64,000 nt of DNA from Hyphomicrobiales bacterium. Lineage in GTDB: Bacteria; Pseudomonadota; Alphaproteobacteria; Rhizobiales; Rhizobiaceae. The stretch is taken from contig UEIJ01000020.1 of the NCBI GenBank assembly GCA_900470195.1, positions 248,001 to 312,000 on the forward strand, read 5' to 3'. The position numbers and the translations under genes were made by a program. The notes under the pieces were generated by a model. It worked only from the letters and a program-made list of their open reading frames with translations. It did not search any database and had not been told where the DNA came from. Shown here piece after piece: positions 1 through 64,000 of this stretch. Position 1 is the stretch's first letter. Every line of letters starts with the position of its first letter.

Positions 1-2
1 AC

Positions 3-218
3 CAGGATGAAGCCAAGCAGTTTGTCGACTACATGCTGTCCGACGAAGGTCAGAAAATGGTTGCCGACACCTATCTGATGCCTTCGCGCACCGATGTTCC
101 GGCCAACCGCCCGCTGATCGGCGATCTGAAAATCCTGCCGATCGACGCCAAGGAAGTCTATGGCAAGCGCGACGAGACGCTGAAGGAATTCAGCACCACC
201 TTCGCCGCCAGCAACTAA
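3..218 (+). CDS. ABC transporter solute-binding protein, C-terminal fragment
   Basis: Only the last 71 codons are present; the frame is open to the left edge, so the start lies outside the window. The residues (FVDYMLSDEGQKMVADTYLMP, then a Lys/Glu-rich end) match the C-terminal lobe of family-1 periplasmic solute-binding proteins of the iron(III)/polyamine type, in which 'LSxEGQ' and a proline-containing helix are usual. The stop is 21 nt before the fused permease, with AAAGGA in the gap, so the two are one operon. It would deliver ligand to that permease. The substrate cannot be decided from this fragment; iron(III) is the commonest for this combination. Confidence 0.85.
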   Translation, partial: QDEAKQFVDYMLSDEGQKMVADTYLMPSRTDVPANRPLIGDLKILPIDAKEVYGKRDETLKEFSTTFAASN

Positions 219-239
219 CTTCTTAAAGGACAGACAGAC

Positions 240-1919
240 ATGAAGACAGGCAGTGCGGCGGCTGGCAATCCGCTCGGGTTCGTTGCGGTTGCCGGGCTAG
301 CATTCATCGTCGCGGTGCCGTTTGTCTTCATCGTTCTTCAGGCTGTCTTTCCGCAACTGGGGAGAGGCTCGCTGGCCGAGCCTTTCCTGCATCTCCCGGC
401 CCTGTTTGAAGACCCGAAGCTTTTGCGCATGAGCGGCAACACCGTGCTGCTCGGGCTTTCTGTGGTGGCACTCTCCGCCCTCATTGCCGTTCCGCTCGCG
501 GTGTTCAGGGCGCTCTACAAGGTCCCTTTCGCCGTGCTATGGGATGTGCTGATGCTCGTGCCCTTCATGATCCCTCCATATATCGCGACACTTGGCTGGA
601 TCATGACGCTGCAACCGCGCGGCTATCTCGAGCAACTTGCCGGCTTCAATCTGGCCCCTTTCCTGTTTTCGGTCGCAGGCATGAGCTTTGTCATGGCGCT
701 GAACACGTTCCCGCTCGTCTATTTCGCGGTGTCGCGCACGATTGAAGCGGTTGGCGCACGCTATTCCGATGTCGGTCGCGTATTCGGCGCTTCGCCATGG
801 CGCTCCTTCTTCCGTATTACCCTGCCGCTGGCAACGCCCGGCCTTGCTGCCAGTCTTCTGCTGGTATTTGCCGCAGCCATCGAGGAATATGGCACACCCG
901 CAGCGCTTGGACGCCGCTCGGGCTTTGAAGTTCTGGTGACGGAAATCGATCTGCGCATTTCCGACTGGCCGATCGACCTTGCCGGTGCCGCCGTCTTTTC
1001 CCTGGCGCTTGTCTGCCTGTCGCTTGCGGCTTTTCTGGTCCAGCGCTGGATATTGACACGCCGCTCCTATGTGACGACCGGCGGCAAGCCGCAGGCTAAG
1101 GACAAGCGTTCGCTCGGAGCGTTTACCATTCCCGTGGTCGCTCTCTTCGCCCTCGTCGCCTTTGCTGCGACCGGCGTTCCCCTTCTGGCCATTCTCGCGA
1201 CCGCTCTTTCCAAAACCGTGTCTGGCGGGCTGACGCCATCGAACCTCAGCTTCGACAATTTTGCGGCCATTGCCGAGAACAGCGCAGGCGGCATGCGTGC
1301 ACTCATCAACAGCCTGTCACTCGGTTTCGCGAGCGCACTTCTGACCGGACTTCTGGGTGCCGTTGCCGCCTATGCCGTCGTCAAGATGCGCTTTCGCGGG
1401 CGTTTCTGGCTTGATCTCTTGACGGTCCTGCCCAATGCGCTTCCCGGCGTCGTTGTGGCTGTCGGCCTTATTCTCGCCTGGAACCAGCCCGCCCTGCCCA
1501 TCTCGCCCTACAATACGCCGCTGATCCTGCTGCTCGCCTATTGCTGCATTCTACTGCCGCAGCCGATCCGTTACGCGACAGCGGCCTTTCATCAGATCGG
1601 CGACAATCTGGAAGCTGCGGCACGTGTGTGCGGCGCAAACAGTTTCACCGCTTTCCGCCGCATCATGCTGCCGCTGATCGCACCGAGCCTAATAACGGCC
1701 ATGCTGCTCGTCTTTGCCGTTGCCACGCGTGAGCTGGTCGCTTCAATTCTGGTTGCACCGGTTGGCATGCAAACCATCTCTATCTTTATCTGGCGGCAGT
1801 TTGAACAGGGATCGGTCGGCCTCGGCATGGCCATGGCATTCATAGCCATTCTTATCACCACACTTCTGCCGCTGGTCCTGATGGGCTTGTTGAAGCGCTC
1901 CGGCCTCGTTAGGGTCTGA
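240..1919 (+). CDS. Fused two-domain ABC permease, iron(III)-type (FbpB-like)
   Basis: A 559-residue inner-membrane protein with two BPD_transp_1 domains in tandem, the arrangement of FbpB/SfuB. Each half carries an EAA loop for ATPase docking: near residues 160-205 (VGARYSDVGRVFGASPW...LPLATPG) and near 455-500 (NLEAAARVCGANSF...LPLIAPS). About twelve hydrophobic segments are visible, with a polar linker near residues 270-295. One polypeptide thus supplies both halves of the channel. The partner ATPase (FbpC) is not downstream, where a cupin gene follows, so it must lie upstream of the window or elsewhere. Transport of ferric iron is inferred from architecture; phosphonate or sugar-phosphate importers share the fold. 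Confidence 0.9.
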   Translation: MKTGSAAAGNPLGFVAVAGLAFIVAVPFVFIVLQAVFPQLGRGSLAEPFLHLPALFEDPKLLRMSGNTVLLGLSVVALSALIAVPLAVFRALYKVPFAVLWDVLMLVPFMIPPYIATLGWIMTLQPRGYLEQLAGFNLAPFLFSVAGMSFVMALNTFPLVYFAVSRTIEAVGARYSDVGRVFGASPWRSFFRITLPLATPGLAASLLLVFAAAIEEYGTPAALGRRSGFEVLVTEIDLRISDWPIDLAGAAVFSLALVCLSLAAFLVQRWILTRRSYVTTGGKPQAKDKRSLGAFTIPVVALFALVAFAATGVPLLAILATALSKTVSGGLTPSNLSFDNFAAIAENSAGGMRALINSLSLGFASALLTGLLGAVAAYAVVKMRFRGRFWLDLLTVLPNALPGVVVAVGLILAWNQPALPISPYNTPLILLLAYCCILLPQPIRYATAAFHQIGDNLEAAARVCGANSFTAFRRIMLPLIAPSLITAMLLVFAVATRELVASILVAPVGMQTISIFIWRQFEQGSVGLGMAMAFIAILITTLLPLVLMGLLKRSGLVRV

Positions 1920-1924
1920 CCTTC

Positions 1925-1942
1925 CGTTCCCGATCGGGAACG
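1925..1942. promoter_or_regulatory. 18-bp perfect palindrome between permease and cupin genes
   Basis: CGTTCCCGATCGGGAACG is an uninterrupted perfect palindrome starting 6 nt after the permease stop. It has no loop and no following T-run, so it is a poor terminator; as RNA it could form a 7-bp hairpin with a 4-nt loop. It may be a protein-binding dyad controlling the cupin gene or an mRNA 3'-end stabiliser. Function is not established. Confidence 0.45.
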
Positions 1943-1979
1943 CAGGGTCAAGCGCCTTGAAAAAGCCTGGAGAACAGTT

Positions 1980-2333
1980 TTGACGAAGCAAGCCGCTGTC
2001 TTGAAAAGAGAAGAATGGGCGAAGCGCGACGATGCGTGGTCCGGCCGCGTCGAAGGCAAGAGATTTGGTACCGATGCGTCGATCATATTCTTCTCGACCG
2101 ATATTGTCGGGCATGGTCCCAAACTGCATCGGCACCCCTATGATGAGATTTTCATCGTTCGTCAGGGAAACGCGCTGTTCATTGTTGGCGATGAACAGAT
2201 CGAGGCGACCGAGGGACAGGTTGTCTTCGGTCCGGCAAACATACCGCACAAGTTCATCAATCTCGGACCTGGACGACTGGAAACAACCGACATCCATGTG
2301 AGCCAGCATTTCGAGCAGGAAAACCTCGAGTGA
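1980..2333 (+). CDS. Small single-domain cupin protein
   Basis: A 117-residue protein with one cupin_2 barrel. The first cupin motif is visible as GPKLHRHPYDEIFIVRQG (two His and one Glu as metal ligands) and the second as PHKFINLG. It has no signal peptide, so it is cytoplasmic. It may be a small sugar- or metabolite-modifying enzyme or a sensor; the sequence does not fix the reaction. The start is TTG, seven bases after GGAG at 1969-1972; there is no nearby in-frame ATG. It follows the transporter on the same strand after 60 nt, separated by a palindrome, and ends before a hairpin with a T-run, so it may be the last gene of that operon or its own unit. Confidence 0.75.
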   Translation: MTKQAAVLKREEWAKRDDAWSGRVEGKRFGTDASIIFFSTDIVGHGPKLHRHPYDEIFIVRQGNALFIVGDEQIEATEGQVVFGPANIPHKFINLGPGRLETTDIHVSQHFEQENLE

Positions 2334-2335
2334 AA

Positions 2336-2361
2336 GCGGGGTAACACCTCCTCGCATTTTT
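2336..2361 (+). terminator. Rho-independent terminator after the cupin gene
   Basis: GCGGGG pairs with CCTCGC (one G-U wobble) across an 8-nt loop, followed by A and five T residues. It begins two bases after the cupin stop. The stem is short, but position and T-run fit an intrinsic terminator. Confidence 0.5.
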
Positions 2362-2388
2362 GGCAGAATTGACTTGTCACGGCCCTAA

Positions 2389-2411
2389 AATATGATAATT
2401 TTAGTCATATT
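2389..2411. promoter_or_regulatory. Inverted repeat upstream of the AraC regulator gene
   Basis: AATATGA and TCATATT are perfect 7-bp arms around a 9-nt AT-rich spacer, about 95 bp before the AraC coding start. The position suits an operator or the AT-rich core of a promoter. No matching -35/-10 pair is clear, so the role is unproven. Confidence 0.3.
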
Positions 2412-2504
2412 AATGCGTTGATGTCCGACGCATGTCTCACGAAACATTTCCGGTAAACGAACCGGGAACTCGACGAAACGCTGTCGCATACGGATCGGAA
2501 CGTT

Positions 2505-3413
2505 TTGGGCTTCTGGCATTCGATGATCTGGCAGGCCGAAGGCATCCGGGTAGTGGCGCCTGTTCAATGGCGCGTACTGGATGGGCTGGTCAGCGTCTAT
2601 TGGGAGGCTGAAAGCCAGGCGGGAGCCAACGGCTATTTCCTGTCGCATGATCCGCGTATCATGATTTTCTTCCAGGATGTCTCGTCCAACATACGCATAT
2701 CGAACGATAACGGCGTCTTTAGCCAACATCAGCGCCTCCAGCATCATCGCCCGATGACGCGTGCTATCTACATACCTGCGGGCGTCCCGATGTGGACGAA
2801 TACGGTTTCGCTGCACCGTTTTTCACATCTGAACCTGCATTTTCACAAGGACCGGCTGCTCAAATATCTCCGCCCTACCCTTGGTGCTTCGATGGCGATG
2901 GCCGCCATCCGCAGCCCTGTTGAAATACAGGACCTCGGCGCCATAGAAACGCTTGCCCGCCTGATCGTCGGCGAAACTGCCAATCCGACGAAACACGGGC
3001 TCTATGCGGAAAACCTCATCGGCAGCATTCTGACCGGTCTTCTCGATATACCGGGCGAGGATAACAGGCAGGGTCATGGCCGCCTCACCATGGCGCAGAT
3101 GAACAAGCTCAATGCACGTTTCGACAGCTGCGGCGACCGTCGGTTAAGTGTTGCGGAAATGGCAGCAGCCGTCGGCCTGTCGGAAAGCTGGTTCGCAAAT
3201 GTCTTCAAGCAGACGACCGGCAAAACACCGCTGCAATGGCAGATGGCCAAGCGCATCGATCTGGCGCAACAAATGCTGGCGGAAAGCGACATGACTGTCG
3301 CCGGCATCGCGGCCCAGCTCGGATTCACCGATCAGGCCCACCTGACAAAAGCTTTCCGTCAGGTGGTGGGAGAAACGCCAGCCGCATGGCGGCGCTTCCA
3401 ATCGAAACGGTAG
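2505..3413 (+). CDS. AraC-family transcriptional regulator next to siderophore receptor
   Basis: A 302-residue protein with an unassigned N-terminal sensing half and a C-terminal AraC/XylS DNA-binding domain from about residue 200 (RLSVAEMAAAVGLSESWFANVFKQTTG, then AGIAAQLGFTDQAHLTKAFRQVVGETPAAWR), giving the two helix-turn-helix motifs. The start shown is TTG; an in-frame ATG six codons later (2523) is equally possible and neither has a strong ribosome-binding site. The gene faces the TonB-dependent receptor gene, their stops 51 bp apart. In many bacteria AraC proteins beside siderophore receptors (PchR type) activate the receptor when the siderophore is present; that role is inferred here from position. 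Confidence 0.85.
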   Translation: MGFWHSMIWQAEGIRVVAPVQWRVLDGLVSVYWEAESQAGANGYFLSHDPRIMIFFQDVSSNIRISNDNGVFSQHQRLQHHRPMTRAIYIPAGVPMWTNTVSLHRFSHLNLHFHKDRLLKYLRPTLGASMAMAAIRSPVEIQDLGAIETLARLIVGETANPTKHGLYAENLIGSILTGLLDIPGEDNRQGHGRLTMAQMNKLNARFDSCGDRRLSVAEMAAAVGLSESWFANVFKQTTGKTPLQWQMAKRIDLAQQMLAESDMTVAGIAAQLGFTDQAHLTKAFRQVVGETPAAWRRFQSKR

Positions 3414-3429
3414 GTATTTCCGGCTTTGA

Positions 3430-3457
3430 GGCCCCGCCGTTTGTTTCCGGCGGTGCC
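3430..3457. terminator. Hairpin between convergent AraC and receptor genes
   Basis: CCGCCG (3434-3439) pairs with CGGCGG (3448-3453) over an 8-nt T-rich loop, extended past one mismatch by GGC/GCC. It fills the short gap between two converging genes and so could end transcription from both sides. There is no long T-run, so termination may be weak. Confidence 0.4.
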
Positions 3458-3464
3458 GCTCAAC

Positions 3465-5588
3465 TCACCAGGTACGGCGAAGCGTTGCGGTGATCTCCCG
3501 GCCCGGATTGTAGAAATCCGCTCCAAAGCCGCCATAGGCGACGTATTTCTTGTCGAACAGGTTGCTGACATTCACCTGCAGCGCCGAGTTATCGAGGAAC
3601 TGGTAGGTAAACGCGGCGTCGAACACCACATTGCCGCTCGTACCCGACGTATTGTCCGGCGTGAAGTAGTAGGCACCGATATAGCGGCCACCGACACCGA
3701 ACGTCATGTCGCCGCGCCGGCCACTGCCCTCGACCTTGTAGTTCGCCCAAAGCGAAGCAAGGTGTTTGGAAACAAACTGCGGACGGTTGCCCTCGTTGCC
3801 GCCGGCGCCGTTCTCGACGATCTCCGGGTCCATATAGGAATAGGCGGCGATCAGGCTCAGATTATTGGTCAGCTCCGCCTTGGCTTCCAGATCGATGCCG
3901 CGCACCCGGACCTCACCGATGGTCGATGGCTGGAGCGTGATTGGATCGTTGACCGAGATATTGTTCTTGGTCAGGTCGTAAACCGAGGCCGTAAACAAGG
4001 CAGGAAAGGCGGTCGGCTGATACTTCACACCGACTTCGATCTGCTCGCCGCGTTCAGGATCGACCCCGATGGCCGGAGGCGCGACCGATTCAGCATAGCT
4101 CGTATAGACTGCCCATTCGTCCGTTACCCGGTAGGTGAGGCCGAAACGGCTGGTGAACTCGCTCAGATCGCCGTCCGTCGATGTGTTGCCCAGACGGTCG
4201 GTCTCCGACAGGTCGAGCCAGTCATTGCGCAGGCCCACGCTGGCGATCAGCTTTTCCGCGAATGTCAGATCTTCCTGGAAATAGATCGCCTTCGTCTTCT
4301 GCTTGGTCGACGTGCTGCCGATAAGCGGCAGATTGACCGGCGCACCCGTGAAAACCGGATTGGTCCAGTCTATGCCCGGCGCCGGACCCCACAGCGTCTT
4401 GTTGGTCGCCGAATAATTATTGTACTCGATGCCTGCCATCGTCCGGCTTTCAAACCGGTCGAAGCTGGTCTCATATTTCAGGTTCACATCGCCTACGAAG
4501 TTCTCGGCCGATGATTCATTTCCGAAGAAATCGCGCTTGGCAATTGTTGAGCCATCGGTCGGCGTTGCAGAAATATAGGCATAACCGAAATCGGTATCCT
4601 GATTGCTGTATCGTCCGTTCGCGCTCAGCGTCAGGCCATTGCCGAAATCATGATCGAACATGGCGCTGACGGTATTTCTGTCGGTGCCGCGATAGTTGAA
4701 ATCAGGCTCGCCGAAAAAGCGGCTTCTGTTGAAATCAGAGCCGACCGGATGGCCACCGCTTCCGGGTACGCCATTGCGGTGAAGATGATCGAAGATCACC
4801 GTCAGGTTGGTCGCATCACTCGGACGCCATGTCAGACCGCCCATGATGAACTTTTCATCATCGCGTGAATAATCATATTCGGCGTCGGCATCCTTGAACT
4901 TGCCGGTGAGGCGATAGGACAGCGTTTCATCACCGGTCAGGTTGTCGCCGAAATCAAAGCCGACTTCCTTTTGGTTGAAAGACCCGCCCGTGACATAGGC
5001 TTCGCCAAAGCGCTCACTCTTCGGCCGCTTGGTCACGTAGTTGACCATGCCGCCCGGATCGGAAACACCGAAAGCGGTTGAACTGGCGCCTTTCAGCACT
5101 TCGATACGCTCGAACGCATACGGTTCTTCCCGCACGCCGCCAAAGGGACGGCCAAGCGGAAGCCCGTCACGATAGGTGTTGGCATCGAAGCCGCGTATCT
5201 GGAAGAAATCGAACCGATCATCCGATCCGTAAAAATCGGTGGAAACGCCCGCCGTATATTGCAGCACCTGCTCAACAGTCTGCGCGTTGCGTTCCTGTAT
5301 TTCCTTGGCCGTGATCACCGAAACGGAAGCCGCCGTATCCATGATGCCCGTCGCCATCTTGCCGCCGCCGGTTGTCCGCGTCGCGACGATTGATTTGGAA
5401 TCGTCGTCGCTTCCGCCGGAGCCATTGACTGTGATGGTCTTGAGCACCGTTGTCGTTTCCGCCGTCGCCTGCTGCGCCGAAGCCAGACCCGGCATGGATA
5501 CACCCAGCGCCGTGCACCCCAGAAGAATTGCCCTGCGGCAGCGGACCCCGGTGGTCTTCTTCGTCTCAGCAGTCTTTTCAGTGTTCAT
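3465..5588 (-). CDS. TonB-dependent siderophore receptor (FhuA/FoxA-like)
   Basis: A 707-residue outer-membrane receptor. Residues 1-38 are an export signal (basic start, hydrophobic core, ASA-QQ cleavage). The plug follows, with VSVITAKEIQERNAQTVEQVLQ, the IRGF motif, ERIEVLKGASS and PGGMVNYVTKRP, all typical of the TonB-dependent siderophore receptor family. A 22-strand barrel makes up the rest, ending in ATLRRTW, with the C-terminal aromatic residue that the BAM machinery recognises. It would bind a ferric hydroxamate-type siderophore at the surface and pass it inward using TonB energy. The divergent FecBCDE-type operon is the obvious next step. The precise siderophore cannot be told from sequence. 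Confidence 0.93.
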   Translation of the reverse strand: MNTEKTAETKKTTGVRCRRAILLGCTALGVSMPGLASAQQATAETTTVLKTITVNGSGGSDDDSKSIVATRTTGGGKMATGIMDTAASVSVITAKEIQERNAQTVEQVLQYTAGVSTDFYGSDDRFDFFQIRGFDANTYRDGLPLGRPFGGVREEPYAFERIEVLKGASSTAFGVSDPGGMVNYVTKRPKSERFGEAYVTGGSFNQKEVGFDFGDNLTGDETLSYRLTGKFKDADAEYDYSRDDEKFIMGGLTWRPSDATNLTVIFDHLHRNGVPGSGGHPVGSDFNRSRFFGEPDFNYRGTDRNTVSAMFDHDFGNGLTLSANGRYSNQDTDFGYAYISATPTDGSTIAKRDFFGNESSAENFVGDVNLKYETSFDRFESRTMAGIEYNNYSATNKTLWGPAPGIDWTNPVFTGAPVNLPLIGSTSTKQKTKAIYFQEDLTFAEKLIASVGLRNDWLDLSETDRLGNTSTDGDLSEFTSRFGLTYRVTDEWAVYTSYAESVAPPAIGVDPERGEQIEVGVKYQPTAFPALFTASVYDLTKNNISVNDPITLQPSTIGEVRVRGIDLEAKAELTNNLSLIAAYSYMDPEIVENGAGGNEGNRPQFVSKHLASLWANYKVEGSGRRGDMTFGVGGRYIGAYYFTPDNTSGTSGNVVFDAAFTYQFLDNSALQVNVSNLFDKKYVAYGGFGADFYNPGREITATLRRTW

Positions 5589-5891
5589 GGTCAGGTCCGA
5601 TATGCAGTTTGCGGCAATCGCTTTCGGCGACGGTTTTCAAGTCGTGGGACGTCGACCAGCCATACGGTCAACGATCAGGCACACCCGATCATCGAGACTG
5701 TAAGTAAACTGAAATTGTCCCCGGATCGCCACTAACTTGAGAAGCATTGTCCAGTATTGTAGAAAACCGCTTTTTTGTAGGAAGTCACGGTTAATTCGCA
5801 ACAGCTTTATCGGGACGCATGCTTCGGCCTTGACGCGCGGGGCTTAACTTGACAGTGAAAGGCCACTTTATATGCAAGGAGAATGCGCCGG
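5589..5891. promoter_or_regulatory. Divergent control region between receptor and siderophore ABC operon
   Basis: About 300 bp with no credible gene lie between two diverging iron-uptake units, so promoters for both must be here. TTGACA at 5849-5854 is a good -35 hexamer facing the ABC operon, but the only -10-like TATATG lies at a short spacing and overlaps the ribosome-binding site, so I do not assign a promoter. I looked for Irr-type (ICE) and RirA-like iron boxes and saw no convincing match. Confidence 0.45.
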
Positions 5892-6890
5892 ATGACGTGG
5901 TCCTTTCGCTCTCTATTTTTCGCCGCCCTTTCGTGTTTTGCGATCATTGCGCCGCAAAGCGTACAGGCTGGTGCAAAAGCAGCTTATCCGATTGTTATCA
6001 AACATGCTTTTGGGACAACGACAATCGAGAAGAAGCCGGAGCGGATCGTTACCGTTGCCTGGGCAAACCATGAGGTTCCCCTTGCGCTCGGCGTGGTGCC
6101 GGTCGGTTTTGCGAGAGCCAATTTCGGTGATGACGACAATGACGGTCTCTTGCCCTGGGTTGCGGCAAAGCTGAAGGAACTGGGCGCCGATACGCCGGTG
6201 CTCTTCGATGAAGGCGACGGGATCGATTTCGAGGCTGTTGCCGAGACGAGGCCCGATATCATCCTTGCATCCTATTCTGGCCTCAGCCAGTCCGACTACG
6301 ACACACTCAGCCAGATCGCTCCGGTCGTCGCCTATCCGGAAGCTCCGTGGTCGACGGACTGGCGCGACATGATCCGCCTCAACAGTGCGGGCATGGGCAT
6401 GGCGGAAGAAGGTGAAGCGCTGATCGAAAAGATCGAGGGCGAGATTGCCGAAACGGTCAGCCAGTATCCCCACCTGAAGGGCAAGTCCGCCATGTTCGTC
6501 ACGCATCTCGACACGACGGACCTGAGCACCGTCAACTTCTACACCACCAACGATACGCGGGTGAGATTCTTCAAAGACTTGGGGCTAAGCTCACCCAAAA
6601 GCGTGGTCGATGCATCGAGGCCCGGCCAGTTCTCCGGTTCCATCAGCGTGGAACGTGTCGACATGTTCGATGACGTGGACATCGTCGTGACCTATGGCAG
6701 TCAGGAATTGCTGGACGCCATGAAGCGCAATCCGCTTCTCGCCAGAATGCCGGTGGTGGAGAACGACGCGGTGGTCATGCTGGGCAGAAACCCCGTTGGA
6801 ACAGCGGCCAATCCCACGCCGCTTTCCATTTCGTGGGTGCTGAAGGACTACGTAGCCCTTCTCGCCAATGCGGTCGACAAAGCAAAATGA
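5892..6890 (+). CDS. Periplasmic iron-siderophore binding protein (FecB/FhuD type)
   Basis: A 332-residue protein with a Sec signal (MTWSFRSLFFAAL...QSVQA, cleavage near residue 26) and a TroA-like periplasmic binding fold: EKKPERIVTVAWANHEVPLALGVVPVGFA, then RPDIILASYSGLSQSDYDTLSQIAPVVAYPE, usual for class III siderophore binders. An ATG three codons earlier (5883) lies only one base from AAGGAG (5876-5881); the ATG at 5892 has ten bases of spacing and gives the better signal peptide, so I chose it. The stop overlaps the next start (ATGA). It would capture the ferric siderophore released by the receptor in the periplasm and hand it to the two membrane subunits. Confidence 0.9.
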   Translation: MTWSFRSLFFAALSCFAIIAPQSVQAGAKAAYPIVIKHAFGTTTIEKKPERIVTVAWANHEVPLALGVVPVGFARANFGDDDNDGLLPWVAAKLKELGADTPVLFDEGDGIDFEAVAETRPDIILASYSGLSQSDYDTLSQIAPVVAYPEAPWSTDWRDMIRLNSAGMGMAEEGEALIEKIEGEIAETVSQYPHLKGKSAMFVTHLDTTDLSTVNFYTTNDTRVRFFKDLGLSSPKSVVDASRPGQFSGSISVERVDMFDDVDIVVTYGSQELLDAMKRNPLLARMPVVENDAVVMLGRNPVGTAANPTPLSISWVLKDYVALLANAVDKAK

Positions 6891-7930
6891 CCGTCGCCAA
6901 CACCCGGCGTTCACATCCGCCGATCACTGCATATCGGTCCAGCAGAACAAGGACCGGCTGGCTCGCTGCGGTCGTTTTTCTTCTCGTTATTCTCTGCGCT
7001 CTTTCCGTGTCGCTCGGTACGCGCGAAGTGCCCTTGACGGATATCGTCGCCGCGTTGCGCGGCCACATGGATACGGTCGGCCAAGCCGCTGTCGCCATGC
7101 GCATTCCGCGCACTTTGCTGGCGCTTCTCGCTGGCGCGGCGCTCGGACTGGCAGGCGCGATCATGCAGGGCATCACCCGCAATCCGCTGGCGGACCCCGG
7201 CATTCTGGGCGTCAATATGGGCGCATCGCTCGCCGTCGTGATCGGCGTCGCGTGGTTCAACATCGTCTCCGCATCGGCTTATATCTGGGCGGCCATATTC
7301 GGCGCCGGTTGCGCCGCCGTCTTCGTCTATATGGTCGGGTCGCTTGGCCGCGGCGGCGCGACACCGCTCAAGCTCGCCCTTGCGGGTGCAGCCACATCGG
7401 TCGCTTTTTCCTCACTGGTCATCGCCATCGTTCTGCCGCGCAACGATATCGCGGGCGGCATTCGCGCCTGGCAGATCGGCGGCGTCGGCGGTGCTACGTT
7501 CGACCGGCTGTCTTATGTACTGCCTTTTCTTGTTGTCGGCTTCGCCATCAGCCTTCTGTCGGCGCGCAAGCTGAACTCGCTCGCGCTTGGCGATGAACTT
7601 GCCGCCGGGTTGGGTGAAAATGTCGCCGTCGCACGCGCCATTGCGGCGCTTGGCGCAATCCTCCTTTGCGGAGCAACGACGGCCATCTGCGGTCCCATCG
7701 GATTCGTCGGGCTGGTTGTACCGCATCTCTGCCGATTGCTGGTTGGCGTCGATCACCGCTGGCTGTTGCCGTTCTCAGCGCTGAGCGGCGCCTGCCTTCT
7801 GCTTGCCGCCGATATTGTCGGACGCCTCATTGCCCGCCCTGCCGAACTCGATGTCGGGATCGTCACCGCGCTCATCGGTGCCCCGTTCTTCATCTGGATC
7901 GTCAGGCGCCAACGGGTTCGCGAGTTATGA
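6887..7930 (+). CDS. FecCD-family siderophore ABC permease, subunit 1
   Basis: A 347-residue inner-membrane permease of the BtuC/FecCD family. It has about ten hydrophobic helices and the family motif AGAALGLAGAIMQGITRNPLADPGILGVNMGASLAVV near residues 83-120, plus GPIGFVGLVVPHLCRLLVGVDHRWLLP near 270, the region that contacts the ATPase. The ATG overlaps the stop of the binding-protein gene by 4 nt, indicating translational coupling; a longer reading frame to 6833 has no ribosome-binding site. It pairs with the next permease to form the heterodimeric channel. Confidence 0.92.
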   Translation: MTVANTRRSHPPITAYRSSRTRTGWLAAVVFLLVILCALSVSLGTREVPLTDIVAALRGHMDTVGQAAVAMRIPRTLLALLAGAALGLAGAIMQGITRNPLADPGILGVNMGASLAVVIGVAWFNIVSASAYIWAAIFGAGCAAVFVYMVGSLGRGGATPLKLALAGAATSVAFSSLVIAIVLPRNDIAGGIRAWQIGGVGGATFDRLSYVLPFLVVGFAISLLSARKLNSLALGDELAAGLGENVAVARAIAALGAILLCGATTAICGPIGFVGLVVPHLCRLLVGVDHRWLLPFSALSGACLLLAADIVGRLIARPAELDVGIVTALIGAPFFIWIVRRQRVREL

Positions 7931-8967
7931 CAACGCTGCTTCCCGCCGCCGATCTTATCGCCCGCAACCGCCGCAGCCGCGCCCGCAAGCGCAATCTTGT
8001 CATCGGCGCTCTCTTGGTCATTCTCGTCGGCTTATTCCTCATCACCTTGATGCTGGGACAATCTTTCACGCCGCCGAAAGATATCGTGCGGGTGCTTCTG
8101 GGCGATGACGTTCCGGGGGCAAGCTTCACGGTCGGCAAGCTCCGCCTGCCGCGCGCTGTTCTGTCCGTACTCGCGGGCCTGAGCTTCGGTCTCGGCGGCG
8201 TCGCGTTCCAGCTCATGCTGCGCAATTCGCTCGCAAGCCCTGACATTATCGGCATCAGTTCCGGCGCTAGCGCTGCCGCCGTTTTTGCAATCGTCGTGCT
8301 TTCCATGAGCGGACCGGTCGTCTCCGTCTTTGCCGTCGTCGCGGGGCTCGCCGTAGCGCTGGCCGTTTACGGACTTTCCTTCAGAAACGGGGTTGCTGGA
8401 ATCCGTTTGATACTCGTCGGCATCGGTGTTGCGGCGATGCTCGAAAGTTTCATCGCCTATATCCTTTCAAACGCGCCCGCCTGGAGCCTGCAGGAAGCCA
8501 TGCGCTGGCTGACCGGCAGCGTCAACGGCGCACGGCTGGATGAGATGCTGCCGCTTCTGATCGCGTTGATCGTCTTCGGCGGATTGCTTTTGAGCCGTTC
8601 GCGCGATCTCGAAGCCCTGCGGCTGGGCGACGACAGCGCCGCAGCGCTCGGAACCCATGTCGGGCGAACCCGGATCGTCATCATCATCGCCGCGGTCGGC
8701 ATGATCGCCTTCGCCACAGCCGTTTCAGGCCCCATTGCTTTCGTCGCCTTCCTGTCCGGTCCGATCGCAGCGCGCATCATCGGCAACAACGGTTCGCTGC
8801 TCATCCCATCCGCACTCATCGGCGCCATACTGGTCCTTGCCGGCGATTATTGCGGACAGTTCCTGCTGCCGGGCCGCTATCCGGTCGGTGTTGTCACCGG
8901 AGTTCTGGGCGCTCCCTATCTCATCTACCTCATTATACGGGCCAACCGCAGCGGGGCATCCCTATGA
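7927..8967 (+). CDS. FecCD-family siderophore ABC permease, subunit 2
   Basis: A 346-residue FecCD permease, paralogous to the subunit encoded just before it. It shows a basic cytosolic N-terminus (ARNRRSRARKRN), about ten membrane helices, GLSFGLGGVAFQLMLRNSLASPDIIGISSGASAAAVF near residue 90 and SGPIAFVAFLSGPIAARIIG near residue 270. The ATG overlaps the preceding stop by 4 nt. Together with subunit 1 it would form the cytoplasmic-membrane pore for the ferric siderophore. Upstream in-frame ATGs lie deep within the previous gene and are ignored. Confidence 0.92.
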   Translation: MTTLLPAADLIARNRRSRARKRNLVIGALLVILVGLFLITLMLGQSFTPPKDIVRVLLGDDVPGASFTVGKLRLPRAVLSVLAGLSFGLGGVAFQLMLRNSLASPDIIGISSGASAAAVFAIVVLSMSGPVVSVFAVVAGLAVALAVYGLSFRNGVAGIRLILVGIGVAAMLESFIAYILSNAPAWSLQEAMRWLTGSVNGARLDEMLPLLIALIVFGGLLLSRSRDLEALRLGDDSAAALGTHVGRTRIVIIIAAVGMIAFATAVSGPIAFVAFLSGPIAARIIGNNGSLLIPSALIGAILVLAGDYCGQFLLPGRYPVGVVTGVLGAPYLIYLIIRANRSGASL

Positions 8968-9800
8968 CCGATCACACTCTCATCGTTCAGGAGCTGACCA
9001 CCGGCTATGGCGACCGGCTCGTGCTGGACGGTCTCGATCTGGAAATACCGTCCGGCAAGGTGACAGCGATAGTCGGGGCGAATGCCTGCGGAAAATCCAC
9101 GCTTTTGCGAACGATGTCACGGTTGCTCGCTCCGCGCCATGGACAGGTGCTGCTCGACGGCAGGTCGATCCACACGCTACCCTCCCGCCAGCTTGCACAG
9201 ACGCTCGGCCTGCTGCCGCAATCTCCAATAGCCCCGGAAGGCATATTGGTTGCCGATCTCGTCAGCCGTGGCCGAAATCCCTATCACGGTGTTTTCTCGC
9301 AATGGACGCGGGCAGATGACGAAGCAATCGCGGCGGCACTCGAAGCAACCAGGACCACCGAACTGGCCGACAGGCCGGTCGACGAACTTTCAGGCGGTCA
9401 GCGCCAGCGCGTATGGATCGCGATGGCGCTGGCCCAGCAGACCGAAATCCTTTTGCTGGACGAGCCGACGACCTTTCTGGATATCAGCCATCAGGTGGAA
9501 GTTCTGGACCTTCTCACCGATCTCAACCGGGAACGCGGAACCACAATCGTCATGGTCCTGCACGATCTCAATCTCGCCGCCCGCTATGCGGATTTTCTGG
9601 TCGCGATGGCTGACGGAAACCTGCACGCGGCAGGGACGCCCGACATGGTGTTGACGGAACAGAATATCCGCGAAGTCTTTCATCTCGAGAGCCGCATCAT
9701 GACCGATCCGACTTCCGGTCGCCCCATCATGTTGCCATTGGGTCGCCACCGCGTTCGGCAAGATCAACCGGAAGCCCGTCTCGAACCGTCAACCGGGTAG
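8964..9800 (+). CDS. Siderophore ABC transporter ATPase (FecE/FhuC type)
   Basis: A 278-residue cytoplasmic ATPase. It has Walker A GANACGKST (residues 36-44), Q-loop in GLLPQSPIAPEG, ABC signature LSGGQRQRVWIA, Walker B ILLLDEPT with the catalytic Glu, and switch His in VLHDLNLAARYAD. The 'GANACGKS' form of Walker A is common in the FecE/FhuC branch. The start overlaps the preceding permease by 4 nt. The last ~25 residues are polar and lie outside the ABC fold. It powers the uptake system and is the final gene of the operon, followed by a strong terminator. Confidence 0.93.
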   Translation: MTDHTLIVQELTTGYGDRLVLDGLDLEIPSGKVTAIVGANACGKSTLLRTMSRLLAPRHGQVLLDGRSIHTLPSRQLAQTLGLLPQSPIAPEGILVADLVSRGRNPYHGVFSQWTRADDEAIAAALEATRTTELADRPVDELSGGQRQRVWIAMALAQQTEILLLDEPTTFLDISHQVEVLDLLTDLNRERGTTIVMVLHDLNLAARYADFLVAMADGNLHAAGTPDMVLTEQNIREVFHLESRIMTDPTSGRPIMLPLGRHRVRQDQPEARLEPSTG

Positions 9801-9851
9801 CTGTCCGCGACAACGGCCTTTTGCAGCCTTTTCAATCCGCCGATTTCCTAG

Positions 9852-9879
9852 CGCCGCGATCTGGTGATCGCGGCGTTTT
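9852..9879 (+). terminator. Intrinsic terminator of the siderophore ABC operon
   Basis: A perfect 10-bp GC-rich stem, CGCCGCGATC / GATCGCGGCG, with a TGGT tetraloop, followed directly by TTTT. It lies 51 bp after the ATPase stop and before the biotin promoter, so it insulates the two operons. Confidence 0.85.
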
Positions 9880-9919
9880 CCGTTCTGCCGCGGGTATATC
9901 ACGCTTTTCCAACCTAAAA

Positions 9920-9929
9920 TTATCTATAA
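9920..9929. promoter_or_regulatory. BioR operator, upstream box
   Basis: TTATCTATAA matches the known BioR box (TTATMKATAA) of alphaproteobacteria. It lies just upstream of the proposed -35 of the biotin operon. BioR is a GntR-family repressor of biotin genes in Brucella and Agrobacterium; its gene is not in this window. Confidence 0.85.
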
Positions 9930-9938
9930 TAATTTAGC

Positions 9939-9966
9939 TTGAGTCACTCATGCTTATTCATTTAAT
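9939..9966 (+). promoter_or_regulatory. Likely promoter of the biotin operon
   Basis: TTGAGT and TTTAAT are separated by 16 bp and lie about 50 bp before bioB. The two BioR boxes flank this core, one upstream and one downstream of the expected start of transcription near 9973. A further inverted repeat, AATCTAT...ATAGATT (9964-9982), overlaps the -10 region and resembles half-sites of the same family. Confidence 0.5.
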
Positions 9967-9992
9967 CTATATTTCATAGATTCTTTCTATTT

Positions 9993-10002
9993 TTATAGAT
10001 AA
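9993..10002. promoter_or_regulatory. BioR operator, downstream box
   Basis: TTATAGATAA is the second BioR box and is the reverse complement-type partner of the upstream one, 64 bp away. It is between the proposed transcription start and the bioB ribosome-binding site (GGAG, 10006-10009). Paired boxes allow repression by two dimers or by looping. Confidence 0.85.
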
Positions 10003-10014
10003 AATGGAGAAAGC

Positions 10015-11022
10015 ATGCTGAAAACGGTCCAATCTGCCCCGGAAAACGGAGATAAGACAGAAACCAAACCAGTTGCCGCATGGACGCTCGCAAGCGCTCG
10101 GCTGCTCTATGATCTTCCGTTCAATGATCTTCTTTTCGAGGCACAGAGTGTTCATCGCGCCAATTTCGACCCGAACCGGGTTCAGCTCAGCAAATTGCTC
10201 AACATCAAGACAGGCGGCTGCCCGGAAGATTGCGGCTATTGCAGCCAGTCGGCGCATCATGCGTCCGGGCTGACGGCTTCCAAACTGATGAGCCTTGATA
10301 CAGTCCTTGCAGAAGCGCAGAAAGCCAAGGAAAGTGGCGCGACGCGCTATTGCATGGGCGCGGCCTGGCGCAGCCCGAAGCCGCGTGACGAACCAGCCAT
10401 CGTGGAAATGGTCAGGCAGGTGAAGGCGCTCGGGCTGGAAACCTGCATGACGCTCGGCATGCTGAGCCCCGCTCAGGCGCAGAGCTTTGCGGAAGCAGGC
10501 CTCGATTATTACAACCACAATATCGATACGTCAGAGCGTTTCTATCCGCAGGTCATCACGACACGCAGTTTCGACGAACGGCTGGAAACACTCACCCATG
10601 TGCGGAGCGCCGGGATCAAGGTTTGCAGCGGCGGCATTCTCGGCCTTGGAGAAACCGAAGACGACCGCATCGACATGCTGGTGACGCTGGCAAATCTGCC
10701 CACGCCGCCGGAGAGCGTGCCGATAAACATGCTGATCCCTATGCCCGGATCGCGGCTGGAAAAAGCCTCGCCCGTCGATCCCATCGCCTTTGTCCGCATC
10801 ATCGCACTTGCCCGACTGATGATGCCGCAATCGCATGTGCGTCTGACGGCTGGGCGCAATTCCATGAGCGATGAAATGCAGGCGCTCTGCTTTTTCGCCG
10901 GCGCAAACTCGATCTTTATCGGCGACACGCTCTTGACCGCCGCCAATCCGGGCGAAGACCGCGACACGAGCCTCTTGCGGCGGCTTGGCCTGACGGCGGA
11001 CACACTGGACGATCGCGCATGA
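10015..11022 (+). CDS. bioB: Biotin synthase BioB (radical SAM)
   Basis: A 335-residue radical-SAM enzyme that inserts sulfur into dethiobiotin, the last step of biotin synthesis. The [4Fe-4S] cysteines are visible as C69-x3-C73-x2-C76 within [13 protein letters not shown]. The YNHNIDTS and RLTAGR segments of the auxiliary-cluster and substrate region are also present. It is first in the bioBFDAZ operon, with GGAG five bases before the ATG. The stop overlaps the bioF start by 4 nt. Expression should fall when biotin is plentiful, through the two BioR boxes upstream. Confidence 0.98.
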
Positions 11023-12164
11023 ATACCGATCCGGTGGCCCGCTATGCCGCGAGCTTGAAAAATCTTGAGCGGCGCGGGCATCTGCGCGCGCTTTCGGATC
11101 ATCGCGGCGCGGACTTCACCTCAAACGATTATCTGGGGCTTGCCGTCTCGCCGTCGATCCGCAGAGCATTGATTGCGGAATTGGAAAAGGGACTTGCCAG
11201 CGGGGCTGGCGGCTCAAGGCTGTTGCGTGGCAACCACCCGGAACATGAGCTTCTGGAAGCTGAGGCCGCCGCCTTTTTTCGCGCGCCGTCCATGCTTTAT
11301 TTCGGCAACGGTTATGCGGCCAATCTTGCGGTTCTCTCGACCCTGCCGCAACGCGGCGATCTGATTGCCTATGACGCGCTGACCCATGCCAGCGCGCATG
11401 AAGGCATGCGGGCCGGAAAGGCCGAGGCCGTTTCCGTTGCACACAATGATGCGGATGCGTTCGACAGAGCCATCCGCGTCTGGCGCGAACGGGGAGGAAG
11501 CGGCACTCCGTGGATTGTGGTGGAGAGCCTTTATTCGATGGATGGCGACTGCGCGCCTCTGTCCGATCTGATGGAAATCGCCGACCGTCACGATGGCTTC
11601 CTCTTCATTGACGAAGCCCATGCCACAGGCGTGCACGGACCGGGCGGACGCGGTTTTGCGGCGGGGCTGGAAGGCAGGCAGAATGTGATTGTCCTCCATA
11701 CCTGCGGCAAGGCCATGGGAAGCGCGGGCGGGCTGGTCGCGGCAGATCCGGTAATGCGCGATTTCCTCATCAACCGCGCGCGTCCTTTCATCTATTCGAC
11801 CGCGCCCTCACCGTTGCAGGTTTCCGCAACACGGCTTGCGCTGAAAACCATGGCGGCAGAAGAGCACCGTCGGCAGGAATTGCACCGGCTTATCGCTCGC
11901 GCCAATGCGCGTTTCGCACATCTCTTCGGCAAACCCGGTAGCGGCACGCAGATATTGCCGCTGATTATCGGCAATGCCGACCGCACCTTGCGCATTGCGC
12001 ATCGCATGCAGGCCGAGGGCCTCGACATACGCGCCATCCGCCCTCCGACAGTGCCCGCCGGAACAGCGCGTTTGCGCATCACCATCACGCTTAACGTCGA
12101 TGAACCCACGATAACGCGCATGTTCGAGCGCCTTGCCGAAATCATGGCAGAGGAAATGTTATGA
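11019..12164 (+). CDS. bioF: 8-amino-7-oxononanoate synthase BioF
   Basis: A 381-residue PLP enzyme of the alpha-oxoamine synthase family. It condenses pimeloyl-ACP (or -CoA) with L-alanine to give 8-amino-7-oxononanoate. Visible motifs are [19 protein letters not shown] (residues 62-80), D198 and H201 in [12 protein letters not shown], and the PLP lysine K231 in [12 protein letters not shown]. Both ends overlap the neighbouring genes by 4 nt, so the operon is translationally coupled. The pimeloyl donor is probably made by BioZ, encoded last in the same operon. Confidence 0.97.
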
Positions 12165-12799
12165 AACAGACTTTCGTCGTTACCGGCACCGATACAGGTA
12201 TCGGCAAAACCGTCTTTTCCGCAGCCCTCACGGATGCGCTCAATGCCTGTTACTGGAAGCCGGTGCAATCGGGGCTGGATGAGGCGACCGACAGCGAAAC
12301 CGTGTTGCGGCTCGCAGGACTTTCGCAGCGGCGGATCATTCCTGAAACCTGGCGCCTGAAAACACCGGCCTCGCCACATCTTGCGGCGCAGATCGACGGA
12401 GTGGAGATCGATGCAGATGCGCTCGACATCCCATCGGTCGATGCGCCTCTGGTGATCGAAGGCGCAGGCGGATTGCATGTGCCGCTGACGCGCCGCACGA
12501 CATTCATCAATGTTTTTGCGCGTTGGCAAAAGCCGGTCATTCTATGTTCAAGAACCGGCCTCGGGACCATCAATCATAGCTTGCTTTCGCTCGAGGCATT
12601 GAGCCGCCGCAATATCCCCGTGCTAGGCATCGCCTTTATCGGTGACCCACAACCCGACACCGAGCAGATTGTTCCGGAACTCAGCGGCGTGCGCAGGCTG
12701 GGCCGGTTGCCGCATCTTGCAAAGCTCGATCAGGACACACTCCGCCGCGCTTTCCGCGAACATTTCGACATGAATCTATTTAACGAGGCTTCCGAATGA
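12161..12799 (+). CDS. bioD: Dethiobiotin synthetase BioD
   Basis: A 212-residue cytoplasmic ATP-dependent carboxylase that closes the ureido ring, turning 7,8-diaminononanoate, CO2 and ATP into dethiobiotin. The P-loop is at the N-terminus (GTDTGIGKTVFSAAL), followed by YWKPVQSG and VIEGAGGLHVPL, all BioD signatures. GAGG sits seven bases before the ATG, which overlaps the bioF stop. Length is normal for the family. Confidence 0.97.
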   Translation: MKQTFVVTGTDTGIGKTVFSAALTDALNACYWKPVQSGLDEATDSETVLRLAGLSQRRIIPETWRLKTPASPHLAAQIDGVEIDADALDIPSVDAPLVIEGAGGLHVPLTRRTTFINVFARWQKPVILCSRTGLGTINHSLLSLEALSRRNIPVLGIAFIGDPQPDTEQIVPELSGVRRLGRLPHLAKLDQDTLRRAFREHFDMNLFNEASE

Positions 12800-14070
12800 G
12801 CGGCTATTCGTCGCCTGTCTGGCACCCATTCACGCAACACGCTACAGAACCGGCTTTTCGCCGGATCGTCAAAACTGACGGCGCCTATCTGCTTGATGAA
12901 ACCAGCCGCTCCGTGCTGGACGCCATATCGTCATGGTGGGTAATTACCCACGGGCATCGTCACCAGAAGATCATGACGGCAATCCGTGATGCATCGGAAC
13001 TGTTCGACCAGATCATATTTGCCGAGTTTACCCACGAACCGGCGGAGAAGCTGGCGCGAGAATTGGTCAAACTCGCCCCGCAGGGCCTCGCCCACGTCTT
13101 CTATTCCGACAGCGGCTCCACCGCGGTCGAGGTCGCGATCAAGATGGCGCTCGGTTTCTATCACAACAGAAACGAACCGCGCTCGCGCATCGTGGTGATG
13201 GAGCATAGCTATCATGGCGATACGATTGGAACCATGTCCACGGGTGCGCGCGGCGTTTTCAACGCGGCTTACGAACCCTTGTTATTTCAGGTCGACACCA
13301 TTCCGTTTCCGTCGGCCGGACGGGAGCAGGAAACGCTCGACGCGCTGGAAAAGTTCTGTCGCAGCGGCGAGGTTGCCGCCCTGTTGATAGAGCCGTTGGT
13401 TCTGGGAGCGGGCGGAATGAAAATCTATTCCGCGCATCTTCTGGCTGAATTCCAGCGGATTACACAACGCTATGGAACGCTGCTGATTGCCGATGAAGTG
13501 ATGACCGGATGGGGACGCACCGGCACCATGTTTGCCTGCGAGCAGGCGTCCATCACACCGGATATCCTGTGCCTTTCCAAAGGCATTACCGGCGGCGCGC
13601 TTCCGCTGGCCGCGACGCTCAGCACGATCGAAATCTTTGAGGCGCATTTTTCGACGGATCGAAGACGCACCTTCTTCCATTCCAGCTCCTACACGGCCAA
13701 TCCTATTGCCTGTGCCGCCGCGTGCGCCAATATTGAAGTCTGGCAGACAGAACCCGTTGCGGACCGCATCAAGGCACTCGGCCAATTGCATTCGGAGAGG
13801 CTTGCACGTTTTCGCAACGATCCGCGTTTCACCAATCTGCGCCAGCAAGGCACCATTGCGGCCCTCGACCTCGCCGTCGAAGAGACCGGATACCTTTCCG
13901 ATGCGGGACCGAAACTGAAAGCCTTCTTCCGTGAAGCAGGCGTGCTTCTGCGTCCGCTTGGCGATGTGATCTATCTGATGCCGCCCTATTGCGCGACGCC
14001 TGCCGATCTGGACCTGGCCTATGATGCGATCGATGCGGCAGCCGACATTATCGGGAAGGCAGCGCGATGA
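12796..14070 (+). CDS. bioA: Adenosylmethionine-8-amino-7-oxononanoate aminotransferase BioA
   Basis: A 424-residue class III aminotransferase that uses SAM as amino donor to make 7,8-diaminononanoate. [10 protein letters not shown] near residue 46, [12 protein letters not shown] near 105, the PLP-contacting D233 in [13 protein letters not shown] and the PLP lysine K262 in LSKGITGG are all present. The WW pair is typical of the SAM-binding pocket of BioA. Start and stop overlap bioD and bioZ by 4 nt each. Confidence 0.97.
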
Positions 14071-15020
14071 GCCTTTCGAGCCGAATGGCAGGCTTCGGTC
14101 ATTATGTGCCGGATCGCCGGGTGGAAAATGCCGAACTGGAACGACGTCTCGGACTGGATGCCGGCTGGATCGAACGGCGCACCGGTATCCGCGAAAGACG
14201 CTGGGCAGCGACGGATGAAACCCTGACGGACATGGCAATGAAGGCCGGAACAATGGCGCTCGACAATGCCGGTCTGACGCGCAATTCGGTCGGGTTCGTC
14301 ATTCTCGCCACATCCACGCCAGATCATCTCCTGCCGCCTTCAGCACCCCTTCTGGCGCACAAGCTGGGGCTGGAAAACTGCGGCGGCATCGATCTGGCGG
14401 GCGCCTGCTCCGGCTTTCTTTATGCGCTCGTGCTTGCCGACGGCTTCGTCAAAAACTTCGGAAAGCCGGTTCTGGTGGTCGCAGCCAATATATTGAGCCG
14501 CCGCATCGATATGAAAGAACGGAACACGGCAATTCTCTTTGCCGATGCCGCCGGTGCTGTCCTGCTCACACCGTCAAACAACCCGCAGGAGGGACTGTGT
14601 GGCTCCGCGCTCGTTTCTGATGGAGCGCATTATGGGCTGATTTCCATTCCGGCGGGTGGCACACGAATGACGATGCCGGATGGGAAAGCCGTCTTCACGC
14701 AAGCTGTTCGCATGATGACGCGTTGCGCAGAAGACGCGCTTGAGCAAGCATCCCTTGTCGCCGCCGATGTGGACAGGTTCTTTCCTCATCAGGCCAATAG
14801 GCGGATCATAGACACCGTCTGCGGCCAGCTGGGACTGCCTGTTACCATCGCGGCCAAGACGATTGGTGCGTTCGGCAACTCGTCGGCTGCTACCATCCCG
14901 CTCTCATTGTCGCTGGCGTCGAGAGCGCGGCCTTTCCAACCCGGCGAGCGGCTGCTTCTATCTGCGGCAGGTGCCGGAATGCTCGCAGGTGCCGTGGTCT
15001 GGAACGTTGGCGGCGCCTGA
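14067..15020 (+). CDS. bioZ: BioZ, KASIII-like enzyme making the pimeloyl precursor
   Basis: A 317-residue homolog of FabH (3-ketoacyl-ACP synthase III) with the full triad: C114 in [11 protein letters not shown]241 in [10 protein letters not shown] and N271 in [10 protein letters not shown]. In Agrobacterium and Brucella, BioZ joins glutaryl-CoA, from lysine breakdown, to malonyl-ACP to begin pimeloyl-ACP. This explains why no bioC or bioH is needed. Its place as last gene of bioBFDA, with a 4-nt overlap, distinguishes it from housekeeping FabH. The next gene, 83 bp on, is convergent. Confidence 0.94.
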
Positions 15021-15103
15021 ATGCGGGTCACATCTCGTCTGGCTGCTGCAAACCAGACAGGCGGCGGCAGAACATGTCCGTCGCCTCCTGCCTGTCCTTC
15101 GCG

Positions 15104-16720
15104 CTAGTTCGAGCCATCCATAGAGCGAATTTTTCGCGCCGTTGCCTGCAACAGCGTGAACGCCTCGAAACGGCTGTCGTGCCATTTGGCGCGCTCTGCA
15201 TCCGGCCTGTTCACCTCGCCAAGTTCCGACATGGCGTGCATGGCGGCGGCAAGATCAGGGTAAGCACCCGACGCAACTGCGCCCAGCATGGCCGAACCGA
15301 GCAGCACCGGTTCCGGCGACGTGGAAGCGGCGATAACGAGGCCGGTCGTATCGGCAAGCACCTGGCGCACAAGATGCGAACGCGCAGCACCGCCGGAAAC
15401 AACGATAGTATCGGTTTCGATGCCCTTTGCCTTCTGCGCCTCGACAATCTGCCGGGCGCCATAGCCGAGCCCGCACAGACCCGCGAGATAAAGCGCCGTC
15501 AGGCTGTCGAGCCCGGCGTCGAGATCAAGACCGGCAATGATGGCGCGTGCGTCAGGATCGGCGAACGGTGCGCGATTGCCGAGGAATTCCGGCACCACAT
15601 GAATGTCGCCGATGATAGCAGCCGTCTTTTCAACGCCGCCCCTCGCCTCGACTTCGGCGGCAAGGCTGTCGGCAAGCCCGTTGCCTTTGTCCGCCGCCTG
15701 CTTTTCCGCTTCTGCCGCGAAAGGATGCATGTGGATCAGATGATCGATAGCAGCGCCTGCCGCGGACTGGCCACCCTCGTTGAGCCACAGGCCCGGAACC
15801 ATCGCCGAATAATACGGACCCCAGACGCCGTCCACGAAAACAGGCTGTTCGGTAGTGGTCATGGTGCAGGCCGAAGTGCCGAACACATAGGCCATGCGTG
15901 ACAATATCCGGCCTTCCGAACCACGTGCCCCCACCGTTCCGATACCGCCCGCATGGGCATCAATCAGACCGGCGGCAATCGCCGTCCCCGGCTTCAGGCC
16001 GAGTTCGGCCGCTGCCTGTTCGCTCAAGTCGCCAAGCTTTTCGCCACCGGCGCGAACGTCGGTACCGATGCGGACGAAATTTTCGTCGGCCAGCTCGCCA
16101 AGGCCAACTTTGCGGAAATACGCCTCATCCCAGCGCTTTTCGTGGCTGAGATAAGTCCATTTGCAAGTTACGGTACAGGCCGAGCGGGCAAGGCTGCCAC
16201 AGGATTTCCAGGTTAGAAAATCAGTCAGATCGAAAAACTGCCAGGTGGCGGCGAAGGTTTCCGGCTTGTTTTCCTTGAGCCATAAAAGCTTCGGCGTTTC
16301 CATCTCCGGAGAAATGGTGCCGCCAACGTAGTCGAGAACCCCGGCCTTGGTCGCATTGATGCGCTCGGCCTGACCGACTGCGCGGTGATCCATCCACACG
16401 ATGATGTCGCGTGCAGGATCATTGGACGGGCCGACGGCGAGCGGCTTGCCGCCCTCGCCCAGCACGACCAGCGAGCATGTCGCATCATAGCCGATACCGG
16501 CAATGTCAGCCGGATCGACGCCGGCGATCTTGACGGCCTCGCGCACGCTGTCGCACACCGCCTGCCAGATATTGGCGCTCGATTGCTCGACAATGCTGCC
16601 TGCCTCGCGCCAGATGGTAATATCGCGCTTGGCCGAAGCAAGCATGCTGCCGCTGGCGTCGAAGAGACCCGCACGGGCGCTGCCGGTGCCGACATCGACG
16701 CCCAGATAATAGCTCGTCAT
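15104..16720 (-). CDS. rbtK: FGGY-family D-ribulokinase of a ribitol pathway
   Basis: A 538-residue sugar kinase. The FGGY N-terminal ATPase core begins GVDVGTGSARAGLFD; conserved acidic residues include D in WMDHRA and in GLIDAHAGG; the C-terminal FGGY half has VVSGGAARSHLVRQVLAD. It belongs to the 5-carbon ketose kinase branch. Its partner dehydrogenase, encoded 12 bp upstream, converts ribitol to D-ribulose, so the likely reaction is D-ribulose to D-ribulose 5-phosphate. AGGAG is present before the ATG. It is the last gene of the minus-strand ribitol operon. Substrate is inferred from context and family, not proved. Confidence 0.87.
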   Translation of the reverse strand: MTSYYLGVDVGTGSARAGLFDASGSMLASAKRDITIWREAGSIVEQSSANIWQAVCDSVREAVKIAGVDPADIAGIGYDATCSLVVLGEGGKPLAVGPSNDPARDIIVWMDHRAVGQAERINATKAGVLDYVGGTISPEMETPKLLWLKENKPETFAATWQFFDLTDFLTWKSCGSLARSACTVTCKWTYLSHEKRWDEAYFRKVGLGELADENFVRIGTDVRAGGEKLGDLSEQAAAELGLKPGTAIAAGLIDAHAGGIGTVGARGSEGRILSRMAYVFGTSACTMTTTEQPVFVDGVWGPYYSAMVPGLWLNEGGQSAAGAAIDHLIHMHPFAAEAEKQAADKGNGLADSLAAEVEARGGVEKTAAIIGDIHVVPEFLGNRAPFADPDARAIIAGLDLDAGLDSLTALYLAGLCGLGYGARQIVEAQKAKGIETDTIVVSGGAARSHLVRQVLADTTGLVIAASTSPEPVLLGSAMLGAVASGAYPDLAAAMHAMSELGEVNRPDAERAKWHDSRFEAFTLLQATARKIRSMDGSN

Positions 16721-16732
16721 GGCCGCTCCTGT

Positions 16733-17461
16733 TTACAGATCAAGGCTCTGCGGAAGAATGACCAGATCACGAATGGTGATGTTGCGCGGGCGGGTCAGCA
16801 TGAACATCACCGATTCCGCAACTTCCTTCGGTTCCATCAGACTGCCATTGGCAAGTGCCTCGTCCAGCTTGGCCTTCGGCCAGTCGCTGATGAGGGCGGT
16901 CACGACCGGGCCCGGCAGGACGCCGCCGACGCGGATACCGTGCGGGGCGACCTGACGGCGAACCGTATGCACGAAGGCCTGAACGGCATGTTTGGACGCC
17001 GTATAGATGGGTTCCCAGATCACCGGCACAACACCGGCGACGGAGCTTGTCATGATGATATCGCCGGTCTTGCGCTCCATCATATGCGGCAGCACGGCAT
17101 GGATGGTGCGGAAGGCGGCGTTGATGTTGAGGTTCAACATGCGGTCCCATGCGTCAGGGTCGCCTTCCCACAAAGGACCGCCGATATAGGCGCCGGCATT
17201 GGCGTGAAACACGTCAAGCTGGCCAGCCTGTTCGAGAATCTGCGGCATCATCGTGGCGACAGATGCCGGATTGAGCAGGTCGATGACCAGCGGTCTGGCC
17301 TTGTCGCCGAGTTCAGCACATTTTTCCTTCAGCGCCTTCTCGTCACGGTCGACGAGGAACACCGTCATGCCCGCTTCGATCATGTGCTTTGCGCATTCAA
17401 AGCCGATGCCTGAAGCAGCGCCAGTAACCGCTGCAACTTGTCCTTTGAGATCCTGAGCCAT
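16733..17461 (-). CDS. rbtD: Ribitol 2-dehydrogenase (short-chain dehydrogenase)
   Basis: A 242-residue NAD-dependent short-chain dehydrogenase. It has the dinucleotide motif TGAASGIG (residues 14-21), the NAG element in [12 protein letters not shown], a catalytic Ser in MTSSVAGV and YTASK (Tyr-x3-Lys). Blocks such as [11 protein letters not shown], VIWEPxYTASK and [10 protein letters not shown], together with ILPQSLDL at the C-terminus, closely resemble Klebsiella ribitol dehydrogenase as I remember it, so ribitol to D-ribulose is the best call. The start shown has GGG upstream; an 18-codon extension lacks support. It lies between the transporter and the kinase in one operon. Confidence 0.88.
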
Positions 17462-17477
17462 TTGAGAACCCTTTTTG

Positions 17478-18722
17478 TTAGGCGCGGCCGTGCGACTGGC
17501 GCGAGCGGCGGGCAAGAGAATCGACGATCACCGCGATGGCAAGCACTGCGCCCGTGATCATGTAGCGAAGCGAGGACGACAGATCGAGCAGCGTCAAGCC
17601 GCTGGCGATCGACTGGATGACGATGATGCCAAGCAATGCCGACCAGGCGCTACCGCGCCCGCCGAAGAGGCTCGTTCCGCCGATGACGGCTGCCGCGATG
17701 GCGTTCAGGTTGACGTCACCCGTACCGGCTTGCTGGCTGGAGGAAGCAAGGCGCGCTGCGGCCAGAATTCCCCCTGCCGCGGCCAGAACCGAACAGGTCA
17801 CGAAGGCCGAAATATAGACGAAGGTGACATTGATACCGGCGCGGCGCGCGGCCTCACGGTTGCCGCCGACGGCCTGCATGGCGCGTCCCCATTTGGTGCG
17901 GGTGAGTGCGTAGTTCATTGCAATCACCAGCGCCACGAACAGGCCGAACATCCATGGCACGCCCCGCGACTGGTTGAGATAGAACACTGCACCACCGACA
18001 ATGATCGTGATAACGATAGCCTTGAGCGCGATCCCGACCGAGGACGGTGCCGACAGGCCGGCTTCACGGCGACGCTGCGCGGAGCGGAATCCGGTGAAGA
18101 AGATGGCAAGTCCGGCAATCAGCACCAGCGCATAAGAAAGCGGACGCGGCATCACCAGAAGCTGGCCGAAGCTCACCAACCAGGAGCCGTAGGGCAGGTT
18201 GATGGAGCCTGTATTGCCAAGGAGATAAAGCTGTAGACCAAGCGCTGCCAGCAGGCCAGCCAGCGTGGAAACGAAGCTTGGCATGCTGAAGCGGTTATAG
18301 AGAAACGCATAAAGCAGGCCGATAAGCGCCCCAGTGCATAGCGCCGCCAGCATCGCAAATCCGACAGGCCAGCCATGATTGACCCAGAGCACGCCGACGA
18401 TAGCCGAAGCCAGACCGCTGACCGAACCGACCGAAAGATCGATTTCGCCCAGCATCAGGATGCAGACGATACCGAGCGAAATCACGCCGATGGTCGAGCA
18501 GTCGAACAGCAGATTGACGAGATTGTTGCTCGACAGAAAGACCGGGTTCAACGTCTGGAAAACCGTCCAGATGATAACAAGACCGACGATAACCGGCAGC
18601 GATCCAAGATCGCCCGAACGAACACGATCGAAGAAGCTGCGCAGCGCGCCTGAAACGCCTTCGTCATGACGCACGCGTGTATCCTGGCGGTCGAGAGGGG
18701 TATTTCCGGTTGCTTGGTTCAT
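17478..18722 (-). CDS. Sugar-alcohol ABC permease (XylH-like)
   Basis: A 414-residue permease of the BPD_transp_2 family with about 12-14 helices, longer than RbsC and closer to XylH in size. [15 protein letters not shown] near residue 95 and [18 protein letters not shown] near residue 335 are the family's loops for ATPase and substrate contact. A Lys/Arg-rich loop (SAQRRREAG) marks a cytoplasmic segment. The start overlaps the ATPase stop by one base (TAATG), and the stop is 16 bp before the dehydrogenase start. It presumably forms a homodimeric pore for ribitol. Confidence 0.9.
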
Positions 18723-19552
18723 TATGCTTCTCCCCGATCATGGGCCTGACCGGCTTCATGCTGCGCTTGACGCCGTTCGGCACGGCGGGAAACGGAATTG
18801 CTGCTCGCGCCGGTGATGGCGGCGACGAGTTCCTCATTTGACGAATCCGGATAGAAAACACCGTTGTTGCGGCCAAGCCGCAGCACGACGATGCGGTCTG
18901 CCACTGCGCGCACGTCTTCCATATTGTGGCTGATCATCAGGACCCCGAGCCCGCGGTCACGAACACGCTCGATAAGATCGAGAACTTCAGCCGTCTGTGC
19001 GACGCCCAGCGCTGCCGTCGGCTCATCGAGCATGATGAGCTTCGGGTCGAGCAGCAGAGAACGCGAGATTGCAACCGTCTGACGCTGGCCACCGGAGAGC
19101 GAGGCCACCGGCTCGCGCACGCTTGGAATACGGGCGGAAAGCTCGTTCAGGAGCTTCCAGGCCTTGATTTCCATCGACACTTCGTCGAGGCGGTATGGGC
19201 TCATTTCACGGCCAAGGAAAATATTGGCGACGACATCAAGATTCTCGCACAGCGCCAGGTCCTGAAAGACCGTCGCAATGCCGAGATCGAGCGCAACGCC
19301 CGGCGATGAAAGCACAACCTTCTCACCATTGAACTCAATGGTGCCGGATGTCGGCTGATGCACACCCGCAAGCGTCTTAATCAGGGTGGACTTTCCCGCG
19401 CCGTTATCGCCGACAAGGGCGACAACCTCACCCGGAAAGACTTCCAGATCGATATCGGTCAGCGCTGAAACGGCGCCGAAATTCTTGGATATACCGCTAA
19501 GACGCAGCACGGGCTGCGATGATGTCGCGGTAGCTTTGTGATCTTGGGACAT
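18722..19552 (-). CDS. Single-domain sugar ABC ATPase (FrcA-like)
   Basis: A 276-residue ATPase with one nucleotide-binding domain. It has Walker A GDNGAGKST, signature LSGGQRQTVAIS, Walker B LIMLDEPTAALG and switch His in MISHNMED. Most ribose/xylose-type importers use a ~500-residue double-domain ATPase; this one is a half-size form like FrcA of rhizobia and must act as a homodimer. It follows the binding-protein gene after an 83-bp gap that contains a stable hairpin. The C-terminal ~30 residues are polar and probably not part of the fold. Confidence 0.9.
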   Translation of the reverse strand: MSQDHKATATSSQPVLRLSGISKNFGAVSALTDIDLEVFPGEVVALVGDNGAGKSTLIKTLAGVHQPTSGTIEFNGEKVVLSSPGVALDLGIATVFQDLALCENLDVVANIFLGREMSPYRLDEVSMEIKAWKLLNELSARIPSVREPVASLSGGQRQTVAISRSLLLDPKLIMLDEPTAALGVAQTAEVLDLIERVRDRGLGVLMISHNMEDVRAVADRIVVLRLGRNNGVFYPDSSNEELVAAITGASSNSVSRRAERRQAQHEAGQAHDRGEA

Positions 19553-19601
19553 GATCTTACTTTCCCCGGCATATAGCAGGATACGCTATCCGCCTCAAAT
19601 T

Positions 19602-19625
19602 GCCCGACCGGATAGCCGGCCGGGC
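19602..19625 (-). other. Intercistronic hairpin between binding-protein and ATPase genes
   Basis: A 10-bp stem (GCCCGGCCGG / CCGGTCGGGC on the minus strand, one G-U pair) with a 4-nt loop lies 10 bp after the binding-protein stop. No T-run follows, so it is better read as a 3' mRNA stabiliser or partial attenuator that keeps binding protein in excess over membrane subunits. Confidence 0.6.
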
Positions 19626-19635
19626 ATATCGTTGT

Positions 19636-20691
19636 TTAGTTAGTGATACCGAGCTTCTTGCAGCCGTCAGCATAGCGGTCGACGCACAGCGTTTCAGCGG
19701 AAACGATGTTCTTGTCGATGATCTCGGCCTTGAGGTTGTCAGCCGTTACGACCACCGGAACGAAGAGCTTCGACGGCGTGTTGTAGAGCGTGGCTTCAGC
19801 CTTTGGGGTCTCCCCGTTCAGAAGCTGACCCGCAACGCGTGCAGCCTCCGCGGCAACGATTTCAGACGGCTTGTTGATCGTGTTGTACTGATCGCCCGAA
19901 ATGATGAGCTGAAGCGCTGCAATCGTCGCATCGTTGCCGGTGACCGGCGGAAGCGGATCGATACCGGCCGCCTTCATGGCTGCAATCGCGCCGCCTGCGG
20001 TGCCGTCATTGGCGGCCACCACGCCGACGATCTGATCATTGAAGCGGGTGATCTGGCCGCTGGCCCACTGCTGCGCCTTGCTCGGCGCCCATTCCGGCGT
20101 GTCATATTCGGCAAGCGTCTTGTAGCCGCTATCCTTCAGGCCGGCATGAATGCCGTTCTTGATGAGACCGGCAGCGGCGTCGGTTGGCGAACCGTTGATC
20201 TGCAGAACACCGCCCTTGTCGCCCGGTACGCCCTTGTCCTTCAGGTGCTTGACCAGCGATTCCGCAATCGACTTGCCGATGGCTTCATTGTCGAACGACA
20301 CGTAGAAATCAGACGTCGCATCCGGGATAGGACGGTCATAGGCGACGACCTTGATACCCTGCGACTGGGCGAGCTTGACCAGCGAGGCCGCTGCCGCCGT
20401 GTCGACCGCGTCAAGTACAATCACCTTCGCGCCTTGCGAAATGACCGAGTTGAACTGTTGCTGCTGCTTGCTCGCATCGCCGTCGGCGTTGAGATAAAGC
20501 ACCTTGCAGCTTTCGCAGATTTTCTTCATCTCGGCGGCAAAGCCTGGATAATCACGCTCCTCATAGCGTGTGGATGCCTGATCCGGCATCAAAAAGCCAA
20601 CCACTGCATCCTTTACTTCTGCCTGCGCACCGCTCGCAAAAGATGACAGCATCACTGCAGCAAAAGCTGCCTTACCAATCAGATTCTTCAT
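19636..20691 (-). CDS. Periplasmic sugar(-alcohol)-binding protein, ribitol operon
   Basis: A 351-residue periplasmic protein. Residues 1-24 are a clear Sec signal (MKNLIGKAAFAAVMLSSFASGAQA). The rest has the Peripla_BP_4 fold of ribose/xylose binders: VVGFLMPDQASTRYEERDYPGF, QFNSVISQGAKVIVLDAVDTAAAASLVKLAQSQGIKVVAYDRPI and ANDGTAGGAIAAMKAAGI. It is the first gene of the operon, with GGGAG before the ATG. The likely ligand is ribitol or D-ribulose, judged from the dehydrogenase and kinase genes downstream; specificity is not readable directly. Confidence 0.9.
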   Translation of the reverse strand: MKNLIGKAAFAAVMLSSFASGAQAEVKDAVVGFLMPDQASTRYEERDYPGFAAEMKKICESCKVLYLNADGDASKQQQQFNSVISQGAKVIVLDAVDTAAAASLVKLAQSQGIKVVAYDRPIPDATSDFYVSFDNEAIGKSIAESLVKHLKDKGVPGDKGGVLQINGSPTDAAAGLIKNGIHAGLKDSGYKTLAEYDTPEWAPSKAQQWASGQITRFNDQIVGVVAANDGTAGGAIAAMKAAGIDPLPPVTGNDATIAALQLIISGDQYNTINKPSEIVAAEAARVAGQLLNGETPKAEATLYNTPSKLFVPVVVTADNLKAEIIDKNIVSAETLCVDRYADGCKKLGITN

Positions 20692-20941
20692 GTCTCACTC
20701 CCGTTGAGTTCTAATTTTTTGTCTCCGCAACCTTGCAGACAGACTTCGTTTCGCTATTCCACCCCACATGTTCTCCCGACAGCGATCTCAAAACGCCGTG
20801 GAATTCCGATTCCCCTGACGGCGCATTGCCTTGCGGCAGGCCAATCAAACCGAGCAATGCTGACGAGGCTGGGTTATGCATGAATGGAAGGCTCCTCCCC
20901 GACCTCGGCATGTGTTCACCGCTCCTCTCGGTGTATTATCA

Positions 20942-20965
20942 TGCTGCACCATCGATAGTGCAGCA
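20942..20965. promoter_or_regulatory. Candidate LacI-family operator of the ribitol locus
   Basis: TGCTGCAC and GTGCAGCA are perfect 8-bp arms, and the centre is itself the palindrome ATCGAT, giving a 24-bp dyad with one mismatched pair. A central CG is the rule for LacI-family operators. It lies in the 411-bp gap between the diverging operon and regulator. On the minus strand GATAAT (20935-20940) could be the -10 it covers. The rest of the gap holds no gene I can support. Confidence 0.7.
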
Positions 20966-21102
20966 CTACCATTGCTCGACATGACACATTCGGTCAAGAG
21001 GAAAATGACAGAGAAACAACCGGATTCAGCCTTGCGCCACTTGCAGCGGGTGGCGAGGGGCCGCTAAGATTGCGCCTCAATGCAGACACAAAAGCAGGCC
21101 TG

Positions 21103-22116
21103 ATGAGCACTCCCCGGAAAATAACCATTTACGACATATCGGAAAGAGCCGGAGTATCCGCCTCTACCGTTGCATCCGTTATGAATGGTTCTTGGGAAAA
21201 CAGGAGAATTACGAAAGCAACAGCGGATAAAGTACGAGTAATAGCTGGCGAACTCGGCTATACTACCAATCTTCAGGCACGCGGATTACGGATATCCAAC
21301 TCCGGCTTAATTGGCATGATCTTGCCGATGCTGGACAATCGATACTTCAGCTCGATGGCAGCGTCTTTTGAAACCGTGGCCCGCTCCCGGAATCTTGTTC
21401 CGGTCGTTGCCAGCACATTGCGCGACCCGCGGCAGGAACGCAGCACTGTGGAAACATTGATTGCGCATAATATCGATGCTCTGCTCATAGCAGGCGCAAC
21501 CGATCCGGACAGCGTCGCGGAACTCTGCGAAAAGGCTCACCTGAAGCACATCAATGTCGATCTTCCCGGGAAACACGGCGCTTCCGTGATCAGCGACAAT
21601 TATGACGGCGCCCGACAGTTAACGCGTCAAATCGCCGAACGCAGATCACGTCGAAAGGACAACAGCTTCTATTTCATCGGCGGCGTGGATAGCGACCACA
21701 ACACGCGTGCACGCGTACGGGGTTATCAGGATGAACTGGCCGCGCAGAACCTCCCGACCCACCCCGGCACGATCATTACGGAAGGCTACGATCCCGATAT
21801 CGCCGCGAGGGCGATGCGCGCTATCTATGCTGAACTGAACGGGCTGCCCGAGGCTCTTTTCGTGAACTCGACGAGCCCCTTCGAGGGGATCGTCAGCTTT
21901 CTGAAAACACTTCCGGTCGATGAAGTGCGGGAGTGTTCCATCGGGTGCTTCGACTGGGACCCCTTTATCGAGGTTCTCCACTTCCCGGTTGTGATGGCCC
22001 GGCAAAATGTTCAGGCAATGATCGAGCGTGCCTTTGAGCTTCTGGACGAGTCTGCACAGGCAGCCGCTCTGCCCGAAATGATCCCGACGGAACTGATCAT
22101 GCCCCGCGGTCTTTGA
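21103..22116 (+). CDS. LacI-family repressor of the ribitol operon
   Basis: A 337-residue regulator. The N-terminal helix-turn-helix is typical: TIYDISERAGVSASTVASVMNGSW, with ATADKVRVIAGELGYTTNLQARGLR as the hinge and minor-groove helix. The remainder is the periplasmic-binding-protein-like sensor domain. The start used is ATG after a weak AGG; a TTG 11 codons upstream (21070) extends the frame but adds no domain. It is transcribed away from the ribitol operon, across the 24-bp palindrome, so it is the natural candidate to repress that operon until the polyol or its ketose is present. Confidence 0.88.
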   Translation: MSTPRKITIYDISERAGVSASTVASVMNGSWENRRITKATADKVRVIAGELGYTTNLQARGLRISNSGLIGMILPMLDNRYFSSMAASFETVARSRNLVPVVASTLRDPRQERSTVETLIAHNIDALLIAGATDPDSVAELCEKAHLKHINVDLPGKHGASVISDNYDGARQLTRQIAERRSRRKDNSFYFIGGVDSDHNTRARVRGYQDELAAQNLPTHPGTIITEGYDPDIAARAMRAIYAELNGLPEALFVNSTSPFEGIVSFLKTLPVDEVRECSIGCFDWDPFIEVLHFPVVMARQNVQAMIERAFELLDESAQAAALPEMIPTELIMPRGL

Positions 22117-22143
22117 ATTCCAGGCGAAAACGGAAGCTTCCCC

Positions 22144-22166
22144 GACATCGATAGGCTATCAATGTC
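22144..22166. other. Inverted repeat downstream of the LacI gene
   Basis: GACATCGATA and TATCAATGTC form a 10-bp stem with one mismatch and a 3-nt loop, 27 bp after the LacI stop. TTTTT follows about 12 bases later. It may be a weak terminator. The rest of the 300-bp gap to the next gene is AT-rich near 22330-22360 and presumably holds the promoter of the osmoprotectant operon; I see no gene there. Confidence 0.4.
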
Positions 22167-22416
22167 GATATTGCAGAGCTTTTTGGGGCTGTAGCCACTT
22201 CTGATGACCTTTCAAATGTCATGAGCCGGCGTCCATAACGCCCGGTGTCTTGTGTCCCCTTCTCTCAGCTTATTGCTGCCATGGATAATTTTTCGGCGTG
22301 GGTTAGCCCTTGCGGCTTTCAAAAACTTATGCAACGATATGTATATACAAGATCGACACTATAAGCCGAAAAGGCGCAATAAGTCGGCACAATCTGGTGG
22401 AACGAAAAGATAAATC

Positions 22417-23520
22417 ATGATCGTCTTTGATAATGTCACAAAGCATTATGCTGGTGCGACGACGGCCGTTAATGGCCTGTCGTTGGAGGCGCCGAACGGC
22501 AAGCTTACCGTCTTCGTTGGACCATCAGGCTGCGGCAAGACCACGTCATTACGCATGGTCAATCGGCTGATTGCGCCCTCCTCTGGACGAATTTTGCTGG
22601 ACGGTGAACCAACTGATCGAATGGACGTCGCGCTCCTGCGACGCCGGATTGGATATGTAATTCAGCATGCCGGTTTATTCCCACATCGAACGGTCGTGCA
22701 GAATATAGCGACAACAGCCCGGTTGAACGGTGTCCCGAAAGCAAAAGCGTTAAGAACGGCCCACGAGCTTTTGGAACGCGTGGGACTGTCGGTAGATTTC
22801 GCGCACCGATATCCATGGCAACTATCCGGCGGACAACAGCAGCGTGTGGGCGTTGCGCGCGCACTTGCTTCGGATCCCAAATTCATGCTGATGGATGAAC
22901 CGTTCAGCGCCGTTGACCCTGTCGTGCGCACTCAGTTGCAGGACGAGTTTCTCCGGCTGCAAAGCGACATCGGTAAAACCATTATCATGGTAACACATGA
23001 CATTGATGAGGCACTGAAACTGGGGGACCAGGTCGCCGTCTTGCGTACCGGTGGCACATTGGCCCAGATCGCTACACCTCAGGAATTGCTGGCCCGTCCC
23101 GCCGATGCTTTTGTCGCCGATTTCGTCGGGCGCGACCGTGGATATCGAATCCTGAGCTTCGCCGAATTCAACCGATCGGTGCAACTCGTGAACGAACCGA
23201 CCGTTGGGCTCGGCACAAGTCCGGAAGAGGCGCGCAAGAATGCTCTCGGTCGCTGGATTCTTGTTGTTGATGCGCAGCGAAACCCGCTTGGCTGGGCCGA
23301 TGTCGATAGCGCGCGCGCACCATTGCGGGAAGGCGACCTTAATCTTTCTGGGACATTTGCACCGCAAGGCAGTTCGCTGCGGCATGTGCTCGACGCAGCG
23401 TTGAGTTCTCCATCGGGACGCGGTGTCATAGTGGATGCCTCGGGCGCATTGGTCGGGTCAGTGGCCCTCGGGGAAGCCGTCAAGGCGATCCAAAATTCCT
23501 TTGGAAGGCACGCTGCATGA
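22417..23520 (+). CDS. Osmoprotectant ABC transporter ATPase with CBS-like tail
   Basis: A 367-residue ATPase of the OpuCA/ProV family. It has Walker A GPSGCGKTT, Q-loop YVIQHAGLFPH (the YVxQxxGLFPH form is typical of quaternary-amine uptake), signature LSGGQQQRVGVA, Walker B FMLMDEPFSAVDP and switch His in MVTHDIDEA. Residues from about 245 onward form a weak pair of CBS-like regions (GRWILVVDAQRNPLGWADV and RGVIVDASGALVGSVALGE), which in this family sense ionic strength. The stop overlaps the first permease start by 4 nt. It powers uptake of glycine betaine, choline or a related compound. Confidence 0.9.
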   Translation: MIVFDNVTKHYAGATTAVNGLSLEAPNGKLTVFVGPSGCGKTTSLRMVNRLIAPSSGRILLDGEPTDRMDVALLRRRIGYVIQHAGLFPHRTVVQNIATTARLNGVPKAKALRTAHELLERVGLSVDFAHRYPWQLSGGQQQRVGVARALASDPKFMLMDEPFSAVDPVVRTQLQDEFLRLQSDIGKTIIMVTHDIDEALKLGDQVAVLRTGGTLAQIATPQELLARPADAFVADFVGRDRGYRILSFAEFNRSVQLVNEPTVGLGTSPEEARKNALGRWILVVDAQRNPLGWADVDSARAPLREGDLNLSGTFAPQGSSLRHVLDAALSSPSGRGVIVDASGALVGSVALGEAVKAIQNSFGRHAA

Positions 23521-24161
23521 ATTTCGAATGGCTTCAGCGTGAATCGGGCAGGATAGGCGAGCTTTTTCTTTGGCATCTCGGCCTGTCCGTCGTTCCGGTG
23601 CTAATCGGATTGGCACTGGCTTTGCCTCTCGGTTGGCTGGCCCAGCGGGCGGGCTTGTTCAAGACCGCTTTGCTCGGCGCATCGGGGCTTCTCTATACGA
23701 TCCCGTCACTTGCGCTTTTTGTGCTGCTGCCAGCCATTCTGGGCACGAAGATCCTGGATCCGATCAATGTCGTTGTCGCCCTAACCCTTTATGCGCTCGC
23801 GCTTCTGGTTCGCACCGTATCGGACGGGCTGGACGCCGTTTCACCGGACGTCCTTCAAGCTGCAAATGCCATGGGATACCGCCGCCTGCCGCGGTTTATA
23901 TTTGTTGAGCTCCCTCTTGCAGTACCCGTCATTGCAGCGGGGCTGCGTGTAGCGGTTGTTTCGAATGTCAGCATCGTGTCGGTTGCGGCACTCGTTGGCA
24001 CTCCGCAGTTGGGAGTGCTTTTCACTCAGGGACTTCAGCTGCATTTTTTGACGCCAATCATCGCAGGTATCGTGCTCTGCGTCATTCTTGCCGCTTTTCT
24101 TGATGGGGTCATCGTATGGGCGTCCGGGCGACTAACGCCATGGCAACCGAAGGGACAGTGA
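23517..24161 (+). CDS. Osmoprotectant ABC permease, subunit 1 (OpuCB-like)
   Basis: A 214-residue BPD_transp_1 permease with five or six helices. The EAA loop reads LQAANAMGYRRLPRFIFVELPLAVPVIAAGLR near residues 113-145. The segment ASGLLYTIPSLALFVLLPAILGT is typical of OpuCB/OpuCD. The start overlaps the ATPase stop by 4 nt. It forms a heterodimeric pore with the following permease. Confidence 0.9.
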   Translation: MNFEWLQRESGRIGELFLWHLGLSVVPVLIGLALALPLGWLAQRAGLFKTALLGASGLLYTIPSLALFVLLPAILGTKILDPINVVVALTLYALALLVRTVSDGLDAVSPDVLQAANAMGYRRLPRFIFVELPLAVPVIAAGLRVAVVSNVSIVSVAALVGTPQLGVLFTQGLQLHFLTPIIAGIVLCVILAAFLDGVIVWASGRLTPWQPKGQ

Positions 24162-24162
24162 C

Positions 24163-24861
24163 ATGCTTGCTTCCATTCTCGCCTGGTTTGGCGATCCCCA
24201 ACATTGGCAGGGACCGGACGGAATCCCAACGCTGCTGCTCCAGCATATCAGTTACAGCGCCATCGCATTATTGTTCGCTTGCACGATTGCCATACCTATA
24301 GGTCTTTACGTGGGGCATACTCGCAAGGGGGTTGTTGTCGTCGCCGGAATGGCAAATGCGCTGCGTGCATTGCCAAGTCTCGGTTTGATAGTGTTGCTGG
24401 TGATTTTGTTCGGTCCGGTCTTCGTGTCGGATCTCGCCTTTCTCGTCCCGAGCCTCATCGTGCTGGTGTTGCTTGCGGTTCCGCCAATCATGACCGCCAC
24501 TTATGCGGGCATCGCCGCGGTTGATCCATCGGTCGTGGATGCAGCTCGGGGAATGGGCCAACGTCCCTTGGGTATACTATTCGGCGTCGAGCTTCCATGC
24601 GCGCTCCCACTGATGTTTTCCGGCCTCCGCAGTGCGACGTTGCAGATTATATCAACGGCAACTATCGCGGCGTTTGTGTCGCTGGGTGGGCTCGGTCGCC
24701 TGATCATCGATGGAAGAGCACAGAATGATTATTACCAGATGGCCGCCGGCGCCATTCTCGTTGGATTGCTGGCTCTGGCGGTCGATCTCATCATAGGGCT
24801 CGTTTCCCGCATGACAGTTTCGCCGGGACTCACGCGGCGTCCGGGCAAAAATCACGCATAA
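24163..24861 (+). CDS. Osmoprotectant ABC permease, subunit 2 (OpuCD-like)
   Basis: A 232-residue permease, paralogous to subunit 1. It has about six helices, NALRALPSLGLIVLLVILFGPVF in the pore region and an EAA loop (VVDAARGMGQRPLGILFGVELPCALPLMFSG). The start is one base after the preceding stop, so translation is probably coupled. It carries a longer N-terminal extension (SILAWFGDPQHWQGPDGIPT) than subunit 1, as is usual for the second permease of these operons. Confidence 0.9.
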   Translation: MLASILAWFGDPQHWQGPDGIPTLLLQHISYSAIALLFACTIAIPIGLYVGHTRKGVVVVAGMANALRALPSLGLIVLLVILFGPVFVSDLAFLVPSLIVLVLLAVPPIMTATYAGIAAVDPSVVDAARGMGQRPLGILFGVELPCALPLMFSGLRSATLQIISTATIAAFVSLGGLGRLIIDGRAQNDYYQMAAGAILVGLLALAVDLIIGLVSRMTVSPGLTRRPGKNHA

Positions 24862-24894
24862 AGATCTTCCCAATTTTAAACAGGAGCAATGAAA

Positions 24895-25809
24895 ATGGCT
24901 TTCCGCATTACCAAGACTATCAGCGCATTCGTTCTCCTCGCAGCAACCGCCATACCTGCTTTTGCGCAGAACAATCCGCTTGCGGCGGACGAACCCACGA
25001 GGTCTGACAATACAAGGATTATTGTCGGTTCTGCGGATTTTCCGGAAAGCCAGCTATTGGCCACGATCTACGCAAAAGCGCTCGCCGCGAAAGGGATAGC
25101 ATCCGATACGCGTTTGAGCATCGGAAGTCGCGAAGTCTACATGCCCGCGCTTCAGGACGGCTCCATAGATCTCCTTCCGGAATATACTGGCGCAACGCTA
25201 AGCTATCTGGATAAAAACGCTACCGCGCATTCACCGCAAGATGTGGCGGCTGCGCTGAAAGCGGTTTTGCCGAAAGGCATTTCAATGCTTACACCGTCAC
25301 ATGCGCAGAATTCGGACATTCTCGCTGTCACCCGGGCGACCGCAGAGAAATACAAACTGAAGTCAATCGAAGATCTTAAGCCTCATGCAGCGGAATTCGT
25401 TCTTGGCGCACCGCCGGAATGGAAAACGCGCAAAGAAGGTGTGGTTGGGCTGCGGGATGTTTATGGACTGGAGTTCAAATCGTTCAAGGCATTGGACGTC
25501 GGCGGGCCCTTGACACTAACAGCGCTTGTCAACGGTCAGGTACAGGCGGCTGATATGTTCTCTACCGATCCCGCAATACTGACCAGTGGATTGGTTGCAC
25601 TCGAAGACACGAAGAACCTCTTTCCTGCGCAGAATATCGTACCCATCATTGCGTCCCAAAAGGTTACGGACGACATAGTCAAGGTTCTGGATTCTGTTTC
25701 CTCGGCGCTCACCAACGAAGACCTAATCCGAATGAACGGGCGTCTCGCTTCTCAGGAAAGTTATGATGCGGTTGCATCTGACTGGCTGAAGGAAAAGCAA
25801 TTGGATTGA
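24895..25809 (+). CDS. Osmoprotectant-binding periplasmic protein (OpuCC/OsmF-like)
   Basis: A 304-residue OpuAC-family binding protein with a Sec signal (residues 1-24, ending PAFA-QN). Hallmarks are IIVGSADFPESQLLATIYAKAL, LQDGSIDLLPEYTGATLSYL and VQAADMFSTDPAI. An ATG two codons earlier (24889) is only two bases from GGAG; the ATG used here has the normal eight-base spacing. It is the last gene of the four-gene operon. The ligand is a quaternary amine by family; which one is not evident. Confidence 0.88.
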   Translation: MAFRITKTISAFVLLAATAIPAFAQNNPLAADEPTRSDNTRIIVGSADFPESQLLATIYAKALAAKGIASDTRLSIGSREVYMPALQDGSIDLLPEYTGATLSYLDKNATAHSPQDVAAALKAVLPKGISMLTPSHAQNSDILAVTRATAEKYKLKSIEDLKPHAAEFVLGAPPEWKTRKEGVVGLRDVYGLEFKSFKALDVGGPLTLTALVNGQVQAADMFSTDPAILTSGLVALEDTKNLFPAQNIVPIIASQKVTDDIVKVLDSVSSALTNEDLIRMNGRLASQESYDAVASDWLKEKQLD

Positions 25810-25974
25810 ACTGGAACCGCTTCCGCCAATTGTCTCGTTATCGGGATAGGCACGCGGGCGTCAAAAATTATCGCCTGATCTTGTCGCCCACGATAAGAGT
25901 GCAATGTGTCCATTCGGACGCACTGCACACTACATAATAAACCAATGCATCGCTCTCTCCGAAAGTCGATCCGC

Positions 25975-26082
25975 TTCTAAGAGGAAGACACCTCTTAGAA
26001 ACGTGAGCGGGCTCAGCCCGGTCGCCTCCTGTAGATTTCGGTTGAGCGCATACCGAAAAGAGCATTACGCTTTTCGGTATGC
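25975..26082. repeat. Cluster of three hairpins, possible palindromic repeat element and terminator
   Basis: Within 108 bp lie three stem-loops: a perfect 10-bp stem TTCTAAGAGG / CCTCTTAGAA (6-nt loop), a CGGGCT/AGCCCG dyad near 26008-26020, and a perfect 13-bp stem GCATACCGAAAAG / CTTTTCGGTATGC with a 9-nt loop. The last is 3 bp beyond the stop of the minus-strand outer-membrane gene and could terminate it. Size and composite palindromic form recall Bru-RS or REP-type intergenic repeats, but I cannot check copy number. The 275-bp gap contains no gene I can support. Confidence 0.55.
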
Positions 26083-26085
26083 CTT

Positions 26086-29000
26086 CTAGAACTTCCCGAT
26101 GACATTCAGGAAAACGCCACGATCGTTGAGGGTCAGATCACGCAGATCGTCGGAGAATGCGCCAAAGTTATAGCCCGCTCCAACCTTGAAGTTCTCGCCG
26201 ACGTGACGGTAAATGGCCAGCAATGCACCGTAATCGGTGGTCTTTGCCTCCGGCATGTGCAGCACCCTGCCTTCAAGCAGCGCGTCCCAGTTCTTCACCA
26301 CATGAAGATCCGCCCGGACAATGCCGAGATGGGCCGATGACGTATACCAGTCCGAAAACTCCTTGCGGTCATCGTCCATCTGCCGCTCTCGGACCTGGCC
26401 GTAGCGCATGCCGTATTTACCGCCAACCGACAGCCACGGCATCAGATCATATGTGAAGTCTGCCGAAAGGATATGGCTGCGCTGGGCCGGACCATATTCG
26501 TCGCCGGTGATGGCGCTCACCTGGTCCTCGCCGGGCAGATCGTAGACCCACGCATATTTGAACAGCGCATTCAGCCGGTCATTGTCTATCGGGCGATAGG
26601 CATAGCCGATAGACGCATCGACGTAATTGCCGTCACGGAACGAACTGTCGCCGGCAGAATCCGACACCACCGCATCGACATTGACGAGCAGCCGCCAATC
26701 CTCGCTCGTCTTCCAGGAAAGTCCTGTCGCGAACAGGTAAGTGTTGCGGTCACGACTGCCATCGTCGGATTCCTCGAAGCGGGCCTCGCCGCGTATGCGT
26801 GCATTGATGCCCTGCTCCTCATCCTTGTAGCCGACCGAGAGCGAAACCGCCTTGCGGTCGAAATTCGAGCGCTCCGCACCGGTATCGGGATCGACCGTAT
26901 CGTCCTCCACCGAACCCGCCTCAAACCCGCCATCGACAGTCCAGACCTTATCCGGCGTATAGATAACACCATAAGTCTTGGTGAGCGACATGCGGCGGCC
27001 GAAGAGATCGTAGTTGTTCTCCGCATAGGTCGACAGCGTGTCGTCGAGCTTGCGTCGCATACCCAGAACGAAAGTACCCTTGTCTACACCGTCGAGATCG
27101 TAGCTGCGGTCCAGATCGAAAGCGCGGTCCGGATCCAGCCGATAACCGAAATAGTAGTTGTCGGACGCCGTCGGCGAATAGGTGATGGCCGCCAGTCCGC
27201 CCAATCCGCTGTTGCCGTAAGATATCTCCCCTTCGAGACCAACCTTTTCGGTCAGTTGATATTTCGTTCCGACACCAAGCCGGTCGTTGCGGCGAACGTC
27301 CCCGTCCCGCGACAGGGTGCCCTGGCCGAAGACGTAATATTTGTGATCGGCATCGGGCGCATAGTCGAGCCGGACGCCTGCGTCGAGCCTGTCACCATCA
27401 TAGCCGCTCTTGCCGGAATAGACTGCGATTGGCGATCGAAGTTCCGTATAAGAAACACCGAATGACGCCTTCCAGTATTCGTCGAACTGGTGACTGACGG
27501 TTGCCTCGCCCTTGCGCTTGGTGCGTCCGCCGGTTTCTCGCTGGTAAAACTCGTCGTAATCGCGCCCTTCCTTGTAATCGTCATAGGTGAGCTTGAGATT
27601 ATCGTCCTTCGTCAGCTTGATATCCGCATACGCACCCCAGATGCGTTCGTCCACCGTCACCTGCTCGGCAAGAGTGGAAAAGCCAGCCTGCTTTTCTCCG
27701 TAGTAGCCGCCGACCGTTCCCTTGAGGCCATCCTTGACGATGTCCTCCAGATCGAGCTGACCCTTTGTTCGCCAGGCCATCGCCGAACGATCACGCGTGC
27801 CGGTGGTCGCGACGTCACTCAGCGTAAGCCCGCCATCGGTCGAACGCGACAGACCAAAACCCGGCCCCTTGGAGTGGGAGATTTCGGCTTCAAGGAAGGT
27901 CTTTTCCGAGTGACGAATAGTGATGTCGGCTCCCACAGCCTGCTGGTTGGCCTCTCCGGTCGTCTCATTCATGCCGGTGACACCGACACGCACCTTTTCG
28001 TCGAACCAGTGCTGCGCGCGACCGCCATAGACATAGCCATCCACTTCGCCAATCGTGGGCGTGAATTCGTATTGCGCGATGAGATAAACCCGATTGCCTC
28101 CAAGCGCGCCCTCGCGGATCGCTCCGCCGGTGCCCGTCGAAGACGATAGCGGACGCTTGAGGATGACGACACCCTGTAGGTAGTCGAGCGTATAATCTTC
28201 TCCGTAGATAAGTGTCCGGCGTTCCTTGACCTCGCCGGTTACCTGGTCGCGGACCTCCACGGTCAGTGTTTCGGAGCCCGTGGTGATGTCCTGCCGCTTC
28301 AGGAAGTAGGCCGAACCGCCAGTCCCGAGAAACTCGTCGCGCTGGGGCAGCGTATCCGGCTGGGCTGCATAGACATTCACTTCGGTTTTGCGCTCGCCGA
28401 AAGATGTCACTTCCTCGGAATTATAGACGGCGCTGGCACCATAAAGCCCCCGTTCCGAACGCATGAACTCCGTACCCTTGATGGAAGCTTTGTAATTGCC
28501 CCACATCACGTGGCTCGGTCCGCGATCCAGCCGCACATAGAATTTTCCGTTGGTCGGCGCATCTTCCAGAATGGTCGAGTCGTCGCCATAGACCGGATAG
28601 TAGGCATCGGGGTCGATACGCCGCAACAGACTACGCGGATCACGGTCATCGAGGCCGCGGAACATATCCTTGATCTCACCTTCGCGACTGTCCGCCGCTG
28701 CGGTAAGAAGATATTTACCCTTGATCTTGCCCTTCACGTAAAAGGCGAGCCGACCCTTGGTGTAGACCTCATCATATTCGCCGGGGCGCACATCTTCGAT
28801 CCCGTCATCGCCCATGCGCTTGCCGACGGTAAGATCAGCGAGACCGACATAGAACCAGTCGTTATCCGGGATATTGATCTGGCGGCTGAAGTCGAGGGCG
28901 CTTCCCTTTTCCTGACCGAGCACAGCCACATCCACGTCATGTTCGCCCGGCGGCAGGATGCGCTGCATGACAAAGGACTGGTTCTTGTCCAGCGGGACAA

Positions 29001-29832
29001 CCCCGTCCAGCGCCTTTACCTGATATCCTTCCGGCACGTTACGCCCATAGACGGTCACGGCACCACCAACCACGTCGATATTGCGTGTGCCGGTATTGTC
29101 CTCGCCCATGCCCGGTGCAGGTGCTTCCGTAAGCTTGGTGTCTTCCTTCGGCAATTCCTTGTCAGTGCGGGCTATGGAGCGCGGCAGGGTCTCGTCGTAG
29201 CGACCATCTTTGTCATAAACGCGCAGAATATATTTAAACCGCGTCTTTTCGTTTTCCGTCTCCGGCATCACCCATTCCGCCTCGCCATTGATGGCGACCG
29301 GGATGACCGCTGCAGGTTCTTCCTTCAGGGTCTTGTCCGTCTCGAAGACACGGATTTCCGAGCGGGAGATGAAAGCCGGATAGTTGGCCGTTGCGAGAAA
29401 ACGCACCGCTTCACCGGCCCTGTAGGTTCGGCGGACCGGATTGGTCGAGATATTAAGCACGGGCCGCGCATCCAGCCCATCAAACTTGACCTGAATGTCG
29501 ACTGCAGACAGCCCGACATCGGTTCTGCGCTGTCTGTCTGTCTTGCCGCTGGCAGGCTTCGGCTTGCCGGATTCTGCCAGCGTTTCACCATCGACGCTGA
29601 TCGAGAACGGAATATCGCCTTCCTCGTCAGGGCTTTCGGTTTCCGTATTCGGTGCAATCCCCGTCTTCGCGACTGCGCTGTTGTCCAGCACCTTGCCACG
29701 CAGACGATCTTCTGCCGAAGCGTCGAGCACAACCGCATTGGCTGCGGCCAGGGCACAGCCCGCCAGAAGCAGGCCGCGCTTGCGGCGCACGATATTCGCG
29801 AAGGTGGATGAAGTCAGGAAAATCGTTTTCAT
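26086..29832 (-). CDS. Large outer-membrane beta-barrel protein, partner of giant repeat protein
   Basis: A 1,248-residue exported protein. Residues 1-40 are a long signal peptide (cleavage DASA-ED). Residues ~80-330 look like periplasmic Ig-like domains (RRTYRAGEAVRFLATANYPAFISRS; VTVYGRNVPEGYQVKALDG). From about 340 on there is a long series of amphipathic strands with many Tyr/Gly/Asp turns, ending VFLNVIGKF with a C-terminal Phe, as for BAM-assembled barrels. A segment YGEDYTLDYLQGVVILKRPL precedes the barrel. Automatic annotation would probably say TonB-dependent receptor, but I see no TonB box or plug. Its ATG overlaps the giant gene's stop by 4 nt; a 20-codon upstream extension is rejected. 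It is likely the outer-membrane partner of that protein. Confidence 0.7.
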   Translation of the reverse strand: MKTIFLTSSTFANIVRRKRGLLLAGCALAAANAVVLDASAEDRLRGKVLDNSAVAKTGIAPNTETESPDEEGDIPFSISVDGETLAESGKPKPASGKTDRQRRTDVGLSAVDIQVKFDGLDARPVLNISTNPVRRTYRAGEAVRFLATANYPAFISRSEIRVFETDKTLKEEPAAVIPVAINGEAEWVMPETENEKTRFKYILRVYDKDGRYDETLPRSIARTDKELPKEDTKLTEAPAPGMGEDNTGTRNIDVVGGAVTVYGRNVPEGYQVKALDGVVPLDKNQSFVMQRILPPGEHDVDVAVLGQEKGSALDFSRQINIPDNDWFYVGLADLTVGKRMGDDGIEDVRPGEYDEVYTKGRLAFYVKGKIKGKYLLTAAADSREGEIKDMFRGLDDRDPRSLLRRIDPDAYYPVYGDDSTILEDAPTNGKFYVRLDRGPSHVMWGNYKASIKGTEFMRSERGLYGASAVYNSEEVTSFGERKTEVNVYAAQPDTLPQRDEFLGTGGSAYFLKRQDITTGSETLTVEVRDQVTGEVKERRTLIYGEDYTLDYLQGVVILKRPLSSSTGTGGAIREGALGGNRVYLIAQYEFTPTIGEVDGYVYGGRAQHWFDEKVRVGVTGMNETTGEANQQAVGADITIRHSEKTFLEAEISHSKGPGFGLSRSTDGGLTLSDVATTGTRDRSAMAWRTKGQLDLEDIVKDGLKGTVGGYYGEKQAGFSTLAEQVTVDERIWGAYADIKLTKDDNLKLTYDDYKEGRDYDEFYQRETGGRTKRKGEATVSHQFDEYWKASFGVSYTELRSPIAVYSGKSGYDGDRLDAGVRLDYAPDADHKYYVFGQGTLSRDGDVRRNDRLGVGTKYQLTEKVGLEGEISYGNSGLGGLAAITYSPTASDNYYFGYRLDPDRAFDLDRSYDLDGVDKGTFVLGMRRKLDDTLSTYAENNYDLFGRRMSLTKTYGVIYTPDKVWTVDGGFEAGSVEDDTVDPDTGAERSNFDRKAVSLSVGYKDEEQGINARIRGEARFEESDDGSRDRNTYLFATGLSWKTSEDWRLLVNVDAVVSDSAGDSSFRDGNYVDASIGYAYRPIDNDRLNALFKYAWVYDLPGEDQVSAITGDEYGPAQRSHILSADFTYDLMPWLSVGGKYGMRYGQVRERQMDDDRKEFSDWYTSSAHLGIVRADLHVVKNWDALLEGRVLHMPEAKTTDYGALLAIYRHVGENFKVGAGYNFGAFSDDLRDLTLNDRGVFLNVIGKF

Positions 29833-32800
29833 TGACCTGCCTCCACACGGGTCTCGATGGTCAGTTCGTATCTGCCCCTGACCGACTTCCATCTTTGGGT
29901 AATGTCCTCCTCGATGGCTTTGATACGGCGGCGGGCAAGCTCGGCATCCGGCGCCGCGCCATAGCCGATGCGTAGCGTGGACGGTTCGCTTTCAAGCGCC
30001 TCGATCAGGCGATCGATGCCCTTCTGCCATTTTGGTTTCAGGGTTGTTGTACCGGGCTCGAACGCGGCGTCGGTCAGATCGAGACGCACGACACGCCCGA
30101 TCGAAGCGCCGAAATTAAGCTTCGACATCTTGCCCGCGGTGAGCCTGATGACGCGCGGGTTCTCCGTCGTCAGCCGGTAGCCGGCAGGCAAGGTTCGCGT
30201 ATCGAGCTTCATGATGAAGTTCGAGCCGATCCGGCTGTCCGGCAGGTCGGCACAGGCAACATGGAAGCGCCCGTGTTTGTCCGTCGTCACCAACGATCCG
30301 CGTACCGTCGCGATACGCACGCCGGGCAGTCCCGGTTCGCCTTCGTCCTGATAGCCGTTGCGGTTGAGGTCATCGAACACCTTGCCAACGATATCGCCGC
30401 AATCGAACACAGGCTCGATGGCGATCTCGATGTCAGCCCGCGCTTCCGGCGCGAGCGGATTGCCGTCGAGACCGGTCACCGTCGCCTTGTTGGTGTGCTT
30501 GCCGGGTCCTGCGGAACTCAGCGCCAGCATCTGCAATCTGATCACCACCTCAGCATTGGGTCCAAGCGCCACATTGTCGAAGCGCACCCGCTGGCCATTG
30601 ATGATCGGTATCGCCGCCACTCCATCCACGGTCGCTGAACCGTCGACATAGCGGAAGCCGGACGGCATGATGTCCGTCACGCTGACATAACCGGCATTTC
30701 CGCTCGAATGGTTGGTCACCCTGATCGTGAACGGCGCTTTTTCGCCGCGCTTGATCTGGCGCAGACCGGCCTGCTTGATGATGGTGATATCGGCAGGCTT
30801 CGCAGGCGGAATAGTAACGTTGGACGTCGAGGTGGTTGAAGGCACCGAACCGCCGCCGTCTACAGTGCCCTGCACGGTCGCCGAGTTCTTTATGCCGTCC
30901 AATACACCGGCGGCGCTGTCGATATCCTCCTGCGTCAGCGCATAGGTCGCGTTGAAGACCTGCGAAGCATGGGGCTGCAAGGTTACGCTTTGAGGCGTAT
31001 AAGCTGACAGTTTTCCTGCCGCCGTCTTGCCATTGAAGGTCGGCCCGTCGTCCACTGGAGACACATCGGTAATGACCTGACCGCCAGTATTGGTGATCTT
31101 GAAGCTGTAGGTGATCGTGTCACCCAGGCTCGCATAACCGTTGTTGTCATTATCGTTGAACTTGCCGGTTTTCTCGATCTCAAGCCGCGACAGTTCCACC
31201 GGCGGCACCACAACCGTATCTGGTGGGGTCTCGATAGGCTCTCCCCCACCGGGAGGTGTGCCGGTACCGGTCGCCGTATTGGAAACGGAACCGGCCTCGA
31301 TATCGGCCTGCGTCGGCTGATAGACCGCCTTGAAGACCGCTTCCGCACCTGGAGCAAGCGACGCGACAGACGCAGGCTCGATTGCGACGCCAGCCTTCGC
31401 CAGCAGCGGATCGTTGACGGCGACGTTCGATATGGTCACCGCACCGGTGTTCTTCACGACAAAGGTGTAGGTGATCGATTCACCCGGATCTATGAGGCTG
31501 TTGCCGTTCCGGTCATCCAACTGGGCCTGCTTGTCGATGGTCATGCTAGCCGTTTCATCGGGCGGCACGACGACCGTATCCGGCGGGCTGGTGATGAGTT
31601 CACCAGTCGGAGGCGTGCCGGTGCCGACGGCGGTATTCTTCACCTTGCCCGCATCGATTTCAGCCTGTGTCGGCTGGTAGGTTGCCGTGAAGGTTACGCT
31701 CGCGCCGGGCGCGAGTGTCTGCGGGCCAGGTGTCACCGCAATACCGGCATCAGCCAGCAGCGGATCGTTCACAGTGACATTGGTCATCGTGACATTGCCC
31801 GTATTGCGGACGAGGAACGAATAGCTGATCGTTTCGCCCGCATCGAGGAGGCCATCGCCGTCCTTGTCATTGAGCGTACCAGTCTTCTTGATAGTCAGAC
31901 CGGCAGTCTGATCGGGAGGCACGATCACCGTATCCGGCGGGCTCGTGATGAGCCCCCCGGTCGGCGGCGTGCCGGTGCCGGTAGCTGTATTCTCCACCTT
32001 GCCAGCATCGATATCGGCCTGCGTCGGCTCATAAGTCGCGGTAAAGGTCGCGGTTCCTCCGGGCGCAAGCGTCTGGGGTCCCGGCGTTACCACAATGCCG
32101 GCATTGGTCAGCAGCGGATCGTTCACAGTGACGTTGGTCAGCGTGACATTGCCCGTATTGCGGGCGAGGAACGAGTAGCTGATCGTTTCGCCCGGATCGA
32201 GGAGGCCATCGCCGTCCTTGTCGTTGAGCGTACCGGTCTTCTTGATAGTCAGACCGGCAGTCTGATCAGGAGGCACGATCACCGTGTCCGGCGGGCTGGT
32301 TATGGGTTCGCCCGTCGGCGGCGTACCGGTACTGGTAGCTGTATTGACGACCTTGCCCGCATCAATGTCATCCTGAACTGCCGTATAGGTCGCAGTGAAG
32401 GTCGCTTCCGCACCGGGAGCAAGCGTGGCCACCGAAGCCGGACTTATCGCCACACCATACTTGGTCAACATCGGGTCACTGACGCTGACATTCGTCAACG
32501 TCACCTTGCCGACATTCTTCGCCACGAAAGTATAGGTGATTTCCTCCCCTGCATCGACGAGGTTGTCTCCATCGAGGTCATTGAGCTGACCGGTCTTGCG
32601 GATTTCAAGACCCGGAGCCTGGTCGGGCGGCACAATTACCTTATCGGGTGGGCTGGTGATGAGCTCACCCGTCGGCGGCGTACCCTTGCCGGTTGCGCTG
32701 TTCTCGACCTTGCCGCCATCGACATCCGCCTGAACCACCGTATAGACAGCGGTGAAGGTTGCTTCTGCGCCCGGAGCGAGCGTCTGAACCGAGGCCGGGC

Positions 32801-35800
32801 TGACCTGCACGCCATTCCGTGCCAGCATCGGATCATCGATGCCGACATTCGTCATCGTCACCTTGCCGGTGTTCTTGACGATAAATGTATAAGTGATCTG
32901 CTCGCCCACATCGGCAACAGCGTTGCCGTTAAGGTCATTGAGCTCACCCTGCTTTTTGATGGTCAGGCCAGACGTAACATCGGCGGTGATGATAACCGTG
33001 TCCGGAGCGCTATTCACTGAACCGTTGGACGGCGTGATGCCGGTTGCGGTGGCGGTATTTTCGACCTTGCCCGCGTCGATGTCAGCCTGTGTCGGAGTAT
33101 AGGAGCCATGGAACGTGAATGTACCGCGCGGTGCAAGCGTCTGCGGGGCTTCCGTGACCTGTACCAGCGGATCGTTGACCGTTACATTCCTCAGCGTAAC
33201 GGAGCCTGTATTCCTGACAAGGAAGCTGTAGCTGATCGTCTCGCCAAGATCGAGAAGACCATTGCCGTTGCTGTCGTTGAGTGCGCCTTCCTTATCGATT
33301 GTCAGTCCCGGCACCAAATCCGGCGGCACGATCTCGGTATCAGGTTCACTCTTCACGAGCGGACCGGCAGGCGGAGTGCCGACGGCGACCGCCGTGTTCA
33401 CAATCTGGCCCGCGTCGATTTCTTCCTGGCTTGGCGTATAGCTGGCATGGAAAGTGAAGGTTCCGCCGGGTGCGAGCGTCTGCGGACCTTCAACGACCTT
33501 GACCTTCGGATCTTCGACGGTGACATCCTTCAGCGTGACATTGCCGGTATTCTTTACGAGGAACGTATAGGAAATCGTCTCGCCCGGATCTACGAGACCG
33601 TCGCCATCCTGATCCTGAAGCGTACCAACCTTGTCGATTGTAAGCCCGGCAGTGCGGTCCGGCGGCACAATCGCCGTGTCAGGCGTGCTTTCGACTTCGG
33701 CACCATCCGGATTGTTGCCCTTGGCGGTTGCCGTGTTGGACACCATGCCTGCATCAATGGCGTCCTGCGGCGGCTCGTAGGTGGCGGTAAACGTCGTAGT
33801 GCCGCCGGGCACCAGAGTCTGTGGCCCGGGCGATACGGAAACGCCTGCGCCGGCGAGCATCGCATCGTTCACCGTGACGTTGGTCAGGGTCACGTTGCCC
33901 GTATTGCGTACGACGAAACTATAGGTAATCGTCTCACCCAAATCGATGAGGTTGTCACCATCGAGATCGTTCAGCGTGCCGGTTTTCTTGATGGCCAATC
34001 CCGCAGTGCGATCAGGCGGCACAATGGCCGTATCGGGATTGCTCTCGACCGCATCGCCTGTCGGGGTGACACCTGTGGCGGTCGCAGTGTTCTCCACCTG
34101 ACCCGCATCGATTTCCGGCGTCGAAGCCGTATAGGGAAGAGCCGTGAAGGTGAAGCTGGCACCAGGCGCGAGCGTCTGCGGCCCTTCGATTACCGTCACT
34201 TTCGAGTCGTTGACGGTAACATTTGAGAGCGTCACCGCACCGGTGTTGGTTACGAGGAAGGAATAGCTGATCGTCTCATCCGGATCGATGAGGCCATCGC
34301 CGTCCTTGTCATTGAGTGTACCGGTCTTCTCGATCGTCAGTCCCGCCGTCTGAGCAGGGGGAACAATCTCGGTATCAGGGTCACTTTCGGTTGGCGTGCC
34401 GGTCGGCGTCTTGGCGGTTGCTGTAGCCGTATTCGTCACCTTGCCGGAGTCGATTTCTTCCTGGCTTGGAGTGTAAGTGGCTGAGAACGTGACCGAACCG
34501 TTCGGGGCGAGCGTCTGCGGCCCCGGCGTTACGGTTACACCCGGTTTTTGAAGCATCGGGTCATTGACGGTCACGTCCGTTAGAGTGACCGCGCCGCTAT
34601 TGCGGACGAGGAAACTGTAGGTGATCGACTCGCCCGGATCGACAAGACCATTGCCGTTCGTATCGTTGAGCGTTCCCTTCTTGTCGATCGTCAGTCCCGG
34701 TGTCTGGTCAGACGGTACGATTTCCGTATCGGGAGTACTCTCATAAGACGTACCGGACGGCGTCGTGCCTGTCGCAGTCGCCGTGTTCGTCACCCGACCG
34801 GCGTCGATCTTGTCCTGCGTCGCAACATAGGTCGCAGTGAAGGTCACCTCGTCGCCCGGCGCCAGCGTCTGGGGACCGGGGCTCACGGAAATGCCTTCGG
34901 CGGCAAGCAGGGAATCTTTTACCGTCACATCGGTCAGCGTGACATTGCCCGTATTCCTGACGATGAAGCTGTAGACAATCTCCTCACCTTCATCGACGAA
35001 CCCGTCACTGTCCTTATCCTGAAGCACGCCGGACTTGTCGATCGTGAGGCGCGGCGTCTGGTCCGGCGGTACGGTAACCGTATCGGGGTCGCTTACCAAC
35101 GGGTCGCCAGAAGGCGGTGTACCGATTGCGGTGGCCGTGTTCACCACATTGCCGTTGTTGATGTCGGCCTGGCTTGGCTCATAAGTGCCATGGAACGTGA
35201 ACCTGCCGCCTGGAGCCAGCGTCTGCGGTGCTTCCTCGACCGTCACCAAAGGATCATCAACCGTCACGCCGGTTAGCGTTACATTGCCCGTATTGGTGAC
35301 GACGAACGCATAGGTGATCGTTTCGCCCGGATCAATCAGACCGTCGCCGTCCAGATCGTTCAGCGTGCCAATCTTATCGATGGTGAGCCCGGGCGTCCGG
35401 TCCGGGGGCACGTTCGCCGTGTCGGGATCGCTATCGATAGGATCGCCCAGGGGTGGCGTGCCGGTGGCAGTCGCAGTATTCGTCACGACCCCGGCATCGA
35501 TCTCGGCCTGCTTCGGCGTGTAGGTAGCGGTGAAGACCACCGAACCTCCCGGCTGAATGGTCTGAGGTCCCGGTGTGACCGAAATGCCGGCAGCATCAAG
35601 CAGTGTGTCCTTTACTGTCACATCTGTCAGTGGAACATCGCCGGTGTTTTCAACGCGGAAGGAATAGCTGATCGTTTCGCCCGGATCGATCAGGCCGTCG
35701 CCGTCCGTATCGTTCAGCGTCCCGGTCTTTTTAAGGGTCAGTTTCGGGTTCTGGTCGTCATTGACAATGGTGCAGATCGCGTTCTCGCCGTTAACAAGCG

Positions 35801-38276
35801 CGATCTCGCCATTGGTCAGAGGCTGAGCAGCGTTGCCGTCAACCGAGCAGCTATAGGCGCTGGCCAGATAACCGGGCTTATTATCCTCGGCCAACACATA
35901 GGTGCCGCCTGGAACAGGTGCATTGGTGATCGCTGCATCGCCCATGAACCCCTGGATCGAATTGGTGAGTGGCGCCTTACCCGTCGCGCGCAGCGTGAAT
36001 TCGGTCGGTACCGCAGTGCCCTTCTGGTCGTTGATCACCTGCTTGCGCAGTGTAAGCTTCGGCTGACAGATGGCTTCGGAGGTCACCTGAGCCATGAATG
36101 CCTGGGCCCCGGGGCCGGACTTTATGTGGACAATGACGGTGTTGAGACCAACTCGCCAGCTGCCTCTCATCGAGCCGGTGGCGGCTCCTGTGTCGGTGAA
36201 GCCCCAATAATAGTAGGGGTCGCTACCTCCGTAATTGGAGCGGATATTCTGAGCTACGCCATTCACCCATACCTGATATACGGAATTGTCCGCATAAAAA
36301 TTCATCTTCAGGTCGAGACTCGCTGGATCGACGGCCGAATCGAGATTGAACTGGTATCGGTAGAAGATGTCGTACGAGAGTTGCGTGTTAGGATGCGCGG
36401 CTGTCGAACTGTTGGAAATCCAGCTGGCATTGCCAAATGGTGACTTCACATATGAGGCTGGAGGGTTGGTGACAATCGTTGCTCCACCCCAAGCCAGATT
36501 GGAGGGGGGCGCGCCTGTCACATTGGTCGTGGTTAATGCGATTTGCCAATAATTATCGTAACCGCTCGCCTTCTGCCCGCCTGCGCCGTTATAAGCCGTA
36601 TTGAAGAATGCGCCCGACGTTGCGCAGGACACTGTATCCGGGGCACTTGGCACATAAGGCGGCGTCGGCGTCGATACCGAACAGGTGGTGCAACCCGACG
36701 GCACATCGCCGCCGCTGATGGAATTGCGTATCTGCGACACACCGAGCGGAATTGGAGCCGCGACCGTCAGATCGATTTCTACTTCTGCTTTACCGCCCAC
36801 CGGCACCTCCGGCACGGTCAACAGCACGGCAGAAGCACCGGAGACAGGGCTGGTAAATCCCTTTGCGCCCGAAACACGTGTCATCGTGGCGCCGTTTGGA
36901 ATATTTTCGATGAAATCGAAGTCCTTGAACGCTCCGCCGCCGGTATGAGTAACGGTTACCTTATAGGTAAGAACCTCACCGGGTTCGGCGAGATTGTTGG
37001 TGGTAATGCTTTCGCGGATCAGTTCTTTTTTTACGGTTGCGGCAGGCGGTGTGAAGGTATCCCTGTCCGTAGCAGAGTTATTGGACGTGTTCGGGTCGGG
37101 TGTCCCGGTCGGCGGCGTCACGGTAGCGGTGTTGACGAGGTCACCCGTAAACCCGGCTGGTATGCTCATGGCAAGCGTATAGGTTACCGACGCGCCGGCA
37201 GGCAGATTTGCTGTAGTATTAATCGGGCCTGTACCGCTTGCTGCGCCGCAAACAGCTCCTCCGGTTGCCCCGCCGCACCTCCAACTCGCATTGGTGATGC
37301 CGGAAGGGAGCGGATCGCTGACCCGCGCACCCATTGCGCCAAAGGGACCGGCATTGGAAACCACTATGGTGTAGTTGACTACCTGACCCGCCGAATAGGA
37401 CGTTGCGCCATCACTCTTGGTAATCTTCAGGTCTGCAGGAAATTCCAACGGAGTGGTCGGGCACTTGGCACCATCATTATTACCCGATCCCTGCAGGCTC
37501 GAGATCAGCGTCGCTTTACCGGTCACCGGATCGAACTGATAGAAACCGCCGCTGTTGTTGCTGCCGAAAATACCGTTGGTGGCGCCAAACATACCGCCAA
37601 AGCTGCCAGCCACTCCCGTTGAACCGTGCGCAATAACGGCGCCAGTGGACGGATTGATCTCATACAGCGGCCCATTATCGGGGGCAGCACCCCAGAGTCG
37701 ATTGTTATACCATGCCAGATCGTTGAGGTTGACGGATTGGGTCAGCGCAACTGTTGTGGATGTCCGCGTATTGACATTGATCCCGTAAAGGTTCGCGCCA
37801 CTAGCAACCCAGAACGTACCTCCGGGCCCGAACTCGCCGGCAACACTGCCGGGAATGCCAGACACTGTGCCCAGATTGACGACACCACCGCCCGCACCGA
37901 TACGCAGCAGGGAAGTGCCGCTCAATCCATACATGTATTTGTCGACAGGATTCAGCGCGACAGCGTTATACGTCAGTGTCGACGGCGGTCCGACAGGGCT
38001 TACGATGAAAGGATTTTGTGTGGCGTCAAAACGATAGAGCGCTGTGGGAGCGTCCTGCGCCAGATACATTCTGGAATCACATGCGAAAGGCGTCTGTGTC
38101 TGCGCAACCGCGCTGGCTGTCGGCAGAGCCGTCGCTCCAACAAGCGCCAGCGAAACCAGTTTCGTGACATTGCCTACTGCGGCGCGGAACGAACTCTTGG
38201 AATGAAGTCGCGCGACGGGAGCGAAGCGACCCGACAAACGACGAGCGACACGACGCAGCATGGCAATCTGAAACAT
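29829..38276 (-). CDS. Giant exported protein with 14 DUF11/EF-hand-like repeats and OmpA-like end
   Basis: A 2,815-residue protein, the largest in the window. Residues 1-58 are an extended signal peptide (cleavage near ASAVA-QT). Residues ~60-270 form a propeller-like region (LYRFDATQNP, LYGINVNTRT, FYQFDPVTG). Two DUF11-like domains follow (~280-490), then a lectin-like stretch, then a prealbumin-like domain near 760-830. Residues ~840-2495 are 14 tandem ~118-residue repeats with the start KTGTLNDxDGDGLIDPGETI, whose DxDxDGxxDxxE spacing is that of an EF-hand calcium loop. The C-terminus has an SdrD_B/CNA_B-like domain (VFDDLNRNGYQDEGEPGLPGVRI) and, from ~2737, an OmpA-like segment (AFEPGTTTLKPKWQKGIDRLIEAL). 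GAGGGG precedes the ATG; an 11-codon extension is rejected. Probably a surface or periplasm-spanning adhesin; function unknown. Confidence 0.75.
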   Translation of the reverse strand: MFQIAMLRRVARRLSGRFAPVARLHSKSSFRAAVGNVTKLVSLALVGATALPTASAVAQTQTPFACDSRMYLAQDAPTALYRFDATQNPFIVSPVGPPSTLTYNAVALNPVDKYMYGLSGTSLLRIGAGGGVVNLGTVSGIPGSVAGEFGPGGTFWVASGANLYGINVNTRTSTTVALTQSVNLNDLAWYNNRLWGAAPDNGPLYEINPSTGAVIAHGSTGVAGSFGGMFGATNGIFGSNNSGGFYQFDPVTGKATLISSLQGSGNNDGAKCPTTPLEFPADLKITKSDGATSYSAGQVVNYTIVVSNAGPFGAMGARVSDPLPSGITNASWRCGGATGGAVCGAASGTGPINTTANLPAGASVTYTLAMSIPAGFTGDLVNTATVTPPTGTPDPNTSNNSATDRDTFTPPAATVKKELIRESITTNNLAEPGEVLTYKVTVTHTGGGAFKDFDFIENIPNGATMTRVSGAKGFTSPVSGASAVLLTVPEVPVGGKAEVEIDLTVAAPIPLGVSQIRNSISGGDVPSGCTTCSVSTPTPPYVPSAPDTVSCATSGAFFNTAYNGAGGQKASGYDNYWQIALTTTNVTGAPPSNLAWGGATIVTNPPASYVKSPFGNASWISNSSTAAHPNTQLSYDIFYRYQFNLDSAVDPASLDLKMNFYADNSVYQVWVNGVAQNIRSNYGGSDPYYYWGFTDTGAATGSMRGSWRVGLNTVIVHIKSGPGAQAFMAQVTSEAICQPKLTLRKQVINDQKGTAVPTEFTLRATGKAPLTNSIQGFMGDAAITNAPVPGGTYVLAEDNKPGYLASAYSCSVDGNAAQPLTNGEIALVNGENAICTIVNDDQNPKLTLKKTGTLNDTDGDGLIDPGETISYSFRVENTGDVPLTDVTVKDTLLDAAGISVTPGPQTIQPGGSVVFTATYTPKQAEIDAGVVTNTATATGTPPLGDPIDSDPDTANVPPDRTPGLTIDKIGTLNDLDGDGLIDPGETITYAFVVTNTGNVTLTGVTVDDPLVTVEEAPQTLAPGGRFTFHGTYEPSQADINNGNVVNTATAIGTPPSGDPLVSDPDTVTVPPDQTPRLTIDKSGVLQDKDSDGFVDEGEEIVYSFIVRNTGNVTLTDVTVKDSLLAAEGISVSPGPQTLAPGDEVTFTATYVATQDKIDAGRVTNTATATGTTPSGTSYESTPDTEIVPSDQTPGLTIDKKGTLNDTNGNGLVDPGESITYSFLVRNSGAVTLTDVTVNDPMLQKPGVTVTPGPQTLAPNGSVTFSATYTPSQEEIDSGKVTNTATATAKTPTGTPTESDPDTEIVPPAQTAGLTIEKTGTLNDKDGDGLIDPDETISYSFLVTNTGAVTLSNVTVNDSKVTVIEGPQTLAPGASFTFTALPYTASTPEIDAGQVENTATATGVTPTGDAVESNPDTAIVPPDRTAGLAIKKTGTLNDLDGDNLIDLGETITYSFVVRNTGNVTLTNVTVNDAMLAGAGVSVSPGPQTLVPGGTTTFTATYEPPQDAIDAGMVSNTATAKGNNPDGAEVESTPDTAIVPPDRTAGLTIDKVGTLQDQDGDGLVDPGETISYTFLVKNTGNVTLKDVTVEDPKVKVVEGPQTLAPGGTFTFHASYTPSQEEIDAGQIVNTAVAVGTPPAGPLVKSEPDTEIVPPDLVPGLTIDKEGALNDSNGNGLLDLGETISYSFLVRNTGSVTLRNVTVNDPLVQVTEAPQTLAPRGTFTFHGSYTPTQADIDAGKVENTATATGITPSNGSVNSAPDTVIITADVTSGLTIKKQGELNDLNGNAVADVGEQITYTFIVKNTGKVTMTNVGIDDPMLARNGVQVSPASVQTLAPGAEATFTAVYTVVQADVDGGKVENSATGKGTPPTGELITSPPDKVIVPPDQAPGLEIRKTGQLNDLDGDNLVDAGEEITYTFVAKNVGKVTLTNVSVSDPMLTKYGVAISPASVATLAPGAEATFTATYTAVQDDIDAGKVVNTATSTGTPPTGEPITSPPDTVIVPPDQTAGLTIKKTGTLNDKDGDGLLDPGETISYSFLARNTGNVTLTNVTVNDPLLTNAGIVVTPGPQTLAPGGTATFTATYEPTQADIDAGKVENTATGTGTPPTGGLITSPPDTVIVPPDQTAGLTIKKTGTLNDKDGDGLLDAGETISYSFLVRNTGNVTMTNVTVNDPLLADAGIAVTPGPQTLAPGASVTFTATYQPTQAEIDAGKVKNTAVGTGTPPTGELITSPPDTVVVPPDETASMTIDKQAQLDDRNGNSLIDPGESITYTFVVKNTGAVTISNVAVNDPLLAKAGVAIEPASVASLAPGAEAVFKAVYQPTQADIEAGSVSNTATGTGTPPGGGEPIETPPDTVVVPPVELSRLEIEKTGKFNDNDNNGYASLGDTITYSFKITNTGGQVITDVSPVDDGPTFNGKTAAGKLSAYTPQSVTLQPHASQVFNATYALTQEDIDSAAGVLDGIKNSATVQGTVDGGGSVPSTTSTSNVTIPPAKPADITIIKQAGLRQIKRGEKAPFTIRVTNHSSGNAGYVSVTDIMPSGFRYVDGSATVDGVAAIPIINGQRVRFDNVALGPNAEVVIRLQMLALSSAGPGKHTNKATVTGLDGNPLAPEARADIEIAIEPVFDCGDIVGKVFDDLNRNGYQDEGEPGLPGVRIATVRGSLVTTDKHGRFHVACADLPDSRIGSNFIMKLDTRTLPAGYRLTTENPRVIRLTAGKMSKLNFGASIGRVVRLDLTDAAFEPGTTTLKPKWQKGIDRLIEALESEPSTLRIGYGAAPDAELARRRIKAIEEDITQRWKSVRGRYELTIETRVEAGQ
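30790..35755 (-). repeat. Tandem repeat array, 14 units of about 355 bp, inside the giant gene
   Basis: Each unit encodes a DUF11-like domain. Between units runs a linker of the form TxTGTPPTGxxxxSxPDTVIVPPD. Units 11 and 12 are almost identical in DNA: the blocks beginning near 31790 and 32147 match over about 170 bp with only scattered changes. Unit 9 has a weakened calcium loop (DLNGNAVADVGE), and unit 14 is divergent (DNDNNGYASLGD). Such arrays change length readily by recombination. Confidence 0.85.
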
Positions 38277-38515
38277 GAATGGTCCCCTCAATGAACCATC
38301 CGGAGCCATGGCCTGCTGCCCTCACAGAGACGGCACAACCCCGGATAATGGTCAATCAATGGAGACGCATGCGCGAGTTATGCCCGCTCGTATTTCACAA
38401 TCCTACGATTTTATGAAATGCACCCCTATTCCGCACAGTGAATTGCATAGATCACGCACAATGTTCCGGCGGGTTTGAGCTTAATGCGCATGTGGGTCAG
38501 CAGCCTGACCAGCCG

Positions 38516-39421
38516 TCATTTCCGGTTCCGGATATTGGAGGGCGTGACACCCTTCAGCTTTTTCATTGTCGCAGTCAAATGGCTCTGGCTGGAAAAACCG
38601 CTAACATACGCCACTTCAGCGATGGACATCTCGCTCTCGGCAAGGAGCCGCTCGGCATAAGCAAGCCTCAGACCCAAAAGATAACCGTAGGGCGCTTGCC
38701 CGAATGTCTGCGTAAAGCCGCTGATAAAGTGGCTAGGCGAAAGATCACAAATCGTGGCAAGGTCCGCCACGGTAAGCTTGCGCGAAACATTTTCCCGCAT
38801 GAAAGCCAGAACTTTCTTCGCATTATAAAGCGAAAGGCCGGTTCTCGGCTTCGCGCGGGCTTCGCCATCTTCATCACTCTGGAAAAGGTGGACAATCAGT
38901 CTTGTAACCAGTGCGTCTACTCGTGCGGGCTCGACCGCTTCCGGCGCAGCCAGCATCGCTTTCAATTGTCTCGCCATATCAAGAGCAACCACGTCAACAG
39001 CGGGCGACGCGACCGTCGTTTCAAGCTCCGTCGAATCCTGTTTCCGCAAGCAGTTCGGCTTGATTGCCAGAATTATGCTTTCCTTATCTGAAGCCCATTT
39101 CATAGACACCGGGCTGTTGGCTGCGCTTGTCAAAACGGCGCCTGCCTGCACTTCGGCCAGTGCTATCCGACGGCCACCGGATATGTATTCGAGGTCTCTT
39201 ACGGGAGTTAGAAATATTTCAACCAGATGAGCTCTTGCCACAAACGCAAGCGACCCCGAACGACAGACGCAGTGCGCGACTTCACCTCGGGCGGTAATCT
39301 GCCCTGACCGCAAGCTGCCTGGAGGGATATCGAAATGAAAGGTGCCTGCCTGTAGAATGTTTGAGCAAGCATGTGCCTGATCTTCACCGGCAATCACTTC
39401 TTGCCGAGCTTGAGCCGTCAT
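38516..39421 (-). CDS. AraC-family regulator upstream of the giant repeat-protein operon
   Basis: A 301-residue protein with a cupin-like N-terminal sensing region (FHFDIPPGSLRSGQITARGEVAHCVCRSGSLAFV) and a C-terminal AraC DNA-binding domain (KLTVADLATICDLSPSHFISGFTQTFGQAPYGYL, then SIAEVAYVSGFSSQSHLTATMKKLKGVTPSNIR). The ATG used follows a GGGG tract; a TTG eight codons earlier (39445) is possible. It reads in the same direction as the giant gene, whose start is 239 bp beyond its stop; the gap has no other gene. It may control that operon, but the gap is large enough for a separate promoter. Confidence 0.85.
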   Translation of the reverse strand: MTAQARQEVIAGEDQAHACSNILQAGTFHFDIPPGSLRSGQITARGEVAHCVCRSGSLAFVARAHLVEIFLTPVRDLEYISGGRRIALAEVQAGAVLTSAANSPVSMKWASDKESIILAIKPNCLRKQDSTELETTVASPAVDVVALDMARQLKAMLAAPEAVEPARVDALVTRLIVHLFQSDEDGEARAKPRTGLSLYNAKKVLAFMRENVSRKLTVADLATICDLSPSHFISGFTQTFGQAPYGYLLGLRLAYAERLLAESEMSIAEVAYVSGFSSQSHLTATMKKLKGVTPSNIRNRK

Positions 39422-39519
39422 TATATCTGTCAACCCCGCACACAAGACTCAGAAACCGAGCCTCCAAAATATTCATGATTCACCCCCCCGACCCAACAAT
39501 GTTCTAAAGTATTTCATAT

Positions 39520-39575
39520 GTAAAGTTAGATATATATATTTCATAAATTTAGTATATACTAATATATATTAGAGA
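39520..39575. promoter_or_regulatory. AT-rich island with overlapping palindromes
   Basis: TAGTATATACTA (39550-39561) and CTAATATATATTAG (39559-39572) are both perfect palindromes and overlap by three bases, inside a stretch that is nearly all A and T. It lies between the AraC gene start and the end of the GntR gene. It may be a promoter, a nucleoid-protein site or an operator for the AraC protein. Confidence 0.35.
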
Positions 39576-39582
39576 TTGCACC

Positions 39583-39663
39583 TTATAAGCTCTCAACATA
39601 CTTGCGATAGTTTGTCGGCCCCATACTCTGCATAACTGCGCTCAGCATCAGGGCCATCGTCAT
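39583..39663 (-). pseudogene. Possible 26-codon gene remnant
   Basis: A short frame reads MTMALMLSAVMQSMGPTNYR and ends KYVESL. Its codon use is like the neighbouring genes, and the frame is closed upstream by a stop at 39673-39675. There is no good ribosome-binding site. It may be the C-terminal end of a gene lost between the AraC and mat loci, or chance. I do not recognise it. Confidence 0.2.
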
Positions 39664-39702
39664 GTGGATAGTTCAAGCGGCGCTTCTCGCTCGTCTATAA
39701 AA

Positions 39703-40362
39703 TTACTCTTTCAGGCTAAAAGCGCTTGCTATTGATGACATCAGATCATTGAAACGGTCCCCCTGAATGGCGACGTGATTGCGAAGCAGTTCACGTGCGG
39801 CGGAGGCGTCACCTGCCAGAATTGCGTCGACGATTTCGGTATGCTCCTGAATTGAAGTGCGCATACGGTTGTGGACTCGCAACTGTAACCGCCGATAAGG
39901 TCGAAGACGCTTGTGCAGCATGAGGCATTGTTCCGCAAGGAAGCCGCAGTGACTGGCGGCGTAGATAACCTTATGAAACTGCTCATTATCGTAATAATAG
40001 CGGTCTGTATCCTCCGTGCTTGCCGAATTTGCACAGGCTTCGTGAGCTGCCAGGAGAGCCAACTTGTCGTCCGTCGTAAAGCGCTGCGCCGCACGTGCTC
40101 CGGCAGCTCCCTCCAGTTCCGACATGACTTCGAATTTTTCCAGAATTTGATGCGGTTGGGGATTCGTGACTATGGCCCCGCGACGATGGCGTATTTCAAT
40201 TAACCCGTTCTCGGACAACTGTTTCAACGCTTCGCGAATGGGGGTGCGCGATACGCCGTATTCCTCCGCCAGACGCATCTCATCGAGCCGCTCTCCCGGC
40301 GCATAACGTACGGTGAGAATTCCTTCTTCAATCTGGTCTCTTACAGTCTTCACGACGTTCAT
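39703..40362 (-). CDS. matR: GntR/FadR-type regulator of the malonate operon (MatR-like)
   Basis: A 219-residue regulator. The winged helix-turn-helix at the N-terminus reads IEEGILTVRYAPGERLDEMRLAEEYGVSRTPIREALKQLSENGLIEIRHRRGAIV; the C-terminal half is an FCD ligand domain (AHEACANSASTEDTDRYYYDNEQFHKVIY, with metal-binding His residues). The ATG at 40362 follows GAGGG at good spacing. A longer frame from 40422 would start inside the 16-bp palindrome that looks like the operator, so the shorter start is preferred. It diverges from matA, as MatR does in Rhizobium, and probably represses the operon until malonate is present. Confidence 0.87.
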   Translation of the reverse strand: MNVVKTVRDQIEEGILTVRYAPGERLDEMRLAEEYGVSRTPIREALKQLSENGLIEIRHRRGAIVTNPQPHQILEKFEVMSELEGAAGARAAQRFTTDDKLALLAAHEACANSASTEDTDRYYYDNEQFHKVIYAASHCGFLAEQCLMLHKRLRPYRRLQLRVHNRMRTSIQEHTEIVDAILAGDASAARELLRNHVAIQGDRFNDLMSSIASAFSLKE

Positions 40363-40413
40363 CACAAACCCTCTGCGTCTCCCTGGTTCTTCATTGTGCA
40401 TCCATAAAATGAA

Positions 40414-40437
40414 ATCTTGCATGCAAGATACTTGACG
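40414..40437. promoter_or_regulatory. Candidate MatR operator and matA promoter
   Basis: ATCTTGCATGCAAGAT (40414-40429) is a perfect 16-bp palindrome in the regulator/matA divergent gap, of the size expected for a GntR/FadR-type site. Two bases after it stands TTGACG, a fair -35, with GATACC 17 bp further on as a possible -10. A bound repressor would cover the -35 region. Confidence 0.65.
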
Positions 40438-40557
40438 TCGAATGCATAATGCAGGATACCTAAACCCATATTCACTGGCAAAGCAGAAAAGGCCAGCGAC
40501 TTTCTGGTTATACCGCGACTAAGCAAATTAATGGTTCCTATCCATGGGAGTGGGATA

Positions 40558-41901
40558 ATGGCACCAAATAAATCCGTCCTTGATGGACTGTTGAAGAGCG
40601 TATTGGCGCGCGGAAGCCTCGTGTTCGGCTGGCCATCGCGTATTGATGAGCGGCACAATCCCCAAGCGGTACTGAAGCTCTGCTCGATATTGCTTTCCAG
40701 CCGGGGCGAAGCTACCGGAATGGCTCTGGCCGAAGAGATTCTCAGCATTTGGTCCCAGCTGGACCAGGATGAGCGGCTGGAAATCATGCACGCGCTGCTC
40801 GTCGATTTCGGACCGGATATTTCACTTCTTGAAAAAACTATCGCCGACTATCGCAGCAATCCAACATTCGAAAATCTAAGCAAGTTGCATATGGCGAGCG
40901 AGCCAAGACGACAGGAACTCATTCGCCGGCTTAATTTGGCGCGTAACGGTGTAGCCACTTTGGTGGATATGCGAGAGCAGCTGCAGGACTTCATAAGGAA
41001 CCATAAGGAACTGACTGTCGTGGATGCTGACTTTCTGCATCTTTTCAGTTCGTGGTTCAACCGCGGTTTTCTGATCCTGCGCAGGATCGACTGGTCAACA
41101 CCAGCCAACATTCTTGAAAAAATCATCCGCTATGAAGCGGTGCATGAAATCAAGGATTGGAAGGATCTGCGCCAAAGGCTCGAGCCGGAAGACCGGCGGT
41201 GTTATGCCTTCTTTCATCCCCAGTTGCCTGACGAACCGCTGATTTTCGTTGAGATTGCGCTGACTGAGGAAATATCGGCAAGCATTTCTCACCTATTGGC
41301 AGACCAGCGCGAGCTTATCCCTGCGGGTGAAGCCAACACGGCAGTCTTCTATTCCATTTCCAACTGTCAGGCAGGTTTGAGAGGCGTTTCCTTCGGCAAT
41401 TTCCTCATCAAGCAAGTCGTAGAGGAATTGCAGCGCGACCTGCCGAACCTCAGAACTTTTGTCACATTATCGCCCGTTCCGGGACTTGCAGCTTGGTTGT
41501 CTGATCACGGCCACCCCACCGAAATGGGCAATACAACACGCGACAGGTTGATGGCCGGCACGCTGGAATACTTCTTCTCAGGTAAAAAAGCAGACGGTCG
41601 GCACTGTGATCCGGTCGCCCGTTTTCACCTTGGCAACGGTGCGCGGTTGGAGCGGATCGTGATGGAGGCGGATCGTTCAGAACGCAGCATGCGACAGTCA
41701 TTCGGTGTCATGGTGAATTATCTCTACAAGCCCGATGAAATCGAAGCCAATCACGAGGCTTACGTCCAGCACGGAGACGTCGCTGCTTCGCGAGAACTGC
41801 AACGCCTCTGGCAGTCTGCCCGTTCTCAAAACAAGCTAGGCGCGACGGGAAACCGGGCCGGACACATTGCAGGATCAACCCATGGTCAATCATCTCTTTG
41901 A
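40558..41901 (+). CDS. matA: Malonyl-CoA decarboxylase MatA
   Basis: A 447-residue enzyme converting malonyl-CoA to acetyl-CoA and CO2. The N-terminal half is the helical MCD domain; the C-terminal half has the acetyltransferase-like fold. Family blocks are AVFYSISNCQAGLRGVSFGNFLIKQVVEEL, LRTFVTLSPVPGLAAWL and DPVARFHLGNGARLERI (Ser and His catalytic positions). Length is like the rhizobial enzyme. The ATG at 40558 follows GGGAG; an ATG nine codons earlier has none. The end overlaps matB by 20 nt. Acts in the cytoplasm on MatB's product. Confidence 0.94.
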   Translation: MAPNKSVLDGLLKSVLARGSLVFGWPSRIDERHNPQAVLKLCSILLSSRGEATGMALAEEILSIWSQLDQDERLEIMHALLVDFGPDISLLEKTIADYRSNPTFENLSKLHMASEPRRQELIRRLNLARNGVATLVDMREQLQDFIRNHKELTVVDADFLHLFSSWFNRGFLILRRIDWSTPANILEKIIRYEAVHEIKDWKDLRQRLEPEDRRCYAFFHPQLPDEPLIFVEIALTEEISASISHLLADQRELIPAGEANTAVFYSISNCQAGLRGVSFGNFLIKQVVEELQRDLPNLRTFVTLSPVPGLAAWLSDHGHPTEMGNTTRDRLMAGTLEYFFSGKKADGRHCDPVARFHLGNGARLERIVMEADRSERSMRQSFGVMVNYLYKPDEIEANHEAYVQHGDVAASRELQRLWQSARSQNKLGATGNRAGHIAGSTHGQSSL

Positions 41902-43396
41902 CGCAATCCGTCTCTCCATTACCTCTCCCGAAAGCACGTTTATTGAGCTTGAAGACGGGAAAGTATGGACTTATGGCGCCATGTTTAACTGCTCGGCGCG
42001 TATTGCCCATGTTCTTGTGAAACTAGGCGTATCCCCAGGTGACCGGGTAGCGGTTCAGGTGGAAAAAAGCGCCCAGGCGCTGATGCTTTATCTCGGATGC
42101 CTGCGGGCCGGTGCGGTCTATCTGCCCCTCAATACGGCTTATACGCCTGCGGAACTCGAATATTTTCTGGGTGACGCCACGCCGAAACTGGTGGTCGTCT
42201 CGCCCTGCGCGGCAGAACAGCTGGAACCGCTGGCGCGACGGGTCGGCACCAGATTGTTAACGCTTGGCGTAAACGGTGACGGCTCATTGATGGATATGGC
42301 GAGCCTCGAACCGGTGGAGTTTGCCGATATCGAACGCAAAGCGGACGATCTTGCGGCGATCCTCTATACGTCCGGGACAACAGGCCGTTCCAAAGGAGCG
42401 ATGCTGACCCACGACAACCTGTTGTCGAATGCACAGACGCTGCGCGAACACTGGCGTTTTACCAGTGTCGACCGATTGATCCATGCACTGCCAATCTTTC
42501 ATACGCACGGGCTGTTTGTGGCCACTAACGTGACACTTCTGGCCGGCAGCGCAATTTACCTGCTTAGCAAGTTCGATCCGGACCGGATATTTGCGCTGAT
42601 GATGCGTGCAACTGTGATGATGGGCGTGCCGACCTTCTATACAAGACTTTTGCAGGACGATCGGCTCAACAAGGCCAACACGCGGCACATGCGCCTCTTC
42701 ATCTCGGGCTCGGCACCGCTTTTGGCCGAGACCCATCGTCTTTTTGAAGAATGTACGGGACACGCCATTCTGGAACGCTACGGCATGACGGAAACGAACA
42801 TGATCACCTCCAATCCCTATGACGGGGCGCGTGTGCCGGGCACGGTCGGTTACGCGCTTCCCGGCGTTTCCGTCCGCATTACCGATCCGGTAAGTGGGGA
42901 ACCGCTCGCTGCGGGAGAACCCGGCATGATCGAGGTGAAGGGACCGAACGTATTCCAAGGTTATTGGAATATGCCCGACAAGACCAAGGAGGAATTTCGT
43001 TCCGACGGTTACTTCACCACCGGTGATATCGGCGTGATGGAGACGGATGGCCGCATCTCCATCGTCGGACGCGGCAAAGATCTCATTATATCCGGAGGAT
43101 ATAACATCTATCCGAAAGAGATTGAAAATGAGATCGACACTATTGCAGGCGTGGTCGAAAGCGCTGTGATCGGCGTTCCGCATCCCGATCTTGGTGAAGG
43201 CGTAACCGCCATCGTGGTGGGGCAACCGAATGCCCAACTGGATATAACGACGATCACGAACAATCTCCAGGGACGGCTTGCGCGTTTCAAACAACCGAAG
43301 AACGTCATTTTTGTCGACGACCTGCCACGCAATACAATGGGCAAAGTGCAGAAAAATGTACTGCGCGACCGATACCGGGACCTCTACCTGAAATAG
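41882..43396 (+). CDS. matB: Malonyl-CoA synthetase MatB
   Basis: A 504-residue acyl-CoA synthetase (ANL family) joining malonate and CoA with ATP. The P-loop is LYTSGTTGRSKGAM; YGMTETN, FTTGDIG and the C-terminal lysine in GKVQKNVLR are all present. Segments such as PGDRVAVQVEKSAQALMLYLGCLR and HALPIFHTHGLFVATNVTLL match rhizobial MatB as I remember it. The start chosen (MVNHLFDAI) aligns with that protein and has AGGA seven bases upstream; it lies inside the end of matA. It makes malonate usable as a carbon source. Confidence 0.95.
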   Translation: MVNHLFDAIRLSITSPESTFIELEDGKVWTYGAMFNCSARIAHVLVKLGVSPGDRVAVQVEKSAQALMLYLGCLRAGAVYLPLNTAYTPAELEYFLGDATPKLVVVSPCAAEQLEPLARRVGTRLLTLGVNGDGSLMDMASLEPVEFADIERKADDLAAILYTSGTTGRSKGAMLTHDNLLSNAQTLREHWRFTSVDRLIHALPIFHTHGLFVATNVTLLAGSAIYLLSKFDPDRIFALMMRATVMMGVPTFYTRLLQDDRLNKANTRHMRLFISGSAPLLAETHRLFEECTGHAILERYGMTETNMITSNPYDGARVPGTVGYALPGVSVRITDPVSGEPLAAGEPGMIEVKGPNVFQGYWNMPDKTKEEFRSDGYFTTGDIGVMETDGRISIVGRGKDLIISGGYNIYPKEIENEIDTIAGVVESAVIGVPHPDLGEGVTAIVVGQPNAQLDITTITNNLQGRLARFKQPKNVIFVDDLPRNTMGKVQKNVLRDRYRDLYLK

Positions 43397-43534
43397 CCGG
43401 GAAGTTGGCGGCGGGGACGGCGTGCGTAAACCGGTGTCGAGTAAAGATACAAACAAAAACAATCACACAGAGCGTTGAGCTGGTTCAATCAGACAGCAGC
43501 GCGTTCTAGGCGGAACTTCAAAGGAGGCACATCA

Positions 43535-44380
43535 ATGTTGAAAACAATAAAACTACTTGCATCGTCTATCGCGATAGCCGCGGCGTCCTGCGCTATGGCG
43601 CAGGCCGAGCCGCTGAAACTTACCATCGCCACCGAAGGTGCGTTTCCGCCCTATAATCTCACCAAGCCGGACGGAACATTGGATGGCTATGAGGTTGAGC
43701 TGGGCATGCATCTGTGCAAGACGATGGGGGCCGAATGCACTTTCGTTGCCCAGTCTTTCGAGGGTGTGATCCCGGCGCTCAACGCCGGCAAGTTCGATGC
43801 CGCGATGACCGGCATGTCCATGACGCCCAAGCGTCAGGAAGCGGTCGACTTCTCCGTTTCCTACGGTCGCGTGCCCCAGGCTTTTGCAGCGCTTGATACA
43901 AGCCCGCTGGTCAATTTGAAACATGCCGGAGAAACTTATCCACTCGCGACCGACGAAGCCGGAGCGCAAAAGGCGATCGATGACATCAAGGACGATCTCA
44001 AGGGTAAAACTGTCGGCGTGCAGGTTGCATCGATCGGCAGCATACTGGTCAAGCACTATCTGGCGGACGATGTCACCATCCGCGAATATAAGACCACCGA
44101 AGAACACGATCTCGACCTGAAAGCCGGGCGTGTTGATTTCGTCGCAGCTTCCATCGCTTATCTGACAGCAGTGCAGAAGAAGCCAGGCTTCGAACAGCTC
44201 AAGATCGTGGGGCCGCATTTTCAAGGCGGTATGCTCGGGCCGGGTATCGGCGTTGCGATGCGCAAGGGAGATACCGCACTGAAGGCCAAATTCGACGAGG
44301 CGATCAAGGCCGCGACGGCGGACGGCACCATCAAATCACTGTCTGAAAAGTGGTTCGGCTTCGATATTACACCTCTGTAA
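43535..44380 (+). CDS. Amino-acid-type ABC binding protein without linked permease
   Basis: A 281-residue periplasmic protein. It has a Sec signal (residues 1-24, ending AMAQA) and an SBP_bac_3 domain: LTIATEGAFPPYNLTKPDGTLDGYEVELGMHLCKTMGAECTFV, then NAGKFDAAMTGMSMTPKRQEAVDFS. AGGAGG at good spacing sets the start; a 20-codon extension is rejected. The family normally binds Arg, Lys, ornithine or other polar amino acids. No permease or ATPase gene lies near, so it must share a transporter or act in sensing. It stands between matB and an M20 hydrolase gene, with 138 bp before it and a hairpin after it. Confidence 0.88.
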   Translation: MLKTIKLLASSIAIAAASCAMAQAEPLKLTIATEGAFPPYNLTKPDGTLDGYEVELGMHLCKTMGAECTFVAQSFEGVIPALNAGKFDAAMTGMSMTPKRQEAVDFSVSYGRVPQAFAALDTSPLVNLKHAGETYPLATDEAGAQKAIDDIKDDLKGKTVGVQVASIGSILVKHYLADDVTIREYKTTEEHDLDLKAGRVDFVAASIAYLTAVQKKPGFEQLKIVGPHFQGGMLGPGIGVAMRKGDTALKAKFDEAIKAATADGTIKSLSEKWFGFDITPL

Positions 44381-44402
44381 GCAGGATCGAGCGCCAGCTT
44401 TG

Positions 44403-44428
44403 GCTTCGCCGGGTTCATCCGGCGAAGC
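44403..44428 (+). other. Hairpin between binding-protein and M20 hydrolase genes
   Basis: A perfect 10-bp stem, GCTTCGCCGG / CCGGCGAAGC, with a 6-nt loop, placed 22 bp after the binding-protein stop and 42 bp before the next start. No T-run follows. It is likely a 3' stabiliser or attenuator within one operon rather than a full terminator. Confidence 0.55.
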
Positions 44429-44470
44429 TGCAGACTTTGACAATCGTAGCACCCGCACCGAGTATCTCCC

Positions 44471-45874
44471 ATGATGTCCCGAGAAGCCTGCCGTGCCCAA
44501 GCCATGAACTATGTCAAAACCGGCCAGTTGATCCGGGATCTCGGGCGCCTGGTGGCTCGCCGCTCCGTCAGCCAATCCGAGGGCAATCCCGGCGCCTCCC
44601 GGGCGTATCTCAGTGAGGACATCGGACCCCTCCTCCAGAATTATGGTTTTGAAACCACGATCTGCGACAATCCTCGCAGTGACGGACCGCCGCTGATGAT
44701 TGCCCGGCATATTGAGGATGCTGCCTTGCCGACCGTTCTCATTTACGGTCATGGAGATGTCTGCAACGGCGAGGCACATCGCTGGCGCGACGGGCTGCAT
44801 CCCTTCGAGTTGATACAGGAGGGGGACCGTCTCTACGGGCGCGGCACCGCCGACAACAAGATTCAACATCTGATCAACATTACTGCCCTCGGTCTGTTGC
44901 TCAAGACAAACGGCAAGCTCGGCTTCAATGCCAAGATCATACTTGAAATGGGCGAGGAAACCGGTTCCCCCGGTCTAAGGGAATTTCTTGAAATTAGGCG
45001 CGATGAGCTTTCCGCAGACGTGCTGATCGCTTCCGACGGCCCACGTCTTTCACCAACCGTTCCGACTGTTTTTATGGGGTCGCGGGGCGCAGTCGATATA
45101 GACTTTACCTTACGGTTGCGCGATCAGGATTATCACTCAGGAAATTTCGGCGGACTGCTGGCTGATCCGTCGATCATTCTTGCGCATGCGCTGGCAAGCA
45201 TCACCGATAAGCGCGGCCAGATCCAAATTCCCGAGTGGCGACCGGACAGTCTTTCAGACGATATCCGGGCCCTTCTCTCCAAACTGCCTTATCGTCAGCA
45301 CGACCCGGAATGGGGCGAAAAGAGCCTGACGCCAACCGAGCGGGTTTTTGGCTGGAATTCTTTTGCGGTTCTTGCGCTGTCTTCGGGCAACATCGCTGCA
45401 CCGCAGTCGGCCATCTCATCTGAGGCGCGCGCGGTCGGCCAGTTGCGTTTTGTCGTCGGAACGGACATGGACGACATTGTGCCGGCCCTTCGGCGTCATT
45501 TAGATGCACATGGCTTCAGCATGGTGGACGTCGCTCTCCACGGCGAAGCATTCAAGGCGACGCGTTTTTCCCTGGATCACCCGTGGGTAGCATTCGTGTG
45601 TGACTCGATCACCAAAAGCACAGAACAAGCGCCGCATATTTTGCCCAATCTCGCTGGCTCCCTGCCAAATGACATGTTCACGGACATTCTTGGTTTGCCG
45701 ACTATATGGGTGCCACACAGCTATGCTGAATGCGGACAACACGGACCAGACGAGCACGCCCTGCTTTCCATCGCCCAGCAAGGCATGCAAATCATGACCG
45801 ATCTGTTTCTCGATATCGGCAATCTGTCGTCAGAGGGCTCTCCCTCCATGAAAAAGATGAACAACCACCGATAG
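44471..45874 (+). CDS. M20-family metallohydrolase in the malonate locus
   Basis: A 467-residue zinc hydrolase. Metal and catalytic residues are visible: H94 and D96 in GHGDV, D128 in TADNK, E162-E163 in GEETG, D189 in ASDGPR, and a C-terminal His in ECGQHGPDEHALL. The dimerisation domain lies in between. There is no signal peptide, so it acts in the cytoplasm. M20 enzymes split amide bonds of N-acyl amino acids, dipeptides or carbamoyl compounds; the substrate is unknown. Its position after malonate genes and an amino-acid binder suggests an N-malonyl amine or amino acid. An ATG 11 codons later is possible. Its stop is 23 bp from the convergent kinase gene. Confidence 0.87.
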   Translation: MMSREACRAQAMNYVKTGQLIRDLGRLVARRSVSQSEGNPGASRAYLSEDIGPLLQNYGFETTICDNPRSDGPPLMIARHIEDAALPTVLIYGHGDVCNGEAHRWRDGLHPFELIQEGDRLYGRGTADNKIQHLINITALGLLLKTNGKLGFNAKIILEMGEETGSPGLREFLEIRRDELSADVLIASDGPRLSPTVPTVFMGSRGAVDIDFTLRLRDQDYHSGNFGGLLADPSIILAHALASITDKRGQIQIPEWRPDSLSDDIRALLSKLPYRQHDPEWGEKSLTPTERVFGWNSFAVLALSSGNIAAPQSAISSEARAVGQLRFVVGTDMDDIVPALRRHLDAHGFSMVDVALHGEAFKATRFSLDHPWVAFVCDSITKSTEQAPHILPNLAGSLPNDMFTDILGLPTIWVPHSYAECGQHGPDEHALLSIAQQGMQIMTDLFLDIGNLSSEGSPSMKKMNNHR

Positions 45875-45897
45875 GAAACAATAACAGCAACGGGCAA

Positions 45898-47073
45898 TCA
45901 GGAAGAGCGTTCCGCAGTATCCTCTGGGATGAGAATGGATACGATAGCGCCGCCACCCGGTCGATTACGGAGTTCAAGCTTTCCACCATGGGCGGCGGCT
46001 ATCGCCTGCACAACCGATAGGCCGAGCCCTGTCCCTCCGGTCGCCCTCGACCGTGACGCATCCCCGCGCCAGAAAGGATTGACACTTATGTCATCCATAT
46101 TTTCTGGAAAGCCGGGGCCGCGATCAAGGATGCGTATGGCGATGAAACCGTGTGCGGTGAGTTCGGTCTGGCATCGCAGCACTCCGCCAGCAGCAGCATA
46201 GCGGCAGGCATTTTCCAGAAGCGCGAGGATGGCCTGCCGGATTCGCTGGTGATCGGCTACAGTTACCGCTGGCGTCAATTCCTTTTCGACGGGAAGCTTG
46301 CTTGCTTCAAGCATAGGCTTGGCGGCATCGAGCACGGCCTCCACCAATTCGGCCACATCGAAACGCTCCCGATCAATGACGAGTTTTTGTCCTATAGCCA
46401 GCGACAGCGTCCGCAAGTCTTCAACAAGTCGGGATAGACCTTCAACCTGCATCAAGAGGCTTGCCATTGTTTTCGTGTCCATCGGGAATACCCCGTCCAC
46501 CATGCCCTGCATCGAGCCTCGCAAAATGGTGAGCGGTGTGCGCAACTCATGCGCTACTGCCATATTGTTAAAACGCAGCCTTTCTTCCATTGTCTCAAGG
46601 CTCGTTGCCAACGCATTGACGCTCTCTATGAGGCTCTTGATCTCCACCGTGCTCGTATAGGGCTCCGTCAGCCGGACGGAAAAATCTCCCGATTTCAGCC
46701 CTTCCGCTACCAGCGTCAACTGCTCCAGCGGCCGTGCGATCCTTCTCGCCAAATATATCCCGATGATGCTGCAGATCAGCGCCGAAACAAGACCGCAGAC
46801 GAGCACAGACAAGTAAAGCTGAAAGTCGACCGGGTCAGAAAGACCATTGAGGTGATCGAACAGTTCCCTTATCGCTGCCGGTTCCGGCACGATCCCGGAA
46901 TTCATCTCCCGATAGGCCTTGGCAGCATTGGCAGGCAGGCTTCTTATTACCCCCTCTTCCAGATAGGCAGCATAAGAGGTTACCCCCAGATAGGCCAGAC
47001 CAACGCTGAGAAGTAGCATGGCAGCAATTATGATGGCGGTCAAAGTGGCAAGCGGGAGCGTAGGTAGCTTCAT
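45898..47073 (-). CDS. Sensor histidine kinase, BaeS-like
   Basis: A 391-residue membrane kinase. TM1 (residues 8-30) and TM2 (86-108) enclose a short periplasmic loop; HAMP follows (RRIARPLEQLTLVAEGLKSGDF). The phosphorylated H175 lies in VAHELRTPLTILRG. The ATPase domain shows a degenerate N-box and clear DRGPGFPE and GGTGLGLSVVQAIAAAHGG. It is the partner of the regulator encoded just before it (4-nt overlap). BaeS senses envelope damage from indole, flavonoids and metals in E. coli; the same role here is an inference from pair similarity. Confidence 0.88.
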   Translation of the reverse strand: MKLPTLPLATLTAIIIAAMLLLSVGLAYLGVTSYAAYLEEGVIRSLPANAAKAYREMNSGIVPEPAAIRELFDHLNGLSDPVDFQLYLSVLVCGLVSALICSIIGIYLARRIARPLEQLTLVAEGLKSGDFSVRLTEPYTSTVEIKSLIESVNALATSLETMEERLRFNNMAVAHELRTPLTILRGSMQGMVDGVFPMDTKTMASLLMQVEGLSRLVEDLRTLSLAIGQKLVIDRERFDVAELVEAVLDAAKPMLEASKLPVEKELTPAVTVADHQRIRQAILALLENACRYAAAGGVLRCQTELTAHGFIAIRILDRGPGFPENMDDISVNPFWRGDASRSRATGGTGLGLSVVQAIAAAHGGKLELRNRPGGGAIVSILIPEDTAERSS

Positions 47074-47762
47074 TTAGGGGCCGCCAGACGATAACCGATG
47101 CCACGGACCGCAGGGAAAAAATCCATCTGTCCCAGTGCTTCAAGCTTCTTTCTCAGATTGGATATATGCGTATCCACTGTGCGGACCAGCGCATCACTCT
47201 CCGGCAAGCAAGCGTCAAGAATATCGGCGCGGTCGAAGGCGTGCGTCGGGCGGCGAACCATATAAGCAAGAATTCTGAATTCGCTGAGCGTGAGCTGGAG
47301 AGCAATCCGCTGCCCGTCATGATTGACAAAGGCCGAGTAGGCATTGAAGTCCACTTCAATCGCGCCGAACCGGCGAAGGGCCTCCTGCTGATCCCCCTTT
47401 GTACGGCGCAGCACCGCCTTGACGCGGGCCACCACTTCCTGCGGATTGAATGGTTTGACAACATAATCGTCGGCGCCGAGACGAAGGCCGCTGAGCCGGT
47501 CGATGTCTTCGGCTAACGCCGTCACCATGATGACCGGCGTATTTCTGGTTTGCCGCAAGCGCGCAAGCACGGCGAAACCGTCGAGCTTGGGAATACGAAC
47601 ATCGAGCAGAACGATATCCGGCGAGAGCAGCGCGTGATGTTGCAGCGCCGTTTCGCCATCGGTGGCCCGTACCGTACGAAAGCCTTCACGTATGAGGTAT
47701 GCATCCAGGATCTGCGCAATTTCCGGCTCATCCTCTACGATAAGAACGAGACTGTTATCCAC
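47070..47762 (-). CDS. OmpR-family response regulator, BaeR-like
   Basis: A 230-residue regulator. The receiver domain has the acidic pair in VEDEP, phospho-acceptor D54 in VLLDVRIP, Thr in MVTAL and Lys in VVKPF; EIDRL...GADDY resembles BaeR. The C-terminal winged helix reads LTLSEFRILAYMVRRPTHAFDRADILDACLP, then VDTHISNLRKKLE. I chose GTG at 47762 with GGAG seven bases upstream; a TTG 27 codons earlier lacks support. It diverges from the PAP2 gene over ~200 bp, so that gene may be a target. Confidence 0.87.
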   Translation of the reverse strand: MDNSLVLIVEDEPEIAQILDAYLIREGFRTVRATDGETALQHHALLSPDIVLLDVRIPKLDGFAVLARLRQTRNTPVIMVTALAEDIDRLSGLRLGADDYVVKPFNPQEVVARVKAVLRRTKGDQQEALRRFGAIEVDFNAYSAFVNHDGQRIALQLTLSEFRILAYMVRRPTHAFDRADILDACLPESDALVRTVDTHISNLRKKLEALGQMDFFPAVRGIGYRLAAPK

Positions 47763-47964
47763 GAGCGGCTCCAGACAAAGGTCGTTGATAATAAAGTGGG
47801 TAAAATCTGCGCGGACTATGACCCGCAATCCCTCGACGTGCAATTTCCAAACAAGATGCGCGCCATCCAGTGACCGGTTTTAGACACTTTGCCGGTTCGA
47901 TCTTCGCAAAGTCTTGATAATCGACCGTCAAATCGCAGTCGTTCAACTCTTTCGAGGTGTCGAC

Positions 47965-48816
47965 ATGCAGGAAACTGTACTTGGCTCGAGCGATTCTCAT
48001 TCAACAGTTGGCGTTGCCGGACGTTACAGATCCGCCTCGTGGTCAACACTGTTTTTGGTCCGTGGTATCCTAGCTGCGAGTTTCATCCTCGTGGTGTTTC
48101 CTTCGGTCGATCTGAGCATTTCTCGCATTTTTGCAAACGGCCATGGCTTCCCGCTGTCCGAAAATCCTTTTTTGAAGGCAGTGAGAGACGTAAGTCGGCA
48201 GGGCTTGATCTATCTTCTGCTGCTTATGGTGCTGGCAATCGGCCTTTATGCTTTCCTGCCGCGCAAATTCGCGTTTTGCCCACCGCATAAAGCCCTGTTC
48301 GTACTCTTGAGTTTTCTGCTTGGTCCATTGATCGCAGTACAGTTTCTGAAGAATACCATCGGAAGAGCCCGCCCGCGCGAAATCGTCGAATTCGGCGGGA
48401 CAGCGGATTTTACTCCCGTATGGCAATATGCGGCAGCTTGCAGGCACAACTGCTCCTTCCCCTCAGGCGAAGCCGCTGTCGCCGCTGCAACCTTGTCGCT
48501 GATCGTCTTGGCACCTTTGAAGTGGCGCTTAGCCGCAACCGTTGTCGCAGTTCCAATCCTGTTCTTCGTTTCTTTCAACAGGGTGCTCTTCGGCGCTCAT
48601 TTCCTGTCCGACGTCATAGTTGCCTGGGGTCTGGTTCTGTGCCTGATGATGTGGCTATGGCGACGAATTTCCAGCCAGGCGGTAGCTATCGACAACAGCG
48701 TAAGGCAATTCGGAGAGAGATTTTACGCTCACCAGGCATACGACAATTCTTCATGGGAACTTGACAAAGCTAACGAAAAGTCCGGCGCCCATCCTCCCCG
48801 CCGTAACGGACAATGA
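47965..48816 (+). CDS. PAP2-family membrane lipid phosphatase
   Basis: A 283-residue inner-membrane phosphatase with six helices. The three PAP2 motifs are visible: K129-x6-RP (KNTIGRARP), S167-G168-E169 in CSFPSGEAA, and R206-x5-H212-x3-D216 (FNRVLFGAHFLSD). The second motif has Glu where most PAP2 enzymes have His, a variant I associate with rhizobial lipid A phosphatases. It could remove phosphate from lipid A or from undecaprenyl or phosphatidyl-glycerol phosphate. GAGG spaces well from the ATG used. Its end overlaps the VirK-like gene by 4 nt. Confidence 0.83.
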   Translation: MQETVLGSSDSHSTVGVAGRYRSASWSTLFLVRGILAASFILVVFPSVDLSISRIFANGHGFPLSENPFLKAVRDVSRQGLIYLLLLMVLAIGLYAFLPRKFAFCPPHKALFVLLSFLLGPLIAVQFLKNTIGRARPREIVEFGGTADFTPVWQYAAACRHNCSFPSGEAAVAAATLSLIVLAPLKWRLAATVVAVPILFFVSFNRVLFGAHFLSDVIVAWGLVLCLMMWLWRRISSQAVAIDNSVRQFGERFYAHQAYDNSSWELDKANEKSGAHPPRRNGQ

Positions 48817-49823
48817 TCATGCTGGCAGAACACGTTTCGCGTTCCACTTCCGCCGCCAGAAGGCCTGAGCCAAGCCAACCCTACAGTGTGGAGTCAAGCA
48901 ATCAGAATGTACCCCTGAAGCATCTGGCTGCTTCCCATTCGATGTTGCGGCAGACAAGCAGCATTGTTGGGCGGCTGAAGTTTCGCAGAACCCTGGCTTT
49001 TCTGTTTAGAAGCAGTCTGTCGCCATGGCTGACTTTTCGCTGGCTCAGATTTCTTGGGGAATTCACGGAGCAGCACACTTTCGCTCCGCCTCATGACGAC
49101 CTCATCCGTAAATCCTTGTCGTCCTTCCTCGTGCACCGCATGGCCCGGAAGACCCGGCTCAACATTCTTATCCAGCATTTCGAACTGGCACGTCAGTTAT
49201 TATGTCCACATGTATTGCAGGCGCTTTGGCGCGGCGAAAGGATCGAGCTCGGGACGATTTACGGCAAGGAAAATGTGTACCGCCTCCAATTGCTGCTATC
49301 CGATCGTTGCGGCAGCCGGCATGAAGGCGTGTTTACCGTGCGTCTGGTAAATGCGGCAGATGAAGCACTTCTGTGCATGGCGAGCTTCGTGTTTTTGCGG
49401 CGTCCCGGCGATTCATACAGCCTCTTTGTCGGCGGGCTGCAAGGAGCGGCCCATGCCGACGCCAAACGCGCGGTAATTTCCGCGACCCGTGATCTCGGCG
49501 GTTTGCGGCCGAAAGATGCAATCATGCTGGTGTTAAAGGGATTGATAGCGCACGGCGCCACAGCCTATCTGATTGCCGTCAGCAACTCCAACCATGTGAT
49601 CAATCACCGCGCCTCGAAACGCCGTAAAAGAAAGCTGCCGGATCTGGATGCCTATTGGCTTGATCGCGGCGGGATTCCTTTTTCTCCCTTCGGCTTTCGG
49701 ATTCCGGCCGATCCTGCAATCAATGACGGATGCGGCAGCCGGCGCAGCAATATGAAGATCGCTTTCTGGAAAATTGGAGCGAACCTGATCACTCGCAAAA
49801 GCAATAAGGACCAATTCTGCTGA
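48813..49823 (+). CDS. VirK/YbjX (DUF535) family protein
   Basis: A 336-residue protein of the DUF535 family. Landmarks are SPWLTFRWLRFLGEF near residue 70, LRRPGDSYSLFVGGLQGA near 195, GLRPKDAIMLVLKGL near 230, and the C-terminal LDAYWLDRGGIPFSPFGFRIP, the family's aromatic-Arg-Gly-Gly block. VirK of Shigella and YbjX of Salmonella are linked to PhoP control and to resistance to cationic peptides; the molecular action is unknown. The start overlaps the PAP2 stop, so the two are made together, which suggests a shared envelope task. The N-terminal 45 residues are polar and vary in the family. Confidence 0.82.
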   Translation: MIMLAEHVSRSTSAARRPEPSQPYSVESSNQNVPLKHLAASHSMLRQTSSIVGRLKFRRTLAFLFRSSLSPWLTFRWLRFLGEFTEQHTFAPPHDDLIRKSLSSFLVHRMARKTRLNILIQHFELARQLLCPHVLQALWRGERIELGTIYGKENVYRLQLLLSDRCGSRHEGVFTVRLVNAADEALLCMASFVFLRRPGDSYSLFVGGLQGAAHADAKRAVISATRDLGGLRPKDAIMLVLKGLIAHGATAYLIAVSNSNHVINHRASKRRKRKLPDLDAYWLDRGGIPFSPFGFRIPADPAINDGCGSRRSNMKIAFWKIGANLITRKSNKDQFC

Positions 49824-49830
49824 AGATCAT

Positions 49831-51201
49831 CTAATGGTTTGAATGTGAAGTGGTTTGAGGAAAGACCAGCCTCATGCGTGCTCCGCCCGAACTACTTTCG
49901 CCTACATCAATGCTTCCGTCGTGAAGTGCCATGATCTGCTGGACAAGATTAAGGCCCAGGCCAGCCCCCGGACCTTGATCGTCAAGGCGATTAAAAGGCT
50001 CGAGTATGCTCTTTCTCCTATCCGAAGGAATGCCTTTGCCGTCGTCGGCAACTTCAATCACGGCTGGCCTCAGAATGCTTATCGCAATTGTTCCTTTCTT
50101 ATTCCCGTGATCAATCGCGTTTTGAAACAGATTGGTAATGGCCCGCTCTATCGCCTGGCGATCGCCCATCACGTTTATGACTTCGGCATCATTATCGAAA
50201 ACCACGTCGTATCCAGCAGCGAAAGCAAGCGGAGCCAGATCAGAAATCACCTCGCGGGCAGCAGAGACGATATCTACAGCATCAAATTTCTTTGACTGTC
50301 CTTCCAGCCGCTGGAGATCGAGAAGCTGGCCCGCCAAAGTCCCCAGCCGGGCCGCATCGCGCGTGAGGCCGGATTTCAGCTCACTCGCCGGCAAAGCATG
50401 CAGTCGGGCGGAGAGAATTGCGATGGGAGTTCTCAGTTCGTGCGCCGCCTGAGCCAAAAAGCGCTGCTGACGTGAATATCCCTGATCCAGTCGCTCCAAT
50501 GCTCCATTGAACGCCTCCACCAACGGCGAAAGCTCAGCGGGGACATCGTTAGTGGACAGACGAATTCCACGTCGCTCGGGTTCGATCTGCGAGGCTTTAT
50601 CAGCGATTTCCGAAGCTCCCCTCAATGTCATGCGCACAATCAGCGGTATGACGAGCAAGGCCCCCAACGCGGCGAGCAGAAGGCCAGGAAGAACGAGCAT
50701 CTTGAACCCTTCCCTGACCGTTTCGACCAGCCGCCCGAAAGTGAGGCGACCTCCCGTTCCTGCCATAATCTGGATGCGCCCAACCGGCGCGTCTTCCCAT
50801 CTTATGATGGCATTTGGCCGGAGGGACCCGGAGTTATCCTGCCCAAGACGGGCTTCAAGTACGTTCGGCAAGGCGGTACCAATCGTCCCGTAGGCGTCGG
50901 GTATCGTGCCTTCCATGAACTGTTTTCCAGAAGCATCGCGAACGATAAACCAGAGAGATTTTTCATCTCGACGCAACGCCGTCAGTTCCGGCGTATTTGT
51001 CATGGTGAGATGCCCCTCGGGATCACGGGTCACTGCCTCCTTGACTACGTCTATTACGCCTCGGTCATAACGTTCGTGAACGAAACCCGACAGCCAGAGA
51101 AATGCAATGAAAAGCGCAAGCGCAGATAGAACGACGAGTGCCTGTGCGAGGACAATGCGAGTAATAAGCTGCCACTTTAGGGAGGAAGGTGCGTTTTTCA
51201 A
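49831..51201 (-). CDS. Sensor histidine kinase, QseC/PmrB-like
   Basis: A 456-residue kinase. TM1 (residues 15-38) and TM2 (168-190) bracket a ~130-residue periplasmic sensor domain. HAMP follows, then H254 in AAHELRTPIAILSARLH, N-box NLFQNAIDHGN, and DDGKGIP and GAGLGLNLVQQIMALHDG. Its start overlaps the regulator's stop (ATGA), so the two form a regulator-kinase operon. The gene converges on the VirK-like gene with only 7 bp between stops. The signal is unknown; neighbours point to membrane or antimicrobial-peptide stress. Confidence 0.88.
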   Translation of the reverse strand: MKNAPSSLKWQLITRIVLAQALVVLSALALFIAFLWLSGFVHERYDRGVIDVVKEAVTRDPEGHLTMTNTPELTALRRDEKSLWFIVRDASGKQFMEGTIPDAYGTIGTALPNVLEARLGQDNSGSLRPNAIIRWEDAPVGRIQIMAGTGGRLTFGRLVETVREGFKMLVLPGLLLAALGALLVIPLIVRMTLRGASEIADKASQIEPERRGIRLSTNDVPAELSPLVEAFNGALERLDQGYSRQQRFLAQAAHELRTPIAILSARLHALPASELKSGLTRDAARLGTLAGQLLDLQRLEGQSKKFDAVDIVSAAREVISDLAPLAFAAGYDVVFDNDAEVINVMGDRQAIERAITNLFQNAIDHGNKKGTIAISILRPAVIEVADDGKGIPSDRRKSILEPFNRLDDQGPGAGLGLNLVQQIMALHDGSIDVGESSSGGARMRLVFPQTTSHSNH

Positions 51202-51875
51202 TTGCCGGTCTCACGCAAAAGATAGCCCACGCCGCGCACACCATTCAGCGTGACGCCCGCATCAGCGGCTGCAAGCTTGCGGCGCACACGCGAAACATGC
51301 GTGTCGAGTGCGTTTGGCTCCACTTCGTCGTTCATACCGAAAACCGCCTCCATCAGAACCGGCCTTTGCACCATACGCCCTTTTCGTCGCATCAATGTCT
51401 CAAGCACGAGCAACTCCCGGCGTGGCATGGAAAGCGGGACCTCCCCCACGAACGCCTCACGGGCGGTGAAATCGAAGGATACGCGGCCAAGCCGGACGAT
51501 ATCTGGACGAACATCCCCATTGCGACGCAAAATGGCCCGTAGCCGTGCCATGAGTTCATCGAAAGCGAAGGGCTTCCCCAGATAATCGTCTGCGCCGCTG
51601 TCGAGGCCGTGGACACGGTCGGGCAAATCATCGTTGGCTGTCAGGACGAGGACCGGAACCGAACTGCCGCGTCCACGCACCTTCCGTAGCACGGACAGCC
51701 CATCCCCGTCAGGCAGACGACGGTCAAGAATGACAGCATCGTAGCAATCCTCCGCAAGCATATGCTCAGCTTCGCCGCAGGTGCCGACGGTGTCCGCCAC
51801 CATGTTTTGCGAAATCAGAACCTGTTCTAACATTGATGCCAATTCGCGTTCGTCCTCAACCACCAGAATTCGCAT
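51198..51875 (-). CDS. OmpR-family response regulator, PmrA/QseB-like
   Basis: A 225-residue regulator. Receiver residues are E8-D9, phospho-acceptor D51 in VILDRRLPDGDG, Thr in VLTAND and Lys in LGKPF. The DNA-binding winged helix has SMPRRELLVLETLMRRKGRMVQRPVLMEAVFG and LDTHVSRVRRKL. The ATG used follows AAAGG; an 18-codon upstream extension is rejected. It diverges over ~200 bp from a phospholipid methyltransferase-like gene, a possible target. Confidence 0.88.
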   Translation of the reverse strand: MRILVVEDERELASMLEQVLISQNMVADTVGTCGEAEHMLAEDCYDAVILDRRLPDGDGLSVLRKVRGRGSSVPVLVLTANDDLPDRVHGLDSGADDYLGKPFAFDELMARLRAILRRNGDVRPDIVRLGRVSFDFTAREAFVGEVPLSMPRRELLVLETLMRRKGRMVQRPVLMEAVFGMNDEVEPNALDTHVSRVRRKLAAADAGVTLNGVRGVGYLLRETGN

Positions 51876-52079
51876 CTGAGGTGCCTTTCCTTGCTCACAT
51901 TGGATCAGTGTAACGTTTGTGGCTGGCATGAGACTGGCATTGGCCGACCGTTCGTAAATTGGTGAACCCTATTTTACGATGACATCTAAGCGGACGACAG
52001 GCTTTTGACAGGTGGAGCTTCCAAGTTTCAGCAGTTCTGCCGGACAAACCAGCAGACAGTTTCCACGAGGGGCCGCCGA

Positions 52080-52658
52080 ATGCCGATTGCAGATTTCGTT
52101 CCTTTCTTTGCTGCCTGGTTGCGCAATCCGTTGCGAACTGCAGCAATCGTACCTTCCGGGCCGTCCCTCGCCCGGTTGATTACGCGCGAAATCAGTCCCG
52201 GCACCGGTCCTGTCATCGAACTGGGTCCCGGAACGGGCGTATTCACTTATGCTCTGCTCAAACGAGGCGTCGATCCGCGCGATCTGATACTGATCGAATT
52301 CAATCCGGATTTTGTGAGTATCTTACGCAGGCGCTTTCCGCATTCAACAGTCATTCAGGCAGACGCAACCCAGCTTGCCGATCTTGATATTTCACCACCT
52401 GGGTTCTGCAGGAACATCATCAGTGGCCTTGGCCTCCTGGCGATGAATAACCTGCAGGTGGAAGCCGTCTTGCGGGGAAGTTTTCATTATCTGGCCCCGT
52501 TCGGTTCATTCTATCAGTTCACCTATGCGATGCGTTGTCCGGTCAATACGGAGCTGCTCGCTGAACTTGGACTCAGGTCGGAGGAGATCGGCCGGTCCTT
52601 CCGCAACGTGCCACCGGCATCCGTGCACAAGATTCAAAGGCACAGACCCGGCACCTGA
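52080..52658 (+). CDS. PmtA-like SAM-dependent phospholipid methyltransferase
   Basis: A 192-residue class I methyltransferase. The N-terminal amphipathic stretch FVPFFAAWLRNPLRTAAIVPSGPSLARLI is typical of rhizobial PmtA-type enzymes that bind membranes. SAM motif I is VIELGPGTGVFTYALL, followed by LIEFNPDFVSILRRRFP and VIQADATQL. PmtA methylates phosphatidylethanolamine towards phosphatidylcholine; this could be a paralog with another lipid target. The ATG follows GAGGGG; a 25-codon TTG extension is rejected. It diverges from a two-component operon and ends before a bidirectional terminator. Confidence 0.8.
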   Translation: MPIADFVPFFAAWLRNPLRTAAIVPSGPSLARLITREISPGTGPVIELGPGTGVFTYALLKRGVDPRDLILIEFNPDFVSILRRRFPHSTVIQADATQLADLDISPPGFCRNIISGLGLLAMNNLQVEAVLRGSFHYLAPFGSFYQFTYAMRCPVNTELLAELGLRSEEIGRSFRNVPPASVHKIQRHRPGT

Positions 52659-52770
52659 TCTTATCCGGGCTTTGCTGCACTGAAGCTTCGTGAATGGGCT
52701 TGGTCTTGATATCACCGTTCCGGCGATGAAATCGTGCGATGTGATCGCGACGAGTTAGCCCAAAGGAAAG

Positions 52771-52796
52771 AGGAGAGCGGCTCTCGCCGCTCTCCT
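52771..52796. terminator. Bidirectional terminator between methyltransferase and choloylglycine hydrolase genes
   Basis: A perfect 11-bp stem, AGGAGAGCGGC / GCCGCTCTCCT, with a TCTC loop. It is 4 bp past the minus-strand hydrolase stop, with CTTTCCTTTG following on that strand and GTTCTTATTT on the plus strand. It can serve both convergent genes. Confidence 0.8.
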
Positions 52797-52800
52797 GTTC

Positions 52801-53925
52801 TTATTTCTGATTCAAAACCGGCAATGTCGTCACTGCCGTTGGTATCCCGATCGTCAGCAATTCCTTTGCATCAAGGTCGAGATCCTTGAAGGCGACGCCG
52901 CGCAGAATCTGTTCTTCATAAGTTTTGACATAGTAGACGTCATTTTTCATGTCGGCCACAGTCGACCACTGTGTGTAGTCAACGGCTTGTTGCTGTTCAT
53001 TGGCCGCGTTCTGGACAACACCGACAGGAATATCGAAACCGTTGAGAATGTGTTCGGCCAGACGCACGCTTTCGATGCCGCTCGGCACTTTGCGGGCTGA
53101 TAGAATATTGGCACTCACGCGCACAAAGCGTGAAGGCGGGGTTGCATCGCCCGGTATGCCCAGCATGCCGGATCCCTCACCTAGTGCTTGGATGGTAGCA
53201 TCATTGATTTTCAGCGGCTCCACATTCGCCGGACGCAAGTTCACATAATTGCGCAGATTGGTCATGTGCCAATCGAAGGAGGGTGCGTTGGTCAGTACAC
53301 TGAGCGGATTGTCGTAGACTTTAAGTTTGCCTTCGATCGGCTCAATCACGATCGATGCGCCTGTCGCATCGTGCAAGGTATAATGCACGCCTGGCGTAAA
53401 GCCCATATCGGCCTGTTTGACGCCAACGACAGTGACTGTTTCGAGCGCGGCTTTCACTTCTGCTACCGTCGAAAAATTGCCGAGGGCCCAACTCAGGAAA
53501 TCCCAAGGGGTAAGGCTATTTTCCGGTTTCACCGAAGCAGGATCCGGATATTGCGCAAAATCCGGAAAATAAAGTATGCCGCCTGCGAGTCCCTTTTCAT
53601 TCATGCCGTCGACCAACGCAGGAAGACCAAAAGCGTTCATGCCGATGGCGGCATATTTAGCCTTCCACTTTTTGCCAGCTGTGTCGGCCGAAAGCTGCGA
53701 GGTCATCTCGAAGTTGCGTGGAATCATGATCATTTTGGAATCGATCTTGAATCCGAATTCCATCGTGCGTCCATAAACGAAGCCACCGTCCGTCGATGGC
53801 AGAATGAAGCTGGTGCATGCGTAAGCGGCCTGGGGTAGGATAAGGCCTGCAGTTACAAGCGCCGCAGCAACGCCGCGCGCCAACATTCGACAGGAAGATT
53901 TCCAGATTGAAAAACTGTCAGACAT
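52801..53925 (-). CDS. Secreted choloylglycine hydrolase / penicillin V acylase family
   Basis: A 374-residue Ntn hydrolase. Residues 1-36 are a Sec signal ending AAYA, and cleavage would expose Cys37 (CTSF) as the N-terminal nucleophile. Arg53 in GRTMEFG keeps the Cys2-Arg18 spacing of bile salt hydrolases; the next position is Glu, as in Gram-negative penicillin V acylases. Asn in NAPSFDWH and Arg in PPSRFVR complete the site. Substrates could be conjugated bile salts, penicillin V or N-acyl homoserine lactones. A Brucella homolog deconjugates bile salts. GAGGAG before the ATG sets the start; a 22-codon extension is rejected. Confidence 0.9.
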   Translation of the reverse strand: MSDSFSIWKSSCRMLARGVAAALVTAGLILPQAAYACTSFILPSTDGGFVYGRTMEFGFKIDSKMIMIPRNFEMTSQLSADTAGKKWKAKYAAIGMNAFGLPALVDGMNEKGLAGGILYFPDFAQYPDPASVKPENSLTPWDFLSWALGNFSTVAEVKAALETVTVVGVKQADMGFTPGVHYTLHDATGASIVIEPIEGKLKVYDNPLSVLTNAPSFDWHMTNLRNYVNLRPANVEPLKINDATIQALGEGSGMLGIPGDATPPSRFVRVSANILSARKVPSGIESVRLAEHILNGFDIPVGVVQNAANEQQQAVDYTQWSTVADMKNDVYYVKTYEEQILRGVAFKDLDLDAKELLTIGIPTAVTTLPVLNQK

Positions 53926-54427
53926 GCTTTCTCCTCGCACCAGCGGTGCCTTAAATAATAAATGATTTCGTGGAGAGAGGTGTGCGCACAACCAAATGTA
54001 ATGCTCGCCCCTTCAACGAAATGGAACAAACCATCGCGCTTATACGCCGCAAGTATTACAACAACAAGATAGAACCAAGATTTTGGTTAATCGTAAAACA
54101 AGACATTCAATATTTTATCTATATTACGATTCTATATATTAGGTAATCCTAAAATTTATAGACTATATCAGACATAATGGAGATGCTGATACCAGCGAGT
54201 AAAAATCGCCCAAGGTCTCGTTGAGAACGCTTGATGAGGCTTGAGAGTCCGGACAGCTGATCCTTCTACAGTTTTGAAACCGTAAACAGTAACGTTCCAG
54301 AATATCATGATGAGTCAAATCGGCTCTGTTCTGATCCGCAGCACGGTCGAGCGTGGAGCGGCCCCGGATGAGCCGCTCCAACACAATCAAGCAAAGTAAA
54401 CCGAGCAGATACTGTGCGCTTGGGGTA
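53926..54427. other. Non-coding gap with AT-rich tract and one hairpin
   Basis: About 500 bp between two minus-strand genes. 54090-54180 is strongly AT-rich. GGAGCGGC (54355-54362) and GCCGCTCC (54372-54379) form a perfect 8-bp stem downstream of the aldolase gene with no T-run. A 75-codon minus-strand frame at 54163-54390 has no start signal and matches nothing I know. The promoter of the hydrolase gene should be near 53950-54150. Confidence 0.45.
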
Positions 54428-56485
54428 TTATCTCAGCATTGCCGCTACATTGCCTCCATCCACAGTGATGACGGCCCCGGTAGATGTCCGCGCTTGCACA
54501 AGGTGCAGAACCGCCTCGGCAACATCCTCACCCGAAACTTCCCGCTTCAGAAGATTGCCCCGCATATAGACGTCAGGCGTTACCCCCCGGGCGCGCGCTC
54601 GATCCTCAACCATTTCGTCGGTCATCAGGCCCGTGCGTATTCGGTCGGGATTAACCGCATTCACCGTGATGCCATCGGCGGCGTGTTCCAGAGAGTATTG
54701 GCGCATCAATGCCATCAACGCCGCTTTGGACGTGCCGTAGGGTCCGAAATCGGGTCCCGGGTTTACAGCCTGCTTGCTCACATTGAACACGATCGCGCCA
54801 CCAGTTTCCTGCTTCTGCATGATCCTGACCGCAGCACGCGCAATATAATGATGGCTCCAGAAATTAAGGTCAAACGCAGCCTTGAACAAATCGTCATCAA
54901 CTGACGTCAACGCGCCCTGGAAAGCTGCCCCCGCATTGGAAACCAGTATATCGACCCCACCGAACTCCTCCGCAATCTGCGCGAGCGCATTATCTGCGGC
55001 AGCAGGATCGGTCAGGTCGCATGAAACCGCAAATCCACCCAGCCGCTTCGCTTCAGCGGCAACCAGCTTCCCATCAATATCGATCAGCGCCAGTTCCGCG
55101 CCCTGGCTTTTCAGTTGCTCCGCAATAGCCAGTCCAAGACCACCGGCTGCACCTGTCACGACCGCCACTTGCCGGGTCAGCGGCTTTTCTGTCAGCTTGG
55201 TCAGCTTTGCCTGTTCCAGTGACCAGTACTCGATATCGAAAAGGTCTTCCTCTGATAGAGCTTCGAACCGGTCGATCCCCTCAGCGCCGCGAATGACCTC
55301 AATCGTCGCTTCGGCAACATCTGCGCAGATACGAGCGGATTTCTGAGTATTTCCAGCGGCGAACAGCCCTACGCCTTCGACGTAGAAAATGCGCGGCATC
55401 GGATCGAGCATCTTCTTGCCGCCACCCGCACGCGCATTGTTGCGTTCGAAATAGGCCTTATAGTCGGCCGCATAGGCGGCCACCGCCTCTTTTACGCCGA
55501 CTGTCCATGCTTCAAGGTTATCTGCTTCCGGCTTTGGCAGCGCCACGCCATACCGCTTGATATGAATGACATGTTCCGGTGTCGCATTCCCGCGCCGCGC
55601 CAGATTCGCGACGTTCGGCGCACCGCAGAAATCCAGAATATCGTCATTAACGCGGTGCTCGAGAATGAAACGGCGCGGCCTTCCCTCTTCTTTTCCAGGA
55701 AGTGCAATCGCTCCACGCAATATCGGCGCGATATCCGCAACCGAGGCCAGGGCTTTATCAGATTGTGCAGCGCTCGCCTTGCCGAAAGGATGCGGCCTGC
55801 CTTCGGCAATGCGTTTTTCAGCACGATCAATTGCAGCAATCATGTTTTCGTAGGCTTCGCGCGGGTCCTCCGACCACGTGAAAATACCATGCTTCAGCAA
55901 GATCATTCCGGGTGCATCCGGTCTTGCGGAGAACGCCTTCAGGCACGCCTTCGAAAGATCGAAGCCGGGCATTACATAAGGCACGACAATCATCTCCGGG
56001 AAAAGTTCGCGGATGATTTCTTCACCCCGTGGCTGATTGGTGAGCGCCACGATTGCATTCGCGTGAGTGTGATCCACATGTTTGAACGGTAAGATGGCAT
56101 GGAGAATAGCCTCCACGGATGGATTCGGTGACGCCGGATCGAGCAACAAGCGACGCTGCAACATGACCATATCGTCATCCGACAAGGTCTCGTAATTCAC
56201 CATAGCCTTCAACGGTTCCAGATGCAGGGCAGGAAGCCCAGCAGGCTCGATCTTGCCCATATCCCAGCCACTGCCCTTGACGCAGAGGACAGACACTTCG
56301 CTGCCATCGTGATCGATCAGCGTAGTCTTCACAGAAGTATTACCGCCACCGTGCAAAACCAGTTTCGGCTCGGAGCCCAAGAGGCGCGTTGTATACGTGC
56401 GGATCGCGACATCGCGATTCACGCCTGCCTTCTCATATGCGCCGACAATTCTGTCAAAATCCGGTTGTGACCAATTCGATTTCAT
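54428..56485 (-). CDS. Bifunctional class II aldolase / short-chain dehydrogenase (RhaD-type fusion)
   Basis: A 685-residue fusion. Residues ~20-420 are a class II sugar-phosphate aldolase (LHGGGNTSVK, metal ligands in HVDHTHANA and LKHGIFTWS); residues ~433-685 are a short-chain dehydrogenase (VTGAAGGLG, VSNAGAAF, YGTSK). In rhizobial rhamnose pathways the fusion cleaves rhamnulose 1-phosphate to DHAP and L-lactaldehyde and oxidises the latter to lactate. Here the neighbours (SorC regulator, PfkB kinase) are not those of rhamnose, so the ketose phosphate is unknown. AAGGGA precedes the ATG used; a 15-codon extension is rejected. It diverges from the regulator. Confidence 0.87.
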   Translation of the reverse strand: MKSNWSQPDFDRIVGAYEKAGVNRDVAIRTYTTRLLGSEPKLVLHGGGNTSVKTTLIDHDGSEVSVLCVKGSGWDMGKIEPAGLPALHLEPLKAMVNYETLSDDDMVMLQRRLLLDPASPNPSVEAILHAILPFKHVDHTHANAIVALTNQPRGEEIIRELFPEMIVVPYVMPGFDLSKACLKAFSARPDAPGMILLKHGIFTWSEDPREAYENMIAAIDRAEKRIAEGRPHPFGKASAAQSDKALASVADIAPILRGAIALPGKEEGRPRRFILEHRVNDDILDFCGAPNVANLARRGNATPEHVIHIKRYGVALPKPEADNLEAWTVGVKEAVAAYAADYKAYFERNNARAGGGKKMLDPMPRIFYVEGVGLFAAGNTQKSARICADVAEATIEVIRGAEGIDRFEALSEEDLFDIEYWSLEQAKLTKLTEKPLTRQVAVVTGAAGGLGLAIAEQLKSQGAELALIDIDGKLVAAEAKRLGGFAVSCDLTDPAAADNALAQIAEEFGGVDILVSNAGAAFQGALTSVDDDLFKAAFDLNFWSHHYIARAAVRIMQKQETGGAIVFNVSKQAVNPGPDFGPYGTSKAALMALMRQYSLEHAADGITVNAVNPDRIRTGLMTDEMVEDRARARGVTPDVYMRGNLLKREVSGEDVAEAVLHLVQARTSTGAVITVDGGNVAAMLR

Positions 56486-56624
56486 CTGCCGTTCCCTTAG
56501 CTGCGGGCCTGTGCATTGAAGCGCAGACACAAAGACGCCTTCACGGAAAACTTGGCATTTCCCATGGCGCTACAAAGACTTGTGGAGATTCCTCTTCCCT
56601 CTATATACAATTGACACCATTAAC

Positions 56625-56636
56625 TGACATTAGTCA
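56625..56636. promoter_or_regulatory. Candidate SorC-regulator site in the aldolase/regulator gap
   Basis: TGACATTAGTCA is a near-perfect 12-bp palindrome, with TTGACA 14 bp upstream (56611-56616). The same TTGACA...TGTCA elements recur upstream of the transporter operon (63642-63675 and 63885-63919). Position in the divergent gap suits autoregulation and control of the aldolase gene. Confidence 0.55.
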
Positions 56637-56711
56637 ACTCTATTGATTGTCGTGTTGATCGAAAGACTTTTCTGTGCAACTCAGGAACGACACAGGCAAC
56701 AGGAAACGAGC

Positions 56712-57713
56712 ATGACATCGGGCCCTCAAACATCATCTACGCATGCCATCCCGGCCGAGTTCGATGATGCCGTTGTCTGGGCGGCATGGCTTTATTACGA
56801 AAACCAGCTGACCCAGAATGAAATCGCGCAGATGATCGGTGTTTCGCGCGCAACCATCGTCAACTATCTGCAGGAGGCGAGACAAAGAGGCGTCGTTCGC
56901 ATCCTGATGAACCCCGAAATTGCAACCCGCACACTTATCGCCCGTAAATTGGCGGCGCGGTTTGGACTGTCGGAAGCGCTCGTCATTCCATCGGAAAAAT
57001 CAATCACCACCGAAGCGCGCCTGAAAGCGCTGGGTGCTGGCGGTGCAAGGTTGATGGAACGCATGGTGAAGCCAGGCGATACCATCTGCGTTTCATGGGG
57101 ACGCACGGTACTCGCCATCGCCGATGCAATTTCGCTGCCGCAGCCCATGGAAGGTCTGACCGTGGTGCAGGTCACCGGATCCTCCATCGGTAAGAGAGAA
57201 TTTTCCGCCGAGCTTTGCACGTCGATCATGGCGCGCAACATGGGCGCAACCAGCGTCAACATGCTGGCCCCTGCCGTGCTTAGCACGGCTGAACTGCGAG
57301 ATACTCTGATGGGTGAACCCGTACTCCAGCGCCAATTCGAGCTAATCAACCAGGCCAGCATGATCGTCTTCGGCGTCGGCGGCCTTGCTGCCGAAAGCAC
57401 GATGCGCATTGCCGATGTCACCAGCAATGAGGAAATCGACGCTTATGCGCGTGAAGGGGCAGCCGCAGTTTTGATCTGCCGCTTTCTTGATCGTGACGGA
57501 AATCAGATCGTCCGCGAGCTTGACCGGCGCGTCATTGGTATCGAGCTCGATGAACTGCGAGGCGTCCCAAACAGGCTCTGCGTCGCAGGTGGCGCGCAGA
57601 AGGTGGAAGCCATCCGCGCTGTTCTGAGGGGTGGTTATGCCACGCATCTGGTGACCGATATGGACGCTGCCGAGAAGCTGCTTGCCGATGAAAGCGCATC
57701 CCGAAAAATGTGA
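56712..57713 (+). CDS. SorC/DeoR-type sugar-responsive regulator
   Basis: A 333-residue regulator of the SorC family. The helix-turn-helix is near residues 20-60 (WAAWLYYENQLTQNEIAQMIGVSRATIVNYLQEARQRGVV); the rest is the sugar-phosphate sensing domain (VSWGRTVLAIADAI, VQVTGSSIG, MIVFGVGGLA, CVAGGAQKVEAIRAVLRGG). Family members (SorC, LsrR, CggR) bind phosphorylated sugars. AGGA is seven bases before the ATG used; the longer TTG frame from 56643 is unlikely. The last codons and the stop come from a dispersed hairpin repeat, so the original C-terminus may have been altered. It probably controls the aldolase, kinase and transporter genes. Confidence 0.88.
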   Translation: MTSGPQTSSTHAIPAEFDDAVVWAAWLYYENQLTQNEIAQMIGVSRATIVNYLQEARQRGVVRILMNPEIATRTLIARKLAARFGLSEALVIPSEKSITTEARLKALGAGGARLMERMVKPGDTICVSWGRTVLAIADAISLPQPMEGLTVVQVTGSSIGKREFSAELCTSIMARNMGATSVNMLAPAVLSTAELRDTLMGEPVLQRQFELINQASMIVFGVGGLAAESTMRIADVTSNEEIDAYAREGAAAVLICRFLDRDGNQIVRELDRRVIGIELDELRGVPNRLCVAGGAQKVEAIRAVLRGGYATHLVTDMDAAEKLLADESASRKM

Positions 57714-57748
57714 AACAGTTTTCGGAAAAGATGCGTGCTAAAACAAAA
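57694..57748. repeat. Rhizobiales-type dispersed hairpin repeat
   Basis: CCGAAAA (57701-57707) pairs with TTTTCGG (57719-57725), and CGCATC (57695-57700) with GATGCG (57730-57735), followed by AAAACAAAAG. I recognise this pattern (CCCGAAAA...GGTTTTCGG...GATnATGCG..AAAACAAAG) as a common intergenic repeat of Rhizobiales genomes. It overlaps the end of the SorC gene. Confidence 0.65.
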
Positions 57749-57752
57749 GGGT

Positions 57753-57781
57753 GCGGGCAGGATTTCCTCCCGCCCGCTTTT
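57753..57781. terminator. Bidirectional terminator between SorC and PfkB genes
   Basis: GCGGGC (57753-57758) pairs with GCCCGC (57772-57777) around an A/T-centred loop with further partial pairing. TTTT follows on the plus strand, and CCCTTTTGTTTTAG follows on the minus strand. Both genes end into this gap. Confidence 0.7.
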
Positions 57782-57788
57782 CATCACA

Positions 57789-58733
57789 TTATTGCCGGAC
57801 AGGCACCGAGTTCATAAATGCAAGCGTCTCGTCAAAGGAGCGAATACCTGCATCCGAGCCGAGACCCGTTGCAACCAGTGCAGCGGACGCCTGAGCGAAG
57901 TTCAAAGCCGTTTTCAAATCCATCTTGTGATGCAAGGCCGTAATGAAACCGGCGTCGAAAGCGTCCCCACACCCGGTTGTATCCACAACCTCGATCTGGA
58001 AAGCGGGCTGACGCACGGTCTCGCCCGATGCATCCATGAAACAGACGCCGTCGCCGCCCAGCGTGAACACGCAATGCTTCACACCACGCTCGAGGAAGAA
58101 AGCTCCCGCTCCTTCGACATCCACGGCCCCCGAAATCTGTTTCGCTTCCTCGATGGAAGGCATGAAATAGTCGATATGCGGGAAAAGCGGAGCGATCAGG
58201 TCGAGCGTTCCATCATTTGCGCCTAGGAGGTCAAAGGTCGTCGTTCTTCCGCGTGCCTTCGCTTCGGCAAGCAGCTTTCGGCTCGGTTCCCCATCGAGTT
58301 TGGCCAAAAGGCCGGTTCCGCCAAGGTGGATAATCGACGGCTTCAGCACTGCGTCGAGAGCACTGTCGGCAATCTCAAAATGGTCTGAGGCGCCACGTGC
58401 GTGCAAAGCCGGTCGATCACCGTTGCGGCGGATATTCAGGATGCTCGCTGATGTCGGCACGCCCTCAAGGCGCTGCATCTGCGCCGTATCGACTCCAAAC
58501 TTTTGTAGCGTCGCAATAACGAAATCGGCTTTCTCATCGTCCCCGACCGCACCGACGGCCAAGCAATTAAGGCCAAGCTTCGCCAGATCGACAACTGTAC
58601 CGCCAGCGGTTCCTGCAACCGTCAGCCGAATTTCATCGATAAATTCAACATTTCCGCCCGACGGAATTGCATCGACCGGCCGGCCGAGCACATCCAGAAT
58701 ATAGAGCCCGACGACCGACACATCGTGTGACAT
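57789..58733 (-). CDS. PfkB-family sugar kinase
   Basis: A 314-residue ribokinase-like enzyme. It shows PSGGNVEFIDEIRLTVAGTAGGTVVDLAKLG at the sugar site, GAVGDDEKADFV, and the PfkB signature VVDTTGCGDAFDAGFITAL with the catalytic Asp and anion hole; Cys replaces the usual Ala in GAGD. It would phosphorylate the imported sugar or its ketose before cleavage by the aldolase fusion. GGGAGG before the ATG; 68 bp separate it from the permease gene upstream, and it is the last gene of the transporter operon. Sugar identity is unknown. Confidence 0.87.
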   Translation of the reverse strand: MSHDVSVVGLYILDVLGRPVDAIPSGGNVEFIDEIRLTVAGTAGGTVVDLAKLGLNCLAVGAVGDDEKADFVIATLQKFGVDTAQMQRLEGVPTSASILNIRRNGDRPALHARGASDHFEIADSALDAVLKPSIIHLGGTGLLAKLDGEPSRKLLAEAKARGRTTTFDLLGANDGTLDLIAPLFPHIDYFMPSIEEAKQISGAVDVEGAGAFFLERGVKHCVFTLGGDGVCFMDASGETVRQPAFQIEVVDTTGCGDAFDAGFITALHHKMDLKTALNFAQASAALVATGLGSDAGIRSFDETLAFMNSVPVRQ

Positions 58734-58801
58734 GAAAACCTCCCAGAAAAATGCTTGAGGCCGCGTCTGTACGACGACGCAGAAGCGCGGCCAATTTGAT
58801 G

Positions 58802-59833
58802 TCAGCTTCGATTGCGCAAAGCGAAAATCGTACCGGCAAGCAGGATGAAAATACCCACAATGGCAAGCTGGAGGGTGCTTGGAATCCCAACGAAAATCAG
58901 CACATTGCTGACGATCGTGATCAGAAGCACGCCCAGCAGCGTTCCGATCACCGAACCTGAGCCACCCGTAATCCGCGCGCCCCCCAGAACAACGGCGGCG
59001 ATGATTTCAAGTTCCATGCCGGCCAGATCAAAAGGGTTGGCCAAGCGATTGCTTGAGACGTGAACCACACCCGCAATACCGGCCAGAAGACCCGCATAGG
59101 CGAAGACGAAAATGCGCACGCGGAAAAGGTTGATGCCAAGGCGTTCGGCTATGCCTGGATTGCCGCCAACAGCGAAGATTGCCCGCCCCATCAATGTCCG
59201 CTCAAGAATGAACCAGGTCACGAGAGCGGCGGCAACGAGAACCAGAACAGTTGCTGGCAGAACCGAAACGACACCGTTCGAGGCGTGATGCGTAAAAAGC
59301 GACGCTTTGCCGAACGCGTCCATCGCTACCGGAATATTCATGAACAAAGCGGTTCCGACGAAGGTCAGGAGAAAGCTGCGGATGACATATTGGGTTCCGA
59401 TGGTGACGATCAGCGACGGCGCTTGCAGTTTCTGAACAAGAAGGCCGTTCAGAGCGCCAAATGCCGCCCCGCCCAATGCCGCGAGGATCAGAATGATCGT
59501 CATCGGCATTTCGGGGAACCAGTTCGTTACCAGCATGGTAAGCGCATACATCACGAAGGCTGCAATCGCCGTGAACGAAACGTCGATCCCGCCCGAAGCG
59601 AGCACAACCAGCACGCCCATCGCGAACAGTCCACGCACGACTGAAGCGCGTAGAATATCCACGATATTGCTCATCTGCAGGAAATCGGGATTGGCACCGA
59701 TAACCACCAGACAGGTCACAATGATCAGAAGCAGTGTGAAGATTTCGGGTCGACGACCCAACAGATCCCAAAGACGCGACCCAATGCCGCGCTGGCTCTT
59801 ATCAGCAACAGTGGCAGATGCGATCTCGGTCAT
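58802..59833 (-). CDS. Sugar ABC permease, subunit 2
   Basis: A 343-residue BPD_transp_2 permease with about ten helices. Family loops are ASGGIDVSFTAIAAFVMYAL near residue 80 and EIIAAVVLGGARITGGSGSVIGTLLGVLLI near residue 280. The N-terminus is cytoplasmic and basic. The ATG overlaps the ATPase stop by 4 nt. With the separately encoded permease at 62.6-63.6 kb it forms a heterodimer, as LsrC/LsrD or RhaP/RhaQ do. Confidence 0.9.
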   Translation of the reverse strand: MTEIASATVADKSQRGIGSRLWDLLGRRPEIFTLLLIIVTCLVVIGANPDFLQMSNIVDILRASVVRGLFAMGVLVVLASGGIDVSFTAIAAFVMYALTMLVTNWFPEMPMTIILILAALGGAAFGALNGLLVQKLQAPSLIVTIGTQYVIRSFLLTFVGTALFMNIPVAMDAFGKASLFTHHASNGVVSVLPATVLVLVAAALVTWFILERTLMGRAIFAVGGNPGIAERLGINLFRVRIFVFAYAGLLAGIAGVVHVSSNRLANPFDLAGMELEIIAAVVLGGARITGGSGSVIGTLLGVLLITIVSNVLIFVGIPSTLQLAIVGIFILLAGTIFALRNRS

Positions 59834-61398
59834 TGTGCCACCTCCTTCGACGTGCTGGCCATGGATTGGTAGATGGCATTTTCGCTGAGGCCCTCGGCAG
59901 CATGCGTAGCGACGATACGGCCCTGACGCATGACGAGAATGCGGTCACAGTTCTGCAAAAGCTCCGGCAAATCATCGCTGATGATGATGACGCCCATGCC
60001 GTCATCGGCCAGACGCTGGATGATACGGAAAATCGTGTCCTTCGAGCCGACATCGACACCCACGGTCGGTCCATGCAAGATCAGAAGCTGGGGGTTGATC
60101 GTCAGCCATCGACCGATGAGGACGCGCTGCTGATTGCCGCCCGAAAGGGATTGAACCGGTATGGTTACATCCGGCGCGACGATCTGCAGGTCGGCGACGC
60201 TTTGCTCGGCAACGCGACGCGCACGCCGGGCGCTTATCACACCGAGCGCATTGCGCAACCGATCGAGGATCGGAAGGGTGATGTTGTCCTGAATCGGTTT
60301 CTCGAGGAAAAGACCTTCGGTCAGGCGGTCCTCCGGCACATAACCGATCCCGTATTCAATGGCCTGCGTGGTCGACTGCGGTGCAATCTCCTGTCCGTTC
60401 AAGCGCACCTTTCCGGTCGATGCGGTTTTGACGCCAGCAAGAGCAAGTGCAAGCTCGTTGCGGCCGGAATCCAGCAGGCCCGTAATACCCAGGATTTCTC
60501 CTTTTCGGAGTGTGAAAGAAACATTCCGGAATGCTTTGCCATCGCCCAATTTTTCGACTTCGAGCATGACGTCGCCCAGTTTTGGATCGATGCGATAGCG
60601 CGTTTCGCTGATTTCGCGGCCGGTCATCCAGTGACTGAACTCCGCCTTGCTGTGCGAGGCGACATCAAGCTCGGCGACCTTGAGCCCGTCGCGCATGATG
60701 ATGGCACGCCCGCCAAGCGACTTGCATTCGTCGAGCTTATGGGTGACGAACAGGACCGCGACACCCTTTCTGCGCAGGCGCTCAACCACATGCAGCAGAT
60801 TTTCAACTTCCTGCCGGGTAAGCGATGTCGTCGGTTCATCCATGATGACAAGGCGCGCCTCCGAAGCGACCGCCCGCGCAATGGCGATCAACTGGCGGGT
60901 CGCCAGCGGCAGCGTGTCGGTCCGGCGCGAAAGAAACGCATTGTCCGTCGGCAGATGCACTTCGGAAAGGGCTCGCCGCGCTGTTTCGTTCAACAGGGAA
61001 ATATTCAATGGGCGGGCAAGGCGGCCTGAAGCTTCAACGAGCTGTTCGGTAAACGCCACGTTTTCTGCCACGGATAGATTGGGAAGCAGCGACAAATCCT
61101 GATAAACGGTTTCTATCCCCGCACGAAGCGCTCCGATCGCACCGAGATCGCCAGCCCGTGCGCCGGCCACTTCACCGTCGATCAGTATCTGCCCCTCATC
61201 AGCTGGCTGCGCGCCTGAGAGGATTTTTATCAGCGTGCTTTTGCCGCAACCATTCTCCCCCATCAGGTGGTAGATTTGTCCGGCTTCGATGGTCAGGCTG
61301 ACATCTTTCAGTGCCTTCACGCCACCAAATGATTTCCTGACGTTTCTGACCTCGAGAAACGGTGGCGCAGAATGTGTCGTACTTTCGGTGGCAAGCAT
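59830..61398 (-). CDS. Double-domain sugar ABC ATPase with one degenerate ATP site
   Basis: A 522-residue RbsA/LsrA-type ATPase with two nucleotide-binding domains. Domain 1 has intact Walker A (GENGCGKST) and Walker B (LVIMDEPT) but lacks a normal signature (DTLPLATRQ). Domain 2 has an intact signature (LSGGNQQRVLIG), a degenerate Walker A (GLLDSGRNE, usual in this family) and an abnormal Walker B, LLILHGPTVGVD, in which the Asp-Glu pair is His-Gly. The site of domain 1 Walker A with domain 2 signature is therefore whole, and the other is dead. AGGA precedes the ATG. It follows the binding-protein gene after a hairpin. Confidence 0.9.
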   Translation of the reverse strand: MLATESTTHSAPPFLEVRNVRKSFGGVKALKDVSLTIEAGQIYHLMGENGCGKSTLIKILSGAQPADEGQILIDGEVAGARAGDLGAIGALRAGIETVYQDLSLLPNLSVAENVAFTEQLVEASGRLARPLNISLLNETARRALSEVHLPTDNAFLSRRTDTLPLATRQLIAIARAVASEARLVIMDEPTTSLTRQEVENLLHVVERLRRKGVAVLFVTHKLDECKSLGGRAIIMRDGLKVAELDVASHSKAEFSHWMTGREISETRYRIDPKLGDVMLEVEKLGDGKAFRNVSFTLRKGEILGITGLLDSGRNELALALAGVKTASTGKVRLNGQEIAPQSTTQAIEYGIGYVPEDRLTEGLFLEKPIQDNITLPILDRLRNALGVISARRARRVAEQSVADLQIVAPDVTIPVQSLSGGNQQRVLIGRWLTINPQLLILHGPTVGVDVGSKDTIFRIIQRLADDGMGVIIISDDLPELLQNCDRILVMRQGRIVATHAAEGLSENAIYQSMASTSKEVAQ

Positions 61399-61429
61399 GG
61401 CGATTTCCTGAAACTCCCGGATAAGGTCC

Positions 61430-61462
61430 TTCAGGGCCGCTGTGGTGCTGGGCGGCCCTGAA
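61430..61462 (-). other. Intercistronic hairpin between binding-protein and ATPase genes
   Basis: A perfect 11-bp stem, TTCAGGGCCGC / GCGGCCCTGAA, with an 11-nt loop, in the 90-bp gap after the binding-protein stop. No T-run follows. As in the ribitol operon, it probably protects the upstream mRNA and lowers expression of the downstream membrane genes. Confidence 0.6.
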
Positions 61463-61488
61463 AGTCAGCTTGGCGCGTTACTTTGCGG

Positions 61489-62487
61489 TCAGAACGGGAA
61501 GTTCTTATAGTTGGACTTGTCTGCATCAACCCAGGCCTGCCCCTGGATAATGATGCCCTTGCCCGGTCCCTTGATCACGGTCATCTTCTCGTAGCCCGGC
61601 ACGCCCAAATCCATGCCGTCCTTGATCTCCTCGCCCTTCAGGACGAGATCGGAGACCTTGTTCATGACATAGCCAGCATCCTTCGGATCCCAGAAAAATA
61701 TCTGGTCTACAGCACCGCTTTCGAGATACGGCCCGGTATCCTTCGGAAGCCCCAGACCATACACACAGGTCTTGTCCTGCAATCCCGCTTCCTCGACCGC
61801 ACGACCGATGCCGATCACGTCGATTGCGGACGATCCCTGGAAGCCCTTGATATCTGGATATTTGCGGAGAATTTCCTTGGCCTTTTCATAGGCGCGGTTG
61901 GCGTCGTTGAACGATTCGTTCTTTTCTGCCACCAATTCCATGTCCGGATACTTCTTGGCGTTCTCTGCACCCGCATCGACCCACTGGTTATGCGTGAGAC
62001 TTCCAAGCGATCCCACGAACGATGTCCACTTGCCAGATTTTCCCATACATTCAGCAAGCTTTTCATTGATGCGTGCGCCGAAGGCCTTGTTGTCGAAGGC
62101 TTCGATATCGACATCGGTATTCACCAGGCTGTCGCCCTCATGAGTGATGACCTTTATGCCCCGCTGTGAAGCGCGGCGCAGTACGCCTTCCAGCGCAGAA
62201 GGGTCCATCGGCACAACGGCAATCGCCGATACATTCTTCGCGACAAGATCTTCGATGATGCGGGTCTGCTGCGCAGCATCCGCCTTTGCCGGGCCAACCT
62301 GGCTGGTGCTCACATTGGCATTGTCCTTGCCATAAGCATCGACCCCCTCGTTCATGCGGGTAAACCAGTTTTCTCCGGTAACCTTGACTACCGTCACAAT
62401 GGTTGGCTTGTCCGTCGCGAATGCGGCGCCCGCCATGACTGTTCCGGCAAGCATTGTGCCAGCTATCAGTTTGGAAAACATGCTCAT
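61489..62487 (-). CDS. Periplasmic sugar-binding protein, LsrB/RhaS-like
   Basis: A 332-residue periplasmic protein with a Sec signal (ending AAFA-TD) and a Peripla_BP_4 fold: IVTVVKVTGENWFTRMNEGVDAYGK, VSAIAVVPMDPSALEGVLRRASQRGIKVITHEGD, SLTHNQWVDAG. Overall it resembles LsrB, down to a C-terminal aromatic motif, but the AI-2 ligand residues differ (the Asp-Gln pair before NQW is Thr-His, and the Pro-x-Ala loop is changed), so it should bind another ligand. GGAGGAG before the ATG. It lies between the two permease genes' halves of the operon. Confidence 0.88.
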   Translation of the reverse strand: MSMFSKLIAGTMLAGTVMAGAAFATDKPTIVTVVKVTGENWFTRMNEGVDAYGKDNANVSTSQVGPAKADAAQQTRIIEDLVAKNVSAIAVVPMDPSALEGVLRRASQRGIKVITHEGDSLVNTDVDIEAFDNKAFGARINEKLAECMGKSGKWTSFVGSLGSLTHNQWVDAGAENAKKYPDMELVAEKNESFNDANRAYEKAKEILRKYPDIKGFQGSSAIDVIGIGRAVEEAGLQDKTCVYGLGLPKDTGPYLESGAVDQIFFWDPKDAGYVMNKVSDLVLKGEEIKDGMDLGVPGYEKMTVIKGPGKGIIIQGQAWVDADKSNYKNFPF

Positions 62488-62565
62488 ATGACTCCTCCAT
62501 TAATATAAGCAGATTGTTTATGGTCCTCGGCTGGCGGCTTCATCCCGGAGCCGTCGGCGTTGTCG

Positions 62566-63555
62566 CTATTGCCTTCTTGGCCGCAGCCAATAGCTGAAGT
62601 GCATGCGTGCCGATGCGAGAAGCGCAAGCAGCAGAAGCCCCCAGGCAAGGTCGCGGAAGAAATTCGAAATGTTCATGAAATTGAACAGGCTTGAGAGGAT
62701 TTGCAGAGCCGTAGCAGCCAGAAGTACGCAGAGTATCTTCCCGTAGCCGCCCTCCGGCTTCACACCGCCCAAAACGGCAATCAGGATCGCGATCAGAACG
62801 TAAGACCCGCCATAATCCCACTTCACCGAAGAGTTGCGCGCAGCAATGATGATCCCCGCGACTGACGCCAGAAGGCCGCACAGCGTATAGGTAATGAGAA
62901 GCATGCGCTTCTCGTTGATACCGCCATAGCGAGCCGCCTTGGCATTGCTGCCGAGCAGCATCAGTTTCACGCCAAAAGGTGTGTATTTCAGCAAGAAGGA
63001 TAGCGCCAAAGCAATAGCGATAAACAGCGCAAAACACATTGGAACGCCAAGGACGGGCATGTTGCCGAAGTTATCGAGCGGCTCGATAAAGCCCATGCTG
63101 ATGGCGGAGCCGTTGGTCAAGAAGACGGCGATTCCCGTAAAGAGAAGCTGGGTTCCGAGCGTTGCGATCAACGGCGTCAGGCGCGCATAGGCAATCACAA
63201 TCCCGTTGATGACACCGCCAATCAACCCCATGACAAGCGCCAGGCTGGCGAACACCCATGAGAAAAGCAGAGGCGCATCGGCAGCCGAAACATAATGGCG
63301 CGCCAGCAGGAACGCGACGATGCCGGACAGATTTGCCAGCGCAATGCCTGAGAGATCGATACCGCCATTACCCGAAATCATCGCCAGCATGACACCGAAG
63401 GCCAGAAGCCCCAATTCGGGAACCTGTGACGCCATCGATTGCAGATTATAGCTGTCCATAAAATTTGAACCGGCCAGAAAGCCGCCTGCCGCCAGAACTG
63501 CAACGTTGATCAACGCCAGAAATAGCGTCTGTCGATCCAGGCTGTTCGATGACAC
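62566..63555 (-). CDS. Sugar ABC permease, subunit 1
   Basis: A 329-residue BPD_transp_2 permease with about nine helices. Loops ISGNGGIDLSGIALANLSGIVA near residue 70 and YVLIAILIAVLGGVKPEGGYG near residue 255 are typical. It is the first gene of the operon. GGGAGG stands directly against ATG 63561 but six bases from the GTG at 63555, so I take the GTG; the ATG adds two residues and is the likely automatic choice. A frame to 63648 is rejected. The partner permease is encoded beyond the ATPase gene. Confidence 0.88.
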   Translation of the reverse strand: MSSNSLDRQTLFLALINVAVLAAGGFLAGSNFMDSYNLQSMASQVPELGLLAFGVMLAMISGNGGIDLSGIALANLSGIVAFLLARHYVSAADAPLLFSWVFASLALVMGLIGGVINGIVIAYARLTPLIATLGTQLLFTGIAVFLTNGSAISMGFIEPLDNFGNMPVLGVPMCFALFIAIALALSFLLKYTPFGVKLMLLGSNAKAARYGGINEKRMLLITYTLCGLLASVAGIIIAARNSSVKWDYGGSYVLIAILIAVLGGVKPEGGYGKILCVLLAATALQILSSLFNFMNISNFFRDLAWGLLLLALLASARMHFSYWLRPRRQ

Positions 63556-63641
63556 GTCCATCCTCCCACTATCGAAGCATCTGTTGCTCTTCAAACTCTG
63601 CCGCCTCCCGACAGGTGATAGTTTGAAGGTCGCCGCTTTTT

Positions 63642-63675
63642 TTGACATTTGTCAGACAGTTCTGTCTCTTGTCAA
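63642..63675. promoter_or_regulatory. Candidate SorC operator before the transporter operon
   Basis: TTGACA (63642-63647) and TGTCAA (63670-63675) bound a 34-bp region that contains TGACATTTGTCA and the palindrome GACAGTTCTGTC. It lies about 90 bp before the first permease start. It shares its core with the site in the aldolase/regulator gap. Confidence 0.6.
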
Positions 63676-63884
63676 CACATTTCCCTTAAACGCCGAAATC
63701 CTCTCCAAAACAGAGTTGCTTTGCTAACAACACGATCACGGGGCGCAGCGGCGGCCGGAAGCCGATCGAGATGTAAGACTGCACTAAATCATTGAATAAA
63801 AATGGCATTTTCTCCCCTTCCCGTTCTCGCCCGCGCTCATGATCGAGGCTGCTCTTTTCTTTTTCATCCTCCTTACACGATAGG

Positions 63885-63919
63885 TTGACATTTGTCGATC
63901 ATTTATCGAATATTGTCAA
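63885..63919. promoter_or_regulatory. Second long dyad upstream of the transporter operon
   Basis: A 35-bp dyad: TTGACA, 4 bases, TCGAT, 5 bases, ATCGA, 4 bases, TGTCAA. The outer arms equal those of the 63642-63675 site. It is about 60 bp before the possible gene start at the right edge, so it may control a plus-strand operon as well. No gene is seen in the ~420 bp between 63556 and 63979. Confidence 0.55.
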
Positions 63920-63979
63920 AACGACGGCTCGACCGTCGAAACCGGCGACAGGACTACTGGCGTCAGCGGAGGAAATGCA

Positions 63980-64000
63980 TTGGAACTTCTGCTTGATGTG
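63980..64000 (+). CDS. Possible start of a gene cut by the window edge
   Basis: GGAGG (63968-63972) lies seven bases before a TTG that opens a frame reading L-E-L-L-L-D-V to the edge; an ATG at 63975 is only two bases from GGAGG. Only seven codons are visible, so nothing can be said about the product. The dyad just upstream suggests a sugar gene of the same regulon. Confidence 0.25.

What the first reader, a model, noticed from the sequence alone, without database searches (positions are those of the whole stretch)
26086..38276. Two-gene system: giant calcium-repeat protein and its own outer-membrane barrel
Seen: a 2,815-residue exported protein with 14 DUF11-like repeats, an SdrD_B/CNA_B-like and an OmpA-like C-terminal segment, translationally coupled (4-nt overlap) to a 1,248-residue exported protein with Ig-like domains and a barrel ending in Phe. 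Known: OmpA-like domains bind peptidoglycan, DUF11 repeats form long stalks, and terminal Phe marks BAM substrates. Inferred: the giant is held or exported by the barrel and forms a stalk or envelope-spanning adhesin. It is not a type V autotransporter (no barrel in the giant), not a type I RTX protein, and the barrel has no visible TonB plug, so automatic labels such as TonB-dependent receptor may mislead.
Basis: partly seen in the sequence, partly recalled or inferred. Interest (0 to 1): 0.78.

Follow-up and report, generated by a model that had tools for sequence, protein, structure and literature searches.

The report
Giant adhesin with private barrel gate
Two overlapping genes encode a very long repeat-built stalk protein and a very large barrel, predicted to sit in the outer membrane, that would hold the stalk and likely let it out; dozens of close relatives of the barrel are labelled as nutrient receptors although this one shows no such receptor's plug, so an overlooked way of displaying surface fibres may be widespread in bacteria.

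Summary
At 29829-38276 (-) lies a 2,815-aa protein with 14 DUF7507 (CLIPPER_2) repeats, each with the K-D-N isopeptide triad, ending in an SdrD_B-fold domain ("dock") and an 87-aa tail. It overlaps by ATGA a 1,248-aa protein (26086-29832) with Ig-like domains and a predicted barrel of about 36 strands. The barrel matches no Pfam/NCBIfam family and shows no TonB plug, yet 41 of 120 listed relatives are named "TonB-dependent receptor".

New: the dock is the conserved part of the giants. 49 of 65 loci with the barrel have a dock gene upstream, 44 with the same in-frame 4-nt overlap. Of 50 further loci (alpha-, beta-, gammaproteobacteria, cyanobacteria) 31 are pairs, 16 are single proteins with dock and barrel fused, 3 are barrel alone. 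True OmpA domains sit on the giant's C-terminus, the barrel's N-terminus, a neighbouring gene, or between dock and barrel in fusions.

Best reading (inferred): a split, autotransporter-like fibrillar adhesin, tip outside, dock at the barrel. Export through the barrel is untested. The stalk class is published; I found no description of the pair in the held papers. Resemblance to FimD ushers is fold-level only.

The parts
29829..38276 (-). giant stalk protein, 2,815 aa
   Evidence: open frame and Pfam domains
37455..38066 (-). DUF6923 domain (aa 71-274), predicted N-terminal tip
   Evidence: Pfam E=3.6e-46; 'tip' is inferred
37068..37433 (-). DUF11 domain (aa 282-403)
   Evidence: Pfam
35766..36059 (-). 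SpaA_2 domain (aa 740-837)
   Evidence: Pfam E=7.4e-18
30807..35741 (-). 14 DUF7507 (CLIPPER_2) repeats of 113-126 aa (aa 846 to about 2490)
   Evidence: K5/D45/N in 14 of 14; DxDxD-type loop; DUF7507
30093..30401 (-). dock: SdrD_B-like domain (aa 2626-2728), the most conserved part of the giants
29832..30092 (-). tail (aa 2729-2815), predicted beta-alpha-beta-alpha-beta, degenerate OmpA-like at most
   Evidence: 86-89 aa after the dock in 48 of 49 pairs
29829..29832 (-). ATGA overlap coupling the two genes
   Evidence: sequence; kept in 44 of 49 pairs
26086..29832 (-). barrel protein, 1,248 aa
   Evidence: open frame; no family over cut-off
29164..29499 (-). first Ig-like beta domain (aa 112-223)
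   Evidence: AlphaFold2 secondary structure
28870..29094 (-). second Ig-like beta domain (aa 247-321)
   Evidence: AlphaFold2 secondary structure
26095..28854 (-). predicted beta-barrel, about 36 strands (aa 327-1246)
   Evidence: AlphaFold2, pLDDT 71.2, pTM 0.69
28156..28386 (-). beta domain inserted in the barrel (aa 483-559), plug-like by position, with the DYxxDYxxG motif kept to cyanobacteria
38516..39445 (-). AraC-family gene, likely regulator of the cassette
   Evidence: Pfam HTH_18 and HTH_AraC; homologue within 1.5 kb in 14 of 29 pairs with both flanks in view

Best explanation
This is a translationally coupled two-gene cassette for a long repeat-stalk protein and its own predicted outer-membrane barrel of about 36 strands, in which the stalk's C-terminal SdrD_B-like dock likely seats at the barrel and the rest of the stalk would pass through it, so that its N-terminal tip would point outward. 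Steps: (1) both proteins enter the periplasm by Sec (inferred from the N-termini); (2) BAM inserts the barrel (inferred; C-terminal Phe); (3) the dock, and in many relatives a true OmpA domain beside it, keeps the C-terminal end on the periplasmic side (inferred from where OmpA domains sit in fused relatives); (4) the repeats leave, fold outside, bind calcium and form isopeptide bonds (inferred from the K-D-N triads and the published DUF11 structure); (5) the variable N-terminal domains act as adhesive tip (inferred). It works like a split, C-terminally docked autotransporter.
For: Pairing in 49 of 65 loci and ATGA-type overlap in 44 of 49 pairs. 31 pairs, 16 fusions, 3 barrels alone in 50 further loci, two fusions being annotated as single genes in named records (Acinetobacter UDM39744.1; Pacificitalea WP_097374567.1). 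Dock at the very C-terminus in 117 of 119 listed homologues. OmpA between dock and barrel in 4 of 16 fusions, or on either partner in 12 of 31 pairs (Pfam). Dock and barrel distances correlate, r=0.89 over 43 pairs. Barrel-like model with about 36 strands. Giants up to 6,076 aa (record length, Loktanella) and relatives named CshA-type fibrillar adhesins suit a surface stalk.
Against: No experiment shows export or surface exposure. Ten Nitratireductor-type barrels, L041 and L052 and 3 of 50 further loci have no dock gene beside them. The barrel model is only moderately confident (residues 788-873 poor) and I could not check closure. The distance correlation is not corrected for species history. 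11 of 16 fusions and 13 of 31 pairs show no OmpA with my profile, so a peptidoglycan anchor is not universal.
Confidence: 0.55

Rival explanations
1. The barrel is only an outer-membrane anchor: the giant reaches the surface by another route and then docks on the barrel.
For: The pairing and fusions show association, not transport; OmpA domains and the dock look like holding parts.
Against: No other secretion signal was found in the giant: no RTX, autotransporter, YadA or other sorting domain up to E=1. A barrel of about 36 strands is far larger than an anchor needs.
Confidence: 0.22
2. The giant stays in the periplasm and ties the barrel to peptidoglycan as an envelope spacer.
For: OmpA domains beside dock and barrel in relatives; no direct proof of surface exposure.
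Against: 14 repeats here, 27-29 in several relatives, and giants of about 4,000-6,000 aa would be longer than the periplasm is wide (sizes recalled); relatives have CshA-type adhesin names.
Confidence: 0.1
3. The barrel is a relative of chaperone-usher pilus ushers, with an inserted plug, handling a covalent chain of Ig domains instead of pilus subunits.
Confidence: 0.07
4. The barrel is a nutrient receptor, as its records say, and the giant is a surface binding protein that feeds it.
For: 41 of 120 listed relatives are named TonB-dependent receptor; profile similarity to TonB-receptor barrels 96.9%.
Against: No plug and no PF00593 match up to E=1, with a positive control in the same window; the family search of the own genome for PF00593 lists 5 places, not this one.
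Confidence: 0.05

Closest known systems
Gram-negative fibrillar adhesins with DUF11/DUF7507 (CLIPPER) stalks, e.g. Acinetobacter silvestris B9T28_05395 (PMC12617251, passages read)
   Same: Long stalk of isopeptide-type Ig repeats, variable N-terminus; the paper describes an OmpA-like anchoring domain
   Different: The passages seen describe no barrel partner and no dock; the window's tail is not recognisably OmpA
Two-partner secretion (type Vb)
   Same: A large secreted partner and an outer-membrane barrel in one operon (recalled)
   Different: Here the conserved docking end is C-terminal, no POTRA or TPS domain is matched, and the barrel is predicted about twice as large as the 16-strand TpsB (recalled)
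Classical autotransporter (type Va) and intimin-type inverse autotransporter
   Same: Passenger and barrel in one chain in the 16 fusions; periplasmic peptidoglycan-binding domain as in intimin (recalled)
   Different: Two polypeptides here; barrel of another, unnamed family with about 36 strands
SprA translocon of type IX secretion
   Same: 36 strands, listed by Foldseek (E 2.1e-6 and weaker; PMC7463736 passage)
   Different: TM-score 0.15-0.18; no T9SS tail matched in the giant
FimD/PapC ushers
   Same: Best VIA fold matches, inserted small beta domain
   Different: No sequence match that beats control barrels
Deinococcus SlpA / S-layer deinoxanthin-binding complex
   Same: Foldseek's top hits, large outer-membrane barrel
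   Different: TM-score about 0.2, rmsd 13-14 A

Membership tests
fibrillar adhesin (CLIPPER-stalk type) | tandem Ig-like stalk domains | tested here: met
   14 DUF7507 repeats with the K-D-N triad
fibrillar adhesin (CLIPPER-stalk type) | adhesive N-terminal domain | tested here: inconclusive
   DUF6923 at the N-terminus, function unknown; some relatives are named CshA-type
fibrillar adhesin (CLIPPER-stalk type) | located on the cell surface | not testable with these tools
   needs an experiment
TonB-dependent receptor | plug PF07715 and barrel PF00593 | tested here: not met
   no match up to E=1; positive control matches both
two-partner secretion | POTRA domains in the barrel protein and a TPS domain in the giant | tested here: not met
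   none listed up to E=1
classical autotransporter (type Va) | C-terminal barrel (PF03797) on the passenger's own chain | tested here: not met
   giant ends in dock and tail; no PF03797. Fusions elsewhere have a barrel of this other family
OmpA C-terminal (peptidoglycan-binding) domain, in the giant's tail | match to PF00691 | tested here: not met
   no match; PDB profile search finds no OmpA
OmpA C-terminal (peptidoglycan-binding) domain, in the giant's tail | OmpA-like fold | tested here: inconclusive
   predicted beta-alpha-beta-alpha-beta; not listed in the fold searches, which mostly covered the dock
SdrD_B (dock) | SdrD B-type fold | tested here: met
   [not shown]
SdrD_B (dock) | PF17210 score over the curated cut-off | tested here: inconclusive
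   27.9 bits against 29.7; in fused relatives 36.5
chaperone-usher usher | PF00577 match | tested here: not met
   none up to E=1; own-genome matches lie on contig C43, not here
chaperone-usher usher | plugged usher-type barrel | tested here: inconclusive
   [not shown]
T9SS SprA | SprA-type sequence match | tested here: not met
   no SprA-type Pfam or NCBIfam model listed up to E=1

The most novel reading that the evidence does not exclude
An undescribed outer-membrane export-and-anchor system: a single-chain barrel of about 36 strands, as large as SprA, dedicated to one giant stalk that docks by a C-terminal SdrD_B module, found split or fused from cyanobacteria to Rhizobiales with a travelling OmpA anchor; in effect a C-docked counterpart of two-partner secretion whose pore may be wide enough for folded Ig domains.
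Probability: 0.35. Interest if true: 0.85.

Novelty: new variant of a known kind. Interest (0 to 1): 0.63.

Why it matters
Gram-negative bacteria carry many DUF11-type giant proteins for which no common exporter or anchor is known to me. A dedicated barrel, named TonB-dependent receptor in 41 of the 120 relatives listed, would answer how one class gets out and stays attached, would add a single-chain barrel near 36 strands to SprA, and would correct a misleading label. Natural fusions make the idea directly testable.

Tried and rejected
Usher homology by sequence: hhalign gave 92.6% and 84.5%, but TonB receptors gave 96.9% and LptD 64.6%; with the close-family profile the values were 3.7, 88.5 and 11.7%. 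Rejected as not specific. PDB sequence searches with the two proteins gave nothing; profiles of the tail, the barrel and the inserted domain gave no meaningful relative (best AdpA, E 0.003 over 32 positions, with the inserted-domain profile; judged chance). Pfam on the inserted domain: nothing consistent over 18 members. NCBIfam on 11 barrels: nothing relevant. OmpA is not listed, which is inconclusive. A SprA-like motif that I remembered for the inserted domain was not confirmed. Paper searches for the pair found none (one search was for barrel size); the library lacks most subscription journals and all bioRxiv preprints. Two Brucella papers flagged by 'DUF11' hold only DUF1176, DUF1192 and DUF1849 in the passages shown.

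Selection. The 65 loci were found with peptide patterns from this barrel, so they lean to close relatives. The 50 loci are 40 regions that I picked from the match rows plus 10 of the 25 plasmid records with a match; some come from the same genome or genus, so they are not independent, and a few are cut by contig ends or broken (L092, L127, L141, L143, L151, L161). A1 holds P0001 and 24 of the 120 proteins listed; A2 holds the window fragment and 118 of the 120 (P0041 and P0094 dropped). Of 49 loci with the giant's C-terminus, 47 went into A3 and A6 (identical copies L026 and L057 dropped). The OmpA profile is home-made from 6 segments and the dock profile from dock hits, so a miss is weak. Alignment A1 found 11 of 289 genomes; the wider A4 found 60 of 398.

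Full report
What is there. On the minus strand two open frames overlap by ATGA. The first, 29829-38276, encodes 2,815 aa: an N-terminal hydrophobic stretch, DUF6923 (71-274), DUF11 (282-403), an unassigned stretch, SpaA_2 (740-837), 14 DUF7507 repeats (846 to about 2490), a DUF11-like domain, an SdrD_B-like domain (2626-2728) and an 87-aa tail. The second, 26086-29832, encodes 1,248 aa ending in Phe with no match over cut-off in Pfam or NCBIfam. The nearest named relatives are Brucella (Ochrobactrum group, recalled) records at 94% identity, so the host is probably of that group (inference). Within the genus the barrel gene is sporadic: 5 of 35 same-genus genomes examined, the window's own included, two of the five with a shortened or split barrel frame.

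The stalk. All 14 repeats have Lys at position 5, Asp at 45 and Asn at 83-100, and a DxDxD-type loop soon after the Lys; a strict pattern matched 12 of 14 loops, the other two differing in the first residue. PMC12617251 (passages read) reports a crystal structure of a DUF11 domain of a Gram-negative putative fibrillar adhesin with an intramolecular isopeptide bond, lists Lys72/Asp112/Asn152 for a DUF7507 domain and renames the two families CLIPPER and CLIPPER_2. So the repeats are predicted to be cross-linked; calcium binding is predicted from the loops only.

The barrel. AlphaFold2 of residues 100-1248 with 119 rows: pLDDT 71.2, pTM 0.69. By my count 36 strands of 8 or more residues lie between model residues 228 and 1147, leaving out the inserted beta domain (about 384-460) and shorter strands; 34-38 is a fair range, as residues 788-873 are poorly predicted. 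Several FadL and porin alignments use both model residues near 322-330 and 1149, which suits one closed barrel, but I had no coordinates to prove closure. SprA is called the largest outer-membrane barrel, 36 strands, in PMC7463736 (review of 2020, passage read). The inserted domain, with a GTGGSxYFL...GSExVxVExRD...L..G.DYxIDY.QG pattern, is recognisable from Rhizobiales to cyanobacteria.

The pairing. Of 65 genome-collection loci encoding the barrel, 49 have the dock gene upstream on the same strand; of the other 16, four have under 0.6 kb of upstream DNA held, ten are Nitratireductor barrels with about 4-10 kb upstream and no dock, and L041 and L052 lack it too. In 44 of 49 pairs the last four bases of the giant form an in-frame start-stop overlap. 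Dock and barrel distance matrices agree (r=0.89, 43 pairs; 0 of 2000 permutations). In three genomes with two different cassettes, six loci checked, the nearest relative of dock and of barrel is the same other locus in 6 of 6; for two of them it is an identical second copy on the same contig. These correlations are not corrected for species history.

Fusions and the travelling OmpA. I examined 50 more loci (selection in Tried and rejected): 31 pairs, 16 fusions, 3 barrels alone. In the 31 pairs a canonical OmpA was found on the barrel's N-terminus in 6 (three of these with three copies), on the giant's C-terminus in 6, in a separate downstream gene in 6, and nowhere in 13. In the 16 fusions it lies between dock and barrel in 4, before the dock in 1 and is absent in 11; one of these 11 (Acinetobacter) has it in the next gene. 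Pfam confirms PF00691 over cut-off in 5 of 10 proteins scanned, at the places expected. Because OmpA domains bind peptidoglycan (established knowledge), the dock-to-barrel segment probably faces the periplasm. Two cyanobacterial plasmids have the pair with a short dock protein (open frames of 545 and 566 aa).

How it most likely works. The fusions make the two-gene form look like a split version of one chain: passenger, dock, (OmpA), Ig domains, barrel. With the barrel's N-terminal side periplasmic and the stalk too long for the periplasm (sizes recalled), the simplest topology has the stalk leaving through the barrel and the dock seated at it. This is inference; transport and surface exposure are unmeasured. 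The rivals are anchor only, periplasmic spacer, usher relative and uptake receptor.

Known or new. DUF11-stalk fibrillar adhesins with an OmpA-like end are published (A. silvestris B9T28_05395, PMC12617251). The survey PMC8286594 (passages read) names YadA, autotransporter and LapG-type anchors as the most prevalent in Proteobacteria; PMC9210967 (passages read) treats DUF11 as a stalk domain. My searches listed no description of the barrel, the dock pairing or the fusions. I therefore call it a new variant of a known kind, with a new export system as the bold case.

Regulator. An AraC-family gene (38516-39445) lies just upstream; a homologue lies within 1.5 kb in 14 of 29 pairs with both flanks in view (18 of all 49 pairs), directly upstream or just downstream, two of the 14 being partial or weak matches (L003, L038). 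In L001 an 82% homologue lies about 2 kb upstream of the open frame counted as the giant and is not in the 14. It is a likely regulator.

Noticed in passing
window 38516-39445 (-): AraC-family gene beside the cassette; homologues flank 14 of 29 related pairs with both flanks in view.
   Followed up: partly
window 3465-5588 (-): A genuine TonB-dependent receptor (plug and barrel), used as positive control.
   Followed up: yes
L028, L029, L030, L031, L032, L035, L045, L047, L050, L056 (Nitratireductor); L131, L159, L160: Barrel genes without a dock gene beside them; whether a giant lies elsewhere in these genomes was not searched.
   Followed up: no
L012, L026, L017, L057 (one 91-kb Pseudorhizobium tarimense contig): Two different cassettes, each present as two identical copies in opposite orientation: a real inverted duplication or an assembly artefact.
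   Followed up: no
L059: Record titled Bacillus subtilis SK6B4 carries a cassette nearly identical to Pseudochrobactrum's (dock distance 0.02): probably a misnamed or contaminated record.
   Followed up: no
L051, L052: Decayed copies: B. grignonensis has a short giant remnant and a barrel in two frames; B. daejeonensis has a barrel lacking its first ~200 residues and no giant. Described only.
   Followed up: no
L023:1-13762: Two giants in tandem, both with the dock, before one barrel in Chelativorans multitrophicus: perhaps two stalks share one barrel.
   Followed up: no
L085:20266-29128: In Eleftheria terrae a type II secretion/pilus-like cluster (GspE/PulE, F protein, prepilins, secretin) is annotated near the cassette on a 737-kb plasmid.
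   Followed up: no
L086:6156-18521: Acinetobacter plasmid: several DUF11/NEW3 genes in a row, the fused dock-barrel gene, an OmpA gene and a further DUF11 gene, so the system may have more parts there.
   Followed up: partly
[not shown]
   Followed up: partly
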